Source: Neisseriaceae bacterium
Lineage (GTDB): Bacteria; Pseudomonadota; Gammaproteobacteria; Burkholderiales; Neisseriaceae
Reading direction: 5' to 3'
Assembly: GCA_017991555.1 (NCBI GenBank)
Contig: JAGOQM010000006.1
Span: 124,001-188,000, forward strand
DNA: 64,000 nucleotides
The translations under genes and the position numbers were made by a program. The notes under the pieces were generated by a model, which did no database searches, was not told where the DNA came from, and saw only the letters and a program-made list of their open reading frames with translations. This document shows positions 1-64,000 of the stretch, piece by piece. Numbering within the stretch: the first letter of the stretch is position 1; each line of letters opens with the position of its first letter.

Positions 1-9
1 ACTGCTTAT

Positions 10-50
10 AGGCCTTTCTAGACGCTGTCCAACCGCGCCCAGAAAGGCCT
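10..50. terminator. Hairpin at the end of the TetR gene
   Basis: Ten-base arms AGGCCTTTCT (10-19) and AGAAAGGCCT (41-50) are perfect inverted repeats with a 21-base loop. The right arm overlaps the stop codon of the minus-strand TetR gene. No U-run follows, so it is either a weak terminator or an mRNA-end stabiliser. Confidence 0.45.
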
Positions 51-667
51 TAATCATTGGTGGTTGCGCCGGTGGCTTGGTCACCGCGAAAACCGGCCAA
101 CATGCGGCGATACAAGGCTTGCGACTCCACCAATGCGGTTTCTGCCGAGGCGACTCGGCCAATCCTGAAAGACGCTTCCATCAGCGCCCCATTCAGCATG
201 GTGGCCTGCATCTCCACCGGCGCAGGCATGAGGATGCCTTCTGCCTGTAGCTGTTGCAGCAGGCTTTGCAACGACAGCACGCAGCCTCGGCGGCTGGCCT
301 CTAAGTCATCGGCGCTGAGCACCGCTGGCGCATCGCGCAACAAAATTCGTTGCACTTCTGGCTCTAGGCTCATGGCCAAATATTCATCGCAGCGGGCCAA
401 CAAGGCCATCCATGCGCTGGGCTGGGCGGCTGCGAGGGCGTCTAAACGCTGATTTAATGCTTCATCTAAAACCAACGCCACGGCCAAAAAAAGCCCTTCT
501 TTGTTGCCAAAGTGGTGATAGAGCGCGCCGCGGGTGAGGCCTGCGGCGGCGGTTAATTCGTCCATCACCGTGTCGGCATAGCCTTTTTCGGTGAACCACT
601 GGCGGGCGGTGGCCAACAGTTTGGTGCGCGTTTCCTGCTTGGTTTCAGCGCGGGTTTTACGGGTCAT
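50..667 (-). CDS. TetR/AcrR family transcriptional repressor
   Basis: A 205-residue repressor. The N-terminal helix-turn-helix region (about residues 10-55, with the typical TetR ending GALYHHFGNKEGLF) binds DNA and the C-terminal helices should bind an unknown ligand. The start at 667 is chosen because AGAGG lies 8 bases upstream; an in-frame upstream extension would run through the operator. It is divergent from the MFS gene at 771, and the 27-base palindrome between them (699-725) overlaps this gene's own promoter. Autorepression together with control of the exporter is therefore the likely role. The ligand cannot be told from sequence. Confidence 0.9.
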   Translation of the reverse strand: MTRKTRAETKQETRTKLLATARQWFTEKGYADTVMDELTAAAGLTRGALYHHFGNKEGLFLAVALVLDEALNQRLDALAAAQPSAWMALLARCDEYLAMSLEPEVQRILLRDAPAVLSADDLEASRRGCVLSLQSLLQQLQAEGILMPAPVEMQATMLNGALMEASFRIGRVASAETALVESQALYRRMLAGFRGDQATGATTND

Positions 668-693
668 CGGTTTACCTCTATCAGAAGGGGCAC

Positions 694-723
694 ATTTTAA
701 TTGACATACACCGCGTATGTCAA
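694..723 (-). promoter_or_regulatory. Promoter of the TetR gene
   Basis: On the minus strand TTGACA (723 to 718) and TAAAAT (699 to 694) are separated by 18 bases, a near-consensus sigma-70 promoter. The -35 box is part of the operator palindrome, so bound repressor would block it. Confidence 0.65.
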
Positions 724-725
724 TT
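699..725. promoter_or_regulatory. TetR-type operator palindrome
   Basis: Perfect 10-base arms AATTGACATA (699-708) and TATGTCAATT (716-725) around a 7-base centre. Its position between a tetR gene and a divergent MFS gene is the classic location for a TetR operator. Binding by the adjacent repressor is inferred. Confidence 0.75.
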
Positions 726-770
726 ACAGTGGCGGACGATTCCTTCTCTTCTTTTATTTTTGGAGCCAGC

Positions 771-1961
771 ATGGCTAATCCATACAGTATTTTATTTCAA
801 AAACCGGGTACTAAGGCGTTTTCCAGCGCGGGCTTTTTTGCCCGCATGCCCTTATCCATGACCGGTATTGGCATCATTACCATGCTGTCGCAGACGCATG
901 ACTCCTATTGGCTGGCGGGCGCCGTGGCGGCCACGTTTGCTTTTTCTATGGCCATTTTGGCGCCGCAGATTTCACGCGCGGTCGACCGCGTTGGCCAAAG
1001 TAAAATCTTACCTTGGGTCACCTTGGTGTGCGTGCTGGCGCTCATTGCTTTGTTTGCCGCCACCCGCTTTAACGCGCCGCAGTGGACGCTGTACCTATTT
1101 GCCGCTTTGGCCGGCTGTATGCCCAGCATGTCGGCCATGGTGCGGGCCCGCTGGACCCAGCTTTATCGCGGTAGCTCGAAGCTGCACACCGCCTTCTCGT
1201 TCGAATCGGTGCTGGATGAAATTTGCTTCATCGTGGGGCCGCCGATTTCGGTGGGCCTGAGCGTGGCGCTGTTCCCCGAAGCGGGCATTGTGGTGGCTGC
1301 GCTGCTGCTGGCCGTGGGCGTGTACGTGTTTGTGTCCCAAAAAGCCACCGAGCCGCCGATAATGAACGCCAATGAGCCTCGAGGCCACTCGGTGCTGACG
1401 CTGAATTCGGTCAAAATTTTGGTGTTGGCGCTGATCGCCTTGGGCACCATTGTCGGCACCATCGACGTGATTGCGGTGGCCTTTGCCAAAGAACAAGGCC
1501 AGCCCGCCGCGGCCAGCTTGGTGCTGTCGGCCTACGCTTTAAGCTCCTGCATTGCGGGCCTGGTTTTTGGCACCTTAAAAATCAAAACACCGCTGCCGAC
1601 GCTGTTCCTGTGGGCCTCGCTGGCAACGGCCCTCACCGCGATTCCGTTCTTTTTTGCCAGCGACATTTGGTTCTTATCGGGCGTGGTATTCGTGGCCGGT
1701 ATTTTCTTCTCCCCCACCATGATCATCGCCATGGGCCTGGTGCAGAAAATCGTGCCCGAAGCCAAACTAACCGAGGGTCTGACCTGGATGGTCACCGGCT
1801 TGGGCATTGGCGTGGCCGTTGGCGCGGCTATTGCCGGTTCGGTCATCGACCAGTTTGGCACCACCAGCGCCTTCGGCATCACCCTTTTTGCTGGTCTAGT
1901 GGTGTTATTGGTGGCCTACTTTGGCCAGCGCCTGCTGCGCGATGGCATTCACATCGGCTAA
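771..1961 (+). CDS. MFS efflux transporter, TetR-controlled
   Basis: A 396-residue protein with about twelve hydrophobic segments, typical of the major facilitator superfamily (drug or sugar efflux type). The start at 771 is preceded by TGGAG at a suitable distance. A longer reading frame from 717 would begin inside the operator and is unlikely. Divergent from the TetR gene and sharing its operator, it is probably a ligand-induced exporter in the inner membrane. The substrate is unknown. A strong terminator follows. Confidence 0.85.
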   Translation: MANPYSILFQKPGTKAFSSAGFFARMPLSMTGIGIITMLSQTHDSYWLAGAVAATFAFSMAILAPQISRAVDRVGQSKILPWVTLVCVLALIALFAATRFNAPQWTLYLFAALAGCMPSMSAMVRARWTQLYRGSSKLHTAFSFESVLDEICFIVGPPISVGLSVALFPEAGIVVAALLLAVGVYVFVSQKATEPPIMNANEPRGHSVLTLNSVKILVLALIALGTIVGTIDVIAVAFAKEQGQPAAASLVLSAYALSSCIAGLVFGTLKIKTPLPTLFLWASLATALTAIPFFFASDIWFLSGVVFVAGIFFSPTMIIAMGLVQKIVPEAKLTEGLTWMVTGLGIGVAVGAAIAGSVIDQFGTTSAFGITLFAGLVVLLVAYFGQRLLRDGIHIG

Positions 1962-1980
1962 GGCATGCGTTAGCCACAAA

Positions 1981-2018
1981 AAAGCCGCGCTTAACCTTGT
2001 CGTTAAGCGCGGCTTTTT
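1981..2018. terminator. Bidirectional intrinsic terminator
   Basis: Arms AAAGCCGCGCTTAA (1981-1994) and TTAAGCGCGGCTTT (2003-2016) form a 14-bp stem with an 8-base loop. T-rich on the right and A-rich on the left, it can end both the MFS gene and the minus-strand ftsX operon. Confidence 0.9.
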
Positions 2019-2035
2019 ATGGGCCTGAAACCAAA

Positions 2036-2944
2036 CTAGGCTTTAGATTTATAGCTGTTCAGGTGTTGTTGGGTGGCTAGGTACGCCCCCAAAACGCCCA
2101 AGAGGCTCACCACGACAAACACCACAATCACTTCTGGTATGGTGAAGAAGCGCCATTGGAACACCACGCCGTAAGCACTAAAGGCTTCATCAAATAATTT
2201 TTGGGCGCCGCTGACAATCCACGAGCACAGAACCAGGCTCAACAGGCTAGAAAACATGCCCTGCCAAATGGCCTGATACAAAAACGGACGCCGAATAAAC
2301 GACGACGACGCGCCCAATAGTTTGGTCACTTCAATTTCTTCTTTTTTCGACAAAATCTGTAGGCGAATGGTGTTGTGCGCCACCAGCACAAAAGCCAAGC
2401 TCAGGGTAATCGCCAAGAACAAGGTCAGCTGGTTGAGTAAATGCATGATTTTCTGAATGGTTTGCGCCCATTCGGCATCGACGCTGGCCTGATCCACCAT
2501 GGGCAATGCCGCCAGCTCATCCTTTAATACCATCAATGCTTGGGCATCCATCGGTTTTGGGGTCACCACAAACGCATGCGGCAAAGGATTGCTGTCCATG
2601 AGCGACACCAGGTCGTTTTCGCCCATCCCTAATTGCAACTGCGCCAAGGCGGCATCTTTGCTGACAAACTCAATTTTGGCCACGTTGGTCAACGCGTCTA
2701 GGGTGGTTTCTACATTGACTAGGTCGTCTGCCGAGGCCTGTCGATCCATGTACACCGTGACCTGTGGGGTTTGCGTCAGCTGCCCAATAAACGGTGAGCT
2801 GCTTTGCACCCCCAAATACAAGGCCAACGGCAGCGTCATCGCCACCGCCAACATGGTGAAGGTAAACAGGCTGCCAAAAGGCTGTTGCCATAGGGCCACC
2901 AACGCTCGCTTGGCCGCCATTAAGTGTAAAGTGAATAGCCTCAT
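2036..2944 (-). CDS. ftsX: Cell division ABC transporter permease FtsX
   Basis: A 302-residue inner-membrane protein with the FtsX plan: one N-terminal transmembrane segment (about 22-45), a periplasmic domain of about 110 residues, then three C-terminal membrane segments (about 170-190, 225-245, 270-290). With FtsE it activates peptidoglycan hydrolases at the septum. Its ATG overlaps the end of ftsE by four bases, so the two are translationally coupled. It is the last gene of ftsY-ftsE-ftsX and is followed by a terminator. Confidence 0.95.
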   Translation of the reverse strand: MRLFTLHLMAAKRALVALWQQPFGSLFTFTMLAVAMTLPLALYLGVQSSSPFIGQLTQTPQVTVYMDRQASADDLVNVETTLDALTNVAKIEFVSKDAALAQLQLGMGENDLVSLMDSNPLPHAFVVTPKPMDAQALMVLKDELAALPMVDQASVDAEWAQTIQKIMHLLNQLTLFLAITLSLAFVLVAHNTIRLQILSKKEEIEVTKLLGASSSFIRRPFLYQAIWQGMFSSLLSLVLCSWIVSGAQKLFDEAFSAYGVVFQWRFFTIPEVIVVFVVVSLLGVLGAYLATQQHLNSYKSKA

Positions 2945-3594
2945 GCGCTTAACTGCCCTTCTTTGAGTCGCAAAATACGGTGGCCATAATCGGCCATAAG
3001 GGTTTCATCGTGGGCCGACACCAATACGGTCACGCCCGCCTGATGAAAAGAACGAAACAGCTCCATGATGTCCAAGGCGTAGGCGCGATCTAGGTTGGCA
3101 GACGGCTCGTCGGCAATCAGCAGGCTAGGCTTGTTGACCACGGCACGCGCAATGCACAGCCGCTGCTGCTCGCCGCCGGACAGGCTTTCTGGCCGCGCCA
3201 GCTCTTTGCCTTTCAGCCCCACTTTGTCGATCGCCACCAGCGCACGCTCAATCGCTTGATCACGCGTGTAGCCGGCGATTTGCAACGGCAGTAAGACGTT
3301 GTCGATGACGTTGCGGTCGAACAAAATTTTATGGTCTTGAAACACAATCCCAATGTGCTGACGCATATAGCCTAGCTGGTTGTCGTTCAGCTTACTCAAA
3401 TCCTGATTGTTAAACATCACCTTGCCGGAAGACGGCTTGGCAATCCCAGAAATCAATTTCAAAATGGTGGACTTACCCGCACCAGAGTGGCCGGCCAAGA
3501 ACACCATTTCGCCATGATGCACCTCAAAGCTTAAGTTCTTGAGCGCGGCAAAGCCACCGGGATAGGTTTTGCTCACTTGTTCAAAACGAATCAT
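2941..3594 (-). CDS. ftsE: Cell division ATP-binding protein FtsE
   Basis: A 217-residue ABC ATPase, normal length for FtsE. Visible motifs are Walker A GHSGAGKST (about 36-44), signature LSGGEQQR, Walker B LLIADEP and a downstream switch His in SAHDE. It pairs with FtsX to transmit ATP hydrolysis to periplasmic cell-wall hydrolases during division. It lies 38 bases after ftsY and overlaps ftsX by four bases, the conserved ftsYEX order of beta- and gammaproteobacteria. Confidence 0.96.
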   Translation of the reverse strand: MIRFEQVSKTYPGGFAALKNLSFEVHHGEMVFLAGHSGAGKSTILKLISGIAKPSSGKVMFNNQDLSKLNDNQLGYMRQHIGIVFQDHKILFDRNVIDNVLLPLQIAGYTRDQAIERALVAIDKVGLKGKELARPESLSGGEQQRLCIARAVVNKPSLLIADEPSANLDRAYALDIMELFRSFHQAGVTVLVSAHDETLMADYGHRILRLKEGQLSA

Positions 3595-3632
3595 CTTTAA
3601 TACTTTCTGTCAGGATTAGGAGCCGCGGCTGA

Positions 3633-5060
<1,428 letters not shown>

Positions 5061-5131
5061 AATTCTGCTTGTCTTGAAATAAGGCTGTAAATACCTACCA
5101 TTGTATCGGTAAATCATGAGGGGATAAATAA

Positions 5132-6463
5132 ATGCGTCAGATTTGTTTCACATTAATCACACTAATGGGCATGGCCGCCCTGCCCATACAGGCAAAAACC
5201 TTAACGCAGTCCCTCGACAATGGCCTTAAAGTCATTATTAAAGAAGATCATCGCGCCCCCGTGGCCGTGTCCCAAATATGGTACCGAGTGGGCAGCGTGG
5301 ATGAGCTAAACGGCACCACCGGCCTCAGCCATGCGCTAGAACACCTCATGTTTAAAGGCACCGACAGCGTGCCCGCTGGCGAGTTTAGCCGCCTTGTTGC
5401 CGCCACCGGCGGCCAATTCAACGCCTTCACCAGCCAAGACCAAACCGTTTATTACGAAACCACCGCCGCCAGTGCCCTTCCGGAAATGCTGCGTTTAGAA
5501 GCCGACCGCATGGCCAACCTCAATTTCAGCAATGACGCCTTCAAAAATGAAATGGAAGTCATTAAAGAAGAGCGCCGCATGCGCACCGACGACACCCCCG
5601 GCGGCGTGCTGTGGGAAGGCCTGTTATCTAACGCCTTTGTCGCCAGCCCATCGCGTCTGCCGGTCATTGGCTGGATGAACGACCTCGACAACATGCAGGC
5701 CGAAGACCTACGCGACTGGTACAAGCAATGGTATGCGCCCAACAACGCCACCGTGATCGTGGTCGGTGACGTCAACGCCGAAGAAACCTTGGCGGTGATC
5801 AAACGTGAATTTGGTGGCTTTAAGCCACAAACCCTACCGGTGCGTAAACCCCAAATCGAGCCCACCCAAAAAGGCATCAAGCGGGTTCAGGTCAGCGCCC
5901 CTTCCGAATTGCCAATTTTGGCCTTGGCCTATAAGGCCCCTAAGCTGATTAAACTGGACGACAAAAAGCCCTATGCCCTAGCCATGCTGGCGGCGGTATT
6001 GGATGGCCATGAGGCCAGCCGCCTGAGTAAAAAGCTGGTGCGCGAAGACAAAATCGCCCTCAGCGTGAGCGCAGGCTACGACTTATTTAACCGTGGGGCG
6101 AGCCTCTTTACCCTCACCGCCATGCCCACTCAGGGCCAAGACCTAGCCAAATTAGAGCAGGCGCTAAAAGACGTGGTGGCCGACATTGCCACCCAAGGCG
6201 TGTCTGAAGCCGAGCTGAAGCGCATTCGCAACCAAATGGATGCGTCTGACGTGTACAAAAAAGACTCAATGGAAGGCCAAGCGCTAAGCATGGGCTATTT
6301 GGAAATGGTGGGCTTTGGCCATGAGGCCGAAGAGCGCATGAAGAAAAACATGCAAAAAGTCACCAGTAAAGAGATCCAGGCCGCGGCCCAGTCGCTGGTT
6401 GATGACCAACTCACCGTGGTGACGCTCAAGCCTGAACCGATTAACCCTGCGAAAAAACCATAG
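5132..6463 (+). CDS. M16 family zinc metallopeptidase (catalytic member)
   Basis: A 443-residue insulinase/pitrilysin-type protease. A cleavable signal peptide ([21 protein letters not shown]) sends it to the periplasm. The inverted zinc motif HALEH (H-x-x-E-H, about residues 66-70) is intact, with a downstream acidic stretch (EMEVIKEE) supplying the third ligand. GAGGGG lies 9 bases before the ATG. It is divergent from ftsY and directly followed by a non-catalytic homologue. The same pair-next-to-ftsYEX arrangement is known from Pseudomonas. The substrate is unknown. Confidence 0.9.
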
Positions 6464-6478
6464 AAAGGCCATGACCCT

Positions 6479-7780
6479 ATGCGCATGAATACTTTAGGCC
6501 TAATGGCCCTATTGGCAACCGTCCCGATGGTTGCCCAAGCCGTTGAGATTCAAAGCTGGCAGCTGCAAAACGGCGCCAAAGTCTTGTTTATTGAAAGCCA
6601 TCAAAACCCGATTGTGGACGTGAGCGTGTCGTTTAACGCCGGCGGTATGCAGGACGACCCGGCCAAACTCGGCGTGGCGGGCTTTACCGGTGGCTTAATG
6701 GATGCCGGTGCGGGCGACTTAGACGAAGAAACCTTTAACGAGCGCACCGCCGACCTAGCGGTCAGCATCAGCAGCGCCGCCGGCACCGAAAGCGCCGGCG
6801 TGGGTTTTCGCAGCCTCAGCAAAAAAGAGGTGTTAAACCCCACCATCGACTTAACCAATCTGGTGCTCACCAAGCCACGCTTTGATGAAGCCATTTTAAA
6901 ACGCGAGCAAGACCGCGCCGTGTTGAGCCTCAAGCAGGGCGAAACCAACCCCGGCTTTTTGAGTTCGCGCGCCTACGCCACCCTGAACTATGGTGATCAC
7001 CCTTATGGCTACGGTGCCAAAACGACCGAGGCCAGCATTCGCGCCATCAGCCGTGAAGATTTGGTGCGTTTTCACCAGGCCCACTATGCGCAAAACAACG
7101 CCATCGTGTCGATCGTCGGTGACTTAAGCAAGTCTCAGGCCACTCGCTTGGCCGAGCGCCTACTACAAGGCTTGCCGGCCAAAGCCGCCGAACAGCGCGC
7201 CCTGCCCGCAGTAGAAACCGATAAAAAAGGCCAGCGCCGCAACATCGCCCACCCGTCTAGCCAAGCCAGTATTGTGATGGGCTACCCAGTGATTACCCGC
7301 GACGATCCTGATTACTACGCATTTGTGGTGGGTAACTATATTTTGGGCGGCGGTGGGTTTGAATCGCGCCTGATGAAAGAGCTGCGCGACAACCGTGGCC
7401 TCACCTACGGCGTGTCGAGTTCGTTTAGCCCAGCCAAAGAAAAAGGCACCTTCAGTATCGGCCTCAAAACCAAAAAGGCCACCGCCGAAGAAGCCTTGGC
7501 GTTGAGCCAGAAAGTGTTGGCCGACTACCTCAAGCAAGGGCCGACCGCCGCTGAAGTCAAACAGGCGCAGAACAACATGGTCGGTGGCTTTCCACTGCGC
7601 ATCGACACCAACGCCAAACTGCTGAGCTATTTAGGCCTGATCGGTCAATACAATCTGCCCCTAACCTACTTGGATGACTACCCTAAAGCCGTCGCTAAGG
7701 TGACGCCAGAGCAGATTAAAGAAGTGTGGCAGCGTCGCATCAACCCTAGCCATTTCAACATTGTGGTGGTGGGCGGCTAA
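6479..7780 (+). CDS. M16 family protein lacking the zinc motif
   Basis: A 433-residue homologue of the preceding protease, with a signal peptide ending in VAQA before VEIQSW. At the place of the H-x-x-E-H motif it reads FTGGLMDAG, so zinc binding and catalysis are lost. In two-gene M16 systems the inactive subunit forms a heterodimer with the active one, which I infer here from the 15-base spacing. The C-terminal half retains the conserved R/Y motif region around RDNRGLTYGVSSSF. A terminator follows. Confidence 0.88.
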   Translation: MRMNTLGLMALLATVPMVAQAVEIQSWQLQNGAKVLFIESHQNPIVDVSVSFNAGGMQDDPAKLGVAGFTGGLMDAGAGDLDEETFNERTADLAVSISSAAGTESAGVGFRSLSKKEVLNPTIDLTNLVLTKPRFDEAILKREQDRAVLSLKQGETNPGFLSSRAYATLNYGDHPYGYGAKTTEASIRAISREDLVRFHQAHYAQNNAIVSIVGDLSKSQATRLAERLLQGLPAKAAEQRALPAVETDKKGQRRNIAHPSSQASIVMGYPVITRDDPDYYAFVVGNYILGGGGFESRLMKELRDNRGLTYGVSSSFSPAKEKGTFSIGLKTKKATAEEALALSQKVLADYLKQGPTAAEVKQAQNNMVGGFPLRIDTNAKLLSYLGLIGQYNLPLTYLDDYPKAVAKVTPEQIKEVWQRRINPSHFNIVVVGG

Positions 7781-7804
7781 GCCAACCCACGATTTCAACC
7801 CCCT

Positions 7805-7837
7805 AGCCGTTTGCGCCCGATGCAAACGGCTATTTTT
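7805..7837 (+). terminator. Intrinsic terminator after the M16 pair
   Basis: Arms AGCCGTTTGC (7805-7814) and GCAAACGGCT (7822-7831) with a 7-base loop, followed by ATTTTT. Confidence 0.9.
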
Positions 7838-7854
7838 ACGCTACAATGGCCCTT

Positions 7855-10065
7855 ATGAATACGCCCAACCCTTCCCTTTTGCACAACCTCAATGAACAAC
7901 AGCTGGCCGCCATTACCTGGCCGGACGAACCTTGCCTGGTGCTGGCCGGCGCCGGCAGCGGTAAAACTCGGGTGTTGACCACCCGCATCGCGTGGCTATT
8001 GCACAATCACCGCGCCAGCAACCACAGCATTCTGGCGGTGACCTTTACCAATAAGGCCGCTAAAGAAATGCAGGCGCGGCTCGGCGCCATGGTGCCGTTT
8101 AGCGTGCGCGCCATGTGGATGGGCACCTTTCATGGCCTGTGCCATCGATTTTTACGGCTGCACGCCAAAGACGCCAACCTGCCCAGCACGTTCCAAATTT
8201 TAGACAGCTCCGACCAGCTGTCGATGATTAAACGATTGCTCAAAGAGCATCAGGTGTCGGAAGACAAGGTACAGCCGCGCAGCCTGCAAGGCTTCATCAG
8301 CAGCCAAAAAGAGGCGGGGTTTAGGGCCAGCATGCTGTCGGCACCCGATGCCCACATGAAACTGATGATCCAGCTGTTTGACCTATACGACCAGCAGTGT
8401 CAGCGCGAAGGCGTGGTGGATTTTTCGGAATTGCTGCTGCGCAGCTATGAGGTGCTGGTCAACAACGAGGCCTTACGCACCCATTACCAAAACCGTTTTA
8501 GCCACATCTTGGTGGACGAGTTTCAAGACACCAACCGACTACAGTATAAATGGCTGAAGCTGCTCGCTGGCCCCAACACCTCGCTGTTTGCGGTGGGCGA
8601 CGACGACCAAAGCATTTATGCCTTTCGCGGCGCCAACGTCGGCAACATGAACGACCTGATGCGCGAGTTTCAGATTGAGGCGCCCATTAAGCTGGAACAA
8701 AACTACCGCAGCGTCGGCAACATTTTGGCCGCCGCCAATGCGGTGATTGAGCACAACGACGATCGCTTGGGTAAAAACCTACACACCGAGGCCGGCGAAG
8801 GCGAAAAAATTCGCCTGCACTTTGCCAACAACGACTTCGAAGAAGCGCAGTTGGTGTGCGACGAAGCCAAAAGCCTAGAACGAGAAGGCTGGACCTTAAG
8901 CAATATGGCCATCCTTTATCGCAGCAACGCCCAGTCCCGAGTGATTGAGCAAATTTTGTTTCGCGCCGGCGTGCCGTATAAAATTTACGGTGGCCTGCGC
9001 TTCTTCGAGCGCCAAGAAATTAAGCACGCCCTGGCTTATTTACGCTTGGTGGCCAACGAACACGACGACAACGCCCTGCTGCGGGTGATCAACGTGCCGG
9101 CGCGCGGCATCGGCACCCGTTCGGTCGAGGCCCTGCAAGCGCTGGCTCAAACCCACGGCGTGTCGCTGTGGCAAGCGGCCTGCATGCAGGCGCAAAATAA
9201 ACCAACGTCTAAAATTGGGGCGTTCATCCTCTTGGTCGACGCCCTCAAACAGGTGGCCCAAAGCAGCATCCTGCCCGACCTGATGCGCGAAGTCATTCAC
9301 CAGTCTGGCCTGTATGGCTTTTACGAAAACAACCCCAAAGAAAGCCAGGATCGCCTCGATAACCTGAATGAGTTGATCAGTGCCGCCACCACCTTCGACC
9401 CCAACGACGTCATGTTTGAAGCGCCAGAAGCCGAAAGCACCGAACCGGTGTCACCGCTGCTGGCATTTTTAAGCAACGCCGCTTTGGAATCGGGCGAGCA
9501 TCAGGCGATTGAAGGCGTGGAAGCCTTACAAATGATGACCATCCATGCGGCCAAAGGCTTGGAGTTTGACGCCGTGTTTTTAACCGGCCTCGAAGAAGGC
9601 CTGTTCCCAAGCGAATACAGCCTGGCCGAACAGGGCGGCCTGGCGGAAGAACGCCGCCTGATGTATGTGGCCATTACCCGTGCCCGCAAGCGTTTGTACT
9701 TAAGCGCAGCGCAGCAGCGCATGCTGCACGGTAAAACCCACTTCGGCCTGTTGTCGCGCTTTATTGACGAGATTCCGGCAGCGCTGGTTCACAAAACATC
9801 GGCCACCTACGACCACGCCGAAGTGTCTTACACCAATCCTTATCAAAAGCCGCGCACCCAAACCGCGGCCCTGGCCAAAAACCTAAAGCAAACCCAGACC
9901 TATGCTGGTTTTGAAATTGGCCAGAACGTGCGTCACGCCAAGTTTGGCACTGGTGTCATCATTGATGCCGAAGCCAACGGCGACAGCGCCAAGCTGCACA
10001 TTAACTTTGGCCGCGACGGGGTGAAGTGGCTGGACACGCAATACGCTAACCTAGAGGCGCTGTAA
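7855..10065 (+). CDS. uvrD: ATP-dependent DNA helicase UvrD (helicase II)
   Basis: About 736 residues, SF1A helicase. Motifs in order: Walker A GAGSGKTRVL (near 33), DEFQDTN, GDDDQSIYAFRGA, QNYRS, TIHAAKGLEFD and VAITRARKRL. The C-terminal 50 residues (IGQNVRHAKFGTGVI...) form the Tudor-like domain typical of UvrD/PcrA. It unwinds DNA in nucleotide excision and mismatch repair. Two in-frame ATGs exist, at 7846 and 7855. TACAAT at 7842-7847 resembles a -10 box, which would favour the second start and a near-leaderless message. A strong terminator follows. Confidence 0.93.
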   Translation: MNTPNPSLLHNLNEQQLAAITWPDEPCLVLAGAGSGKTRVLTTRIAWLLHNHRASNHSILAVTFTNKAAKEMQARLGAMVPFSVRAMWMGTFHGLCHRFLRLHAKDANLPSTFQILDSSDQLSMIKRLLKEHQVSEDKVQPRSLQGFISSQKEAGFRASMLSAPDAHMKLMIQLFDLYDQQCQREGVVDFSELLLRSYEVLVNNEALRTHYQNRFSHILVDEFQDTNRLQYKWLKLLAGPNTSLFAVGDDDQSIYAFRGANVGNMNDLMREFQIEAPIKLEQNYRSVGNILAAANAVIEHNDDRLGKNLHTEAGEGEKIRLHFANNDFEEAQLVCDEAKSLEREGWTLSNMAILYRSNAQSRVIEQILFRAGVPYKIYGGLRFFERQEIKHALAYLRLVANEHDDNALLRVINVPARGIGTRSVEALQALAQTHGVSLWQAACMQAQNKPTSKIGAFILLVDALKQVAQSSILPDLMREVIHQSGLYGFYENNPKESQDRLDNLNELISAATTFDPNDVMFEAPEAESTEPVSPLLAFLSNAALESGEHQAIEGVEALQMMTIHAAKGLEFDAVFLTGLEEGLFPSEYSLAEQGGLAEERRLMYVAITRARKRLYLSAAQQRMLHGKTHFGLLSRFIDEIPAALVHKTSATYDHAEVSYTNPYQKPRTQTAALAKNLKQTQTYAGFEIGQNVRHAKFGTGVIIDAEANGDSAKLHINFGRDGVKWLDTQYANLEAL

Positions 10066-10076
10066 GGTTAAAAAGC

Positions 10077-10107
10077 ATAAAAAACGACCCCTAGGGGTCG
10101 TTTTTTT
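10077..10107. terminator. Bidirectional terminator
   Basis: Self-complementary ACGACCCCTAGGGGTCGT (10084-10101) flanked by an A-run on the left and seven Ts on the right. It serves uvrD and the convergent oxidoreductase gene. Confidence 0.88.
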
Positions 10108-10111
10108 CGTG

Positions 10112-11125
10112 CTACAGCGTCACCACAACTTTACCAAAGGCGCCCCGAGCCAAATGCTCTAAGGCTGCCGGCAATGCTGCCCAGGGGTAGGTCGCGTCGA
10201 TGATTGGCTTGAGGTTGATGGCATCGACGGCCCGTACCAAATCCACCAAAGCCCGCCGATGGCCGACGTGAATGCCTTTAATCGTGGGCGCTTTCACCAG
10301 CATGTGGCTGACAGAACCGTGCAAGGCGTCGTCGCCCATGGCGCCAATCATGGCAATGTAACCTTCCACCGCCACCACGCTTAAAGCCTGAGCCAAGTTG
10401 GCCCCCCCAACGTTGTTCAATACTTGCTCCACGCCTTGATTCTGGGTCAAGGCCAAGAGCTCTGCCACCCAATCTCCATGCCGATCCAACACGTAATCGG
10501 CGCCCAAGGCCTTGGCACGCGCGCCTTTTTCAGCATCGCCCGAAGTCAAGAACACTTCGGCGCCGTGCGCCTTGGCCAGCTGTAAGGCAAATAAGGCCAC
10601 GCCCCCGGTGCCCTGAATCAACACCTTATCCCCTGCCTTTAGGCCACCCTTCTCAATCATGGCAAACCAAGCGGTCAGGCCGGCGCAGGTTAAAGTACTC
10701 GCCTCAACGTCGGTTAAGGTTTTCGGCGCGCTCACCAATCCGGTGGCAGGCAGCACAACATATTCGGCCAACACGCCCGGACGACCCGCGCCCAAATTGC
10801 GGTCGGGGCCACCGACAGCCGGCCCCGTTAGTTTGCCATCCAGCCATTCTGGCGCAAAGCTGGAAATCACTCGATCACCAACGCGAAAAGCGTCGCAGCA
10901 AGGGCCAAGCTTGTCGACCACGCCGGCCATATCGGAAGCCAACACCAGTGGAAACGTCAGCCACGTCCACGCTTCCATCACGGTTAAATCACGGTGATTC
11001 AAGGCCACGGCTTGAACCTTCACCCTCACCTCGCCCGGGCCCGGTTCGGGCAAGGCCACCTGAGCCAGCCCTAAATGGGCCCGGCCACTGGCCGTTAACT
11101 GCCATTGCTGCATGAGTTGCGTCAT
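10112..11125 (-). CDS. NAD(P)-dependent medium-chain oxidoreductase, zinc-independent type
   Basis: A 337-residue MDR-superfamily protein with a GroES-like N-terminal half (NHRD near residue 44) and a Rossmann half with VLIQGTGGVALFALQLAK. The Cys and His zinc ligands of true alcohol dehydrogenases are not seen at the expected places, so a quinone-oxidoreductase or enoyl-reductase-like activity is more likely. AGGA lies 7 bases before the start. It is transcribed divergently from the LysR gene, its probable regulator. The substrate is unknown. Confidence 0.83.
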   Translation of the reverse strand: MTQLMQQWQLTASGRAHLGLAQVALPEPGPGEVRVKVQAVALNHRDLTVMEAWTWLTFPLVLASDMAGVVDKLGPCCDAFRVGDRVISSFAPEWLDGKLTGPAVGGPDRNLGAGRPGVLAEYVVLPATGLVSAPKTLTDVEASTLTCAGLTAWFAMIEKGGLKAGDKVLIQGTGGVALFALQLAKAHGAEVFLTSGDAEKGARAKALGADYVLDRHGDWVAELLALTQNQGVEQVLNNVGGANLAQALSVVAVEGYIAMIGAMGDDALHGSVSHMLVKAPTIKGIHVGHRRALVDLVRAVDAINLKPIIDATYPWAALPAALEHLARGAFGKVVVTL

Positions 11126-11164
11126 TTTGTCATCCTATTCTGTGGTGGTTAAACAACAAACCAC

Positions 11165-11210
11165 AGTGTATCGTTTCCCCATGAACGCCAGTGGCGATAC
11201 TATAGCCACT
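11165..11210. promoter_or_regulatory. Candidate LysR-type operator region
   Basis: Two overlapping dyads lie between the divergent oxidoreductase and LysR genes: GTATCG (11168-11173) with CGATAC (11195-11200), and AGTGGC (11190-11195) with GCCACT (11205-11210, 9-base spacer). LysR proteins normally bind such dyads between divergent genes. Actual binding is inference. Confidence 0.4.
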
Positions 11211-11243
11211 GATTGTTGCCCATACAGAACCAATAGGCCCCCT

Positions 11244-12143
11244 ATGTCTCTCAACCTTGCAGGCATTACCGTGTTTGTCGCGGCAGTGGACGCCGGCAGT
11301 TTTGCCCAGGCGGCCACGCGCCTTCACCTATCGCGCTCGGCCGTGGGTAAAACCATTGCCCGCCTCGAGGACCAGCTTAAGGTGACGCTATTTCACCGCA
11401 CCACCCGCAGCCTCAACCTCACCGAGGCCGGTAGCCTCTATTATGAACACTGCCTGCGTGCGCTGGCCGAGCTAAATACCGCCCAAGCCCTCATCGAACA
11501 AGAACAGGCCGAAGTGCACGGCCAGCTGCGTGTGTCGATGCCGGTGCTGTTTGGGCGCCTGTGCGTGGCGCCGCTGCTGCTGGATCTGGCTCAGGCCCAC
11601 CCCAAGCTAACGCTGACCCTATCGTTTAATGATCGTCTGGTTGATTTAAACGAAGACGGTTTCGACCTCGTCATTCGCCACCGCGGTTTAGAACACAGCC
11701 GCCATCTGGTCGCCCGCCCCATCGCCAGCTATGCCATGGTGCTGTGCGCGGCGCCCGCCTATCTGGCCAAGCACGGCCACCCCGCCGATTTGGCTCAGCT
11801 GGCCCAGCATGAGGCGTTGATGTATCGCCGTGGCCACCAGGATAGCCCTTGGTTTAACGGCTTGGGCCCGCCGCTGACACCTCGATTTTATTTTGACGAC
11901 ATTCAAGCCATCGCGGATGCCGCCTGCGCTGGTCTAGGCATTGCCTACCTGCCAGATTGGTTGGTTAGCCAAGCCTTAAACAGCGGCCAGCTGTGCCGAC
12001 TCACTCTGCCGGTACCCAAAGCCCGCCCAGACGCATTTCAAGTTCACGCCCTGTGGCAAGCCAACCCCAACCTACCGCTGAAAATCAGAGTGGCCGTCGA
12101 TCATCTGGTGGCTCAGCTGCCGCCTCGATTACAGCAGACATAA
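11244..12143 (+). CDS. LysR family transcriptional regulator
   Basis: A 299-residue LysR regulator with an N-terminal winged helix-turn-helix (about 3-62, containing FAQAATRLHLSRSAVGKTIARLE) and a LysR substrate-binding domain (about 90-290). The frame is open further upstream, but the start at 11244 gives the standard LysR N-terminus (SLNLAGITVFVAAVDAGSF). It is divergent from the MDR oxidoreductase and probably controls it and itself in response to an unknown effector. Confidence 0.9.
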   Translation: MSLNLAGITVFVAAVDAGSFAQAATRLHLSRSAVGKTIARLEDQLKVTLFHRTTRSLNLTEAGSLYYEHCLRALAELNTAQALIEQEQAEVHGQLRVSMPVLFGRLCVAPLLLDLAQAHPKLTLTLSFNDRLVDLNEDGFDLVIRHRGLEHSRHLVARPIASYAMVLCAAPAYLAKHGHPADLAQLAQHEALMYRRGHQDSPWFNGLGPPLTPRFYFDDIQAIADAACAGLGIAYLPDWLVSQALNSGQLCRLTLPVPKARPDAFQVHALWQANPNLPLKIRVAVDHLVAQLPPRLQQT

Positions 12144-12166
12144 AAAAACCCAGCCCGAAGGCTGGG
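12142..12166 (-). terminator. Terminator of the ttrBCA operon
   Basis: CCCAGCC (12149-12155), loop CGAA, GGCTGGG (12160-12166). Read on the minus strand the stem is followed by seven Us, so it ends ttrA; it has no U-run for the LysR gene. Confidence 0.85.
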
Positions 12167-12207
12167 ATCAAACCATGAACATCATTCGAGCACGATGACC
12201 AACGGCC

Positions 12208-15200
12208 CTAAACTTTTTCCAATCGCGCGGGGATGCCTTGACGTACCACGGCGCCGGTAATCCAATCCAACCACGGCGAGGGCTCGCTGCGGGTGGGGTC
12301 CGAAATACCCAAATCATTGAGGTTCAGGCCGCTGCCAATGTAAGGATTGCTGGGCAGGGCTTGGCCATCAACGTAATGGGTACGGGCGCCCATCTCGGTG
12401 TGGCCATAGCCATGCTCGATGGCCAAAACCCCAGGCATCACGCCGTCTAAAACGTTGACCTCGACCGCTTTCTTGCCACCCGGGGTCACAATATTGACCG
12501 TATCGCCATTGTCGACGCCCCACTTGGCCGCATCCACGGCGCTGATGCCAACGATGTTGGCGGGCTTAATCATGCGCAGGCGCATCACTGGCCCGCTGCC
12601 GCTGCTCATCAGGTGTGACTTAAACGAGGTCAGCTTGAGCGGCCAATCCTGCGGTGAGTAGTGGCTGCGCATGTCAGAACCATCGGCAAAACGAGTAGGA
12701 TAATAGGTTGGGCAGCCACTGTATTGCTCGCCGCTGATGGCGTGGCGCTGCTTGCCCACGTTTTCATTCCATACCTGTAAGGTGCGGTGCCACTTCGGGC
12801 CCATGCCATCGCCATCCCAGCCTTTTTCATTGGGGGCAAAACGCCCGCCGCGGGCCAACACATAGCCCACCCGCAGCTGCTCTTCTGGCTTAAGACAGCG
12901 CTGAATCTCCGGCAACAGTCGATCCACGCCGGTTAAGTACAGCTCTTCGGCATTGGTTTCGGGCACTGATTGCTCGCCGTCAAAGGCCACGTTGGCGCCA
13001 GCACGCAAAAAGAAGTCGGCGGCGTTGTTTAGCGGGTGCAGCTGGCCATCCACGTCGGCAATGACGTTGTCGCCATAGCCAGGTAAGGCCATTTTTTTGG
13101 CCACCGCAATCACAAAGCTTTCCATGGCCACGGTGTCGCCAGCGGCGGTGACGCCGGTTTTTGGGGTCACAATCGGCCAGCGGGCGGTACTGCTTTTCGC
13201 GGGCACGCCGGCCCAAGGTGCGGCCCAGCCCCAGCTTTCAAAGTTATGGGTGTCGGGCACGATGTAGTCGGCCAAAGCGGTGGTTTCGTTGATAAACGCA
13301 TCCACGGCCACAAACAACGGCAGTACCTTAGGGTCTTTTAACTTATCCACCACGCCATTTTTCAAGCCCGCCATGCCGTAAACCGGGTTGGTCATGTGGC
13401 TAATCCACGCCTTTAAGGAATACGGATAGCCCTCGGTGGCCGACACCAGCATTTCCGACAGCTGGCCCCCGGCAAACGGGTACCAAGGCATTTTGGCCGG
13501 ATACGGATTGGTGCCAGCGGCCTGTTTGGCCTTAAATTCGCTGGTGGTTTCGTAGGCTTTTTTGGCCCGCGACAGCAGGATCCCCTTGGGCTTGACCATG
13601 CCCTCAAAGCTGGCTAACTGGTAGCGAGCGCCGTCAACGCATTCTTTAAACTTACCGCCGCTGACGCCCATGCCGCCTTTGTAGTTCATGTTGCCGATGA
13701 GCACGTTCAACATCAAAATGGCCCAGGTCGAGTAAAAGCCGTTGCCACTCATCATGCCGCCATGAGAAATCACCGCTGCTTTGCGACCATGATTGGTGAA
13801 CTTCTTGGCCAGAGCCTCGATGGTGGGCACCGGCACGCCGCACTGCTGGCTGTATTCGGTCAGGCTAAAGCGGTTGGCCGATTCACGCAGCAAGGTCAGG
13901 CTCGACTTCACCGCCACGCTGCTGCCATCGGCGAGGACCACGGCTTCGTCAACCCACAATGCGCCAAGGCCGCTGCCCGCGGCCGAGCGAATCGCGCCGG
14001 TCACGGCGTCTTTCACCATAGCAGGGCTGTCTAAAGGCTTGCCTTCTTCGTCTTCACCAGGGGCCTCGCCGGTCACGTCTTGCAGACGCAGCATGTGGCC
14101 GTTGCGTGGATGATCGGCGGCGCTGATCACCAAATGGGTGGCGTTGCTCCAGCTTTTGTCGTTGTGCTCGGTCATGGCCGCCTGGCTAGGCAGGCTTAAA
14201 TAGGCGGCATTAAAACGATTGTGCTCAAAAATCCACCGCATCATCGCCATGGCTAAGGACACGTCGGTGCCTGGCTGAATGGGAATCCAGGTGTTATTGG
14301 GCGTGGCCAAGGTGTTGCTCAACGGTAGGTTCGGAGCGATGACCACATAGCTGAAATCGTCGCGGCGGCGCGCATTGGTCAACTGCCGCCCTTGGCGCTT
14401 AAAGGGGTTGCCGGACTGGGCCGGCGAAGTGCCCATGAACAGGCCAAACTCGAGGTGATCCCAATCAGGCTTGGCGTGCTTGTTGCTGTCTTGATCGTTC
14501 ATCAAGGCCCCAGAACCGGAACGATAAGCCAGCCCACAGTAAGAACCATGGTTGGCAAAGTTTTTACTGCCGTAGGCGCTTTGGCTAAATCGCTTCAAGA
14601 ACACTTCACGGCCCTCTTCGCCGGCGCTGGACACCAACAGCTGATTCGCCTTTGGGCCAAATTCAGGGTTGGCAGGGTCGATCAGGGTGTCGAGGTCACG
14701 AATGGCCTTAAGCCCATCCACGTGGCCTTCGCCAAACAGATCGCCGCCGTTCACCACTTCATCCACCAACTGTTCAAAGCTGATGCGCTGCCACTTGCCT
14801 TCCCCGCGCTTGCCCACGCGCTTGAGCGGTTCGGTGACCCGATACGGGCTGTCCAAGCTTTCTAAAATCGCCGCGCCACGGGCGCAGGCGGTCGAGCGTT
14901 CTTCTAGGCCGGTTTCGCCGCCGAGGCGTTGAAAAGCGTCGGCGATCGGCGTTTGATAACCAAAATGATGGTCATGCGATAAAGGATGGTAAGGATTGCC
15001 CATCACCCGCAGCACCTTATTATTCGGCTTGTCCACGCGCACCCGCAGGCCACACAGCGTCCAGCAGCCAAAACATTGGGTGTGCGACACCACTTGGTCG
15101 CGGGTTTTATTCCAACCACCTGCGGCAATGCGCCCTTCTGGGGCCAAGGCGTTCCCGGTAATGCGATCGAGGGTGGGTTCGGCAGAAGTGCCTTTCACCA

Positions 15201-15315
15201 GTCCCACCACCATGTCTTTGGCGGTTTTGCTGTAGCCTGCGGCAAAGGTCACCGCCCCACCGGCGGCCAAGCCGCCTTTGAGCAATAAGCGTTTTTTCTT
15301 GTCTAAATTAGCCAT
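12208..15315 (-). CDS. ttrA: Tetrathionate reductase catalytic subunit TtrA
   Basis: A 1035-residue molybdopterin oxidoreductase, close in length and sequence to Salmonella TtrA, that reduces tetrathionate to thiosulfate in the periplasm. The N-terminus carries a Tat-type signal in which the twin arginine reads Lys-Arg (KKKRLLLKGG). A [4Fe-4S] motif CFGCWTLC plus STACARG lies near residues 80-150, and YCGLAYRSGSGAL may hold the Mo-ligating Cys. GGAG lies 8 bases before the ATG at 15315, which overlaps the end of ttrC. It is the last gene of ttrB-ttrC-ttrA. Confidence 0.95.
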   Translation of the reverse strand: MANLDKKKRLLLKGGLAAGGAVTFAAGYSKTAKDMVVGLVKGTSAEPTLDRITGNALAPEGRIAAGGWNKTRDQVVSHTQCFGCWTLCGLRVRVDKPNNKVLRVMGNPYHPLSHDHHFGYQTPIADAFQRLGGETGLEERSTACARGAAILESLDSPYRVTEPLKRVGKRGEGKWQRISFEQLVDEVVNGGDLFGEGHVDGLKAIRDLDTLIDPANPEFGPKANQLLVSSAGEEGREVFLKRFSQSAYGSKNFANHGSYCGLAYRSGSGALMNDQDSNKHAKPDWDHLEFGLFMGTSPAQSGNPFKRQGRQLTNARRRDDFSYVVIAPNLPLSNTLATPNNTWIPIQPGTDVSLAMAMMRWIFEHNRFNAAYLSLPSQAAMTEHNDKSWSNATHLVISAADHPRNGHMLRLQDVTGEAPGEDEEGKPLDSPAMVKDAVTGAIRSAAGSGLGALWVDEAVVLADGSSVAVKSSLTLLRESANRFSLTEYSQQCGVPVPTIEALAKKFTNHGRKAAVISHGGMMSGNGFYSTWAILMLNVLIGNMNYKGGMGVSGGKFKECVDGARYQLASFEGMVKPKGILLSRAKKAYETTSEFKAKQAAGTNPYPAKMPWYPFAGGQLSEMLVSATEGYPYSLKAWISHMTNPVYGMAGLKNGVVDKLKDPKVLPLFVAVDAFINETTALADYIVPDTHNFESWGWAAPWAGVPAKSSTARWPIVTPKTGVTAAGDTVAMESFVIAVAKKMALPGYGDNVIADVDGQLHPLNNAADFFLRAGANVAFDGEQSVPETNAEELYLTGVDRLLPEIQRCLKPEEQLRVGYVLARGGRFAPNEKGWDGDGMGPKWHRTLQVWNENVGKQRHAISGEQYSGCPTYYPTRFADGSDMRSHYSPQDWPLKLTSFKSHLMSSGSGPVMRLRMIKPANIVGISAVDAAKWGVDNGDTVNIVTPGGKKAVEVNVLDGVMPGVLAIEHGYGHTEMGARTHYVDGQALPSNPYIGSGLNLNDLGISDPTRSEPSPWLDWITGAVVRQGIPARLEKV

Positions 15316-16387
15316 GTTGCGCACTCCGATTCAATACAGGTAACCAATCTTGGACCAAGGCCCAAATGACGATTAACAGGGTTAACCATAGGCCAAAGGT
15401 CGACATAATCCCCAAGAGGCCATCAAAGCCCCAAGGCAGGTGGTAGGGGTTAATAAACACGTTGTATTTGGGCAAGGTTTGCGACTGCATCAAGATGCCC
15501 CAGCGCACCGTCCAACACAAAGACAAAGCCGCCAGCGCCATCACGCTGCTGAGCCAGGGCTTGGCCACCCATCGTCCGCGTAGCTGCGCCACGCCATAGG
15601 CCAACAAAACCACCCAGTACGCCAGCAGGCTCAGGCCAATCGTCCACCACACCGAACCTTGCTCGGGCAGGCTGCGAAACGCCGCCCCAGCCGGGTTATC
15701 GCCCAACAGCCAGGCCAGAACACAGCCCATGAGCGCCAGCAACGCCCCCACTTGAAGCCAACTTAACCAACGGGTGTCGACGTCTTGCTTGGCCCACACA
15801 AACCAGGTTTTGATCAGCATCGGCACGGTTTGCAAAGCGGTCAAGAACAGCACCCACGGTAGCCACGGGCTGTGCCACAAAGGCTGCGCCTTAATCACGT
15901 TGACTTCTTTACCGGTGTAGAGCAACACCAACAGGGTACTGAACAACAGCGCCAAAGACACCACGCCCAAGTAGCGTTCGGCCTTAAAGCTTCCCCACTG
16001 CAACCAGGCCAACCATTTGGGCAAGGCCTTACCCAGGCTCATGTGGCGCAGCAATAACGCGAAGTACAGCAGCAAAAAGACCACGAACAAAGGCACAAAG
16101 AAGGCCCCGATCGACATCCACGACCATGGCGTCACATGGGCGTAAAAATGCCAAATCCGCCCCGGTTGATGCACGTCGGCGCTGAGGGCAATCGGACCGA
16201 CAATGCCCGTACTGGCGCCAATGGCCAAGGCAATCAGTTCGGTTTTTAAGCGTTGTCCTCGATAGACCCAACGACAGGCGATGGCCACCAAGGCACAGCA
16301 GGCGGCCACGCCGATAAAAAAGAAATACTGGACGGCCCACGGCAACCAGGCAATTTCCTGGGGCTGGGCGATGAGTTCGCGGATCAT
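15308..16387 (-). CDS. ttrC: Tetrathionate reductase membrane subunit TtrC
   Basis: A 359-residue NrfD-type integral membrane protein with about nine hydrophobic segments. It oxidises quinol and passes electrons to the iron-sulfur subunit TtrB. The ATG at 16387 overlaps the ttrB stop (ATGA) and has a strong GGAGG upstream, so translation is coupled. The stop overlaps the start of ttrA by eight bases. Position and family make the assignment firm. Confidence 0.93.
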   Translation of the reverse strand: MIRELIAQPQEIAWLPWAVQYFFFIGVAACCALVAIACRWVYRGQRLKTELIALAIGASTGIVGPIALSADVHQPGRIWHFYAHVTPWSWMSIGAFFVPLFVVFLLLYFALLLRHMSLGKALPKWLAWLQWGSFKAERYLGVVSLALLFSTLLVLLYTGKEVNVIKAQPLWHSPWLPWVLFLTALQTVPMLIKTWFVWAKQDVDTRWLSWLQVGALLALMGCVLAWLLGDNPAGAAFRSLPEQGSVWWTIGLSLLAYWVVLLAYGVAQLRGRWVAKPWLSSVMALAALSLCWTVRWGILMQSQTLPKYNVFINPYHLPWGFDGLLGIMSTFGLWLTLLIVIWALVQDWLPVLNRSAQHG

Positions 16388-17118
16388 ACGTGTACCTCCT
16401 CCCACAACATGGCTTGGCCTTTAACGTTGCTCACAAAGGCATCGTCTAGGCCCAAATAAAAGACCTGTGGCACCGTGCCCTGCTCTGGCTTCAGCACCTT
16501 GATTTGCGACTGGTGGGCTGTCAACATTTTGCTGATGGTGCTGTGGGGGTCTTTTAAGTCCCCAATGATGCGCGCACCGCCCACGCACGACTCGACGCAG
16601 CCGGGCAACAGCCCCGCCTCGAGGCGATGGGCACAGAAGTTACACTTGTCGGCCGTGCCGGTGTCGTGATTGATGAAGCGCGCTTCGTAGGGGCAGGCTT
16701 GCACACAATAGGCACAGCCCACACAGCGCTTGTTGTCGACCACCACAATGCCGTCTTGGCGTTGGAAGGTCGCCTGCACGGGGCAGACGGGAATACACGG
16801 TGGGTTGTCACAATGGTTACACAGGCGCGGCAGCACCACGTTGGTGGCGCGACCGGTTTTGGCCTCGACCACCTGGTACTGGCGCACGGTGGTGCGAAAC
16901 TGTCCGGGCGGCATTTGGTTTTCGACCGAACAGCTAACGGTACAGGCCTGACAGCCAATACAGCGGCGTAAATCCACCAGCATGCCGTAGCGTTTGCTCG
17001 CGTCGCCTTCCCGTCGTGCCGGCTGATCGCCCATGCCGGCTTCGGCCAGCGGCACCAGTGCGGCGCCGGCGGTCAGCGTGGCCATGTTTTTCAAAAATCC
17101 CCGTCTCAGTACGTCCAT
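16384..17118 (-). CDS. ttrB: Tetrathionate reductase iron-sulfur subunit TtrB
   Basis: A 244-residue periplasmic ferredoxin-like subunit. It has a Tat signal with a canonical twin arginine (LRRGFLK, residues 4-10) ending near AEA. Sixteen cysteines in four groups, including CIGCQACTVSC, CNHCDNPPCIPVC, CVGCAYCVQAC and CNFC with CVESC, should bind four [4Fe-4S] clusters that carry electrons from TtrC to TtrA. AGGAG lies 7 bases before the ATG at 17118. It is the first gene of the operon, divergent from ttrS. Confidence 0.95.
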   Translation of the reverse strand: MDVLRRGFLKNMATLTAGAALVPLAEAGMGDQPARREGDASKRYGMLVDLRRCIGCQACTVSCSVENQMPPGQFRTTVRQYQVVEAKTGRATNVVLPRLCNHCDNPPCIPVCPVQATFQRQDGIVVVDNKRCVGCAYCVQACPYEARFINHDTGTADKCNFCAHRLEAGLLPGCVESCVGGARIIGDLKDPHSTISKMLTAHQSQIKVLKPEQGTVPQVFYLGLDDAFVSNVKGQAMLWEEVHV

Positions 17119-17185
17119 GCCTTTACTCCTATCAAACTTGCGTTCAACCACAATCTGCCTTATTTTGTCTTATCCCTAGGTTTAT

Positions 17186-17232
17186 ACTATTGTGGTTTTC
17201 CACATAGTCAGCAGGGTCTTGATAAAAGGCAA
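17186..17232. promoter_or_regulatory. ttrB-ttrS intergenic control region with near-palindrome
   Basis: ACTATTGTGG (17186-17195) and CCACATAGT (17200-17208) form an almost perfect dyad with a 4-base centre, a candidate TtrR site. TTGATAAAAGGCAA (17219-17232) matches one half of an FNR box but is poor in the other. In Salmonella this divergent region is controlled by TtrR and FNR; the assignment of these sites here is inference. Confidence 0.4.
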
Positions 17233-17240
17233 ATAAAGAA

Positions 17241-18995
17241 TTGAATATTTTGAGAAAACTGGGTGCTTACGGCCAGCTACTGCTGTGTCTAGGGCTGACG
17301 TTCATGCCCTTTTTAGCCGAAGTGGCCGAAGCCAAAACCTGGCACGTGGGCATTTTGGCACAGCGCGGTTTGGCCCGGACCGAGGCCGACTGGCGACCCT
17401 GGCTAGACTGGTTGAATCAGTCCATCCCCGGCGAGCAGTTCGAACTGGTACCCCTGGATTTAAGGGGCTTAAAAAGCGCAGTGGAAGACGGCAAGGTGGA
17501 TTTGGTGCTGAGCAATCAAGCCCAGTTTTTACAGCTGTCATCAGAACAGCCGGTCCACTGGCTGGTGACCCTGCGCGACCTGCGCCAAATCCACAGCAGC
17601 ATGCCCAACGAAGGCCGTACCGGCAGCGTCATTTTGGTGCGCAAAAGTAGCCCCTACACCACCATTGAGTCGCTCAGCGGCCAACGCGTGGCGGCGGTCG
17701 ACGAACAGGCCTTTGGCGGCTATTTGCTGGGCTTTAAAGTATTCTTAGACCACGGCCTGCGCGCCCACAAGGATTATCAGGTACGCTTCACTGGCTTCCC
17801 AGTCGACCGCACCCTCGAAGCCCTCAGCAGCCGTCAGGCCGACGCCGCCATTGCGCCAGTGTGCCTATTGGAAAACATGGCCGCCGAAGGCCAGCTCAAC
17901 CTGGCCGACTTTCGCGTTTTGGGCTCGATGCCCAACCGCATTGGTTGCCTCTCCAGCACCCTGCTGCTGCCTAACTGGGCGCTGGCGGCCATGCCCGACG
18001 TGCCGCTGGCGCTGTCCAGCAAGCTCACCAGCCTGCTGCTGAGCCAGTCACCGCCCGATTTACCGCAGTGGACGCCGCCGGTGTCGACCATGCTGGCGGA
18101 AGACATTTTGCGCAGCATTAACCGCCACCCGCACCAGCAAACTTTTTGGCAAAACATGACCTTCTGGGCCAAGGAATACTCCACCGAACTGGCGCTGTTT
18201 GTGGCGTTTTTGGTGTTGGTTTGCGTCAACCATGCTTGGATTGGCTATAAGGCACACCGCAAAAGCAAACAGCTGGAACAAGCCTATCAGCGCATGCGCG
18301 AATACGAACAGGTGCTGGCCCACGAAGACCGCATCAGCATCCTCGGGGAAATGGCCTCTGGCTTTGCCCACGAAATCAATCAGCCGCTGTCGGCCATCCG
18401 CCACTACGCCGAAGGCAGCGCCTATCGCCTCCAGGTCAACGACCCGGACAATATGGCCCTGCCTATTTTTCACAAGATCATTGAGCAAGTACAGCGCAGC
18501 ACCGACATCATGGACAACCTCAGAAGCTGGGCCAAACGCGAAGGGCAGCAGCCTGCGGTGGCGGTGAACGTGGCCCAACAATGTCAGCAAACGGTGGCCT
18601 TTATTCAAATGCAAAACCGCCACAAGGCCTGCCAAATCAGCATCGACGCCGAGCCCGACCTCACCGTCCACATGGTGCCCAGCGTGTTGGAGCAGGTGTT
18701 GTGTAACTGTTTATTGAACAGCATTCAGGCCCACGCCGACCAGGTCACCATTGCCGCCTACCGCCATGAAGGTCAGGTGAAAATCACCCTCACCGACAAC
18801 GGTGATGGGTTTCCAGAGGCGCAACTGGCGTTTCCCTTCGTGCCTTTTCGCACCACTAAAGCCGAAGGTCTGGGCCTCGGCCTGGTGATTTGTGAACGCC
18901 TGATTTTGTCGCAGGGCGGCTCGTTTACCTTAGGCAACCGCCTTGATGGCCACGGCGCGGTCATTACGCTCACCCTCCCGCCGGAACTGTCTTAA
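17241..18995 (+). CDS. ttrS: Tetrathionate sensor histidine kinase TtrS
   Basis: A 584-residue membrane sensor kinase. It has a signal/anchor segment (about 8-30), a periplasmic PhnD-like binding domain (about 33-300) presumed to sense tetrathionate, a transmembrane segment (about 314-332), then a HisKA domain with phospho-acceptor His377 in GFAHEINQPLSAIRHYAEG. The ATPase domain has an N-box (NCLLNSIQAHA), DNGDGFP and GLGLGLVI. The best start is a TTG at 17241 without a clear ribosome site, so the exact start is uncertain. It is divergent from ttrB and followed by ttrR. Confidence 0.92.
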   Translation: MNILRKLGAYGQLLLCLGLTFMPFLAEVAEAKTWHVGILAQRGLARTEADWRPWLDWLNQSIPGEQFELVPLDLRGLKSAVEDGKVDLVLSNQAQFLQLSSEQPVHWLVTLRDLRQIHSSMPNEGRTGSVILVRKSSPYTTIESLSGQRVAAVDEQAFGGYLLGFKVFLDHGLRAHKDYQVRFTGFPVDRTLEALSSRQADAAIAPVCLLENMAAEGQLNLADFRVLGSMPNRIGCLSSTLLLPNWALAAMPDVPLALSSKLTSLLLSQSPPDLPQWTPPVSTMLAEDILRSINRHPHQQTFWQNMTFWAKEYSTELALFVAFLVLVCVNHAWIGYKAHRKSKQLEQAYQRMREYEQVLAHEDRISILGEMASGFAHEINQPLSAIRHYAEGSAYRLQVNDPDNMALPIFHKIIEQVQRSTDIMDNLRSWAKREGQQPAVAVNVAQQCQQTVAFIQMQNRHKACQISIDAEPDLTVHMVPSVLEQVLCNCLLNSIQAHADQVTIAAYRHEGQVKITLTDNGDGFPEAQLAFPFVPFRTTKAEGLGLGLVICERLILSQGGSFTLGNRLDGHGAVITLTLPPELS

Positions 18996-19029
18996 TGGTA
19001 TCCTAGCCGCTGTTTTAGAAGAGAAACCT

Positions 19030-19626
19030 ATGTTAAAAGTACACATCGTCGATGACGACCTTTCGGTGCGTGAAGCCTGTCACTTTCTGTTGGAAAGCCT
19101 GGGCTATGAGCCAACCTGCTGGGCCGACGGGCAAAGTTTTTTAAACGGCGCGCCCTTACACGAGCAAGGCGTGGCGATTTTAGACATGCGCATGCCCAAC
19201 CTGACCGGCAGTCAGGTACACGAGCAGCTGCGGGCATTGAACAGCACTTTGGCGGTGATTATTTTGACCGGCCACGGCGAAGTCACCATGGCGGTAAATG
19301 AATTGAAGGCGGGCGCGGTGGATTTTTTACAAAAGCCTGTCGCCATGGGCCAGTTGATGCACGCCATGCAGCAGGCGGCAGAGCACACCAGCAGCCGCCA
19401 TGAGGCCTATCAACTAGGCCAACGCTATGCCTTATTAAGCCCCAAAGAACAGGGCGTGGCGCAGCTGGTGGCGGCCGGCAAAACCAACCGCATGATTGCC
19501 GATGAGCTGTGCGTGTCGGTGCGCACCGTTGAAGTCCAGCGCGCCAGCGCCATGGAAAAAATGGGCACCGACACGTTGGCGGCCTTTATTCAAAGCCTGC
19601 AAATTTTGGATCAGGAAAAAGCATGA
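19030..19626 (+). CDS. ttrR: Tetrathionate response regulator TtrR
   Basis: A 198-residue response regulator. The receiver domain (about 1-120) has the acidic pair VDDD, phospho-acceptor Asp52 in LDMRMPN and a conserved Lys in FLQKPV. The C-terminal LuxR/FixJ-type helix-turn-helix (about 140-195) contains GKTNRMIADELCVSVRTVEVQR. It should activate ttrBCA when TtrS senses tetrathionate. An upstream in-frame extension overlaps ttrS and is rejected in favour of the ATG at 19030, preceded by AGAAGAG. Its end overlaps the next gene by four bases. Confidence 0.93.
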   Translation: MLKVHIVDDDLSVREACHFLLESLGYEPTCWADGQSFLNGAPLHEQGVAILDMRMPNLTGSQVHEQLRALNSTLAVIILTGHGEVTMAVNELKAGAVDFLQKPVAMGQLMHAMQQAAEHTSSRHEAYQLGQRYALLSPKEQGVAQLVAAGKTNRMIADELCVSVRTVEVQRASAMEKMGTDTLAAFIQSLQILDQEKA

Positions 19627-20066
19627 ATGACCCCCTCCTCCGCGCCGCCGCCCCTGCCGAGCACGCAGCCCTCGTTGCGCTATGGTGGGCTTCTGCCCGC
19701 GCCACCCACGACTTTGTCACTGAGGCCGATTGGCAAGCCTATCGGCCGATGGTCGCGGCTGGCATCAGCGAGGCTGAAGTCTATGTGGCCACCGATGCGC
19801 AAGGCCAGCTGCTGGGCTTTATGGCCTTAGACGCCGCCATGGTCGACATGCTGTTCGTGGCGCCGACCGCCCACCGCATGGGCGTGGGCACGCGCCTTTT
19901 GGCCCATGCACGCGCCCTGAAAGGCCCGCTCAAAGTAGACGTCAATGAACAAAATGCACAGGGCGTGGCGTTTTACCACAAGCAAGGGTTTGCCACCGTT
20001 GCCCGTAGCGAGGTGGATGGCACCGGGCGACCTTACCCCATTTTGCACCTAGCCATGCCCGCCTAA
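19623..20066 (+). CDS. GNAT family N-acetyltransferase (YjaB-like)
   Basis: A 147-residue GNAT protein. The acetyl-CoA loop appears as RMGVGTRLLAHA (residues about 85-96), and VDVNEQNAQGVAFYHKQGF with the ending GRPYPILHL closely resembles E. coli YjaB. The ATG overlaps the ttrR stop by four bases, so it is cotranslated with the regulator. No link to tetrathionate metabolism is evident. Its stop codon overlaps the stop of the convergent cupin gene. The substrate is unknown. Confidence 0.85.
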   Translation: MNDPLLRAAAPAEHAALVALWWASARATHDFVTEADWQAYRPMVAAGISEAEVYVATDAQGQLLGFMALDAAMVDMLFVAPTAHRMGVGTRLLAHARALKGPLKVDVNEQNAQGVAFYHKQGFATVARSEVDGTGRPYPILHLAMPA

Positions 20067-20374
20067 ATACTGCCCTCTTTTTCCACCACTAAAATGTGGG
20101 CGGCGCCCTGAGGATGGGCCACATGCTCACAACCCACGTCCGCATAAAACACATCGCCCGCGCTCATGTGAGCGATGCGGATGACGCCATCCTCTTTATA
20201 ATGCATGTCCACGGCACCCTGTAGCACCGCAAACACTTCTTGGCCATCATTCTGATGCCAAACATAAGGTTGGTCGGTCCAGTGTAGGCGCACCGTGACC
20301 CCATTCATGGTGGCAATCGGCAACGCCGCCCAGGCCCGATCTGGTAAAAATTCAGTGGTTTTAATGTGGTTCAT
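20063..20374 (-). CDS. Small cupin-domain protein
   Basis: A 103-residue single-domain cupin. The first motif (around WHQNDGQEVFAVLQG) and the second (AGDVFYADVGCEHVAHP) supply possible metal-binding His/Glu residues, although the canonical HxH of motif 1 is reduced. The ATG at 20374 overlaps the stop of the upstream MFS gene (ATGA), with AAGGA upstream, so the two are coupled. Function is unknown. It is convergent with the GNAT gene with overlapping stop codons. Confidence 0.78.
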   Translation of the reverse strand: MNHIKTTEFLPDRAWAALPIATMNGVTVRLHWTDQPYVWHQNDGQEVFAVLQGAVDMHYKEDGVIRIAHMSAGDVFYADVGCEHVAHPQGAAHILVVEKEGSI

Positions 20375-21519
20375 CACGCTTCCTTAAACTTAGAGGCTGA
20401 GGGCAGCAACACCAGCGTGCCAGCCACCAACAAACCCACTAGGGCCACCAGCAGCGCCGGGGTTAGGCCACCGGTGACGGCACTCGACGCTGCCGACAGC
20501 ATCGGCCCCACCAGCTGCCCCACCGCATACGCCGTGGTCAACAAGCCCGCCAGGTAGCGGCTGTGGTCGGGCGCCAACTCACGCCCATACTGTAACGCCA
20601 ACTGGACAATGCTCAAAAAACCGCCGCCCACCAATACGGCGGCCCAAATTAGGCCCCATATGCTGGGCAACAGCAGCACCGCCAAGATGCCAAGCGCTTG
20701 TAACCACAGCACCAAGGCCAAACGTTTGGCCGTAGTGAGCCAGTGTCGGGTTAGAATACCCATTAACACGCCACCCACCGCCATGGCGCCAAAAATCGGC
20801 CACACAAACTGGGTAAACAAGCTGTCAGGAAACCGCTGTACCGCCATTTGCGACAAAAACGTCGCCGGTAGGATATAGCCAAAGCCAGCCAGGCCATAGG
20901 CACCCACCAGCCGTTTTAATGGCCCCGTCAACTGTAGCGGCGCCACCGCCACATTGGGCCGTTGAAACGCCCCCTGCCGTGGCAGCTGTGGCACCACCAC
21001 AGCGGCCAATAACAGCGCCGCAATACCATACACCCACCAACCTTGGCTGGCGCTTAAGCCCCAATGGTGAATGCCAATGGCCAACAGCCCACTTAAGGCA
21101 ATCCCTGTACCGGGGCCGGCAAACACGGCCGCACTCAGCCGCGGACGCTGCAGCTGTGCCAGCTGATCATTACACCACGCCGACACCAGCACCATCGCCC
21201 AGCCGCTGGCACAGCCAATTAAAAAGCGCAGTAGGCTATGGCCCCAAGGGCCAGCGGCAAAAGCCGACAGCAGCGTCAGTAATACGGCGCCCCATAGGCC
21301 CAGCCACAGCCGCCACGACAAACGTCGCTGCGCGCGCATGGCGTCAAACGCGCCAACCAAATAACCCAGATAGTTAAACGCGGCCACGATGCCGGCACTG
21401 GTTAGGGTTAACTGCCCTTCTAACATCATTAACGGCACCTGCGGGGTGTAGGCAAAGCGGCCAATGCCCATCGCCACCATCAGCGCCACAAAACCGCTGA
21501 ACGCAATTTTGACTGGCAT
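20374..21519 (-). CDS. MFS transporter, YbfB/YjiJ type
   Basis: A 381-residue inner-membrane protein with about twelve hydrophobic segments. The N-terminus (FVALMVAMGIGRFAYTPQVPLM) is characteristic of the YbfB/YjiJ family, whose substrates are unknown. AAAGGAG lies 5 bases before the ATG. The stop overlaps the start of the cupin gene, so the two form an operon. No local regulator gene is linked. Confidence 0.82.
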   Translation of the reverse strand: MPVKIAFSGFVALMVAMGIGRFAYTPQVPLMMLEGQLTLTSAGIVAAFNYLGYLVGAFDAMRAQRRLSWRLWLGLWGAVLLTLLSAFAAGPWGHSLLRFLIGCASGWAMVLVSAWCNDQLAQLQRPRLSAAVFAGPGTGIALSGLLAIGIHHWGLSASQGWWVYGIAALLLAAVVVPQLPRQGAFQRPNVAVAPLQLTGPLKRLVGAYGLAGFGYILPATFLSQMAVQRFPDSLFTQFVWPIFGAMAVGGVLMGILTRHWLTTAKRLALVLWLQALGILAVLLLPSIWGLIWAAVLVGGGFLSIVQLALQYGRELAPDHSRYLAGLLTTAYAVGQLVGPMLSAASSAVTGGLTPALLVALVGLLVAGTLVLLPSASKFKEA

Positions 21520-21580
21520 GGTTTCTCCTTTGTCGTTTTATTGTTCATTTTTTATTTTTATGCTTGCTCATGGCCGACAT

Positions 21581-21613
21581 AAAAAATCCTGCCCAAACGG
21601 ATTTGGACAAGAT
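21581..21613 (-). terminator. Terminator of the GST gene
   Basis: On the minus strand ATCTTGTCCAAA, loop TCCG and TTTGGGCAGGAT pair over 12 bases with two G-U wobbles, then six Us follow (plus-strand 21586-21581). Confidence 0.85.
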
Positions 21614-21644
21614 TCCCTGCGGCATGAGGCCCTACTTTTTTAAC

Positions 21645-22268
21645 TTAGCTGAGCAATCCCTCAGCTTTGAGCGCAGCCTGCACGCCCGCATCTTGAGCCC
21701 AAAAATCATAATAAGCTTGGACGTTGGGATATTGCGGCAACACGCCCTCTAAAACGTGTACCACCCAGCCCAACATCACCCACAAATAGGCATCACACAC
21801 GGTACGGCGGCCGCCATAAACATACTGCTGCCCGGCCAGCTGTTGCTCTAGCTTGGCAAGGTGGGCTTCCACCTTGCGCCCACCCTGCGCCCGAACCTTC
21901 TCGGTTTGGTCGGCATCGGCACCCGTGTACTCTGCCCCAAAAACGGTGCTGAAGCTACCATGGAAGTCAGCATTCAAATAGGCCAAGGTGCGATAAAATT
22001 CAGCCTGCGAGCGCGCATCGCCTTCGGCGCCTAGCTGGGCCGCCGGCGCCAAGGCCGCAATGTAGGTCAAAATGGCTAAGTTTTGGGTCAACACCCAATC
22101 GCCCTCTTCTAACAGCGGCACCGCACCGCTGCTGTTCTTAGCCAAATAGGCAGGGCTTTTGATGTCTTCACGGGTCACGACTTTGATCTGGTGGGGTACG
22201 TCGGCCCAAATCAAAGCAATGTGGTCGGCGGTGGAACAGGCGCCAGGTAAGGTATATAAAGTCAACAT
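21645..22268 (-). CDS. Glutathione S-transferase family protein
   Basis: A 207-residue GST of the bacterial beta-class type. The thioredoxin-like N-terminal domain starts MLTLYTLPGACSTADHIAL, with Cys and Ser near the glutathione site and GAVPLLEEGDWVLTQNLAI. An all-helical C-terminal domain follows. AAGGA lies 8 bases before the ATG at 22268; a longer frame to 22283 exists but lacks a site. It probably conjugates or reduces small electrophiles in the cytoplasm. It is monocistronic with its own terminator. Confidence 0.85.
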   Translation of the reverse strand: MLTLYTLPGACSTADHIALIWADVPHQIKVVTREDIKSPAYLAKNSSGAVPLLEEGDWVLTQNLAILTYIAALAPAAQLGAEGDARSQAEFYRTLAYLNADFHGSFSTVFGAEYTGADADQTEKVRAQGGRKVEAHLAKLEQQLAGQQYVYGGRRTVCDAYLWVMLGWVVHVLEGVLPQYPNVQAYYDFWAQDAGVQAALKAEGLLS

Positions 22269-22470
22269 ACAACATCCTTTCATACTGTTTGATGGTCATG
22301 ATTCAATGCTTTGAGCCCAAGGCCGATTGATGAATAAAGCCTTCAAATCAGCACCAGACCCACAGCCCAATAAAACGACAAATCAATATTTAGATCACAC
22401 GATCGCCGCACAAGCAAGCATGAGTGTGTCACAATAAGGCTTATATTACTCGGATTTAAGGATGGACGGC

Positions 22471-23091
22471 ATGTCTTTTCGCACTATTTTGGCGCCCCTA
22501 GCCCTAGGCAGCTTGGCCATTCTGAGCGCCTGTTCTGGCTCTGAGCCCACCGCAACGCCTACCGCACAAAACGCGGTCAAAACCATCGGCAGCGACATCA
22601 GCGCCGAAAACATCGGCGCCCCCTTCACCTTAACCGGCCAAAATGGCAACAGCGTGTCGCTCAGCGACTTTGCCGGCAAGGTTGTCCTACTGTCGTTTGG
22701 CTACACCCACTGCCCCGACATCTGCCCGACCAACCTATTAACCTACGCCCAAAGCATGAGCCTACTGACGCCGGAGGAACAAGAAAAAGTCGCCGTGGTG
22801 ATGATTAGCGTCGACCCAGAGCGCGACACGCCGGCGGTGTTAGGCGAATACGTGACCTTATTTAACCCACAGTTTGTGGGCCTCAGCAGCGCCGATCCGG
22901 CCACGCTGAATCAAGTCTTACAAGACTATAAAATTGTCGCCACCCGCGTCGAGCGCGACGACGGCGACTACGTCATGGACCACAGCACCGGCAGCTACTT
23001 GATTGACGCCAAAGGCCAAGCGCGCCTGTATGAACCACACGGTATTAGCGCAGAAGACTTGACCCATGACCTCAAAACCTTGCTAGAATGA
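22471..23091 (+). CDS. SCO1/SenC-type copper chaperone lipoprotein
   Basis: A 206-residue membrane-anchored protein with a lipoprotein signal (lipobox LSAC, lipidated Cys near residue 21). The thioredoxin-fold domain carries the copper-binding CxxxC in THCPDICPT and a conserved His in VMDHSTGSYL. It is expected to deliver copper to the CuA site of cytochrome c oxidase or act as a periplasmic thiol protein. AAGGA at 22458 supports the ATG at 22471 rather than 22462. No oxidase genes are in the window. Confidence 0.87.
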   Translation: MSFRTILAPLALGSLAILSACSGSEPTATPTAQNAVKTIGSDISAENIGAPFTLTGQNGNSVSLSDFAGKVVLLSFGYTHCPDICPTNLLTYAQSMSLLTPEEQEKVAVVMISVDPERDTPAVLGEYVTLFNPQFVGLSSADPATLNQVLQDYKIVATRVERDDGDYVMDHSTGSYLIDAKGQARLYEPHGISAEDLTHDLKTLLE

Positions 23092-23179
23092 GTGCTTAAC
23101 TTAAACCTCGGCCTTATCGAAACCCGCTGGTGCAGCCTAACCCCACCGGGTCTTCAAACCATTAATAAAGAATCAGGAC

Positions 23180-23848
23180 ATGACACCGCTAACCATTGCG
23201 CTCTCCAAAGGGCGAATTTTTGAAGAAACCTTACCGCTGCTGGCCGCTGCCGGCATTGAGCCACTCGAAAACCCAGAAGCCTCGCGCAAGCTCATCATCA
23301 ACACCAACCACGAACACATCCGCTTGGTGATTGTGCGCGCCTCTGACGTGCCCACCTATGTCCAATACGGCGCCGCCGACTTAGGCATTGCGGGCAAAGA
23401 CGTGTTGATCGAGCACGGTGGTGCAGGCCTGTACCAGCCTTTAGACCTCAACATTGCCAAATGCCGCATGATGGTGGCCGTACGCAACGGTTTTGATTAC
23501 GAAGGCGCCTCGCAGGCGGGTTCACGCCTAAGCGTGGCCACCAAGTATCCTAATATTGCCCGTGACCACTTTGACGCCAAAGGCGTCCACGTCGACATCA
23601 TCAAGCTGTACGGCTCGATGGAGCTGGGCCCCTTGGTTGGCCTGTCCGACGCCATCGTCGACCTTGTGTCGACCGGCGGCACCCTCAAAGCCAACGACCT
23701 AGCCGCGGTAGAACACATCATCGACATTTCTAGCCGTCTGGTGGTGAATAAAGCCGCCCTTAAGCTCAAGCACCGCACCATTCAGCCCATCATTGATGCC
23801 TTTGCCGGCGTGGTCAACGCCGCCGCAGCCGAGGAGGTGGGCGCATGA
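23180..23848 (+). CDS. hisG: ATP phosphoribosyltransferase HisG, short form
   Basis: A 222-residue enzyme for the first step of histidine synthesis, joining ATP and PRPP. The sequence begins [19 protein letters not shown] and includes [10 protein letters not shown] and the PRPP loop around [14 protein letters not shown]. It lacks the C-terminal regulatory domain of long HisG, so by family rule it should need the HisRS-like partner HisZ, which is not in this window. The hisD start overlaps its stop by four bases. Confidence 0.95.
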
Positions 23849-25137
23849 AACAGCTGATCACCACCGACGCGCATTTTGACGCCGAACTAAAAGCGTTATT
23901 GGCGTTTGAAACCGCACAAGACCCCAAAATCGACCAAATCGTGGCCGACATTTGCGCAGACGTGCAAAGCCGTGGCGATGCCGCCTTAGTGGACTACACC
24001 AACCGCTTTGACCACATGAGCGCCACCAGTATGGCCGATTTAACCCTGTCACAAGACCAGCTGGCCGCCGCGTTTCAACGCCTGAGCCCCGAAGTGCAGC
24101 ACGCTTTAAAAACCGCGGCCAAGCGCGTGCGTGACTACCACGAGCACCAAAAGCAAAGCACCTGGACCTACACCGACGAAGACGGCACCTTGCTGGGCCA
24201 GAAGGTCACCCCACTGGACCGCGTCGGCATTTACGTGCCCGGTGGCAAAGCCGCTTATCCTAGTTCGGTGCTGATGAACGCCATGCCAGCCCACGTGGCC
24301 GGCGTCGAAGAAATCATCATGGTGGTGCCCACCCCACACGGCGAGCGTAACGACATCGTGTTGGGCGCGGCCTACATTGCCGGCGTGACCAAAATCTTTA
24401 CCCTAGGCGGCGCGCAAGCCATCGCTGCCTTGGCCTATGGCACCGAAACCGTGCCTCAGGTCGACAAAATCACCGGCCCAGGCAACGCCTTCGTGGCCGC
24501 AGCCAAGCGCCGAGTGTTTGGCGTGGTGGGCATCGACATGGTCGCTGGCCCCAGCGAAATTTTGGTGATTGCCGACGGCAGCACCCCTGCCGACTGGGTG
24601 GCGATGGACCTCTTTAGCCAAGCCGAACACGATGAGATTGCGCAAGCCATCTTGATCAGTACCAACGCCGACTATTTAACCGAAGTCAGCGCCAGCATGG
24701 ATCGACTCATGGCAGAAATGCCGCGCCATGAAATCATCAAAGCATCGCTCAGCAATCGTGGCGCCATGATCTTGGCCACAGACTTGGCCGAAGCCTGCGC
24801 CATTGCCAACTACATTGCACCCGAACACTTAGAGCTGTCGGTGGCCAACCCCGAAGCCTTAGTCGACCAAATCAAGCACGCAGGCGCTATTTTCATGGGG
24901 CCTTACACCAGCGAAAGCCTAGGCGACTACTGCGCCGGCCCCAACCACGTGTTGCCCACCAGCCGCACCGCCCGCTTTGCTTCACCGCTGGGCGTATACG
25001 ACTTTCAAAAACGCTCTAGCCTGATTCAGGTGTCTCAAGCCGGCGCCCAAAAGCTGGGCAAAATCGCCAGCGTGTTGGCCCGTGGTGAAAGCCTCGTCGC
25101 CCACGCCCGTGCCGCCGAGATGCGCTTAGAAGACTAA
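23845..25137 (+). CDS. hisD: Histidinol dehydrogenase
   Basis: A 430-residue zinc enzyme carrying out the last two oxidations of histidine synthesis. Conserved stretches include [43 protein letters not shown] (Glu/His catalytic pair) and the late GPNHVLPTS. The length is normal. It is translationally coupled to hisG. A strong terminator directly after the gene shows that the remaining his genes lie elsewhere. Confidence 0.96.
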
Positions 25138-25158
25138 TTTGGATTTAGCCTGGCCATC

Positions 25159-25190
25159 AAAAAACCCTCGTGCGTGCACGAGGGTTTTTT
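25159..25190. terminator. Bidirectional terminator after hisD
   Basis: AAAACCCTCGTGC (25161-25173) and GCACGAGGGTTTT (25176-25188) form a 13-bp stem with a U-run on the right and an A-run on the left. It also serves the convergent gene at 25207. Confidence 0.92.
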
Positions 25191-25206
25191 ACATCGGTCA
25201 GTGATC

Positions 25207-25839
25207 TTAATCGAACCAGTGCCACAGCCAGTTGAATAACCACACCATCAGATGGTACACGCCCCACAGCACCAGCAGCACGTACAACACCCAAAAAATC
25301 ACTTGCTTGATGCCATAGCCTTGATGGTGCACCGCCGTCGGCCCCGCATCAAAACAGCCATAACCGAGGCGTAAACGGCGCAGCAAAGCGGTAAAACCCA
25401 CCGCATCGCCAACCAAAACCGGCACCACCACGTCGTCGCCCAAGCGCAGGTGATAAAACTGCTGGCCAAACACGCGTAGCTGCTGATTGGCCTCCATAAA
25501 CAGAGTGTCCACGTCCAACACTTCTTCTGGCTGCGCCACCGACCACCGAATGCCCTCGGGCAAGACCCGCTGCGCGCAGGCCTCAATAAAACCCACGGCG
25601 GCCGCTGCATCATGCCGCGCCAGCACCTGCCAGTTTTCCTCGGCACCGCCATAGGCCTGAGTGCTTAATAGGGTTTGGGCCACCGCCGCCGGTGTGGGTA
25701 AATGCTGCTGCGACCAGGCCAAAGCCACCGCTGCTTGCCACTGCTGTCGTCTCTCAGCAGACACAAACAAATGGGCCCCCAGCCGTTGTAAGCTGGGCAA
25801 GTCTGCCAAGCCATCGTCCGCTGCCGCTGCGTGTTTCAT
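25207..25839 (-). CDS. Uncharacterised tail-anchored protein, DUF6630-like (paralog A)
   Basis: A 210-residue protein of unknown function. A soluble region is followed by a hydrophobic segment (about residues 180-200) and a Trp-rich end. The stretch LFMEANQQLRVFGQQFYHLRLGDD matches the gene at 27877 (VFREANQQLADSGHQFYNMDGGGD), so the two are paralogs. The repeated pattern resembles DUF6630, from memory and not tested. The start at 25839 is chosen by alignment with the paralog; the frame extends to 25947 into the MFS gene upstream. It lies downstream of that MFS gene on the same strand. Confidence 0.6.
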   Translation of the reverse strand: MKHAAAADDGLADLPSLQRLGAHLFVSAERRQQWQAAVALAWSQQHLPTPAAVAQTLLSTQAYGGAEENWQVLARHDAAAAVGFIEACAQRVLPEGIRWSVAQPEEVLDVDTLFMEANQQLRVFGQQFYHLRLGDDVVVPVLVGDAVGFTALLRRLRLGYGCFDAGPTAVHHQGYGIKQVIFWVLYVLLVLWGVYHLMVWLFNWLWHWFD

Positions 25840-25918
25840 AAGCCAACCGTTTCCCAAGATGATGTAGCCACTGATGCCCAAACCCGCGCACCAACCCATT
25901 GACGTCACTGCGTTTATC

Positions 25919-27067
25919 CTACCATCCTCTGGCCGGTTTGCGTACATAAGGCAGCAAACTTAAAAAGCCTAAGGCCGCCAAAGCCGCCCCCACCCACAAA
26001 GGCGCACTGAAACCTAGGCCCGAGCTGATGCCCAAGCCCCCTAGAAAGGCGCCACCAGCCAGGCCGATGTTGATCACCGACGCGTGCAACGTATTCACCA
26101 AAGGCCCTGGCGTGGCCACGCGCATCACCCGCGTCACCATCGCCGGATTCATCGGCACCCCCACCAGACCAATGACGATCAGCATCGCCACCGCCCAGAT
26201 TGGCGAAGCCGCGCCCCAAATAAACCCCAGCATGGCCAGCGTCAGCGTCAACACGCCCCCCAGCATGATGGGCAAGGCGTAGCGATCGGCATAGCGCCCA
26301 ACCAAGGCATTGCCCACCACGTTGGCCAACCCATACACCCCCAACAAAACCGGAATGGCCGCGGCGCTAAACCCACTTAGCTCGGTCAAAATAGGCGCGA
26401 TGTAGCTAAAGGTGGCAAAGGCCGACCCAATGATTAAGGCGCTGGTGGTGTAGGCCGCCCACAAAGGCCGCTGTCGCAGCGAACGCACCTCTGTGCTTAA
26501 GCTCACATGCCCAGCTGGCAAGTCCGGCACGGTGCGCACGATCACCACCATACACACCATCACCAATGCCGCCACGCAGCCAAAAGCCATGCGCCAACCC
26601 CACTGCTGATCAATGAGCGTGGCAATGGGCACCCCAAACACATTGGCCAACATCAGGCCACCCAGCACCACCGAAGCGGCGCGGCCACGCACTTCCGGTG
26701 CCACCATCTGCGCCGCAATCGCCAACGACACCCCAAAACAGGCCGCTCCGGTCATCCCCGTGATCACCCGTGCCAACGCCATCACCGCATAGGTTTGGCT
26801 AAACGTGGCCACCAATAAAAACAGCACGTAGCCCAACAGCAGGCCCAACACCGCTTGTTTATGGGGAATCTGTAACCGCAACAAACAAATGGTTAAGATC
26901 GGCCCGCCAATCGTCATGCCTAAAGCGTAATAGGCAATCAAATAGCCCACCTCGGCCACCGACACCGCAAAAGCAGCCGCCAGCGAGGCAATCATGCCCG
27001 CCACCATGAGCTCCGTCGTGCCCACCGCAAAAATGGTAAATCCCAGTATGTATATCGCTAAAGGCAT
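25919..27067 (-). CDS. MFS efflux transporter, DHA1 (AraJ/YdhP-like) type
   Basis: A 382-residue transporter with about twelve membrane segments. The N-terminus (FTIFAVGTTELMVAGM) and MTIGGPILTICLLRLQ are typical of the drug:H+ antiporter-1 group that includes AraJ, YdhP and chloramphenicol efflux proteins. It follows a TetR gene on the same strand, with a strong palindrome (27100-27121) directly upstream. It is therefore probably a repressor-controlled exporter. The substrate is unknown. Confidence 0.87.
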   Translation of the reverse strand: MPLAIYILGFTIFAVGTTELMVAGMIASLAAAFAVSVAEVGYLIAYYALGMTIGGPILTICLLRLQIPHKQAVLGLLLGYVLFLLVATFSQTYAVMALARVITGMTGAACFGVSLAIAAQMVAPEVRGRAASVVLGGLMLANVFGVPIATLIDQQWGWRMAFGCVAALVMVCMVVIVRTVPDLPAGHVSLSTEVRSLRQRPLWAAYTTSALIIGSAFATFSYIAPILTELSGFSAAAIPVLLGVYGLANVVGNALVGRYADRYALPIMLGGVLTLTLAMLGFIWGAASPIWAVAMLIVIGLVGVPMNPAMVTRVMRVATPGPLVNTLHASVINIGLAGGAFLGGLGISSGLGFSAPLWVGAALAALGFLSLLPYVRKPARGW

Positions 27068-27099
27068 CGTTGTCCTAACGTCATGGTGTGTGTTTTATA

Positions 27100-27121
27100 A
27101 ATTGTAACGATCATTACAATT
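27100..27121. promoter_or_regulatory. TetR-type operator before the MFS gene
   Basis: Perfect arms AATTGTAA (27100-27107) and TTACAATT (27114-27121) around CGATCA. A -10-like TATAAA lies next to it on the minus strand (27099 to 27094). The location between the TetR and MFS genes supports repression of the MFS gene. Confidence 0.65.
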
Positions 27122-27127
27122 ATGGCT

Positions 27128-27148
27128 AAAAAAAGGGCTCAGCCCTTT
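27128..27148 (-). terminator. Terminator of the TetR gene
   Basis: AAAGGGC, a 3-base loop and GCCCTTT (27132-27148). On the minus strand the stem runs into seven Us. It separates the TetR transcript from the MFS promoter. Confidence 0.8.
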
Positions 27149-27151
27149 CCT

Positions 27152-27769
27152 TTATGGCGCCAAATGGGCCACCGTACCGGCCACGATGTCCGCCAAAATG
27201 GCTTTATCGGCCAGGGTTTGACCCATTAAGCGTAAGCCATAATAGTTGCTCATAAAGGTGTGCGCCAACTGCTGGGCCGACACTGCCGTGCTGAGCTCGC
27301 CGCTTTGCTGGCCCATCTGCATTAGCTGCGTCAGCTGCGTCGCCAAACGGCGCGTATATGCTTCGTTTAGCGTCGTCACCAGCGGGTCCACCTGCCCCCG
27401 CTCCATCACCGCAAACAAGGCCATGCAGTTCGGCTTATCGGCACAGCGACCCAGCTCTTCCGCAACCGCCCAATGCAGCAAGGCGGTCAAGCGCGCCTTA
27501 ACCTCGCCGTCCCCTGCTAAAATGGCGCTGATGCGCGCCCACGCCTGCGTGTGGTAGCGGCGCAGCGCCTGTTCATACAGGCCATGCTTGCTGCCAAACG
27601 CATTGTAAAGGCTGCCGCGCCCAAGCCCAGTGCTGTCACACAGATCTTGCGCCGATGTGGCTTCATAACCCTGACGCCAAAACACGTCTAGGGCCGCATC
27701 AATCACCTCATCCGCCACAAACTGGCGGGGACGGCCACACAGTTGATCCCTGTCTGCTTGCTTTGTCAT
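27152..27769 (-). CDS. TetR/AcrR family repressor
   Basis: A 205-residue TetR regulator with its helix-turn-helix at about 20-65 (SAQDLCDSTGLGRGSLYNAFGSKHGLYEQAL) and a C-terminal ligand domain resembling the AcrR/YcdC-like C-terminal families. AGGGGG lies 5 bases before the ATG at 27769. Its promoter (TTGACT and TACAGT, 18-base spacer) overlaps GACTGGTCGTTCC, a possible second operator. It most likely represses the downstream MFS gene through the palindrome at 27100-27121. Confidence 0.88.
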   Translation of the reverse strand: MTKQADRDQLCGRPRQFVADEVIDAALDVFWRQGYEATSAQDLCDSTGLGRGSLYNAFGSKHGLYEQALRRYHTQAWARISAILAGDGEVKARLTALLHWAVAEELGRCADKPNCMALFAVMERGQVDPLVTTLNEAYTRRLATQLTQLMQMGQQSGELSTAVSAQQLAHTFMSNYYGLRLMGQTLADKAILADIVAGTVAHLAP

Positions 27770-27793
27770 ACAGCCCCCTAAACAATAAGCGTC

Positions 27794-27823
27794 ACTGTAC
27801 GCCCTTGTGGAACGACCAGTCAA
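27794..27823 (-). promoter_or_regulatory. Candidate promoter of the TetR gene
   Basis: Minus-strand TTGACT (27823 to 27818) and TACAGT (27799 to 27794) with an 18-base spacer. Confidence 0.45.
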
Positions 27824-27876
27824 ATATTATTTTGCCTTGATCGCTCATTAAAAAATCACCCCAACCCCTTGGCTGT

Positions 27877-28557
27877 TTAACCGCGCTTCAACCAGCTAAA
27901 CCCGCCACGCAGGAGGCGATACACCCCAAAACCCAGCAACAATGGCACCAACAGCAGCCACGCCATGATGCGCCCCACGCGGCCAAAACCCTCTGGTGCT
28001 GGTGGCGCCGAGCCTACCGCCGGCGGCGTCTCTAAAAACGTCTCAAGGCCTAAACCTAACCGCTGGGCCAGCGCCTCAAAACCGGCCTGATCCTGCACCC
28101 ACACGGGGAAATAAGCGTCACCACCACCGTCCATATTGTAAAACTGATGGCCGCTGTCTGCCAGCTGCTGGTTGGCTTCGCGAAACACCGCTTCGGCGCT
28201 TAAGCTGGCCGCCGGCTCTGGCACTGACCACTGTAAGCCCTGAGGCAACACCGCTGCCGCACTGGCCTCCATAAAGGCCACCAGCGTCTCGGTGTCTTTC
28301 CAATCAATGTGGTGCCAATGGCTGCTGAATCCAGCACCGGCCTCGTGGGTTAAGTACAATAACGTCGCCATCAAGTCTTCGCTGGGCGCGCCCACGATCG
28401 ACAACTCGGTCACCAACTGTGTCGTCTGCCAGGCCTCGACGGCGGCAGCATACCACGCCGCCTGATCGGCTTCGTCGGCAAACAAATACGGCCCGAGCTG
28501 GCGCAAATTGCCTAAGAAAGCCGCTTCAAACACGGTACTTAATGGTTGATCCGTCAT
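27877..28557 (-). CDS. Uncharacterised tail-anchored protein, DUF6630-like (paralog B)
   Basis: A 226-residue protein of unknown function. Residues about 80-175 (HHIDWKDTETLVAFMEA, VFREANQQLADSGHQFYN, GGGDAYFPVWV) resemble my recollection of the DUF6630 pattern. A hydrophobic segment (about 200-218) and a basic end (RLLRGGFSWLKRG) suggest tail anchoring in the inner membrane. It is a paralog of the 25207 gene. The ATG at 28557 follows AAGGA closely; the frame stays open upstream but without a ribosome site. Confidence 0.62.
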   Translation of the reverse strand: MTDQPLSTVFEAAFLGNLRQLGPYLFADEADQAAWYAAAVEAWQTTQLVTELSIVGAPSEDLMATLLYLTHEAGAGFSSHWHHIDWKDTETLVAFMEASAAAVLPQGLQWSVPEPAASLSAEAVFREANQQLADSGHQFYNMDGGGDAYFPVWVQDQAGFEALAQRLGLGLETFLETPPAVGSAPPAPEGFGRVGRIMAWLLLVPLLLGFGVYRLLRGGFSWLKRG

Positions 28558-28666
28558 GTCATCCTTCATCGGTTGGGTCCGGTAGGTATATGTCAATATA
28601 ATCTTAAAGACCTGTAATTTTAAATTAAATTCCATCGATTCGGGCATAAAACACGCGATATTAGCC

Positions 28667-28692
28667 AAAAAAAAACGCCTGTAAACAGACGT
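28667..28692 (-). terminator. Terminator of the CynX-type MFS gene
   Basis: On the minus strand ACGTCTGT, TT and ACAGGCGT form an 8-bp stem (one G-U) followed by nine Us. Confidence 0.85.
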
Positions 28693-28730
28693 CCTTTCAC
28701 ACCCACCGCTGCCGCGGCGGCCATCAGCGC

Positions 28731-29981
28731 TTACGACACCTTAACATCATGTCCCGCGCGCCAGCCCGCCAGGGCCATGATCGCGATCACCACCAGCACC
28801 AGCCACAGCGAGGCGGCCCAACCACCAGTGACGTCATGCACCCAGCCAAACACCACCGGGCCAAAAGCGGCCAATAAATAACCCACCGATTGCGCCATAC
28901 CCGACAGGCCAGAGGCCTCATCAATATTGTGCGTGCGCAGGCTAAAAAACATCATACTGAGGCTAAAGCAACCGCCTAGGCCAATACCCATAAACACCAT
29001 CCACAAAATGTTTAAACTCGACAGACCACTCAGTAGCCCCAACACGCTCAACACCATGCACACAGCACTGCCCAATACCAAGTATTTTTGCTCTTTCATT
29101 TTGCCCGCCACGATGGGCACAATAAACGCCACCGGCAACAACGCCAACTGGATGGTGGTCAACATCAAACCAGCATGGACGGGATCAATGCCCTGCTCCG
29201 CCAAAATATGCGGCAACCAGCTCAGTAAGGTGTAAAACACCAGCGACTGCAAACCCATCAACAGCGTGACCTGCCAGGCCAAGCGTGAGCGCCATAGATT
29301 GACGCGAGGCTTGGCTTTGGCTTCGGCCTTCGCCTCTGAGCCTGGCTGGCCCTCAGCGTTTAACGAAGTGGCCACGGGTTTCTGCACCCGTTTGAGCTGT
29401 GGCAACCAGCCCACCAAGGCCAACAGCGCAATCACCAACCAGCTCATCAGGGCCCCTTGCCAACCCCAACCCAGGTTTTGCGAGAGGGGCACGCTGATGC
29501 CGGAGGAAATGGCCCCCACAATGTTCATGCCCAGAGAGTAAATCGCCGTAACCAGGCCGATTTTAAGCGCAAAGTGATGCTTCACAATGCCGGGCAGCAA
29601 CACGTTGCCCAAGGCGATGCCCAAACTTAAAATGGTGGTGCCCACAAACAGTAGGGTCATCCCGCCCATCGAGCGCAGGAAAATGCCGCCGACCAACAGC
29701 ACCGTGGCCGCAAAAATCACGCGTTCGACGCCAAAGCGTCGCGCCAGCATCGGTGCAAACACGGAAAACACCCCAAAAGCCAAGAGCGGCACCGTTGTCA
29801 CCGCGCCCGCCATGGCGTTAGACAAGCCTAAGCTCTGTTGGATTTCTTGCAATAAAGGGCCCACGCCAGTAATGGGCGCGCGCAGGCATAAGGCCACCAG
29901 CAGAATGCCAAGTAAAAGGCCCAACGTGCTTTTTAACGTGGTGGGATGAGGCTGAGGAGGTATGGAGGTTGAAGCTTTCAT
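28731..29981 (-). CDS. MFS transporter, CynX/NimT family
   Basis: A 416-residue inner-membrane transporter with about twelve hydrophobic segments. The N-terminal CLRAPITGVGPLLQEI motif is typical of the CynX/NimT group (cyanate or 2-nitroimidazole exporters in E. coli). A hydrophilic central loop (about 200-235) is rich in Lys/Ala/Glu. It starts 3 bases after the FadR-type regulator, so the two are one operon. The actual substrate is unknown. Confidence 0.86.
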   Translation of the reverse strand: MKASTSIPPQPHPTTLKSTLGLLLGILLVALCLRAPITGVGPLLQEIQQSLGLSNAMAGAVTTVPLLAFGVFSVFAPMLARRFGVERVIFAATVLLVGGIFLRSMGGMTLLFVGTTILSLGIALGNVLLPGIVKHHFALKIGLVTAIYSLGMNIVGAISSGISVPLSQNLGWGWQGALMSWLVIALLALVGWLPQLKRVQKPVATSLNAEGQPGSEAKAEAKAKPRVNLWRSRLAWQVTLLMGLQSLVFYTLLSWLPHILAEQGIDPVHAGLMLTTIQLALLPVAFIVPIVAGKMKEQKYLVLGSAVCMVLSVLGLLSGLSSLNILWMVFMGIGLGGCFSLSMMFFSLRTHNIDEASGLSGMAQSVGYLLAAFGPVVFGWVHDVTGGWAASLWLVLVVIAIMALAGWRAGHDVKVS

Positions 29982-29984
29982 GAC

Positions 29985-30662
29985 TTACGCTTGCTCTTTA
30001 ATAAGTTGTTGAAATCGGTGGGTGCTGGCCAAAACTTCAGCCTGGGCCCGTTCGCCGTCGCCGGCAATAATGGCGTCGACCAGCTCGGTGTGGACGTGAT
30101 AGCCCTCGTCGACGCCGACCACGTTCACAATGTACGCCACATTGGCCTGAATCACGCTGGCCAAAGACTCATACAGGTGGCTCAATAAAGGATTGTGCGC
30201 CGCCGCCACAATGGCTTGATGCAAACGCATGTCGGCGGCCAAATAGGCCTGCCGCTCGCCCGCCGCTGCGGCATCGGCCACGGCCTGACGACACTGCTGC
30301 AACATCACCACATCAGCATCGGTACGACGCTGACCAGCCCACAGTGCGGCGCTGGTTTCAAAGGCCAAACGCACTTCCATGGCGTGTTCAAACGACGTCT
30401 GGGCCACCGCTTTGGTCAACACCGTGTCTAGCGGATTGGTGGCCTCAACGTAGGTGCCACAGCCCTGCTTAATCGACACCAGCCCGGCATGGGCCAAGGC
30501 GCGAATGGCTTCACGCAAGGTATTGCGGCCCACGTCAAACTGGGTCATGAGTACGGGTTCGGTCGGGATTTGAGTGCCCAATGGCCAAGTGCCGTCCACA
30601 ATCAACGCCTCCATCTGGGCCGCAATCTGGGCCGAACGGACGGTTTTTTTCGGTTGCGTCAT
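29985..30662 (-). CDS. GntR family regulator, FadR/FCD subfamily
   Basis: A 225-residue regulator. The N-terminal winged helix (about 8-75) contains IPTEPVLMTQFDVGRNTLREAIRALAHAGLV, and an all-helical FCD ligand domain follows (about 85-215) with possible metal-binding His residues. It is the first gene of a two-gene operon with the CynX/NimT-type exporter and probably controls it. The ATG at 30662 is chosen over an in-frame GTG at 30671; neither has a strong ribosome site. Its promoter carries a Fur-like palindrome. Confidence 0.87.
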   Translation of the reverse strand: MTQPKKTVRSAQIAAQMEALIVDGTWPLGTQIPTEPVLMTQFDVGRNTLREAIRALAHAGLVSIKQGCGTYVEATNPLDTVLTKAVAQTSFEHAMEVRLAFETSAALWAGQRRTDADVVMLQQCRQAVADAAAAGERQAYLAADMRLHQAIVAAAHNPLLSHLYESLASVIQANVAYIVNVVGVDEGYHVHTELVDAIIAGDGERAQAEVLASTHRFQQLIKEQA

Positions 30663-30697
30663 AATACTCACAAAATCTAAAGGTAGGATGTTTAAAG

Positions 30698-30737
30698 ATC
30701 ATACCAGAATAAGCCTCGTTGTCAAGAATCATTCTCA
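30698..30737 (-). promoter_or_regulatory. GntR-MFS operon promoter with Fur-box-like palindrome
   Basis: Minus-strand TTGACA (30725 to 30720) and TATGAT (30703 to 30698) are 16 bases apart, a strong sigma-70 promoter. The perfect dyad AGAATCATTCT (30725-30735), part of CAAGAATCATTCTCA, abuts the -35 box and resembles a Fur box. Confidence 0.6.
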
Positions 30738-30911
30738 ATTAGCATCACACCAAACCTGATCCAAGCAGGCATAAGACCAGGTCCTAACCGTCCTGCAATC
30801 ACAAAAAATAACTTTACAATCAATCTACTAAAAAAACATCAGCGTGATGCCTACCGCTTAAATTTTTTGGATCAAAAAATCACTTTTTTTTGGCCGCCGT
30901 GCCAGCGCACA
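30738..30911. other. AT-rich intergenic stretch, no gene seen
   Basis: Between the GntR promoter and the terminator of the SLC13 gene. It contains poly-A and poly-T runs but no open frame with coding character, tRNA or clear repeat. Confidence 0.6.
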
Positions 30912-30943
30912 AAAATAAGCCTGAGTGATCGCTCACTCAGGCT
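30912..30943 (-). terminator. Terminator of the SLC13 transporter gene
   Basis: AGCCTGAGTGA (30918-30928), loop TCGC, TCACTCAGGCT (30933-30943). Read on the minus strand it is followed by TTATTTTT. Confidence 0.85.
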
Positions 30944-30968
30944 CGTTAACCCACTGCGTCGCGCGTCG

Positions 30969-32285
30969 CTACAGTAATTTAAAGCCGCCATACATCAATG
31001 GGCTCAGGAAGATCGTGGCCAACATCAAAATGATGGTAATGGGCAGGCCCACCTTCAAATAGTCGTTGAACCGATAGCCGCCAACCAAAATCATCGACAT
31101 GGGGCTGCTGGCAATTGGGGTCGCGATCGACGCCGAAGCCCCGATGGTGATCGCCAACACAAAAATAAGCGGATCGTAGCCCAGCTGAAAGGCAATGTTG
31201 ATGTAAATCGGCACCAGCATGGCCGCCACCGCCGTATTCGACATAATGTTGGTGAGAAACACGGCGATAAACGTGCCCAAGGCCAACAGCAACAGCGGCG
31301 AAGGCGCCTCTGCCCCGCCCAGCATCAATGCCCAGCTGGCCAACAGCTTGCCGCCCCCACTGACGTCTAGGCCCACGGCAAATCCCTGTGCGGCTGCCAG
31401 CAAAATCAGCGTGTTCCAATCCAGATCGGCCATGGTTTTCTTGAACGGCTTACAGCCAGCCACCAAGCACACGGATGCCCCCACCAAGGCCACAATGGCA
31501 ATGTTCCATAAGCCCGTCACAAAGCCCACGATGCAAAACACCATCACCCCAGCGGCCACCATCATTTTGGGCGTCCACTTAAATCCCTCATCGGCGTCTA
31601 GGATCGGCTCTGGCAGGCCGTCCAGCACAGGCTCTGCTTCTTCTGGGAAGGTAAACACTTTCTTTTGCCAGCGGTAGCCAAACACCACAAAGTATAAAAG
31701 CAACAGCACGAACAGCGGCACCACCACATAGCCCAGCTCAAAGAACGTCATTTCACGCACGCCGTCGGTGGATTGCAAAATCGACTGCGACATCAGCTGG
31801 GCGGTTGAGCCCACCAACGTCGCCGTGCCGCCAATGGACGTGGCCATGCCCAAGCCCATCAACAAATAGCGCCGTTTGATGCGCCCACCCGACGTCAGCG
31901 CCAGCGCCGTCACCAAGGGAATCATGGTCGCCATCACCGCCGTATTGCTTAAAAAGGCCGACGTCACCCCTGCAAAACACATCAACACCAGCAGCAAAAG
32001 CAGTTCATTTTGCATCAGGCGGCTGCGCGACAGCCATTGCCCAATGCCCTTGACCAAACCGGTGGCAAACAGGCAGTCGCCAATGATCAACATCCCAAAC
32101 ACCATCACGAATAAGGTGCTGGAAAAACCAACGTACACGCTGGTCAGCGGCATCACCCCCAACACCCCCATCGCCAACGACGTGATGATGGCCGTCAGCG
32201 CAATCGGTATTTTCTCCAATGCAAACAGCACCATCGCCGCCAAAATAATCAAAACCGACAGCAAATCATTTTCGATAAACCCCAT
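30969..32285 (-). CDS. SLC13/DASS family anion permease
   Basis: A 438-residue inner-membrane transporter of the divalent anion:Na+ symporter family. Both repeat halves carry the Ser-Asn-Thr signature, SNTAVMATMIP and SNTAVAAMLVPIY, which bind the carboxylate substrate and sodium. Likely substrates are di- or tricarboxylates, or sulfate; the sequence does not decide. GGGGGAG lies 6 bases before the ATG. It appears monocistronic, with its own terminator downstream. Confidence 0.87.
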   Translation of the reverse strand: MGFIENDLLSVLIILAAMVLFALEKIPIALTAIITSLAMGVLGVMPLTSVYVGFSSTLFVMVFGMLIIGDCLFATGLVKGIGQWLSRSRLMQNELLLLLVLMCFAGVTSAFLSNTAVMATMIPLVTALALTSGGRIKRRYLLMGLGMATSIGGTATLVGSTAQLMSQSILQSTDGVREMTFFELGYVVVPLFVLLLLYFVVFGYRWQKKVFTFPEEAEPVLDGLPEPILDADEGFKWTPKMMVAAGVMVFCIVGFVTGLWNIAIVALVGASVCLVAGCKPFKKTMADLDWNTLILLAAAQGFAVGLDVSGGGKLLASWALMLGGAEAPSPLLLLALGTFIAVFLTNIMSNTAVAAMLVPIYINIAFQLGYDPLIFVLAITIGASASIATPIASSPMSMILVGGYRFNDYLKVGLPITIILMLATIFLSPLMYGGFKLL

Positions 32286-32465
32286 CTTCTCTCCCCCTTG
32301 TGGTCATGACCCTCTGACATTAATTTTTTATTTAACAGACGGACACAATGACTATGCCCAACGCATATGTCTCATGCGCTTGTGTCCTTGTCAAGATGTT
32401 GGATTTTTCTAAGGGCGCATTAGGATTTACTGAACTCAAACTATTGAAAACAATGGCTTACAAAC

Positions 32466-32500
32466 GCAAAAAAGCAGCCCTGACGGTACAGGACTGCTTT
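32466..32500 (-). terminator. Terminator of the ruvA operon
   Basis: AAAGCAGCCCTG (32471-32482) and CAGGACTGCTTT (32489-32500) pair with one wobble; on the minus strand the stem continues into a U-run. Confidence 0.82.
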
Positions 32501-32545
32501 CATCCGCCACCCACTGGACAACCCCAGTCGTGACGTTTATCAGAC

Positions 32546-33133
32546 TTATTTGGTGATGTTTTTCAAAGCCAACCGCACGCCTTCGCTGACATCGACGTCT
32601 TTGGGTAGGTTTTTCACCGCCGCACGGGCTTCTTTTTCAGTGTAGCCTAAGGCCAACAGCGTGCTGACCACGTCGTCGTGGCTTTGCGCTTCTTGGCCGC
32701 TGGCGCCAAACAGGCCGCCCACAGGATTGAGGCTACTGAGTTTGCCACGCAGTTCCAACACCATGCGCTCGGCGGTTTTCTTGCCAATACCGGGCACGCT
32801 CGACAGACATTTTAAATCTTCACGCTCAATCGCATTGGCTAAATCGTCGCTGCTCAGCGCCGACAAAATACCCATGGCGGTTTTGGCGCCAATGCCGCTC
32901 ACCTTCACCAGCTGCCGAAACGTGGCCCGCTCTTCACGGGTGGCAAAGCCAAACAGCAGGTGGGCGTCTTCGCGCACCACTAGCTGCGTGTACAGGCTGG
33001 CGGTCTCGTTCAGCGCCGGCAACACATAATAGGTTTGCATCGACACGTCGACCTCATAACCCACGCCCTGTACGTCAATGACGATTTGCGGCGGCATTTT
33101 TTCAATCAAACGACCACTCAAACGACTAATCAC
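32546..33133 (-). CDS. ruvA: Holliday junction DNA helicase subunit RuvA
   Basis: A 195-residue protein, normal for RuvA. It has an OB-fold N-terminal domain, two helix-hairpin-helix motifs ([16 protein letters not shown] and [16 protein letters not shown]) and a C-terminal RuvB-binding domain (about 150-195). It binds four-way junctions and loads RuvB. It lies 18 bases after ruvC on the same strand. RuvB is not in the adjacent DNA, since a terminator follows. Confidence 0.96.
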
Positions 33134-33151
33134 ATTCTTTCCTTTATGCGG

Positions 33152-33673
33152 CTAGGCAAAGCGCCCGCCCTTAATCTGCAAGCCTGCCGGCAGTTTTGCC
33201 GCCAGCCCTTGATTACGTAATGCGTGGGTTAAGGCCACGGCCAAAGCATCGGCGGCGTCTTCTTGCGGCGTGCCATTGAGCGACAGCATCCGCACCACCA
33301 TGTCTTGCACCTGCTCTTTCGCGGCCTTCCCTTGTCCCACCACCGCCTGCTTCACCTGCAAGGCAGTGTATTCAGCCAACGGTAAATCGCGCGTCACCAC
33401 CGCTGCAATGGCAGCGCCGCGCGCCTGGCCCAGCTTCAAGGTGGCGGCAGGGTTCACGTTGACGAACACATGCTCTAAAGCGGCCTGATCGGGCTGATAG
33501 GTCTCGATGACCTCCCATAAATGGGTCACGATGATCTGAATACGGTCACTCAACGCCGACTTGGGCACGGTTTTGATCACGCCCGAGGCCACATAATGAT
33601 GCTCGCGGCCAATCACATCAATGACCCCAAAGCCAGTAAAGCGGCTGCCGGGGTCGATCCCTAAGATGCGCAT
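33152..33673 (-). CDS. ruvC: Crossover junction endodeoxyribonuclease RuvC
   Basis: A 173-residue Holliday junction resolvase. The four acidic catalytic residues are visible: Asp in ILGIDPGS, Glu in ALEHVF, and the two Asp residues of EDAADALA. The ATG at 33673 overlaps the end of murU by 13 bases and has GGA 5 bases upstream. It acts with RuvA (next gene) in recombination and repair. Confidence 0.96.
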
Positions 33674-34374
33674 TGCGTCCACGCTGCCCCAGCTACTAAG
33701 GCCTGAGCCTGCTGTAACCGTTCTGGCGTGCCGACGTCAAACCAGGTGCCCTGATGATGCGCGCCACTCACCTTACCTTGGGCCATGGCGGCCCGTAAAT
33801 ACGGCGGCAGCTTGGCCCGCACCAGCGGCGCGAGACCCTGCAACAGGACTGGATGATACACGCCCGCACCGCTAAAGGTCAGCGGGGTCCCTTGGTCGAT
33901 GCTCGGGGCCACCAAGCCATCGGCCAATAGCCCAAAGTCGCCCTCTGGGTGATGCTCGGGATTGTCCACCAATAAAATGTGCGCCAAGCGCGACACGCCA
34001 TCGCAGGACTGCGCGGCCAGGGCCGCAAAATCAACGTCCATCAACACATCGCCGTTGACCACCATAAAGGCCTGCTCGCCCAAGAGCGGTAAGGCCGTGG
34101 CAATGCCGCCGCCGGTTTCCAAACCACCGGTCGGCTCGGGCGAATAGGCAATGTTGACGCCCAAGGCACTGCCATTGCCTAAATAGGCTTCAATTTTGTG
34201 GCCAAGCCACGCATGGTTGATGACAATGTTGTCAATGCCGGCCGCCCGCAGGCGTAAAATGTGCCAGACGATGAGCGGGTGTTCGCCCACCTTCAACAAA
34301 GGCTTAGGGTCGACGTCGGTTAAAGGACGCATTCGTTCGCCGCGCCCGGCGGCTAAAATCATGGCGTTCATCAT
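33661..34374 (-). CDS. murU: N-acetylmuramate-1-phosphate uridylyltransferase MurU
   Basis: A 237-residue nucleotidyltransferase. The signature [20 protein letters not shown] at the N-terminus binds UTP, and [12 protein letters not shown] carries the metal-binding Asp. Next to an AmgK-type kinase and lptD, it fits the peptidoglycan-recycling enzyme that makes UDP-MurNAc from MurNAc-1-phosphate, bypassing fosfomycin-sensitive synthesis (known from Pseudomonas). AGGAA lies 5 bases before the ATG at 34374. It overlaps ruvC downstream. Confidence 0.87.
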
Positions 34375-34402
34375 GGGGTTCCTACTGAAACAAGGTCCAT
34401 CT

Positions 34403-35407
34403 TTAAAAAGTGTAGCCGGTTTGAATCTCGTCATCGCCCACTAAGTCCACAATCAACAGGTACAGCGGTGCCAGCTCGACATAGCGGCGGGTGGCGCGCT
34501 TTAAGTAATTCAAGAACCGTGGAATTTCTGGGCGGTATTTGTCTTTGCCATCGCGATGGTACAAGCGGGCAAAAATACCGGCTACTTTGAGGTGGCGCTG
34601 TACGCCCATGTATTCAAACTGGCGGTAGAAGGTGTCAATGTCGGCGGCCACAGGTAGGCCAGCGGCACGGGCTTTTTCCCAATAGCGCACCACCAGATCG
34701 AGCACAAAATCTTCTGGCCAAGAAATAAACGCATCGCGCAGCAACGACACCAGGTCATAGGTGATGGGCCCATAAACCGCGTCTTGAAAATCCAACACGC
34801 CGGGTTCGCCCTCGGTCAGCATCAGGTTACGCACAATGAAGTCGCGGTGCACGAACACCGGCGCTTGGCTGGTCAGGGTGGGCATTAGTGCCGCCACGCC
34901 TTCTTGCCATAGCTGGCGTTGCTTAAAGTTAAACGGCGTGCCCAATTCTTTGGCCGCATACCAATCAGGGAACAAACTCAGCTCTTTGAGCAACAAATCA
35001 TTGTCGTACTCTGGCAACACCCCAGGCTGGCTCTCTTTTTGCAAGGCAATCAAGGTATCAATGGCCTCAAGCAACAAAGTTTTGTGAACCTCCTCCCGCG
35101 TATCGTGCTCTAAAGCAGCTAAATAGGTAATCTGTCCCAAGTCTTGTAATGCCATGAAGCCTAAATGCTCATCATGCGCTAAAATGGTGGGCACATTCAC
35201 CATTTGAAAAATGGCTTGTACTTTAACATAGGGCGCAATGCTCATTTTTTCTGGTGGCGCATCCATGCAAATCACGGTGCGCCCGTCGGCAAAGATGGCG
35301 CGAAAGTAACGGCGAAAATCTGCATCTGCCGCGGCAAATGTCAGCTCGAAAGGTTGATCAGGATAAAGCTTGGTTAACCAATTTTTTAAATCTTGTTGTC
35401 GTTGCAT
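34403..35407 (-). CDS. amgK: Anomeric MurNAc/GlcNAc kinase AmgK
   Basis: A 334-residue aminoglycoside-phosphotransferase-fold kinase. The catalytic HRDFIVRNLML and the metal-binding Asp in VLDFQDA are present. It should phosphorylate MurNAc (and GlcNAc) at C1 for the next gene product, MurU. Order amgK-murU, divergent from lptD, matches the known Pseudomonas arrangement. The ATG at 35407 is preferred over an in-frame GTG at 35419; neither has a strong ribosome site. A palindrome (35420-35441) lies just upstream. Confidence 0.86.
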   Translation of the reverse strand: MQRQQDLKNWLTKLYPDQPFELTFAAADADFRRYFRAIFADGRTVICMDAPPEKMSIAPYVKVQAIFQMVNVPTILAHDEHLGFMALQDLGQITYLAALEHDTREEVHKTLLLEAIDTLIALQKESQPGVLPEYDNDLLLKELSLFPDWYAAKELGTPFNFKQRQLWQEGVAALMPTLTSQAPVFVHRDFIVRNLMLTEGEPGVLDFQDAVYGPITYDLVSLLRDAFISWPEDFVLDLVVRYWEKARAAGLPVAADIDTFYRQFEYMGVQRHLKVAGIFARLYHRDGKDKYRPEIPRFLNYLKRATRRYVELAPLYLLIVDLVGDDEIQTGYTF

Positions 35408-35419
35408 GATGATTTTCAC

Positions 35420-35441
35420 GTTAAAATAGAATGATTTTAAC
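35420..35441. promoter_or_regulatory. Palindrome between divergent amgK and lptD
   Basis: Perfect arms GTTAAAAT (35420-35427) and ATTTTAAC (35434-35441) with a 6-base centre, placed between the two divergent starts. It could be an operator or part of overlapping promoters. The binding protein is unknown. Confidence 0.5.
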
Positions 35442-35462
35442 CGCCAAAACGAACAAAGGGAT

Positions 35463-37790
35463 ATGTTTTTGTTTAAACCATTTCAATTAAGGCCCCTGGC
35501 CCTATTTATTGCACTAGGCTTTGGTGCCGCCCAAGGCGTTTTGGCGAATCCATTTTCGGTGTCTGGCACCGATGACGGCTGCTCACCCACTCAAGAGCAA
35601 GCCACCCATTTTGTCACCCCCGCTAAAACCAGCGGCGGTGACGCACTGCCTTTAGATTATACCCGTGTTACGGCCGATGAGCTTGATGGTCAATCGCAAA
35701 TCAAAACCCATGCCCAAGGCAACGTCATCGTGGAGCGCAACGATCAGATCTTAAATGCCGACTGGATTGATTACGACCAGGCCAGCACCAACGTTAAGGC
35801 CGGCCAGCGTTTTACCCTATCGGAGCCTACGGCCAACATCGAAGGGGACGACCTTGACTACAACCTCGACAGCGCCGAAGGACAGGCCAAAAATGCCCGC
35901 TTCGAAAGCGACGCCCAAGACAGCAATGCCCGCCTCCAGGGCGTGGGCGACACCCTCGATTTTAAAGGCGACAAGCAATATCAGCTGAACGACGCCAAGG
36001 TCAACACCTGCCGCCCCGGCGACCACAGCTGGTTTTTACAGGCTGAATCCATCGACGCCAACTACAACACCAACATTGGCGTGGCCCGTAACGCCAAGCT
36101 GATTTTCAAAGGCGTGCCGATCTTGTACACGCCGTGGATCGACTTCCCGTTAGACGGCAGCCGTAAAAGCGGCCTCCTTGCGCCTTCGATTAAGTTTGGC
36201 TCTGATGGCTTTGAGCTGATCACACCCTATTACTTTAACCTCGCCCCCAACTACGACCTAACCGTGGCGCCCCACTTTATTCAAGATCGAGGCCTCATGC
36301 TGGGCGGCGAATTCCGCTACCTCCAGCCCGAGTACAAAGGCAACATTCAAGCCGAATACCTCAATAATGACCGTAAGGCCGATGAAACCAACCGTTACTC
36401 CCTGTCGATGCAGCACGATCAACGACTGGCCTCTGACTGGTTATTTGGCTTAGATTACAACCAGGTTTCCGACGACGACTACTTCCGCGACTTCGGCAAC
36501 CGGCTCTCCATTGCCGAGAACACCAACCTGAATCGTCAGGCATGGTTGAATCACTACTTCTCCGCCTGGGGCGGCCGTGGTAGCGCCCAGCTCATGATGC
36601 AGGACCACCAGACCTTACAAAACGACACCCGTAAGGTAGATGAACCGTATGCCATCATGCCGCGCCTGTCGCTGAACTGGCAGCGTGGTTTTGGCGACGC
36701 CAACGTGTCCCTATTTGCCGAGGCCACTCGTTTTGACAGCGACACCAAGCAACCCGGCAAGCGCCTGGTGGTGATGCCCACCGTGAAGTGGGACTTTAAC
36801 AACAGCTGGGGCTTTGTGCGCCCGAAGGTGTCACTACACGCCACCCAATACCAGCTGGACGACTTTCGCAACCAGTCGTCACGCAGCGTGTCACGGACCT
36901 TACCGATATTCAGCGTTGACAGCGGCCTCTACTTTGACCGTGAAACCACCCTGTTTGACGGTGCCTACACCCAAACCCTAGAGCCGCGCCTGTTCTACAC
37001 CTACATTCCGACCAAAAGCCAGAATGATTTGCCCAACTTTGACGCCTCTGAAAATGAGTTTAACTTCTCGCAGCTATTCCGCGAAAACCGCTACTCTGGC
37101 CAAGACCGCATCAACGCCGCCAACCATGTGTCAACCGCGCTAACCACCCGCCTGATCGCTGATGAAACCGGTATCGAACACTTACGTGCCGGTATTGGCC
37201 AACGTTTTTACATTAAAAACGACGACGTCAACCTAGCCGGCAACATCAACAAACGCAATGACAGCAAATCTGATTTCATGGCGTTTGCCGGCGGCGACAT
37301 TACCCGCGACATTCGTTTTGACACCGATTACCACTACGACCAAAGCCTCAAAAGCACTAAGAGCTATAATGTCAGCCTCAGCTACAACCCAGACCCAGGT
37401 AAAGTCGTGAGCCTACGCTACCGCTATGGTCGCAACGAAGAAATCTACCCTGGTTACTGGGGCGAAATGAAGCAGGTTGACCTAGCGGCCCAGTGGCCGA
37501 TTAATCGGCAGTATGCCGTTGTCGCAAGACAAAACTATTCTCTTAGCGACAATAAGTCGTTAGAATCACTACTTGGCGTAGAATACCTAAGTGATTGTGG
37601 CTGTTGGAGTGCCAGCGTGGTTGGCCAGCGTTACATTAAAAACGTTGAGGCCAGAACCGGCAAAGACATTTACAAAAATGCCATCTTCTTCCAACTGCAA
37701 CTCAAAGACTTAGGCAAAGCAGGCAAGAGTCCATTAGAAACCCTACGTCTCGCCATTCCTGGCTACAGCAACGTTAACGAGGCCCGTTAG
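35463..37790 (+). CDS. lptD: LPS-assembly outer membrane protein LptD
   Basis: A 775-residue outer-membrane beta-barrel that inserts lipopolysaccharide. It has a signal peptide (about 1-29), an OstA/LptA-like periplasmic domain (about 75-200) and a long barrel. Cysteines are at residue 40, near 183 (NTCRPGD) and at 712 and 714 (DCGCW), positioned to form the two interdomain disulfides needed for activity. In E. coli the late pair is adjacent, here it is split by a Gly. AAAGGGAT precedes the ATG. It is followed 2 bases later by surA. Confidence 0.95.
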   Translation: MFLFKPFQLRPLALFIALGFGAAQGVLANPFSVSGTDDGCSPTQEQATHFVTPAKTSGGDALPLDYTRVTADELDGQSQIKTHAQGNVIVERNDQILNADWIDYDQASTNVKAGQRFTLSEPTANIEGDDLDYNLDSAEGQAKNARFESDAQDSNARLQGVGDTLDFKGDKQYQLNDAKVNTCRPGDHSWFLQAESIDANYNTNIGVARNAKLIFKGVPILYTPWIDFPLDGSRKSGLLAPSIKFGSDGFELITPYYFNLAPNYDLTVAPHFIQDRGLMLGGEFRYLQPEYKGNIQAEYLNNDRKADETNRYSLSMQHDQRLASDWLFGLDYNQVSDDDYFRDFGNRLSIAENTNLNRQAWLNHYFSAWGGRGSAQLMMQDHQTLQNDTRKVDEPYAIMPRLSLNWQRGFGDANVSLFAEATRFDSDTKQPGKRLVVMPTVKWDFNNSWGFVRPKVSLHATQYQLDDFRNQSSRSVSRTLPIFSVDSGLYFDRETTLFDGAYTQTLEPRLFYTYIPTKSQNDLPNFDASENEFNFSQLFRENRYSGQDRINAANHVSTALTTRLIADETGIEHLRAGIGQRFYIKNDDVNLAGNINKRNDSKSDFMAFAGGDITRDIRFDTDYHYDQSLKSTKSYNVSLSYNPDPGKVVSLRYRYGRNEEIYPGYWGEMKQVDLAAQWPINRQYAVVARQNYSLSDNKSLESLLGVEYLSDCGCWSASVVGQRYIKNVEARTGKDIYKNAIFFQLQLKDLGKAGKSPLETLRLAIPGYSNVNEAR

Positions 37791-37792
37791 TT

Positions 37793-38761
37793 ATGAAAAA
37801 AATCGTATCCGCTTTATTATTGGGCGCCAGCCTAGCCAGCGCCCATGCTGCCGTTCGTCAGGTTGACACCATTGTGGCCGTCGTGGACGGCGAAGTCATC
37901 ACCGCGCAAGAATTAGCCAAAATCAGCAACGAAATTCGTCAAACCGTGCCCAAAGGCCAAACCCCACCGCCAGGCGCCATTGAGCAGCAGGCCCTGCAAC
38001 AGCTGGTAGACGAATCTATTTTGGTACAGCATGCCCGCCGTAACGGTGTGCGCGTGACCAATGAAGAGCTGAATGAAGCCATGATGAACCTGGCCCAAAG
38101 CAATAAGCTCACCCTGCCACAGCTGCAAGCGCAGCTACAAAGAGAAGGCATTAACGAGCGCCAGTTCAAAGAAATGCTGGGCAACAACCTCATGCGTCAA
38201 AAAATCACCCAGCAAGAAATTTTTAGCCGCGTGCACATCACTGAAAGTGAAGTCGACCAAGAAATGAAGAGCGCGCAGGTGGCCAACTTTGCCAAACAAA
38301 ATCTGCCCGGCGGCGCCATGACCACTCAGTATCAGGTCAACAGCATCTTGCTCAAGGTAGACGGCCAATCCAATGCCGAAGCCACCAAGAAGCAAATTGA
38401 TGCGCTGCACAAACGCCTCCAGCAAGGCGAACGTTTTGAAGCCGTGGCACGCCAATATTCGCAAGACGCCAATGCCGCTTCTGGCGGCGACCTCGGCTGG
38501 GTTAACCAAGGCACGCTGTCGCCAGAGGTAGAGCAGGCCTTACAAACGCTGAAGCCTTCTGAGTTCAGCGCCCCAATCGAAACCCCATATGGCTGGCAAG
38601 TTTTACAATTGGTGGACACCCGCCAAGAAAATGCCGCCGAAGCAGAGCTACGCAACATCGTGCGCCAGCGCATTGGCGATCGTAAAGCCGATCAGATTTA
38701 CCGCTCGTGGATGAGCCAAATGCGTGACAGCACCCACATCGACATTCGCTTAGGCCAATAA
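37793..38761 (+). CDS. surA: Periplasmic chaperone/peptidyl-prolyl isomerase SurA (single parvulin domain)
   Basis: A 322-residue periplasmic protein with a signal peptide (about 1-19), an N-terminal SurA chaperone domain (about 25-165) and one parvulin domain (about 178-285, with QYSQDANAASGGDLGWV). E. coli SurA has two parvulin domains and about 428 residues, so this is a shorter version. It escorts outer-membrane proteins, including LptD encoded just upstream, to the BAM complex. A strong terminator separates it from pdxA. Confidence 0.93.
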   Translation: MKKIVSALLLGASLASAHAAVRQVDTIVAVVDGEVITAQELAKISNEIRQTVPKGQTPPPGAIEQQALQQLVDESILVQHARRNGVRVTNEELNEAMMNLAQSNKLTLPQLQAQLQREGINERQFKEMLGNNLMRQKITQQEIFSRVHITESEVDQEMKSAQVANFAKQNLPGGAMTTQYQVNSILLKVDGQSNAEATKKQIDALHKRLQQGERFEAVARQYSQDANAASGGDLGWVNQGTLSPEVEQALQTLKPSEFSAPIETPYGWQVLQLVDTRQENAAEAELRNIVRQRIGDRKADQIYRSWMSQMRDSTHIDIRLGQ

Positions 38762-38774
38762 AAAAAACCCTCTT

Positions 38775-38807
38775 AAAGGCTGCCTGGCATTGTCAGGCAG
38801 CCTTTTT
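38775..38807 (+). terminator. Terminator after surA
   Basis: AAAGGCTGCCTG (38775-38786) and CAGGCAGCCTTT (38794-38805), a 12-bp stem with a 7-base loop, then Us. Confidence 0.92.
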
Positions 38808-38826
38808 ATTCAATCAGGAGAACCCC

Positions 38827-39810
38827 ATGTCCCAGCCGCTTACGCTTGCCCTCACCAGTGGCGAACCTGCAGGCATTGGCCCAGATATCTGCCTCAGCCT
38901 CGCCCACCAAGACCTGTCCTACCGCTGCGTGGTTTTGGCGGATAAAACGGTCTTGGCCGAACGCGCCACGGCCTTGGGCCTAAAGGTGACCCTGCTGGAC
39001 TATCCTGCAACCGAATGCCCCAGCGGTAGCCTAGAGGTTTTACACTGCCCAGTGGCAGAACCGGTTCAAGCCGGAACCTTGAATAAAAACAATGGTCAAT
39101 ATGTATTAAACCTATTGGACAGGGCCTACTTAGGCATCCACAATGGTGAATTCGACGCCATGGTGACGGCGCCCGTGCATAAAGGCGTCATCAACGACGC
39201 CGGCATCGCCTTTACCGGCCACACTGAATATCTGGCCGACAAAAGCCACACCGAGCGCGTGGTCATGATGCTGGTGGGCGGTGGCTTACGGGTGGCCTTG
39301 GCCACCACTCACTGCCCCTTAAACCAGGTCAGCGCCCTATTAAATGCGTCGTTACTGCATGAAGTCCTGTTTATTTTAAATCATGATTTACAGACTAAGT
39401 TTGGCATTCCCCACCCTAAAATTTTGGTGGCAGGGCTTAACCCCCACGCGGGCGAGTCTGGCCACTTAGGCACTGAAGAAGTGACCATCATCAACCCAGT
39501 CATTCAACAGTGTCAGGCCGTCGGCATGAACGTACACGGCAGCTACCCCGCCGACACCCTATTTCAACCCTTCATGCTCAAAGACGCCGATGCGGTGCTG
39601 GCGATGTATCATGACCAAGGCCTACCCGTGCTAAAATACGCCAGCTTTGGCCAGGGCGTAAACATCACCCTAGGCCTGCCGTTCATCCGCACTTCCGTCG
39701 ACCACGGCACCGCCCTTGATTTAGCCGCCAGCGGCAAGGCAGAAGCCGGTAGTCTGATGGCCGCTATTGACCAAGCCGCAGCCATGTGTTCTAGCCAAAA
39801 ACTGTGTTGA
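38827..39810 (+). CDS. pdxA: 4-hydroxythreonine-4-phosphate dehydrogenase PdxA
   Basis: A 327-residue NAD-dependent enzyme of pyridoxal phosphate synthesis. Typical stretches are LTSGEPAGIGPDI at the start, the metal-binding His regions TGHTEYLAD, NPHAGESGHLG and AMYHDQGLPVLK, and RTSVDHGTALD near the end. CAGGAG precedes the ATG. The lptD-surA-pdxA order is widely conserved; here a terminator lies between surA and pdxA, so pdxA may have its own promoter. Confidence 0.95.
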   Translation: MSQPLTLALTSGEPAGIGPDICLSLAHQDLSYRCVVLADKTVLAERATALGLKVTLLDYPATECPSGSLEVLHCPVAEPVQAGTLNKNNGQYVLNLLDRAYLGIHNGEFDAMVTAPVHKGVINDAGIAFTGHTEYLADKSHTERVVMMLVGGGLRVALATTHCPLNQVSALLNASLLHEVLFILNHDLQTKFGIPHPKILVAGLNPHAGESGHLGTEEVTIINPVIQQCQAVGMNVHGSYPADTLFQPFMLKDADAVLAMYHDQGLPVLKYASFGQGVNITLGLPFIRTSVDHGTALDLAASGKAEAGSLMAAIDQAAAMCSSQKLC

Positions 39811-39890
39811 CATAAGGCCTTAGCCCTTGTTTAAATGACTCTTAACGATCCTTCCGCTTAATTGAACGAAATACCGATAAAGTAAACCTT

Positions 39891-40700
39891 ATGAGCACGC
39901 CTTACATTGAATTTAAGCAGGTTTGTTTTGCCTACGATGCCAGTCGCCCTATTTTAAACGACATTAACTTACGCATCGAACAAGGCCATTTTGCCGCCAT
40001 TATGGGCGGCTCTGGCAGTGGCAAAACCACGCTGCTGCGCTTAATCACCGGGCAAATTACCCCGGTGAGTGGACAGGTTCTGATCCACGGCCAAGACCTC
40101 AGCCAGTTCAGTGAGCAGGCCCTGTATGAGCACCGCCGCCGCATGGGCGTCCTATTCCAATTTGGGGCCTTATTTACCGACCTGTCGGTTTTTGACAACG
40201 TCGCTTTCCCCTTAAAAGAACACACCCAGCTGCCCGCCGAGCTGATTCGCGACCTGGTCACCCTCAAGCTCAACGCCGTGGGCCTACGTGGCACCGGCAG
40301 CCTCATGCCGACCGAACTGTCCGGCGGGATGGCCAGACGCGTGGCGCTGGCGCGAACCATTGCGCTCGACCCTGAGTTGATGCTGTACGACGAACCGTTT
40401 ACCGGCCTCGACCCGATTTCGCTGGGCGTCATCGCCCATTTAATCGCCCGCATCAATAAAGCGTTAAAGGCCACCAGCGTGATGGTGACCCATGACATTA
40501 CCCAGTCATTAAAAATTGTCGACCACGTTATTTTCTTGGCCAACGGCTCGGTGGTGTTTTCTGGTACCCCAGAAGAAACCTACCAAACCGACAATACTTG
40601 GGTGCAACAGTTTATTCACGGCGCGCCAGAAGGCCCTGTGGACTATCGTTTTCAAACCCAACGCAGCTTGGAACAAGATTTAATGAGACCCATCGCATGA
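39891..40700 (+). CDS. mlaF: Phospholipid transport ATPase MlaF
   Basis: A 269-residue ABC ATPase of the Mla complex, which moves phospholipids between the inner and outer membranes to keep the outer leaflet free of them. Walker A GGSGSGKTTL, signature ELSGGMARRVALAR, Walker B LMLYDEP and switch THD are present. It is the first gene of mlaFEDCBA. The mlaE start overlaps its stop. Confidence 0.95.
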   Translation: MSTPYIEFKQVCFAYDASRPILNDINLRIEQGHFAAIMGGSGSGKTTLLRLITGQITPVSGQVLIHGQDLSQFSEQALYEHRRRMGVLFQFGALFTDLSVFDNVAFPLKEHTQLPAELIRDLVTLKLNAVGLRGTGSLMPTELSGGMARRVALARTIALDPELMLYDEPFTGLDPISLGVIAHLIARINKALKATSVMVTHDITQSLKIVDHVIFLANGSVVFSGTPEETYQTDNTWVQQFIHGAPEGPVDYRFQTQRSLEQDLMRPIA

Positions 40701-41485
40701 ACGCTTTAAGTGATTTTTTCCGCCGTATCGGCCGCTACGTCCTTGGCGCCATCCAAGGCTTTGGCGCCATCTTCCTCTTTTTACTGGCGTTGTTGCGCCA
40801 CTCTGGCACCAGCCTCACCCGCGCCCGCCTCACCGTGCGGCAAATCTACTTTGCCGGCGTGCTGTCAATCATCATCGTGGCGGTTTCGGGCCTGTTTGTA
40901 GGCATGGTCTTGGGGCTACAGGGCTACACCACCTTAGCCAAATTTAAATCGGCCGATGCCCTAGGCGCCGTGGTCGCCCTGTCGCTACTGCGCGAGCTAG
41001 GCCCTGTTCTGGCGGCGCTCTTGTTTGCCAGCAGCGCCGGTAGCGCCATGACCAGTGAGATTGGCCTGATGAAGACCACCGAGCAGCTTGAGGCCATGAG
41101 CGTGATGGCGATTAATCCTATGGCGCGCGTGGTGGCACCAAGATTTTGGGCGGGGGTGATTTCGATGCCCCTGTTAGCCGGCATTTGTAACGTGATGGGC
41201 ATTTTTGGGGCTTACCTGATTGGGGTTAAATTTTTAGGCCTAGACAGCGGCATTTTTTGGTCTCAAATGCAAAGCAATGTGTCCTTTTCGTATGATGTGG
41301 TCAATGGCGTCATCAAGTCGGTGGTCTTTGGCGCCGCAGTCACCCTCATCGCCGTCTACCAAGGGTTTCATGCCAAACCCACGGCAGAAGGGGTGCTTCG
41401 TGCCACCACCAAAACCGTTGTCACCAGTGCCCTAACCATTTTGGCACTTGATTTTATTTTAACCGCATTTATGTTTACAGAGTAA
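40697..41485 (+). CDS. mlaE: Phospholipid transport permease MlaE
   Basis: A 262-residue MlaE/YrbE-type permease with five to six hydrophobic segments and the conserved LRELGPVLAALLFASSAGSAMTSEIG loop region (split here from about residues 98 to 123). It forms the membrane channel of MlaFEDB. The ATG at 40697 overlaps the mlaF stop by four bases. An earlier in-frame start inside mlaF is not credible. Confidence 0.95.
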   Translation: MNALSDFFRRIGRYVLGAIQGFGAIFLFLLALLRHSGTSLTRARLTVRQIYFAGVLSIIIVAVSGLFVGMVLGLQGYTTLAKFKSADALGAVVALSLLRELGPVLAALLFASSAGSAMTSEIGLMKTTEQLEAMSVMAINPMARVVAPRFWAGVISMPLLAGICNVMGIFGAYLIGVKFLGLDSGIFWSQMQSNVSFSYDVVNGVIKSVVFGAAVTLIAVYQGFHAKPTAEGVLRATTKTVVTSALTILALDFILTAFMFTE

Positions 41486-41492
41486 CCTTGTG

Positions 41493-41960
41493 ATGAAACA
41501 AAAAACTTTAGAATTATGGGTGGGTCTATTTGTCGCCATTGGTCTGGCAGCCTTGGTATTCTTGTCATTCAACGTCGCCAACCTGATGCCCGGCAGCAGC
41601 AGCGGTCAGAGCTACACCCTTAAGGCCAACTTCTCTGACGTGGGGGGCTTAAAGCCCAAGGCGCCGGTTAAGGCCTCTGGTGTGGTGGTCGGCCGCGTGA
41701 ACGACATCAGCCTCGACCATGAAACCTATCAGGCCGTGGTGACCCTCAGCATGGATGCACAGTACCAATTTAGCACCGACGCTTCGGCCGAAATCTTAAC
41801 CTCTGGCCTCTTGGGCGAACAGTACATCGGCCTGATGCAAGGCGCCGAAGCGGAAGATTTACAAGATGGGGACACCCTTTCATTAACCAGCTCGGCGCTG
41901 GTATTAGAACAGTTAATTGGCAAGTTTATGACCAGCTTTGCTGAAAAAAACGCAGACTAA
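41493..41960 (+). CDS. mlaD: Phospholipid-binding MCE protein MlaD
   Basis: A 155-residue protein with one N-terminal transmembrane segment (about 8-28) and a single periplasmic MCE domain (about 38-118, FSDVGGLKPKAPVKASGVVVG). It forms a hexameric ring on the MlaFE permease and contacts lipids. GTG at 41490 directly before the ATG at 41493 is an alternative start. The length is near that of E. coli MlaD, slightly shorter at the C-terminus. Confidence 0.94.
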   Translation: MKQKTLELWVGLFVAIGLAALVFLSFNVANLMPGSSSGQSYTLKANFSDVGGLKPKAPVKASGVVVGRVNDISLDHETYQAVVTLSMDAQYQFSTDASAEILTSGLLGEQYIGLMQGAEAEDLQDGDTLSLTSSALVLEQLIGKFMTSFAEKNAD

Positions 41961-41988
41961 CACGAACACACTCTTTTAAGGAACGACT

Positions 41989-42588
41989 ATGAAACACGCC
42001 TTTTTACAAGCCATCAGTATTGGTTTATTGAGCATTACCATGGCTTTCGCCAGCCCCCAAGAAGCGGTTAAACAGGTACGCCAAAATGCCGACCAAGTCT
42101 TAAATATTTTGAAAAAATCCAACGGCAGCAACGACCTGCAAGTACGCGGCGAAGCCGAACGCTACGCCCTGCCATTCTTTGACTTCCAACGCATGACCGC
42201 ACTGGCCGTGGGTCGCCCATGGCGCACCGCCACGCCGGCGCAACAGCAACAGCTGTCAAAAGAGTTTCAAACCCTGTTGATCCGCACCTACTCGGGCACC
42301 ATGTTGAAATTTAAAAACGCCGTGGTAAACGTGAAAGACAACCCAAAAATCAACAACAACGGTCGTGAAGTTGTGGTAAGCACCGAAGTATTCGCCACCA
42401 AAAATGACAGCAAGCCCGCCCTAATGGATTACACCATGTACAAAAGCGGTGACCGCTACCGCGTGTACAACATCAGCGTTGAAGGCGCCAGCTTGGTGAC
42501 CGTGTACCGCAACCAGTTTAACGACGAGATTCGCCAAAACGGCATCGACGGCTTGATTAAACAGCTGCGCAGCAAAAACGGTCAATAA
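41989..42588 (+). CDS. mlaC: Periplasmic phospholipid shuttle MlaC
   Basis: A 199-residue MlaC/Ttg2D family protein with a signal peptide (about 1-22, ending AFA). It carries phospholipid between MlaA at the outer membrane and MlaFEDB at the inner membrane. Conserved features include FDFQRMTALAVGRPWRTATPAQQ and YRVYNISVEGASLVTVYRNQF. AAGGAACG lies upstream of the ATG. It is followed 2 bases later by mlaB. Confidence 0.94.
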   Translation: MKHAFLQAISIGLLSITMAFASPQEAVKQVRQNADQVLNILKKSNGSNDLQVRGEAERYALPFFDFQRMTALAVGRPWRTATPAQQQQLSKEFQTLLIRTYSGTMLKFKNAVVNVKDNPKINNNGREVVVSTEVFATKNDSKPALMDYTMYKSGDRYRVYNISVEGASLVTVYRNQFNDEIRQNGIDGLIKQLRSKNGQ

Positions 42589-42590
42589 CC

Positions 42591-42887
42591 ATGCTACAGG
42601 TTCAAATCGACGCCACGACCGTCGGCCTTAAGGGCGACGTGTCGATGCAAAACTTAAACCCTAGCCTCCTGGCTCAGGTGATCAAAGGCTGCCAACAAAG
42701 CCATATTGACACCCTTGACCTGGCGGGTGTTGGCCAGGCCGACTCGGCCTGTGTGGGCCTGTTGCTGGCCGTCATTAAGGCCAGGCAACAGGCTGGTTTA
42801 CCCGCCATTAACGTGTGCCACTTGCCCGATTCGGTTCGGGCGTTAAGCACGCTTTATGAATTAGACTCGGTGATTACTGCCTCATGA
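42591..42887 (+). CDS. mlaB: STAS-domain protein MlaB
   Basis: A 98-residue cytoplasmic STAS protein that binds MlaF and stabilises the ATPase. The conserved phosphorylatable-type loop appears as GVGQADSACVGLLLAV. The stop overlaps the mlaA ATG by four bases. Short but clear from its place in the operon. Confidence 0.9.
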   Translation: MLQVQIDATTVGLKGDVSMQNLNPSLLAQVIKGCQQSHIDTLDLAGVGQADSACVGLLLAVIKARQQAGLPAINVCHLPDSVRALSTLYELDSVITAS

Positions 42888-43777
42888 AAAAATTATTGAC
42901 CTCCCTCACTTTGGGCCTGATGCTGGTTAGCCAGCCCGCTCTGGCTGAACCCAACCCCAACGATCCCTACGAATCGTATAACCGGGTGATGTTCAGCATC
43001 AACACCAGCATCGACAAGGCCGTCCTCACCCCTGTAGCCAAAGGCTATCGGGCCGTGACGCCTTCACCCGTACGTAAGGGGGTGAATAATTTTTTCAACA
43101 ACCTGCGTGACCTCTACAGCTTTGGCAGCAACCTACTGCGCTTGGATATTGAAAAAGCCGGCACCGACATTGTGCGCTTTGGCATTAACTCCACCTTTGG
43201 CCTCGGCGGCCTGCTCGACATCGCCACCGAAGCCCAAATTCCCAGCCACAAAAGCACTCTGGGCGATACGTTTGCCTCGTGGGGCTGGAAAAACAGTCAT
43301 TACTTTGTGTACCCTTTGGTGGGTCCATCAACCGTTCGTGACTCCGTGGGCGGCACTATTTTTGTGATTGCGCCGGCCGACGGCTATATTTTGCGTGACA
43401 ACACCCTTGGCAACAGCGCCCGCGTGGTCGGCGCCATTGGCGATCGCGAAGCCTTATTAGACCTGAGCGACAGCGCCGAAGAAGCCGCCGTTGATCACTA
43501 TGCCTACATTCGTGATGCTTATATGGCCTACCGCACCCGCACCATTGTGGGCGCCGTGCCGTACGGCGGCGAAGACGATTTTGACATTGACGACCTGGTG
43601 ACGCCAGAAAATGGGCAAGGCAACCATCGCCTCGATCAGCCTCTGCCACACGATGAAGCCGTGAACGAAAGCCACCCAGAGGCTGAAGCAGAAGTAGGCG
43701 CAACGGTTGAAACACGCGTCATCGACATTAATGACTGGCTGTTAGAAGACGCAGCGCTTGGCCAAACCGAGCCTTAA
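42884..43777 (+). CDS. mlaA: MlaA (VacJ) outer-membrane phospholipid protein without lipobox
   Basis: A 297-residue MlaA family protein. The core matches the family: NDPYESYNRVMFSINTSID, VRKGVNNFFNNLRDLYSFGSNLLR, RFGINSTFGLGGLLDIATEA and YFVYPLVGPSTVRDSVG. Unlike E. coli MlaA, which is a lipoprotein, the signal peptide ends QPALA before EPNP and the whole protein contains no cysteine. Lipidation is therefore impossible. The C-terminal 60 residues are acidic and of low complexity. It is the last gene of the mla operon. Confidence 0.92.
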   Translation: MKKLLTSLTLGLMLVSQPALAEPNPNDPYESYNRVMFSINTSIDKAVLTPVAKGYRAVTPSPVRKGVNNFFNNLRDLYSFGSNLLRLDIEKAGTDIVRFGINSTFGLGGLLDIATEAQIPSHKSTLGDTFASWGWKNSHYFVYPLVGPSTVRDSVGGTIFVIAPADGYILRDNTLGNSARVVGAIGDREALLDLSDSAEEAAVDHYAYIRDAYMAYRTRTIVGAVPYGGEDDFDIDDLVTPENGQGNHRLDQPLPHDEAVNESHPEAEAEVGATVETRVIDINDWLLEDAALGQTEP

Positions 43778-43872
43778 TGCCAAAAATTTAGGCATTCGCT
43801 TGCCCCAGCGGCCACAAGTGATTAAGCTAGCGGTTAGATAAGGTTTTTGTTTCTTTTAAAAAGGTAGACGTC

Positions 43873-44247
43873 ATGTATGAAGTTAATCGCAGTATCATTT
43901 TACTGATCCCCCAAGCGCCCTTCTGGGCATGGCTTCAAGACCTACCTGGCATTGATGTTGAAGGCTTGTGCCTAGAAGACTTACAGGCCGATCCCAATGC
44001 CTATTTGCTTGATCCTTGTGAAGACATCGACGATGCTTGGGATAAGGTTGAAGCACGCCTAGAAGAAATTTTCAGTGCCGAACTGGCCGACTGGTGCGAA
44101 GACCAAGAAACCTGGCCCGACCTTCACCCCGATATTTTTGGCGAATGGTTTGACCTACACCTGTCGACCATCGTGACCGATCTTGGCCGCACCGAACTGG
44201 AACGTGAGCCTTTTGAAGCGATCGTGCTTGACCAGCCAGAGGATTAA
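43873..44247 (+). CDS. Conserved hypothetical acidic protein
   Basis: A 124-residue cytoplasmic protein with no signal or membrane segment. It is very acidic (many Asp and Glu) and rich in Trp. It starts MYEVNRSIILLIPQAPFWAWL. I do not recognise a function. It is 2 bases from the fadM-like gene and probably cotranscribed with it and the TlpA-like gene. AAAAAGG lies upstream of the ATG. Confidence 0.75.
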   Translation: MYEVNRSIILLIPQAPFWAWLQDLPGIDVEGLCLEDLQADPNAYLLDPCEDIDDAWDKVEARLEEIFSAELADWCEDQETWPDLHPDIFGEWFDLHLSTIVTDLGRTELEREPFEAIVLDQPED

Positions 44248-44249
44248 GC

Positions 44250-44660
44250 ATGGCCCATGAAACCAACATCCGCGTGCGCGGCTACCATTTAGACCTGTAC
44301 CAACACGTCAACAATGCGCGTTACTTAGAGTTCTTAGAAGAGGCCCGCTGGGCCTACTTCGAAGACGCTAAAGTGTTAGAAGGCTTCTTGGCCTGCGGCC
44401 TGAGCCTCATCGTGGTCAACATCAACATTAACTATCGCCGCGGCGCGGTCATGAACGATGCCCTCACCGTTAAAACCGGCTTTAAAAGCGTGGGCAACCG
44501 CAGCGCCGTGATTAACCAAACCATCGTGTTAAAAGACACCGACACGGTGGTGGCCGATGCCGACATTACCTTTGTGGTGGTCGACCCTAAAGCCAACAAA
44601 GCGGTACAGCTTCAGGGCGACATTGCCGACCTTTTGCAATCTTTAATTGACGCAGCTTAA
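44250..44660 (+). CDS. fadM: Acyl-CoA thioesterase, FadM/YbgC type
   Basis: A 136-residue hotdog-fold thioesterase. IRVRGYHLDLYQHVNNARYL and VVNININYRRGAVM are almost the same as E. coli FadM, including the active-site Asp in HLDLYQHVNN. It hydrolyses long-chain acyl-CoA in the cytoplasm. It sits between an acidic hypothetical protein (2 bases upstream) and a TlpA-like protein (2 bases downstream), so the three form an operon. Confidence 0.88.
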   Translation: MAHETNIRVRGYHLDLYQHVNNARYLEFLEEARWAYFEDAKVLEGFLACGLSLIVVNININYRRGAVMNDALTVKTGFKSVGNRSAVINQTIVLKDTDTVVADADITFVVVDPKANKAVQLQGDIADLLQSLIDAA

Positions 44661-44662
44661 GC

Positions 44663-45163
44663 ATGAAAAAAATTCTGTTACCCCTTATCCTCATCGCGGT
44701 GGCGGCCCTAGTGTGGTTTGCCATCAGCAGCAATAAGCAGCAAGCGCCGGCCTTCAGCCTGATTGACTTCAACGGCCACCCGGTCAGCGAACAGCAGTTT
44801 GCCGGTAAGGTGACCTTGGTGAACTTCTGGGCCACCTCTTGCGTGGGCTGCGTGGCCGAAATGCCCCAGCTGATCACCACCCAAGCGAAATATGGCGGCC
44901 AAGGTTACCAAACCATCGCCATCGCCATGGAATACGACCCTGAAGACCACATTAAAGAATTTTTAACCAAGTACGACATGTCACAGTTCACCGTCGCCAA
45001 AGACAAAACCGGCGCCGTGGCCAAAGCCTATGGCAACGTGCAGCTGACCCCCACTTCAGTGTTGGTGGACAGCCACGGTGACATCGTCACCACCATTGTG
45101 GGCGAGCCGAACTTTGCCGACCTACACCAGCTGATTGAATCCGAGTTAGCCAAAAGGGCTTAA
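44663..45163 (+). CDS. TlpA-like membrane-anchored thioredoxin
   Basis: A 166-residue protein with an N-terminal hydrophobic anchor (about 3-21) and a periplasmic thioredoxin-like domain of the TlpA/ResA family. The active site reads WATSCVGCVAEMP (CxxC). The cis-Pro region is QLTPTSVLVD. It probably reduces disulfides in the periplasm, e.g. for cytochrome c maturation or a specific partner. It is the last gene of the three-gene operon before a bidirectional terminator. Confidence 0.87.
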   Translation: MKKILLPLILIAVAALVWFAISSNKQQAPAFSLIDFNGHPVSEQQFAGKVTLVNFWATSCVGCVAEMPQLITTQAKYGGQGYQTIAIAMEYDPEDHIKEFLTKYDMSQFTVAKDKTGAVAKAYGNVQLTPTSVLVDSHGDIVTTIVGEPNFADLHQLIESELAKRA

Positions 45164-45175
45164 CCTCAGCCCCAC

Positions 45176-45208
45176 AAAAAAAAGCGCCTTCTCATAAGGC
45201 GCTTTTTT
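45176..45208. terminator. Bidirectional terminator
   Basis: AAAAGCGCCTT (45180-45190) and AAGGCGCTTTT (45196-45206) with a 5-base loop, A-run to the left and U-run to the right. Shared by the tlpA-like gene and the convergent lipoprotein gene. Confidence 0.92.
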
Positions 45209-45222
45209 GATGCCGGCTCGGT

Positions 45223-45660
45223 TTATTGAACCTGTTCTTGTAACACGCTGAAGGTCGGGTTTTGCTCGCCTTCTGCCACGCGATAACCAAATAAGGCCGA
45301 CCCGGCCACATGGCCATCTTCATAGGCGGCATACACCCACTCGTCGTTGAGCGGCTTAATGTCGGTGAAGAACATGGTGCCCCCTAATTCAGCCTTCAGC
45401 GGAATGGCTTCTGGCTGGGCTTTCAAGGCCGCCGCCACGGCACTGTAACGCGCCCGTTTTTCTGCTTCAATTTCCACCATCAGGTCATCACCCGATGCCG
45501 CTGTTTTGGGCTCAATTTTGGCCACCAGCGCCTCATGTTCGGTTTTCAACTGCTGATACTCAGCGTTCAACGTTTCATACTTCTGTTGCCACTCGGTGTT
45601 TGCCTGATCGGTACAGGCAAATAACCCGAGGCACAAAACCACTGCCAACGTTTTTTTCAT
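45223..45660 (-). CDS. Small lipoprotein with coiled coil, function unknown
   Basis: A 145-residue predicted lipoprotein. The signal peptide ends in the lipobox LFAC, giving a lipidated Cys near residue 16. A coiled-coil stretch follows (about 22-50, WQQKYETLNAEYQQLKTEHEAL), then a compact C-terminal domain. AGGAGG lies 4 bases before the ATG at 45660; two other ATGs lie just upstream. It is divergent from metG. I do not recognise the family. Confidence 0.75.
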   Translation of the reverse strand: MKKTLAVVLCLGLFACTDQANTEWQQKYETLNAEYQQLKTEHEALVAKIEPKTAASGDDLMVEIEAEKRARYSAVAAALKAQPEAIPLKAELGGTMFFTDIKPLNDEWVYAAYEDGHVAGSALFGYRVAEGEQNPTFSVLQEQVQ

Positions 45661-45789
45661 CATGCCTCCTGTGCTCATTATTCAAACCCATTCTGCCTGC
45701 AGAATGCTTGATCCATCCTAGTGTACCGCATCCAAGAACCTTGAACACCCCTATTCTTTGGATAGCCCCCCATCTTTTCACGCCTCTGC

Positions 45790-45795
45790 TATAAT
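45790..45795 (+). promoter_or_regulatory. -10 box of metG
   Basis: A consensus TATAAT 43 bases before the metG start. No convincing -35 box is seen at 17 bases upstream. Confidence 0.5.
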
Positions 45796-45837
45796 CGAAA
45801 ACCTTGCTTTTTATTTTTACAGATGAACGGATTCAAA

Positions 45838-47898
45838 ATGAATACAAAACGAAAAATTTTGGTCACCAGTGCCCTACCTTATGCCAATGGCAGCATCCAC
45901 TTGGGCCACATGGTTGAGCACATTCAAACCGATATTTGGGTCCGTTTTCATAAAATGTGGGGCAACGAGTGTCACTACATCTGCGCCGATGACACCCATG
46001 GTTCACCGGTGATGCTGGCCGCCCAGCGCCGCGGCATCACCCCCGAAGCCCTAATCGATGAAATGCGCGCCGAACACTTGGCCGACTTCACCGGTTTTCA
46101 CATCGGCTACGACAACTATTACACCACGCACTCGGAAGAAAACTTTACCTTTTCCAAAGAAGTGTACAAAACCCTTAAGGCCAATGGCAAAATCACCACC
46201 CGCACCATTGAGCAACTGTACGACCCAGAACAGAGCATGTTCCTACCAGATCGCTTTGTAAAAGGCGAGTGTCCAAAATGCCACAGCAAAGACCAATACG
46301 GTGACAACTGTGAGGTGTGTGGTACGACCTATCGCCCGACCGAATTAATTAACCCCTACTCAGCCATCACCGGCGCCACGCCCGTGCTTAAAGAAAGTGA
46401 ACACATTTTCTTCCGCCTCAGCGACTGCGAAGCCTACTTAAAAGAGTGGACCAGCGGCAGCACCACCTTGGTAAACGGCCAAGTACAAGACCATTTGCAG
46501 GCCCAAGGCCGCAACAAAATGCAAGAATGGCTAGAAGGCGGCCTGCAAGACTGGGACATCTCGCGCGATGCGCCCTATTTCGGCATTGAAATCCCCGATG
46601 CGCCGGGTAAATACTTCTACGTTTGGCTGGATGCGCCGATCGGCTACATGGCGTCGTTTAAAAATTACTGTGACAAACAGGGCATTGATTTTGACGAATA
46701 CTTCAAGCCCGACACCACCACCGAAATGTACCACTTCATCGGCAAGGACATTTTGTACTTCCACGCCCTATTCTGGCCCGCCACCTTGAAGTTTGCCAAC
46801 CTACGTGCCCCCACGTCGGTGTTCGCCCACGGCTTCTTGACCGTAGACGGCGCCAAAATGTCTAAGTCTCGCGGCACCTTCATCACCGCCAAGTCTTACT
46901 TAGACTGCAAGCTCAATCCTGAGTGGATGCGTTATTACATTGCGGCCAAGCTAAACAGCCACATTGAAGACATCGATTTAAACCTAGAAGACTTCATTTC
47001 ACGCGTCAACAGCAACGTCGTGGGCAAATACCTGAACATTGCCGCCCGCGCCGCTGGCTTCATCACCAAACGCTTTGATGGCATGATTTTAGACATGGCC
47101 AATAGCCCACTTTTGGCACAGCTAACCGTGGCCTCTGACGGCATTGCCGCCGACTACGAAGGCCGTGAGTACGGCAAAGCCCTACGCGACATCATGGCCT
47201 TAGCCGATAAGGTGAACGCCTATGTGGACGCCAACAAACCGTGGGAACTGGCCAAGCAAGAAGGCCAAGAGGCACGCCTGCATGAAGTGTGCAGCGAACT
47301 CATCAACGCTTTTAAGATTTTGACCGTGTATTTGAAGCCCGTGTTGCCTAAAGTTGCCGAAGAGGTAGAAGCCTTCTTGAACATTGCCCCACTGACCTGG
47401 GCCGACAGTAAAACCATCTTGCCAGCACAGGCCATCAATCCGTACAAACACCTGATGCAGCGCATTGAGCCAGAATTGGTGACCAAGCTAGTGGAAGCCA
47501 ACAAGCAGGCCCTACAGGCCACCGCCAACGTGATCAACACCACCGCTCATGAGCCCGTGGCCGACGCCATCAGCATCGACGACTTTGCCAAAGTGGACCT
47601 GCGCGTGGCGACGGTCAAGGCCTGCCAAGCGGTTGAAGGCAGTGACAAGCTGTTGCAGTTCACGGTCGACTTAGGCTTTGAAGAGCGCACCATTTTCTCG
47701 GGCATCAAAGCCGCCTACCAAGACCCCGCCGAACTGGTGGGCCGTCAGGTGATCGTGGTCGCCAACCTAGCGCCGCGTAAAATGCGCTTTGGCGTGTCCG
47801 AAGGCATGATTGTGTGCGCTTCTGGTACAGACAGCAAAGACGGCCTGTTCTTGCTAGACGTGGACAGCGGTGCCCAACCAGGTATGCGCATTAGCTAA
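45838..47898 (+). CDS. metG: Methionyl-tRNA synthetase
   Basis: A 686-residue class I aminoacyl-tRNA synthetase. The HIGH motif reads HLGH ([11 protein letters not shown]), the zinc knuckle is [22 protein letters not shown] is intact ([11 protein letters not shown]), and the C-terminal EMAP-type tRNA-binding domain (about 575-686) allows dimerisation. The second ATG at 45838 is preferred because the N-terminus then matches the family ([18 protein letters not shown]) and GGAT lies upstream. A terminator follows. Confidence 0.97.
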
Positions 47899-47912
47899 GC
47901 CGTGAATCAATT

Positions 47913-47942
47913 AAGGCTGTCTGATTTAGGCAGCCTTTTTTT
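47913..47942 (+). terminator. Terminator after metG
   Basis: AAGGCTGTCT (47913-47922) and AGGCAGCCTT (47928-47937), one G-U pair, then seven Us. A TATAAT at 47947-47952 directly after it is a likely -10 for the next gene. Confidence 0.9.
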
Positions 47943-47990
47943 GTTATATAATCTCTTCTTACTCTTCACCAAGCAAAGCTTCACAACCCT

Positions 47991-49907
47991 ATGAATATTT
48001 TTTATGAAGAAAGTGGCCAGTTTAAGGTCGCCAGCATTGTGACCAAAAACGACGCTTCTTATCAGGTCGATACCCAGCACGGCAAACGCGCCAAAATCAA
48101 AGCCAACAACGTCTTCTTAGAGTTCGACGGCGCTCTGGAGCCCTTTTTGGCCCAGGCCTCGGCCACCGCCGAAGACGTCGACGTGGATTTTCTATGGGAA
48201 GTATGCGGCGAAGAGGAATTCAGCGCCGTGCAAATCGCGGAAGAATACTTTGGCCATAAGCCCAATAATATTGAGCTTGCGGCCACCTACATGAAAATTT
48301 ATGCGGCGCCGATGTATTTCTATAAAAAAGCCAAAGGCTTTTTTAAGGCCGCCCCAGAAGACACCCTCAAAGCAGCCCTAGCGGCCATTGAGCGCAAAAA
48401 ACAAGACGAAGCACAAATCGACGCCTGGGCCGCAGCCCTGTGCCAGCATGAGTTGCCAGAGCCCATTCAGGCCGACTTAATGACGATTTTACACCTGCCC
48501 AATAAGCAAAGCCTGACCTACAAGGCCTTCGCCCTCGCCGCCGAGCGCAGCAAGCTGTCGCCATTGGCCTTGGCTCAGGCCGTGGGCGGACTGCCATCGA
48601 TCCCCAATTATTTACTGCAAGGCTTTTTACTGCAGCACTTTGCCAAAGGCACGGCGTTTCCAGACTTACCGATTCCGACTTTACCCACCCTGCCCGAAGC
48701 CGTCGGCATTAAAGCCTTCTCCATTGACGACATCAGCACCACCGAAATCGACGACGCCATTTCGGTGACGCTGCAGGCCAATGGCAGCACTCGACTGGGC
48801 ATTCACATTGCCGTACCCAGCCTGGCCATCGGCGCCGACAGCGAGATTGAGCGCCTTATTTTTAATCGCTTAAGCACGGTGTACTACCCCGGTGACAAAA
48901 TCACCATGCTGCCGGACGAATGGGTGCAACATTTTACCCTCGATGCCGGCCGTCATTGCCCCGCCCTGAGCCTGTACATCGACGTGATGCCCGACAACAC
49001 CCTCAGCACCCCCGAATGTAAGGTAGAGAGCGTGTGGATCGACGCCAACATCCGCCTGCACGAAATTGAGCCCGTCTTCAATCAAGAGACGCTGCAAGCG
49101 CCTGCGAAGCTGCCCGACTTTGCCTACAAAACCGAGCTGCTGTGGCTACACCAGCTGGCGGTTCACCTCGAAACCGCCCGCGGCAAGCACGACCCTAGCC
49201 GTCCAGTGCAGTTTGACTACGGCATCGACATTGACGCCGACGAACACGTCACCATCACCAAGCGCCAGCGCGGCGCGCCCATTGACCTATTGGTGAGCGA
49301 GATCATGATCTTGGCCAACAGCCACTGGGCCAAGATGTTAGACGACAACGACACCCCGGGCATTTTCCGAGTTCAACCCACCGGCAAAGTGCGCATGAGC
49401 ACCCAGTCCGAGCCCCACGCGGGCATGGGCGTCGCCCACTACGCTTGGTGTACCTCACCACTGCGCCGTGCCGTCGACTACATCAACCAAAGCCAAATCT
49501 TGGGCTTAATTGGCCAAAAGCCGATGCGCTACCAAACCGGCGACAGCATGCTGTTTGCCGTCCTGCGCGACTTTGAGGCCACCTACAGCGCCTACAATGA
49601 TTTTCAAAGAACCTTGGAACATTATTGGTGCTTACGCTATCTGAAGCAGGAAGCCATAACTGAACTGACGGCGTTGGTGCTGAAAGAAGACTTGGTGCGC
49701 ATTCAAGGCTTGCCCATGGTTCAGCGCATCATTGGCCTGCCCCAAGGCACGATGCCCAAATCGGTGGTGAAGCTCAGCGTCCAGCACGTCGACCTGACTC
49801 ACCAAACGGCCCAAATGCAGTTCTTAAGCGTGGAAAGCACGCCAGAACCGTTGGCGCCTGCCGCTGCACCGCCGCCTGAAGCAGGCAGCGATTCAGCCGC
49901 CAGCTAA
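47991..49907 (+). CDS. RNase II-family (RNB) exoribonuclease
   Basis: A 638-residue RNB-domain protein. The catalytic cluster reads FSIDDISTTEIDDAISV, i.e. Asp246, Glu252, Asp254 and Asp255. E. coli RNase II has Asp where Glu252 stands. The conserved Arg motif CTSPLRRAVDYIN is present. There is no separate S1-type C-terminus like that of RNase R, and the N-terminal 200 residues are family-specific. The tail is Pro/Ala-rich. It probably degrades single-stranded RNA 3' to 5', but activity is not certain. Confidence 0.85.
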   Translation: MNIFYEESGQFKVASIVTKNDASYQVDTQHGKRAKIKANNVFLEFDGALEPFLAQASATAEDVDVDFLWEVCGEEEFSAVQIAEEYFGHKPNNIELAATYMKIYAAPMYFYKKAKGFFKAAPEDTLKAALAAIERKKQDEAQIDAWAAALCQHELPEPIQADLMTILHLPNKQSLTYKAFALAAERSKLSPLALAQAVGGLPSIPNYLLQGFLLQHFAKGTAFPDLPIPTLPTLPEAVGIKAFSIDDISTTEIDDAISVTLQANGSTRLGIHIAVPSLAIGADSEIERLIFNRLSTVYYPGDKITMLPDEWVQHFTLDAGRHCPALSLYIDVMPDNTLSTPECKVESVWIDANIRLHEIEPVFNQETLQAPAKLPDFAYKTELLWLHQLAVHLETARGKHDPSRPVQFDYGIDIDADEHVTITKRQRGAPIDLLVSEIMILANSHWAKMLDDNDTPGIFRVQPTGKVRMSTQSEPHAGMGVAHYAWCTSPLRRAVDYINQSQILGLIGQKPMRYQTGDSMLFAVLRDFEATYSAYNDFQRTLEHYWCLRYLKQEAITELTALVLKEDLVRIQGLPMVQRIIGLPQGTMPKSVVKLSVQHVDLTHQTAQMQFLSVESTPEPLAPAAAPPPEAGSDSAAS

Positions 49908-49973
49908 AACACCTGATCAGCCGCCTCGCAGCTGATCAATAAAAAATAGATCATAGAAAACGAAGGAAACCGT

Positions 49974-50138
49974 ATGAAAACTTGGATGTGTTTGATTTGT
50001 GGCTTTATTTATGATGAGGCACAAGGCATGCCAGACGACAACATTCCGGCCGGCACCAAATGGGAAGACGTACCGCCAAACTGGACCTGTCCAGACTGCG
50101 ACGCCCGTAAAGACGATTTTGAAATGATTGAAATTTAG
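49974..50138 (+). CDS. Rubredoxin
   Basis: A 54-residue protein, the usual rubredoxin size. It has two iron-binding pairs, Cys6/Cys9 in CLICGF and Cys39/Cys42 in CPDC, and the family residues around IPAGTKWEDVP. It binds one Fe(Cys)4 centre and carries single electrons in the cytoplasm, often in oxidative-stress or hydroxylase pathways. AAGGA lies 7 bases before the ATG. No dedicated reductase is adjacent. Confidence 0.95.
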   Translation: MKTWMCLICGFIYDEAQGMPDDNIPAGTKWEDVPPNWTCPDCDARKDDFEMIEI

Positions 50139-50204
50139 TTAAAGCCCTTTGCCAAATAGATCACAATGGGTTTATGATGTTGGCAATTAACCATCGGAAT
50201 AACC

Positions 50205-51035
50205 ATGAAAAAAAATCATTTAACCACGTTGGTGGCGGCACTGTTGATGGCCGGCGCCTTGAGCGGCTGCATGAGCACCACCGGCGCCGACCTCACCGGC
50301 AGCAACCGCAAGCAGCTGTTGCTGATTTCCAGCGATGAGCTGAACGCCCAATCGGCCTTACAGTTTAAACAGCTGACCGCCCAAGCGCGCCAACAAGGCA
50401 TGCTGGACACGACGTCGGCCACGGCCAAGCGCGTTAAAGCCACGTTTAACCGCTTGCTCCCTCAAACCACCGTATTCCGCCCCGATGGCCATCAGTTTAA
50501 TTGGCAAATCGAAGTCATCAAAAGCAACGAAGTCAACGCCTTCGCCATGCCTGGTGGCAAGATGGTGGTCTACACCGGCATCGTGAGCCAGCTTAAGCTG
50601 AGCGACGACGAGTTGGCCGCCATCATTGGCCACGAAATGGCCCACGTGCTGCGCGAACACAGCCGTGAACAAGTATCGCAAGACCTAGCCAAAAGCCAAG
50701 GCCTCAGCCTAGTGGGCAAGTTTGCCGGCCTTTCCAGCAGCCAGACCGACCTAGCGGCACAAGTGGGCAACTTGGCCATTACCCTGCCGTTCTCACGCAC
50801 CATGGAAACCGAAGCCGACCGTATTGGCCTAGAAATGATGGCGCGCGCTGGCTATAACCCAGAAGCCGCCGTGACCCTATGGCAAAAAATGGCGTCTTTG
50901 GGCGCCAGCGGGGGCATGTTCTCAACCCACCCGGCCAGCGAAGCCCGTCAAAAAGAATTGCAAAAATTCATTCCGACACTGATGCCGCTATACGAGGCCA
51001 ACAAGGGCAAAAAAGCCGCGCCTCAAAAACGCTAA
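50205..51035 (+). CDS. M48 family metalloprotease lipoprotein (LoiP/YggG-like)
   Basis: A 276-residue predicted outer-membrane lipoprotein with lipobox LSGC (lipidated Cys22). The zinc motif HEMAH (in IIGHEMAHVLREHS) and the third ligand Glu in ETEADRIGLEMMARAGY are intact. It resembles E. coli LoiP, an M48 protease involved in periplasmic protein quality control. The C-terminus is Lys/Ala rich. A terminator follows. Confidence 0.88.
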   Translation: MKKNHLTTLVAALLMAGALSGCMSTTGADLTGSNRKQLLLISSDELNAQSALQFKQLTAQARQQGMLDTTSATAKRVKATFNRLLPQTTVFRPDGHQFNWQIEVIKSNEVNAFAMPGGKMVVYTGIVSQLKLSDDELAAIIGHEMAHVLREHSREQVSQDLAKSQGLSLVGKFAGLSSSQTDLAAQVGNLAITLPFSRTMETEADRIGLEMMARAGYNPEAAVTLWQKMASLGASGGMFSTHPASEARQKELQKFIPTLMPLYEANKGKKAAPQKR

Positions 51036-51055
51036 GCCCCGATCACCTCATCACG

Positions 51056-51082
51056 GCCACCCTAACCACTAGGGTGGCTTTT
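51056..51082 (+). terminator. Terminator after the M48 gene
   Basis: GCCACCCTA (51056-51064), loop ACCAC, TAGGGTGGC (51070-51078), then TTTTG. Confidence 0.85.
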
Positions 51083-51162
51083 GTCTTTCTGGGCCCCACC
51101 GCGCCGACCGCCGCCGCGCCATGCCTAGTCGCCTCCGTCTGTTAATCCGATTACCCGAATGC

Positions 51163-51192
51163 TATACTCACTCACTCTGTCCATCATGGACA
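51163..51192 (+). promoter_or_regulatory. tyrP promoter -10 and adjacent perfect palindrome
   Basis: TATACT (51163-51168) is a good -10 box. Ten bases later TGTCCAT-C-ATGGACA (51178-51192) is a perfect 15-base palindrome at the likely transcription start, a candidate operator. It does not fit the TyrR box spacing. Confidence 0.5.
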
Positions 51193-51243
51193 ACCCTCAT
51201 CCTAACCTGGGGCAAGCGTGTCTCTTTCTGAATAAGAACCATC

Positions 51244-52446
51244 ATGACGACAAATAAAGTATTCGGCAGTACCTTAATCATTGCCGGCACCACCATTGGC
51301 GCTGGCATGTTGGCCCTTCCGCTGGCCTCTGCTGGCATTGGCTTCTGGCCCGCCAGCCTGATTATGTGTGGCATCTGGCTGTTAATGACCTACACCGCCA
51401 TGCTGATGCTGGAAGTGCATCAGCATGCGCCCGTCAACGCCACCTTACACACCTTGGCGCACCAGTTTCTCGGCAAAAAAGGCCGTTATCTGGCCACGTT
51501 TGCGGTGCTGTTCCTGTTCTATGCCCTGTGTGCGGCCTACATCGCCGGCGGCGGCTCGCAGTTTAATGACAAAATCAACGCCTGGTTTAACGTCCAGCAG
51601 CACACCTGGGGCACCGTCTTCTTCACCGTGGCGGTGGCACTGGTGGTGTCGATTGGCACCCATTCAGTCGACATGGTGAACCGCTTGCTGTTCACCCTGA
51701 AAATCATTGCCTTAGTCATCATGCTAAGCCTGCTCATGCCGCACGTAAAAGCCGAGAACCTGATGGCCATGCCCATGCAACAAGGCCTGTTGATTTCGTC
51801 ACTGCCGGTCATTTTCACCTCATTTGGCTTTCACGGCAGTATTCCCTCCGTGGTTCAGTATGTAGGCAAAGACATTAAGGCGCTGCGCAAAATCATGATC
51901 TTTGGCTCGGCCTTGCCACTGATGGTGTACTTGCTGTGGCAGGTCGCCATTCAAGGCATTTTTACCCAAACCGAGCTGTTTGGCAGCGCCAGCCTAAGCC
52001 AGTTCATGACCGCCATCAGCCAATCGCTGCAAACCCCGATGGTGAATAAGGCCGTGATTGTGTTTGCCGACCTTGCTTTGGCCACCTCGTTTCTGGGTGT
52101 GAGCCTAGGCTTGTTCGACTTTATTGCCGATTCGCTCAACCGTAACCGCAGCAGCGCCCAGCGCCTACAGGTGGCCGTCATCACCTTCGTGCCGCCGTTA
52201 GGCTTTGCCCTCTTCTATCCCCAAGGCTTCATCACGGCACTGGGCTATGCCGCCATTGCACTGACCATCCTCGCGATCTTCTTGCCGGTGGCCATGGTTT
52301 GGGCCAAGCGCCAACAAATGCCCGCTGGCGACGATTACGTGGTTAAGGGCGGCAAAGCGGCCCTCATCGTGGTCTTTGCCCTGGGCTGCGTGATTATTGC
52401 GTCACAACTGTTACAAATGATTGGCCTCATCCCAGCCGTGGGCTAG
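51244..52446 (+). CDS. tyrP: Aromatic amino acid (tyrosine) permease TyrP-like
   Basis: A 400-residue inner-membrane transporter of the HAAAP family with about eleven membrane segments. Strong similarity to E. coli TyrP is visible throughout: IIAGTTIGAGMLALPLASAG, SLPVIFTSFGFHGSIPS, FADLALATSFLGVSLGLFD and PPLGFALFYPQGF. It should import tyrosine (possibly other aromatics) with protons. It is monocistronic, with a palindrome at its promoter and a terminator behind. Confidence 0.88.
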   Translation: MTTNKVFGSTLIIAGTTIGAGMLALPLASAGIGFWPASLIMCGIWLLMTYTAMLMLEVHQHAPVNATLHTLAHQFLGKKGRYLATFAVLFLFYALCAAYIAGGGSQFNDKINAWFNVQQHTWGTVFFTVAVALVVSIGTHSVDMVNRLLFTLKIIALVIMLSLLMPHVKAENLMAMPMQQGLLISSLPVIFTSFGFHGSIPSVVQYVGKDIKALRKIMIFGSALPLMVYLLWQVAIQGIFTQTELFGSASLSQFMTAISQSLQTPMVNKAVIVFADLALATSFLGVSLGLFDFIADSLNRNRSSAQRLQVAVITFVPPLGFALFYPQGFITALGYAAIALTILAIFLPVAMVWAKRQQMPAGDDYVVKGGKAALIVVFALGCVIIASQLLQMIGLIPAVG

Positions 52447-52466
52447 ATGAAATAGGAATCAGCCGC

Positions 52467-52489
52467 AACCCGCCATCTGGCGGGTTTTT
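52467..52489 (+). terminator. Terminator after tyrP
   Basis: AACCCGCC (52467-52474), ATCT, GGCGGGTT (52479-52486), then Us. Confidence 0.88.
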
Positions 52490-52528
52490 CTATAGTTATT
52501 ATTAAAGAAGCCTTTAATCTAAATCGGT

Positions 52529-52534
52529 TATAAT
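52529..52534 (+). promoter_or_regulatory. -10 box of bfrA-bfrB
   Basis: Consensus TATAAT 41 bases before bfrA. No clear -35 box and no Fur box are visible. Confidence 0.5.
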
Positions 52535-52574
52535 GGGGGCACAAATGAACAGATTAATTATGAAAGGGTATGAC

Positions 52575-53039
52575 ATGAAAGGTAATCCAGAAGTCATTGA
52601 CTATTTAAATGTGCTGTTGGCAGGGGAGCTGGCCGCGCGTGACCAATACTTCATTCACTCTTCTATGTATGCCGAATGGGGTTATCAAAAACTATTTGCA
52701 CGCATCAACCATGAAATGGCTGACGAAACCGATCATGCACAGCAAATCATCACCCGTATTTTAATGTTAGAAGGCACGCCTAAAATGGTGCCCAGCGCCA
52801 TTAACGTGGGCAAAGACGTCCCTGAAATGCTGCGCCTCGATTTAAACCTAGAAGAAGAAGTGCGCGGCGCTTTGAAAAAAGGCATCGCCCTATGTGAAAG
52901 CAAGCAAGATTACGTCACCCGTGAAATGCTGGTGACCCAGCTGCAAGACACCGAGGAAGACCACGCTCACTGGCTAGAACAGCAGCTGCGCCTCATCGAC
53001 ATGGTTGGCCTGCAAAACTACCTACAAAGCCAGTTTTAA
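52575..53039 (+). CDS. bfrA: Bacterioferritin subunit A (ferroxidase type, no heme Met)
   Basis: A 154-residue bacterioferritin. All ferroxidase ligands align with E. coli Bfr: Glu18, Glu51, His54, the Glu of LEEEV (E94) and the Glu and His of EEDHAHW (E127, H130). At position 52, where E. coli has the heme-ligating Met, it has Thr, so it probably cannot bind heme. The ATG at 52575 follows AAAGGG. It is 19 bases ahead of bfrB; the two likely form a mixed 24-mer for iron storage. Confidence 0.93.
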
Positions 53040-53058
53040 CCCATAACAAGGAGTGACC

Positions 53059-53532
53059 ATGAAAGGTGACCGCATTGTGATTCAACAGCTCAATAAAAAC
53101 TTGGGCCTGTTGTTGATCGCCATTAACCAGTATTTCTTGCATGCCCGCATTTTGAAAAACTGGGGCTTTACCGAGCTTGGCGAACACATTTACAAAAAAT
53201 CGATCAAAGACATGAAGGATGCGGATAAAATCATTGAACGCGTCCTGCTATTGGAAGGCCTGCCTAACCTACAAGAGCTGGGCAAGCTTTTGATTGGCGA
53301 AAGCGTGCCTGAAATCATCGCCTGCGACCTACAGCTAGAAACCAACAAGCACGAAGCCCTAGTGGCCGCCATCGCGCTGTGTGAGGAAAAGCAAGACTAT
53401 GTCTCGCGCGACCTGTTGGCCGAGCAGCTAGACACCAACGAAGAATACTTCGACTGGTTAGAAACCCAGCAAGAGCTGATTAGCGAAGTGGGCTTAATGA
53501 ACTACTTGCAAACGTCGGCGCAAGAAGACTGA
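53059..53532 (+). CDS. bfrB: Bacterioferritin subunit B (heme type, ferroxidase site lost)
   Basis: A 157-residue bacterioferritin. Met52 (SIKDMKDAD) is kept for heme binding at the subunit interface, but ferroxidase ligands are changed: Glu18 to Leu, His54 to Asp, E127 to Asn and H130 to Tyr. It complements BfrA, which has the reverse pattern. AAGGAG lies 5 bases before the ATG at 53059. A strong terminator follows. Confidence 0.93.
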
Positions 53533-53547
53533 GCCACGTAGACACCA

Positions 53548-53586
53548 CAAGGGCCTGTTGCAATCACGCAACAGGCCCTTGTTTTT
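53548..53586. terminator. Terminator after bfrB
   Basis: CAAGGGCCTGTTGC (53548-53561) and GCAACAGGCCCTTG (53568-53581), a perfect 14-bp stem with a 6-base loop, then TTTTTA. Confidence 0.93.
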
Positions 53587-53605
53587 ATTCGTTTAGTAGA
53601 CAGAA

Positions 53606-53833
53606 CTAGGCGATGGCCGCAGCCGCGGCACACGCGCAGGCCGAAAACGCTGGAATGGTGGCCGCATCATCTAATTGCGCCCCAGGCAGGTAGGCACTGG
53701 CCGCATCCGCACAGCAACCACAACAGGTTGCCACGCCTAGACTGGCTTGTAAATCAGCCAGGCTGGTCGCGCCCGCACTGACTTCTGCTTTAATCTGCTT
53801 GTCAGTAATCCCGTTACAGATACAAATGTACAT
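53606..53833 (-). CDS. bfd: Bacterioferritin-associated ferredoxin Bfd
   Basis: A 75-residue [2Fe-2S] protein. The cluster ligands Cys4, Cys6, Cys38 and Cys41 align with E. coli Bfd. Cys37 and Cys40 are extra, and an Ala-rich tail with CAC (Cys66, Cys68) is unusual. Bfd docks on bacterioferritin and donates electrons through heme to release stored iron. Its promoter contains a Fur box, so it should be made under iron starvation, while the convergent bfrAB genes lack one. Confidence 0.93.
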   Translation of the reverse strand: MYICICNGITDKQIKAEVSAGATSLADLQASLGVATCCGCCADAASAYLPGAQLDDAATIPAFSACACAAAAAIA

Positions 53834-53869
53834 GAAGCTGCCCTTTGTTTCGTCTAATCAATGACGTTA

Positions 53870-53898
53870 ATAATACTGATTATCATTAATAACTGCAA
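53870..53898 (-). promoter_or_regulatory. bfd promoter with Fur box
   Basis: Minus-strand TTGCAG (53898 to 53893) and TATTAT (53875 to 53870) with exactly 17 bases between. TGATAATCAGTATTA (minus, 53885 to 53871) matches the Fur 7-1-7 consensus at 12 of 14 arm positions and fills the spacer and -10. Iron-Fur would block transcription. Confidence 0.75.
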
Positions 53899-54110
53899 GG
53901 GCTATTTTTAGCCTCATCAAAATCCCGCGTCAATCGTCTAGCTTAACTCATCTCATCCTATTATCAATCAGTTAAATCGCCCTGCGGTATTTTTCAACAT
54001 CATTTTATATTTTATCAATATTTCTTTAAAAAACACTTCCTTTTCAGGCCAAGACCCTTAATAATAAAGGCGTACAGCAGACAACCAATCACGCTTCAGG
54101 GGGACTCAAA

Positions 54111-54413
54111 ATGAAAAAATACCTACCCGCCTTATTGCTTGTGGTCTTATCTGGCGCCGTCATGGCGGCCGACGGTGGCAACATCGTTGTATCAGGTAAG
54201 GTCGTTGATCTTTCTTGCAGCCTCAACGTTGAAGCACCGGTTCGAAAACCTGCTGAAGCCGTGGCCATTGAAGCCTGCGCCGCCAACATCAAAGAACACA
54301 TGGTGGTTCATTTAGTCAGCCACGCCCACCTAGAAAAAGGCGAACTCGTCCGCCTAGACAATGCTAAAATCGAGCCCGCAAACGCCAAAGTGGTGTTTGC
54401 TGCCTACCTATAA
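54111..54413 (+). CDS. Very small secreted pilin-like protein
   Basis: A 100-residue protein with a signal peptide (about 1-19, ending VMA). The mature 81 residues show pilin hallmarks of chaperone-usher systems: an early strand IVVSGKVVDLSC ending in Cys36, a second Cys56, and a C-terminal strand AKVVFAAYL with a penultimate Tyr. Chaperone-usher subunits are normally about 150 residues, so the middle is missing or this is a minimal version. AGGGGGA lies 6 bases upstream. It lies 36 bases before a PapD-like chaperone gene. Confidence 0.6.
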   Translation: MKKYLPALLLVVLSGAVMAADGGNIVVSGKVVDLSCSLNVEAPVRKPAEAVAIEACAANIKEHMVVHLVSHAHLEKGELVRLDNAKIEPANAKVVFAAYL

Positions 54414-54449
54414 CAAAACCACAGGCCCAGAGCCGAGACCACGCACAAC

Positions 54450-55172
54450 ATGCATCGACTAATGGCCTATGCGGGGGCCAGCCTCCTTGGCTTAAGCTTG
54501 GCCCCCCTCTCCACAGCGAGCGTTACCCTGATGGGCACGCGCCAATTTCACTATTGCCACCAAGCCAAACAAACCCTGACCTTCTTAGGCGATTACTTAA
54601 AAGCCCCCAGCGTGCTCACCACCTGGGTCGACAAGGCACCCCACCAGCCCTTACCTCACAAGGCTGAGGCGCCATTTATGCTGCTACCCCCACAGTTTAA
54701 AATGCAGCCAAATACGCCCCAAAAAACCGTCCTTCTCTATACCGGCTCAGCCCAATCTTGCCCCAAAACGCAAGAAGCAGTGTATTACTTTTATTTTCTC
54801 GAAACCCCGTTAAGCACCCTCACCCAACCAGACACCCTGCAATATTTGAGCATGGTGAAGCTGTTTTTACGCCCCAACCACCTCACCCACAATCACCAAG
54901 GAGGCGGCGCTCAGCTCAACATTAGCCTCGATGCCACCCAAGCCTATTTACTGATTCACAACCCCAGCCCCTACCACGTCACCATCAGCCGCTGGCAAAC
55001 CCCAAGCGACCCTAAGCTGCTGGCCGAACCGGTCATGGTGGCCCCCAACAGCACCTTGCGCCACCCGCTTAGCCAGGCCGCCAAGGTCACCCTTGGCCAA
55101 TCCATTACCGTCACCGCTTTAGACGACTTCGGCAAGCCGCACCGTAGCCACCACCGTCTCAAACGGCCATAA
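54450..55172 (+). CDS. PapD-like periplasmic pilus chaperone (divergent, no usher nearby)
   Basis: A 240-residue protein with a signal peptide (about 1-24). It follows the PapD plan: strand A1 with Arg31 (LMGTRQF), PFMLLPPQFKMQP, strand G1 with Lys137 (LSMVKLFLRP), and domain-2 motif LLIHNPSPYHVTISRW. Arg31 and Lys137 match PapD Arg8 and Lys112, which grip the subunit C-terminus. The short F1-G1 loop suggests the FGS class. Two extra Cys (36, 104) occur. The next gene is gcvP, so no usher or adhesin is linked. Confidence 0.72.
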   Translation: MHRLMAYAGASLLGLSLAPLSTASVTLMGTRQFHYCHQAKQTLTFLGDYLKAPSVLTTWVDKAPHQPLPHKAEAPFMLLPPQFKMQPNTPQKTVLLYTGSAQSCPKTQEAVYYFYFLETPLSTLTQPDTLQYLSMVKLFLRPNHLTHNHQGGGAQLNISLDATQAYLLIHNPSPYHVTISRWQTPSDPKLLAEPVMVAPNSTLRHPLSQAAKVTLGQSITVTALDDFGKPHRSHHRLKRP

Positions 55173-55198
55173 AAAAACCCTGTCTCTCGACAGGGTTT
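55171..55198. terminator. Terminator of gcvP (bidirectional)
   Basis: AAACCCTGTC (55175-55184), loop TCTC, GACAGGGTTT (55189-55198). The minus strand has seven Us after the stem, so it mainly ends gcvP; on the plus strand the U-run is short. Confidence 0.85.
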
Positions 55199-55221
55199 GG
55201 TGTCCAACCGTTCAGGTGCGC

Positions 55222-58068
55222 TTAGTCTTCGTATTCAGAAGGGCTTGGGCAGCTACACATCAGGTTACGGTCACCGTAGACGTCATCGACGCGATTCACG
55301 GTTGGCCAGTACTTATTGGCCGCCACGAATGGCAATGGGTAAACTGCTTCAGCACGGCTGTATACATGAGTCCACTCATCTGAGATCACGTTAGCATGGG
55401 TGTGCGGTGCATGCACCAACGGGTTATCCTCTAGTGGCCACTCACCTGCTTGAACCTTCAACACTTCTTTTTTGATTTGCTTCATCGCCGCAATAAAGCG
55501 ATCGATTTCGGCTTGGCTTTCGCTTTCGGTCGGCTCAATCATCAAGGTACCCGCTACCGGGAACGACATGGTTGGGGCATGGAACCCAAAGTCCATCAAA
55601 CGCTTGGCGATGTCTACTTCGGTAATGCCCGTTTCCTCTTTCAACGGACGAATGTCAATAATGCATTCGTGCGCCACTTTGTCATTTTGGCCCGTATACA
55701 ACACTGGGTAATCATCTTTTAGATGGTGAGCAATGTAGTTGGCGTGTAACAAGGCCGCCTCAGTTGCTTGACGTAAACCCTTACCCATCATGGTGATGTA
55801 CATCCAGGTGATCGGCAAAATGCTGGCGCTGCCGTAAGGCGCGGCAGAAATGGCGCCAAACTCAGCGTCAAGACCGTCAATTGGGGCCACGATGTTGCTG
55901 GCCATAAACGGCGCAAGGTGTGCTTGCATGCCAATTGGGCCCATGCCTGGACCGCCACCGCCATGAGGAATACAGAAGGTTTTGTGCAGGTTCATGTGCA
56001 ACACGTCTGCGCCCACTTCGGCAGGCTGCATGATGCCCACTTGTGCGTTCATGTTGGCACCGTCCATGTACACCTGGCCGCCGTTTTCGTGAATGATGTG
56101 ACAAATTTCACGGATAGACGCTTCAAACACGCCGTGGGTTGATGGATAAGTAATCATCAACGCCCCTAGGTTGGCAGCGTGCTGAATGGCTTTGGCTTTC
56201 AAGTCTTCAACGTCGACGTTGCCCAAGTCGTCACAGGCCACGATCACCACTTTCATGCCAGCCATCTGTGCCGACGCAGGGTTAGTACCGTGGGCAGAAC
56301 GAGGAATCAAGCACACATCACGATGGCCTTCACCACGAGACTCGTGGTAGCGACGAATCACCACTAAGCCAGCGTACTCACCTTGAGCGCCTGAGTTAGG
56401 CTGCAACGACATGGCGTCAAAGCCAGTAATGGTTTTCAACTGTTCTGCCAAACCGTCCAACATGCCCATATAGCCTTCGGTTTGATCTTTAGGCGCAAAA
56501 GGATGCATGTTCGAGAATTCAGGCCAGGTAATCGGCAACATCTCGGCAGTAGCGTTCAGCTTCATGGTACAGCTACCCAATGAAATCATGCTGAAGTTAA
56601 GCGCGATGTCTTTGTTCTCTAAACGTTTTAGGTAGCGCAGCATCTCATGTTCAGTGTGATAGCTATTGAACACTGGGTGAGACAAGATGGCATCAGTACG
56701 CAATACGGCTTCTGGCAAGCGCGTTTCAACCTGATCAATGATGGCGTCTTTGCCCACGAACAGCTGGGTCAACTGATTCAACTCTTCTAAGCTAGATTCT
56801 TCGTGGAAGGCCACGGCCAATACGCTGTCTGACACTTGACGTAGGTTGTAACCAGCGGCCAAAGCGGCGGCGTACACGTCAGCAGCCTTGGCGCCTAAAT
56901 CTACCTGAACGGTGTCGAACAAGGCGTTATGCACCACTTTACCGCCGGCGGCCGTCACCGTATTGGCAAAAGCGCTGGCCAAGTTGTGAATGCGGTTGGC
57001 AATGCGCTTCACGCCTTCAGGACCATGGTAAACAGCGTACATACCGGCCAGGTTGGCCAATAATACCTGTGAGGTACAAATATTAGAGTTGGCTTTTTCA
57101 CGACGAATGTGCTGTTCGCGCGTTTGCAAGGCCATACGCAGAGCAGGCTTGCCGTTGGCATCAATCGACACCCCAATCAAACGGCCTGGCGCAGAACGCT
57201 TCATGCTGTCTTTAAAGGCAAAGTAAGCAGCGTGAGGGCCACCAAAGCCCATCGGCACGCCAAAGCGTTGGGTATTACCCAAGGCCACGTCGGCACCCAT
57301 TGCACCCGGTGATTTCAACAACACCAGGCTCATAATGTCAGCGGCCACACAGGCCAAAGCGCCTTTAGATTTAACCGCGGCAATCACGTCGGTTAGGTCA
57401 ACCACGTCGCCATCAACGCCAACATACTGGAATAAAGCACCAAAGTAGTCGCCTTCGGCCGCCTGAGCCAAATCGCCAATCACCAAATCAAACTCAAAGT
57501 ATTTGGCACGGGTTTGCATCACGGCTAGGGTTTGGGGCAACACACGGTTGTCGACGAAGAACTGGTTCGACTTAGAACGCGACACGCGCTTGGCCATCGC
57601 CATGGCTTCCGCAGCGGCGGTGGCTTCGTCTAGTAAAGACGCACCAGACACTTCTAAACCAGATAAATCAATACACACCTGTTGGAAGTTCAACAAGGCT
57701 TCTAAACGGCCTTGTGACACTTCTGCTTGGTATGGCGTATACGCCGTGTACCAACCAGGATTTTCCAACACGTTACGGGCAATCACATTAGGCAAACGGG
57801 TTGGATAGTAACCCATGCCAATGTAGCTTTTAAAAATCTTGTTTTTGCTGGCCATGGCTTTAAGCTTGGCCAATGCATCGGCTTCAGTCATGCTGTCTGG
57901 CAAACCGAACGGCTGCGGCATCAACACGCTGTCCGGTACGGTTTTGGCCACAAACTCAGCCATGCTGTTTAAGCCTAAATCGGCCAACATGCTGGCCTGT
58001 TCGGCAGCAGAGGTGCCAATGTGGCGACCGACAAACTCTTCATTGAAGAATAATGATTGAATACTCAT
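55222..58068 (-). CDS. gcvP: Glycine dehydrogenase (decarboxylating), P protein
   Basis: A 948-residue PLP enzyme, full-length single-chain P protein of the glycine cleavage system. The PLP-binding Lys is in [21 protein letters not shown], and [20 protein letters not shown] is a conserved N-terminal stretch. It decarboxylates glycine and loads the aminomethyl group on GcvH. AAGGG precedes the ATG. It is third in gcvT-gcvH-gcvP, separated from gcvH by a hairpin and a palindrome. Confidence 0.97.
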
Positions 58069-58097
58069 GAGTCTAACCCTTATATAGTCAACAATGT

Positions 58098-58114
58098 AAA
58101 CGCTTTAAGCGTTT
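58098..58114. promoter_or_regulatory. Palindrome before gcvP
   Basis: AAACGCT-TTA-AGCGTTT is a perfect inverted repeat 30 bases before the gcvP start. It could be an operator for an internal promoter or an mRNA hairpin. Confidence 0.4.
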
Positions 58115-58123
58115 GACATCAAA

Positions 58124-58151
58124 GCAAAACAAAGCCCGCGGCAGCGGGCTT
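58124..58151 (-). terminator. Hairpin between gcvH and gcvP
   Basis: AAGCCCGC (58132-58139) and GCGGGCTT (58144-58151). On the minus strand it is followed by TGTTTTG, a weak U-run. Probably a partial terminator or RNA-processing element that lowers gcvP relative to gcvT and gcvH. Confidence 0.55.
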
Positions 58152-58160
58152 GGGCATTAT

Positions 58161-58544
58161 TTAGTCGATCTCGGCAGCGTACTGCTCTGCGCTCATCAAA
58201 CCGTCTAGGTCTGCCACATTGGCAGGCTTGATGCGGAAGAACCAACCGGCACCGTAAGGATCGGTGTTGGCTAGGTCTGGGCTGGCCACTAAGTCTTCGT
58301 TAATCGCCACGATTTCGCAACCGATTGGGGCGTAAATGTCAGAAGCGGCTTTAACCGACTCAACCACACCAGCCTGTTCGTCAGCGGCTAGGTTGTCGCC
58401 TACGTTTGGCAATTCAACAAACACGATGTCGCCCAAAGCTTCTTGTGCGTGTTCGGTAATGCCCACGGTCACGGTGCCGTCGGCTTCCAGTTTCAACCAC
58501 TCGTGTGAATCAACGTATTTTAAATCTGCAGGAATATTGCTCAT
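58161..58544 (-). CDS. gcvH: Glycine cleavage system H protein
   Basis: A 127-residue lipoyl carrier. The lipoylated Lys65 lies in [14 protein letters not shown], and the flanking [18 protein letters not shown] is typical. It shuttles the aminomethyl intermediate between GcvP, GcvT and the dihydrolipoyl dehydrogenase. It is second in the operon, 105 bases after gcvT. Confidence 0.97.
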
Positions 58545-58649
58545 CTTAAATTCTCCAGTGTATTAAAGACACAATCATTAAATGAAAACCAAACTCAATA
58601 GCCCATGCTTAAAGCTGCCGACAGACATGCTGCGGCAGCCATAGCCGGC

Positions 58650-59738
58650 TTACAATTCAAACATTGCCTTGCCTTGACGTACAAATGGCAACTTGATCAC
58701 GCGCACGTCGGTTAAGGTACCGCGAATATCGACCTGAGCCGTATCAGCAGTGGCTGCTGGTACGCGCGCAATCGCGATCGATAATTTTAAACTGGGTGAG
58801 AACGTACCGCTGGTAATAACCCCAGTGCCCACGTTCGGGATGGTCACTTCCATGCCTTCACGTAAAACGCCGCGGGTGGTCATCACTAAACCCACCTGCT
58901 TCACGTCGACGCCGGTTTCTTTTTTGGCTTCTAAGGCCGCTTTACCAATAAACTCACGCTCGTTCCAAGCAATGGTCCAGCCCATGCCGGCTTCTAGTGG
59001 CGTGATGTCTTCGTCCATGTCATGACCGTAGAGGTTCATGCCGGCTTCTAAACGTAGGGTGTCGCGCGCGCCCAGACCACAAGGCACCACGCCAGCACCT
59101 TTAAGAGCGTCAAAGAAAGCCAAAGCTTCTTGGCTTGGCAACAACACTTCCACACCGTCTTCACCGGTATAGCCGGTACGGGCCACAAACCAATCATTGG
59201 CCAACTGCACGCCTTGGAACAAGCTCAACGCATCAATGGTGTCTTTCCACTCTGGCTTCACGGTTTCTAGCTTGGCAATGGCGTTAGGGCCTTGCACCGC
59301 CAAAATGGCCAGGTCAGTGCGAACCGTCAACTGAACGTCAAATGGCGCCGCGGTTTTTTGGAACCAGGCCACGTCTTTTTCACGCGTTGCGGCATTAGAA
59401 ATAATGCGGTAGCCATTTTCAGCTAAATACACGATTAAGTCATCAATCACCCCGCCTTGTTCATTCAACATTGGCGAATACAGGGCTTTACCCACGACTT
59501 TTAGCTTAGCCACGTCGTTGGCCAGTAGTTTTTGCAACCAGGCTTGAGCCTGCGTGCCCACCACGTCGGTAATGGTCATGTGCGACACGTCAAACATACC
59601 GGCATCGGTACGCACCGCTTCATGTTCTTTAATTTGTGAACCGTAATGAATGGGCAATTCCCAGCCGCTAAAATCGACCAGTTTGGCACCAGCATCTACG
59701 TGGGCTTGATAAAATGGGGTGTGTAAAAGTTGTGACAT
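58650..59738 (-). CDS. gcvT: Aminomethyltransferase, T protein
   Basis: A 362-residue tetrahydrofolate-dependent enzyme that makes methylene-THF and ammonia from the GcvH-bound intermediate. [12 protein letters not shown] (with the conserved Asp region), [12 protein letters not shown] and [19 protein letters not shown] are visible. GGAG lies 8 bases before the ATG. It is the first gene of the operon, behind a 263-base leader containing a tandem glycine riboswitch. Confidence 0.97.
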
Positions 59739-59796
59739 ATTGATGGCTCCAATGTAAATAAGAACGCCCTTTTTATGATTTAAAGGTACGTACCCT

Positions 59797-60000
59797 ATCT
59801 GTCCTGAAACCTGAGATTTTCGAAACCAGCGCCGCTTTTTTGCGACAGTTGGCTTCTTTCCCCCTTCGGTGGGCCAGGCTTGGCCACTCTCCAGATTTGC
59901 TTGAGTGCGTTTGCACTCGTCGTTGAACAGTCCTGTTACCTGAGCGATTACAAGGGTGTATGCGCCTTCGGTGGTGCCTATGCACGCTCTCCTGCCGAAC
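59797..60000 (-). ncRNA. Tandem glycine riboswitch (gcvT leader)
   Basis: Two consecutive aptamers on the minus strand. Aptamer 1 (about 60000 to 59925) has GGAGAGC, ACCACCGAAGGCGCA and CGCTCAGGTAACAGGAC. Aptamer 2 (about 59900 to 59797) has TCTGGAGAGTGG, CCCACCGAAGGGGGAA and ATCTCAGGTTTCAGGACAGA. These match the glycine riboswitch consensus well. Glycine binding should switch on gcvTHP. No strong terminator follows the second aptamer, so control may act on translation. Confidence 0.93.
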
Positions 60001-60007
60001 TGACACT

Positions 60008-60036
60008 ATTATCTTTTGTTTGCCTGTGTTTGGCAA
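60008..60036 (-). promoter_or_regulatory. Promoter of the gcvTHP operon
   Basis: Minus-strand TTGCCA (60036 to 60031) and GATAAT (60013 to 60008) with exactly 17 bases between. Transcription would start near 60001, at the first base of the riboswitch. Confidence 0.65.
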
Positions 60037-60119
60037 GCCAAAGCACGATAAGGCGTCGAGACGGCAAATGAAAATAACGCTACTTTGCGCCACAACCCAT
60101 GCCCAAAGTAACTTAAACT

Positions 60120-60441
60120 AACAAAAGATATTAGATATTTTTGCAAATAATGCTTTTATTCATCTATTATAGACGGCGGAGAAAGAACTCACCCTAGGCT
60201 TTAAGCCGCTTAATCTGTTGATTTATCATGATTAAGGCCGGCGCAGCGTCCCTGCGGACGGCAACGTGGTATGGGCAATAGATTGCCATATTGTTTTATA
60301 AATACCACCCTTGCAAACATATTCTTGCTTAAGCCTCTCTTTTTCAGGTATTCTTTCTCTACATATACTAATACCAACGTTTACTTTTCAGTGACACCCA
60401 TTCGTAGCCCAACAACAAGATTGGGCTCAGGAGAAAGCTTC
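60120..60441. other. Intergenic region between gcvT leader and lrp-type gene
   Basis: AT-rich, with several A/T tracts (e.g. 60125-60175) that could bind Lrp-like protein. TATACT at 60364-60369 is a possible -10 for the regulator. A hairpin AGCCCAA (60406-60412) with TTGGGCT (60421-60427) sits immediately before its ribosome site. No gene seen. Confidence 0.5.
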
Positions 60442-60924
60442 ATGAAAAATGTGATTTTAGATAAAACCGATCTTAAGATCTTACAAGTACTACAAGAGAA
60501 TGGTCGCCTTACCAACGTAGAATTGTCTGAGCGTGTGGCATTGTCCCCCTCTCCTTGCCTACGTCGTTTAAAACAGTTAGAAGACGCCGGCGTGATCCGC
60601 CGCTATGCTGCGCTATTAGAGCCACAGAGTATGGGCCTAGGCCTACAGGCGATCATCCGTGTGTCGCTTAATAAGGGCGACAATGCCCGCACCCTGTTTG
60701 ATGAAGCGGTACAAGAATGGCCTGAAGTCCTGTCTTGCTTCGCGTTAACCGGCGAAACCGACTACTTGTTGCACACCTTCTTTGTCGACATGGAAGATTT
60801 CTCCCACTTTGTGCTGGACACCCTGCTGTCACAGCCAGGGGTGAACGATGCCAAATCAAGCTTCGTGCTAAAAGAGATTAAATCCACCACGTCGTTACCG
60901 TTGGCCCACCTACATTTAGATTAA
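60442..60924 (+). CDS. Lrp/AsnC family transcriptional regulator
   Basis: A 160-residue Lrp-type regulator with an N-terminal helix-turn-helix (about 8-58, LTNVELSERVALSPSPCLRRLKQLE) and a C-terminal RAM ligand domain (about 70-145, with CFALTGETDYLLHTF). AGGAGA lies 7 bases before the ATG at 60442; a long upstream open frame has no coding character. It is divergent from the glycine cleavage operon, and E. coli gcv is regulated by Lrp, so a local role is plausible. The effector is unknown. Confidence 0.9.
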   Translation: MKNVILDKTDLKILQVLQENGRLTNVELSERVALSPSPCLRRLKQLEDAGVIRRYAALLEPQSMGLGLQAIIRVSLNKGDNARTLFDEAVQEWPEVLSCFALTGETDYLLHTFFVDMEDFSHFVLDTLLSQPGVNDAKSSFVLKEIKSTTSLPLAHLHLD

Positions 60925-60976
60925 GCCACGGGCCCAAGTGGCCTAAAACCACGGTTAAACACACTATTCGCGTCAT

Positions 60977-61016
60977 AAGGCTGCTTAAAAACCCCATTTT
61001 TAGGCAGCCTTTGTTA
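60977..61016 (+). terminator. Terminator after the Lrp-type gene
   Basis: Fifteen-base arms AAGGCTGCTTAAAAA (60977-60991) and TTTTTAGGCAGCCTT (60997-61011) with one wobble, then TTGTT. Confidence 0.85.
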
Positions 61017-61055
61017 TGATGAAAACCTTTCCATTTTTGCGTCTTGGTTGCCCCT

Positions 61056-61619
61056 ATGCCCCTACCTACTCCCGCCGACACCCTTGTCATTGATCACACC
61101 AAAACTTGGTTAGAAAAAGCCATCATTGGGCTTAACCTCTGCCCTTTTGCCAAGGCCGTGTACGTCAAAGATCAGGTACGCATCGTGGTCAGCCATGCCA
61201 AACACCTAGATGGGTTCTTAGAAGACCTAGACCGCGAGCTAATTTATCTAGCCGAATGCGACCCCAACGTCACCGACACGACGTTACTGGTCCACCCCGA
61301 CCTTTTTGGTGATTTTTTAACCTTTAACGACATGGTGTTTGTGGCCGATCAGGCCATCGAAGAGCATGAATTAAGCGGCGTGTTGCAAATTGCCCCCTTC
61401 CACCCGCAGTTCCAATTTGACGGCACCGACGCCGACGACATCAGCAACTACACCAATCGCTCGCCCTACCCAACCTTGCACTTGATTCGCGAAAGCAGCA
61501 TCGACAAAGCCGTGGCCGCCATTCCCAACGCCGACGCCATTTTTGAGCGCAACATTGCCCTCCTAGAAGAAATGGGCCATGCAGGCTGGGCCAAGCTCGA
61601 CATCCCACAGGTAAAATAA
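61056..61619 (+). CDS. DUF1415 family protein
   Basis: A 187-residue protein of the DUF1415 family. WLEKAIIGLNLCPFAKAVYV at the start, DTTLLVHPDLFGDFLTFND, and ISNYTNRSPYPTLHLIRE are characteristic. The function is unknown; it is a cytoplasmic protein. The ATG at 61056 is preferred over a TTG 12 bases upstream; no strong ribosome site is seen. It is followed by rnpB. Confidence 0.85.
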   Translation: MPLPTPADTLVIDHTKTWLEKAIIGLNLCPFAKAVYVKDQVRIVVSHAKHLDGFLEDLDRELIYLAECDPNVTDTTLLVHPDLFGDFLTFNDMVFVADQAIEEHELSGVLQIAPFHPQFQFDGTDADDISNYTNRSPYPTLHLIRESSIDKAVAAIPNADAIFERNIALLEEMGHAGWAKLDIPQVK

Positions 61620-61660
61620 AACCAACGCCGCCGGCCCAGCCGTGTTAGAATTTGCCGGCA

Positions 61661-62011
61661 CAAAAGTTGGCCAGACAGTCGTCGCGTGTTTACACGGGGA
61701 GGAAAGTCCGGGCTCCATAGAGCAAAATGCCAGCTAACGGCTGGGTGTCGAAAGGCAACGGAAAGTGGTGCAGAGACTTAGACCGCCGATGGCTGCTTCG
61801 GCAGCACAGGTAAGGGTGAGAAGGTGCGGTAAGAGCGCACCGCGCAACGGGTAACCGAAGCGGCAAGCTAAACCCCATTTGGAGCAAGACCAAACAGAAG
61901 GCCATGATGCGGCTCGTATCGTCTTCGGGTAGGTTGCTTGAGCGTGCTGGTAACGGTACGCCTAGATGAATGACTGTCCTAGACAGAACCCGGCTTATCG
62001 ACCGACTTTTG
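61661..62011 (+). ncRNA. rnpB: RNase P RNA (type A)
   Basis: The catalytic RNA of RNase P, which cuts tRNA 5' leaders. The ends pair as P1 (CAAAAGTTGG at 61661-61670 with CCGACTTTTG at 62002-62011). Universally conserved blocks are present: GGGGAGGAAAGTCCGGGCTCC near 61695 (written in part), GGGTAAGGGTGAGAAGG-type P8-P10 region near 61810, and AGATGAATGACTGTCC near 61965 with ACAGAACCCGGCTTA. Length about 350 nt. TAGAAT at 61646-61651 may be the -10 box. Confidence 0.96.
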
Positions 62012-62027
62012 TGCACCTTATATTTAC

Positions 62028-62061
62028 AAACAGCCACTGGCCTAAGGCCAGTGGCTGTTTT
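62028..62061 (+). terminator. Terminator of rnpB
   Basis: AACAGCCACTGGCC (62029-62042), TAA, GGCCAGTGGCTGTT (62046-62059), then TT. Confidence 0.85.
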
Positions 62062-62082
62062 GCTGCGGGCGTGACTGGGCCC

Positions 62083-62380
62083 AAAACCATGGTTTATTGT
62101 TCGAATAAAACCCCAGCGTATATAGGCAGATACTTTAAACTCACCACGCTTGCCCTTAGGTGAAGTACCGTCCCCTTTTAGCCGCCGAGGCGGTTCGTGC
62201 GGGGCCGGGGCTTTAAGGCAAAGTTGTTTGAGTATTTGGCCAAAGGCCCAAATATGAGTTTTTGCCGCCGGCCACGTGCGGGCCAACGAGGGCACCCGCA
62301 AAGCGGGCGGATAAAGTGGGGTGGTTTTTCTTTGCTTCGTTTCTTTTTGACATCAAAAAGAAATGATGGCGCCCTACAGG
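62083..62380 (+). repeat. Left copy of an inverted, diverged repeat of about 300 bases
   Basis: This stretch is similar, in inverted orientation, to 62474-62783. Perfect shared blocks include AAAACCATGGTTTATTGTT (62083-62101), GGTGAAGTACCGTCCC (about 62158-62173) and TTTTCTTTGCTTCGTTTCTTTT (62326-62347, 22 bases). Short open frames here have no coding character. Probably a non-autonomous dispersed element. Confidence 0.7.
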
Positions 62381-62473
62381 GCGAAACCCAACGACTGATT
62401 AATAGCGGCGTTACCGAAGCATGAATGGTTTTGAGATGTGCCCTTTAGGCAAGCAGGGCTTTAACTTGAACGT

Positions 62474-62783
62474 TTGTTTCGCCGAAGGCGACGTCATTTC
62501 TTGTGCATGGCCAAAAGAAACGAAGCAAAGAAAACGACACCCTGGTCCCCGGTCACTTCGTGACTGCCCTCAGCAGAACCTATTGAGCCAGCGCAGGCAC
62601 TCCAGAATAGTGCTCGACCCCCTATAAAAGTGTGGTCGGTCGCCACAAACTTTTTGCCTGCTTCATCTGCCTCAATAGAACCTAATTCGGCGGCTCTACG
62701 GGACGGTACTTCACCTAAGGGATACACTGTCAGAAGGTTGGTAAATTGAGGCACGTCTTCATCAAACAATAAACCATGGTTTT
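62474..62783 (-). repeat. Right copy of the inverted repeat
   Basis: Inverted counterpart of 62083-62380: 62513-62534 pairs perfectly with 62326-62347, GGGACGGTACTTCACC near 62700 with the left copy near 62158, and 62765-62783 with 62083-62101. Between the blocks the copies have diverged. A 118-codon frame on the minus strand (62494-62850) is rejected as a gene. Confidence 0.7.
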
Positions 62784-63005
62784 TACCTTGGCTTATCGCA
62801 TGCCTATACCGCTCACCTACCGTAGCATGGGTAAAGCGCAGCCTATCCACCCTACCCCCGCAGGGTTCTTAAGCCATTAAGGGGCAATGAAAACCATGGT
62901 TGCATCATGGCCACCGAAACCAAACGCCCCCATCCCACCACTGGCAAAAACACGCCACCTCCATTATCATCAAACCATTCCCAATCAATGAGAAGCCCTC
63001 ACACC
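62784..63005. other. Intergenic stretch before the methyltransferase gene
   Basis: Contains further repeat-like DNA (TGGGTAAAGCGCAGCCTAT near 62830, a kind of sequence often found as dispersed intergenic repeats) and another AAAACCATGGTT at 62890. No gene is supported, although the methyltransferase frame is open from 62907. Confidence 0.45.
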
Positions 63006-63761
63006 ATGTACACCCAATATGGCCCTTTGTGCGCCCAAGTTTACGAACACACCAAACCGGTTGGCCACGCCATCGCCGGTGACCTTGATTATTACCGCAG
63101 TCGCTTACACAACGTGACCGGCCCCATTTTAGAGGCCGGCGTGGGCAATGGCCGCCTGCTGGTTCCGTTTTACCAAGAAGGCCTCAAAATAGAAGGCATC
63201 GACCTCTCGGCCGACATGCTGGCCGTGTGCCAGCGCAACTGCGACGGCGCTCAGATTCAACCCACCCTGTATCAGGGTGACATGGGCGCCTATCCTTACC
63301 CCCACGCTTATGAAGCCATTATTGTGCCCACCGGCTCGTTTGGCCTCATCACCGATCGTCAGGTGGCCGAACGCATTTTGGCGCATTTTTATCAATCGCT
63401 ACAACCTAATGGCCGCCTCATTCTCGACCTTGACCTGCCCTCTGATTGGCAAAACAATCAGCAAACCATCAGCAGCCATGAGTTAAGCCCAGACTATGGC
63501 ATTACCCTGACCTACCACGCCCAACACATCAACTGGATCGAGCAAACCACCCACTCCTTGCTCAAGTATGAAGCCTGGCAGCAGGGTCAGCTCGTGGCCA
63601 CCGAACTACAGCGGTTTGACCTGCGCTGGTACGGCATTGAAGAGTTTAAACAGCTGTTACTTCGCCTCGGTTATCGCGACATCGTGGTGTCTGCTGACTA
63701 CCACTATGGTCAGGTCCCCAGCCAAAACGGCAGCCTCATCACCTTTGAGGCCTGTAAGTAA
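63006..63761 (+). CDS. Class I SAM-dependent methyltransferase
   Basis: About 251 residues. SAM-binding motif I reads ILEAGVGNGRLLVPF, followed by GIDLSADMLAVC, DMGAYPYP and LQPNGRLILDLDLP, the order of a methyltransferase-11/25-type fold. The substrate is unknown. Several in-frame ATGs exist (62907, 62988, 63006). The last is chosen because the conserved part starts soon after it and the upstream part is Pro/Ser-rich with no family look. It abuts the next gene. Confidence 0.8.
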   Translation: MYTQYGPLCAQVYEHTKPVGHAIAGDLDYYRSRLHNVTGPILEAGVGNGRLLVPFYQEGLKIEGIDLSADMLAVCQRNCDGAQIQPTLYQGDMGAYPYPHAYEAIIVPTGSFGLITDRQVAERILAHFYQSLQPNGRLILDLDLPSDWQNNQQTISSHELSPDYGITLTYHAQHINWIEQTTHSLLKYEAWQQGQLVATELQRFDLRWYGIEEFKQLLLRLGYRDIVVSADYHYGQVPSQNGSLITFEACK

Positions 63762-64000
63762 GTGGCCGCGCCGTTAGACACGTTCAAACAACGCGTCCTA
63801 CACGCTGTGGCCAGCATTCCCGCTGGCCACGTGTGTCGTTACGGCACCATCGCCAAACGCTCTGGCAACGCCAAAGCCGCACGCCAGGTCGGCATCATTT
63901 TAAAGAAACTGCCCGCTGGCCATGCTTTGCCCTGGCACCGCGTCGTCAATCGGCTCGGCCAAATTTCGTTAGTGGGCGAAGATCATCAACGTCAAAAAAA
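63762..64000 (+). CDS. Alkyltransferase-like protein (partial, cut by window end)
   Basis: The first 79 codons of an MGMT-fold protein starting at a GTG directly after the methyltransferase stop. The helix-turn-helix region GHVCRYGTIAKRSGNAKAARQVG and the motif LPWHRVVN are visible. True O6-alkylguanine transferases have PCHRV with an active-site Cys; here Trp replaces it, as in ATL proteins such as E. coli YbaZ (Atl). It would flag alkylated bases for nucleotide excision repair rather than repair them directly. Confidence 0.85.
   Translation, partial: MAAPLDTFKQRVLHAVASIPAGHVCRYGTIAKRSGNAKAARQVGIILKKLPAGHALPWHRVVNRLGQISLVGEDHQRQK

Follow-up and report, generated by a model that had tools for sequence, protein, structure and literature searches.

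The window analysed here, a stretch of 64,000 nucleotides, comes from a 3.2 Mb Neisseriaceae genome in 16 contigs (G000). Within it, two genes on the forward strand lie between a divergent bfd-like gene and a convergent gcvP gene (Table 1), where the open reading frame listing places them as the original prediction had. The first codes for a small, secreted mini-pilin-like protein (the mini-pilin) and the second for a PapD-type chaperone. No usher, second subunit or adhesin is present at the locus of the pair, and on the 244-kb contig that carries the window (C13) the pair's chaperone is the sole match to the chaperone, usher and pilin families, which bears out the absence of these components that had been predicted. 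A Fur-box-like sequence, GTTAATAATACTGATTATCATTAAT, is located at 53864-53892, between bfd and the pair; it is identical across three lineages, and bfd is probably the gene that it serves. Closer to the pair, at 54059-54065, lies another conserved block, TAATAAT, which could be the promoter of the pair itself.

Table 1. Features of the mini-pilin and chaperone locus, in window coordinates.
Feature	Position	Strand	Basis or remark
bfd-like [2Fe-2S] gene, upstream, divergent	53606..53833	-	ORF; adjoins the pair also in G002 and G001
Small secreted mini-pilin-like protein	54111..54413	+	ORF; 100 aa, 81 aa mature; Cys36 and Cys56; C-terminus EPANAKVVFAAYL
Putative signal peptide, residues 1-19, cleavage AMA|ADGG	54111..54167	+	Read from sequence
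Pilin-type donor strand (N-terminal extension) G23-x-I25-x-V27-x-G29-x-V31, then first-Cys segment	54168..54206	+	
C-terminal segment EPANAKVVFAAYL, candidate chaperone-binding strand	54372..54410	+	Sequence conservation
PapD-type (FGS-like) periplasmic chaperone, 240 aa	54450..55172	+	PapD_N and PapD_C over cut-off; AlphaFold2 model
Chaperone Gln82, replacing usher-contacting PapD Val56	54693..54695	+	Alignment
Chaperone Thr119-Pro120-Leu121, replacing PapD Ile93-Pro94-Pro95	54804..54812	+	Alignment
Chaperone donor strand G1, altered, up to anchor Lys137	54825..54860	+	Alignments
Terminator-like hairpin, between convergent chaperone gene and gcvP	55175..55198	no strand	Consensus scan: 10 pairs, T tract on minus strand
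gcvP, downstream, convergent	55222..58068	-	ORF; adjoins the pair also in G001, G002 and G003

The pair is present in all four genomes examined of this Neisseriaceae genus (G000 to G003); two of the four are near-identical at the locus, and three distinct lineages are represented. The named relatives that carry it are river MAGs, labelled Neisseriaceae bacterium. The gene order bfr, bfd, mini-pilin, chaperone, gcvP is found in all of them (in G003, masking covers the bfd region), with a conserved site and 34-36 nt separating the mini-pilin and chaperone genes. The gap keeps the reading frame in G000, G002 and G003 but breaks it in G001, and a fused gene produced by read-through was therefore rejected. 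Beyond the genus, convincing matches to the mini-pilin are lacking in the remaining 79 family genomes. In a sample of 399 genomes from the order, neither the mini-pilin profile nor the chaperone profile picks up an orthologue, and the chaperone profile picks up none in 369 genomes across the class either. A search by sequence pattern through the named GTDB collection matched two MAGs of the genus only, and a plasmid search gave one weak match, to a fimbrial protein, that spans residues 1-42. Outside the genus, the chaperone that scores next best (G746, 83.5 bits) sits in a normal pilin-chaperone-usher operon and was set aside. Genus-specificity is the best reading of this distribution. The survey of relatives had been set beforehand as a refuting test; in none of them does the pair lie beside an usher. 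No usherless chaperone-pilin pair is described in the literature searched.

Relative to the window copies, orthologues are 56-83% identical for the mini-pilin and 56-71% for the chaperone at the protein level. Neither stops nor frameshifts occur in the pair across the four genomes. For the mature mini-pilin, the bootstrap medians of dN/dS are 0.18-0.36, and for the chaperone they are 0.13-0.26; in no comparison of either gene does any of 300 codon bootstraps reach 1. Purifying selection acts on both genes, and neither is decaying. The most conserved part of the mini-pilin is formed by its C-terminal 13 residues, which are identical at 13 of 13 positions between the most distant copies (G000 and G001), against 16 of 44 in the middle of the protein; between G000 and G002, the counts are 11 of 13 and 32 of 44. 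A permutation comparison of the C-terminal 13 residues with the middle gave 0.0006, for segment borders set after viewing the alignment. Conservation of this kind is the pattern expected of a chaperone-binding strand rather than proof of one, and makes the segment a candidate for that role.

The chaperone matches PapD_N with 49.2 bits and PapD_C with 45.8 bits (Pfam cut-offs 23 and 22.8), and its nearest solved relatives by sequence are CupB2 and YadV. In the AlphaFold2 model, the pLDDT of the chaperone domain is mostly 79-97, and VIA-align superimposes it onto YadV with a Z-score of 21.0 (200 residues, rmsd 2.2 Å), onto FimC with 20.9 and onto CupB2 with 20.8. The model confirms a two-domain PapD fold, and the assignment as a PapD-like chaperone thus holds by both family match and predicted structure. 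Arg31 and Lys137, which had been proposed as retained subunit anchors, indeed align with PapD R8 and K112; they are kept in all four orthologues, as are the equivalents of PapD Glu83 and Asp196.

The usher-facing side of the chaperone is less well preserved. In P pili, PapC residues touch PapD P30, L32, P94, P95, P54, P55 and V56 (PMC8410936), and I93, L32 and V56 of PapD form the pilicide patch (PMC3706281). We compared these positions with those in 22 further chaperones of these genomes and their relatives; many of the 22 are close paralogues. At the position of Val56, all four orthologues have Gln, and all 22 others have Val, Ile, Leu or Met. At the position of Ile93 (residue 119 here), the orthologues have Thr, Thr, Thr and Ser, against Ile or Val in 22 of 22 others, and the second proline after it (PapD P95) is replaced by Leu or Val. 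The equivalents of P30, P54 and P94 are kept and L32 is Val; the usher-docking hydrophobic patch is therefore damaged in all four orthologues, reduced but not erased. The donor strand G1 is also altered: two alignments place a two-residue deletion in it with respect to other chaperones, while a third, ungapped alignment puts a polar Asp or Gln at the third donor position. Cys36 and Cys104 are common to the orthologues and absent from the 22 other chaperones; the alignment puts them in domain 1, close to its A1-B1 and E1-F1 sides. If the two form a disulfide, it would be an unusual feature in an FGS chaperone.

The partner had been described as a protein of 81 mature residues with the start and end strands of a pilin, two cysteines and a penultimate tyrosine. 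The size is correct, with the signal-like N-terminus as read from the sequence, and the two cysteines and the penultimate tyrosine are invariant in the four orthologues. The start strand stands. Mature residues 1-24 align to pilins from this genome and others with a z of 12 (0 of 300 shuffles as high), and hhalign against pilins of these genomes gives a probability of 95.6% over precursor residues 1-41. FimI has a donor strand of the form Gly-x-hydrophobic-x-hydrophobic-x-Gly-x-hydrophobic (PMC10673952), and Gly23, Ile25, Val27, Gly29 and Val31 of the mini-pilin match this spacing. By these comparisons, mature residues 1-24 are plainly a pilin donor strand together with the first cysteine. The end strand does not stand: in their alignment to pilins, mature residues 25-81 (57 residues) do not stand out from shuffled sequence (z 0.7), the last 20 residues reach a z of -0.6, and the last 10 score -2.4 on a pilin F-strand profile, on which pilins score 10 to 18 (leave-one-out) and the value of the mini-pilin end is reached by 11.5% of unrelated ORF ends. 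In the family-model search, the mini-pilin reaches the cut-off of no fimbrial or other family, PF00419 included; its weak N-terminal matches, to the PapG_N and LpfA models, fall below it.

Structure prediction gave little for the partner. AlphaFold2 modelled the mini-pilin alone, from four orthologues, with a mean pLDDT of 47.7. A tethered complex with the chaperone was modelled by reading the TAA stop codon as Ser across the in-frame 36-nt gap, with an alignment of 37 rows; full pilins added to this alignment spread over the chaperone columns and were dropped. In the resulting model, the pLDDT of the mini-pilin part is about 28-45, and donor-strand insertion can therefore not be claimed from it. 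The Foldseek and VIA-align results cover the chaperone part alone, and the missing pilin match there is uninformative about the partner. Three short pilin-like ORFs of 118-129 residues, from three unrelated families, have a similar layout (L071:1483-1848; L074:1243-1629, minus strand; L114:1327-1680, minus strand), with a pilin start strand, a penultimate Tyr and no Pfam match; that of L074 stands alone and that of L114 is divergent from a pilin-chaperone operon. They were rejected as relatives of the mini-pilin, the C-terminal part of which gives a z of 0.5 against shuffles.

Ushers are present elsewhere in these genomes. The host has seven ushers, each with its own chaperone nearby, ten PapD_N chaperones (nine besides that of the pair) and about 21 pilin-family matches. 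G002 and G003 also have seven usher matches each, and none of these ushers is near the pair; in the closed genome G002 the nearest is about 517 kb away. One G002 usher appears as two adjoining matches (C1:956109-957781, profile residues 1-160 and 160-548) and looks like a frameshifted gene; its likely counterpart in G003 (C91) is whole. The nearest in-genome match of the chaperone and the second-best of the mini-pilin are both found in one host operon (C8:175k, L100), in the order pilin, chaperone, usher, adhesin-like gene, second chaperone. The tree join to this operon has a support of 76/74. Descent of the pair from a pilin-chaperone-usher operon of this kind is plausible rather than demonstrated, because the join is weak and lies between long branches. 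This operon (L100:2259-8621) and another in the host (L104:2082-4283) are usher operons with two chaperone genes apiece; in the second L100 chaperone and its orthologue, Gln-His or His-Val replace the Asp-Arg before Glu83. About 134 kb along contig C8, a lone full-size pilin of 181 residues (L099:4347-4889) is 80% identical to the C8:175k pilin. It is flanked by a solute:sodium-symporter-like gene and a TonB-receptor-like gene, and usher and chaperone genes are absent from the surrounding 9 kb.

The best explanation, which we hold with middling confidence, is that the two genes code for an usher-independent, genus-specific chaperone-client pair derived from the chaperone-usher pathway. The pair probably has its role within the cell envelope and does not build a pilus, because it is far from ushers and the chaperone has lost part of its usher-docking surface. 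The damage to the usher patch is the strongest new evidence, and points to usher independence; its occurrence in four orthologues strengthens the earlier proposal of a stand-alone pair rather than a pilus operon. We count in favour of the explanation that an apparently altered G1 strand accompanies an altered client and that the partner is most conserved in its C-terminal 13 residues. Against it we count that the partner's C-terminus lacks the look of a pilin F strand, that the usher patch is reduced but not erased, that the pair is known from four genomes, and that the comparison covers 22 chaperones with many close paralogues among them. We infer a chaperone-client bond between the two proteins. 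Both proteins would be exported via Sec, after which the chaperone would bind the C-terminal strand of its partner, completing it through donor-strand complementation, with Arg31 and Lys137 anchoring the partner's C-terminus. The complex would be retained in the periplasm because the chaperone would dock poorly on ushers. The exposed donor strand of the mini-pilin might then act in the envelope, perhaps by capping pilin grooves of the seven unlinked systems; a free donor strand without a recognisable acceptor groove suggests such capping of other pilins. Our guess is that the partner is a periplasmic donor-strand cap or regulator. As a complete account, it is decidedly unlikely that a half-size donor-strand protein is retained in the periplasm by the chaperone and there caps or removes pilins of other systems with its strand, as a regulator and not as part of a pilus.

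The main rival explanation would have the mini-pilin as a specialised subunit, a terminator or anchor of the PapH or FimI kind, brought to an unlinked usher by its own chaperone. It shares the partner design: the mini-pilin has a full donor strand, G-x-I-x-V-x-G-x-V, and no recognisable acceptor groove. Donating a strand without such a groove is terminator logic, PapH and FimI being thought unable to accept another donor strand (PMC10673952), and ushers and pilins do exist in the same genomes. It conflicts with the usher patch, however: every orthologue has polar residues at positions 56 and 93, and we count a terminator role of this type as less favoured because that patch is damaged. Furthermore, every usher of the host already has a chaperone nearby, and PapH and FimI are full-size pilins within their own operons. 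We consider a terminator for an unlinked usher possible, if on the unlikely side. It is rather unlikely that the two genes are co-transcribed without being chaperone and client, the chaperone serving some other orphan subunit, such as the lone C8:134k pilin, and the small protein doing something else. The lack of pilin resemblance in the C-terminal 57 residues would fit this arrangement, as would a full-size pilin in whose surrounding 9 kb chaperone and usher genes are absent, but that pilin has no match of its own in the pair-bearing genomes G001 to G003 (the pilin itself was not a query), and the small protein retains a donor strand and always adjoins the chaperone. That the pair is left over from a duplicated pilin-chaperone-usher operon, has lost usher and adhesin and is now decaying is very improbable: the pilin-then-chaperone order of C8:175k, home of the close in-genome matches, and the weak tree join (76/74) favour the remnant idea of the original prediction as ancestry, weakly, but as decay it fails against purifying selection (dN/dS about 0.13-0.36) in a pair kept in three distinct lineages, free of stops and frameshifts and with a strongly conserved C-terminal motif.

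The accepted view of PapD-type chaperones is that they make up half of a chaperone-usher machine. A conserved chaperone that keeps its subunit side and has lost key residues of its usher side provides a natural separation of the two functions; the usher-independent pair would reveal whether donor-strand complementation serves purposes beyond pilus building, and the minimum size of subunit that such a chaperone can handle. With the FGS chaperones CupB2, YadV, FimC and PapD, the pair's chaperone shares the predicted two-domain fold (Z about 19-21), the anchor equivalent to Arg8 and Lys112, the PapD Glu83 and Asp196 equivalents and a short F1-G1 loop. It differs from them by alignment in the changes V56 to Gln, I93 to Thr or Ser and P95 to Leu or Val, at the PapD Arg68 position and the DRES motif (VL, TQEA), in its altered G1 strand and extra cysteine pair (C36, C104), and in having no linked usher. 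The partner resembles type 1 fimbrial pilins (PF00419) in its signal-like N-terminus, donor strand and first Cys; unlike them, it is only 81 residues long when mature, does not match PF00419, lacks detectable similarity past mature residue 24 and has no recognisable F strand. Like PapH and FimI, it could in principle give a strand without accepting one, but these are full-size and encoded in usher operons, whereas the partner is half-size and goes with an unlinked chaperone, the usher patch of which is damaged. The C8:175k operon has the same gene order and holds a relative of both genes; in contrast to the pair, it is complete with an usher and has a 181-residue pilin, a canonical patch and a canonical G1 strand. 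In sum, the pair is a genuine and conserved variation on a well-known system, and a somewhat surprising one.
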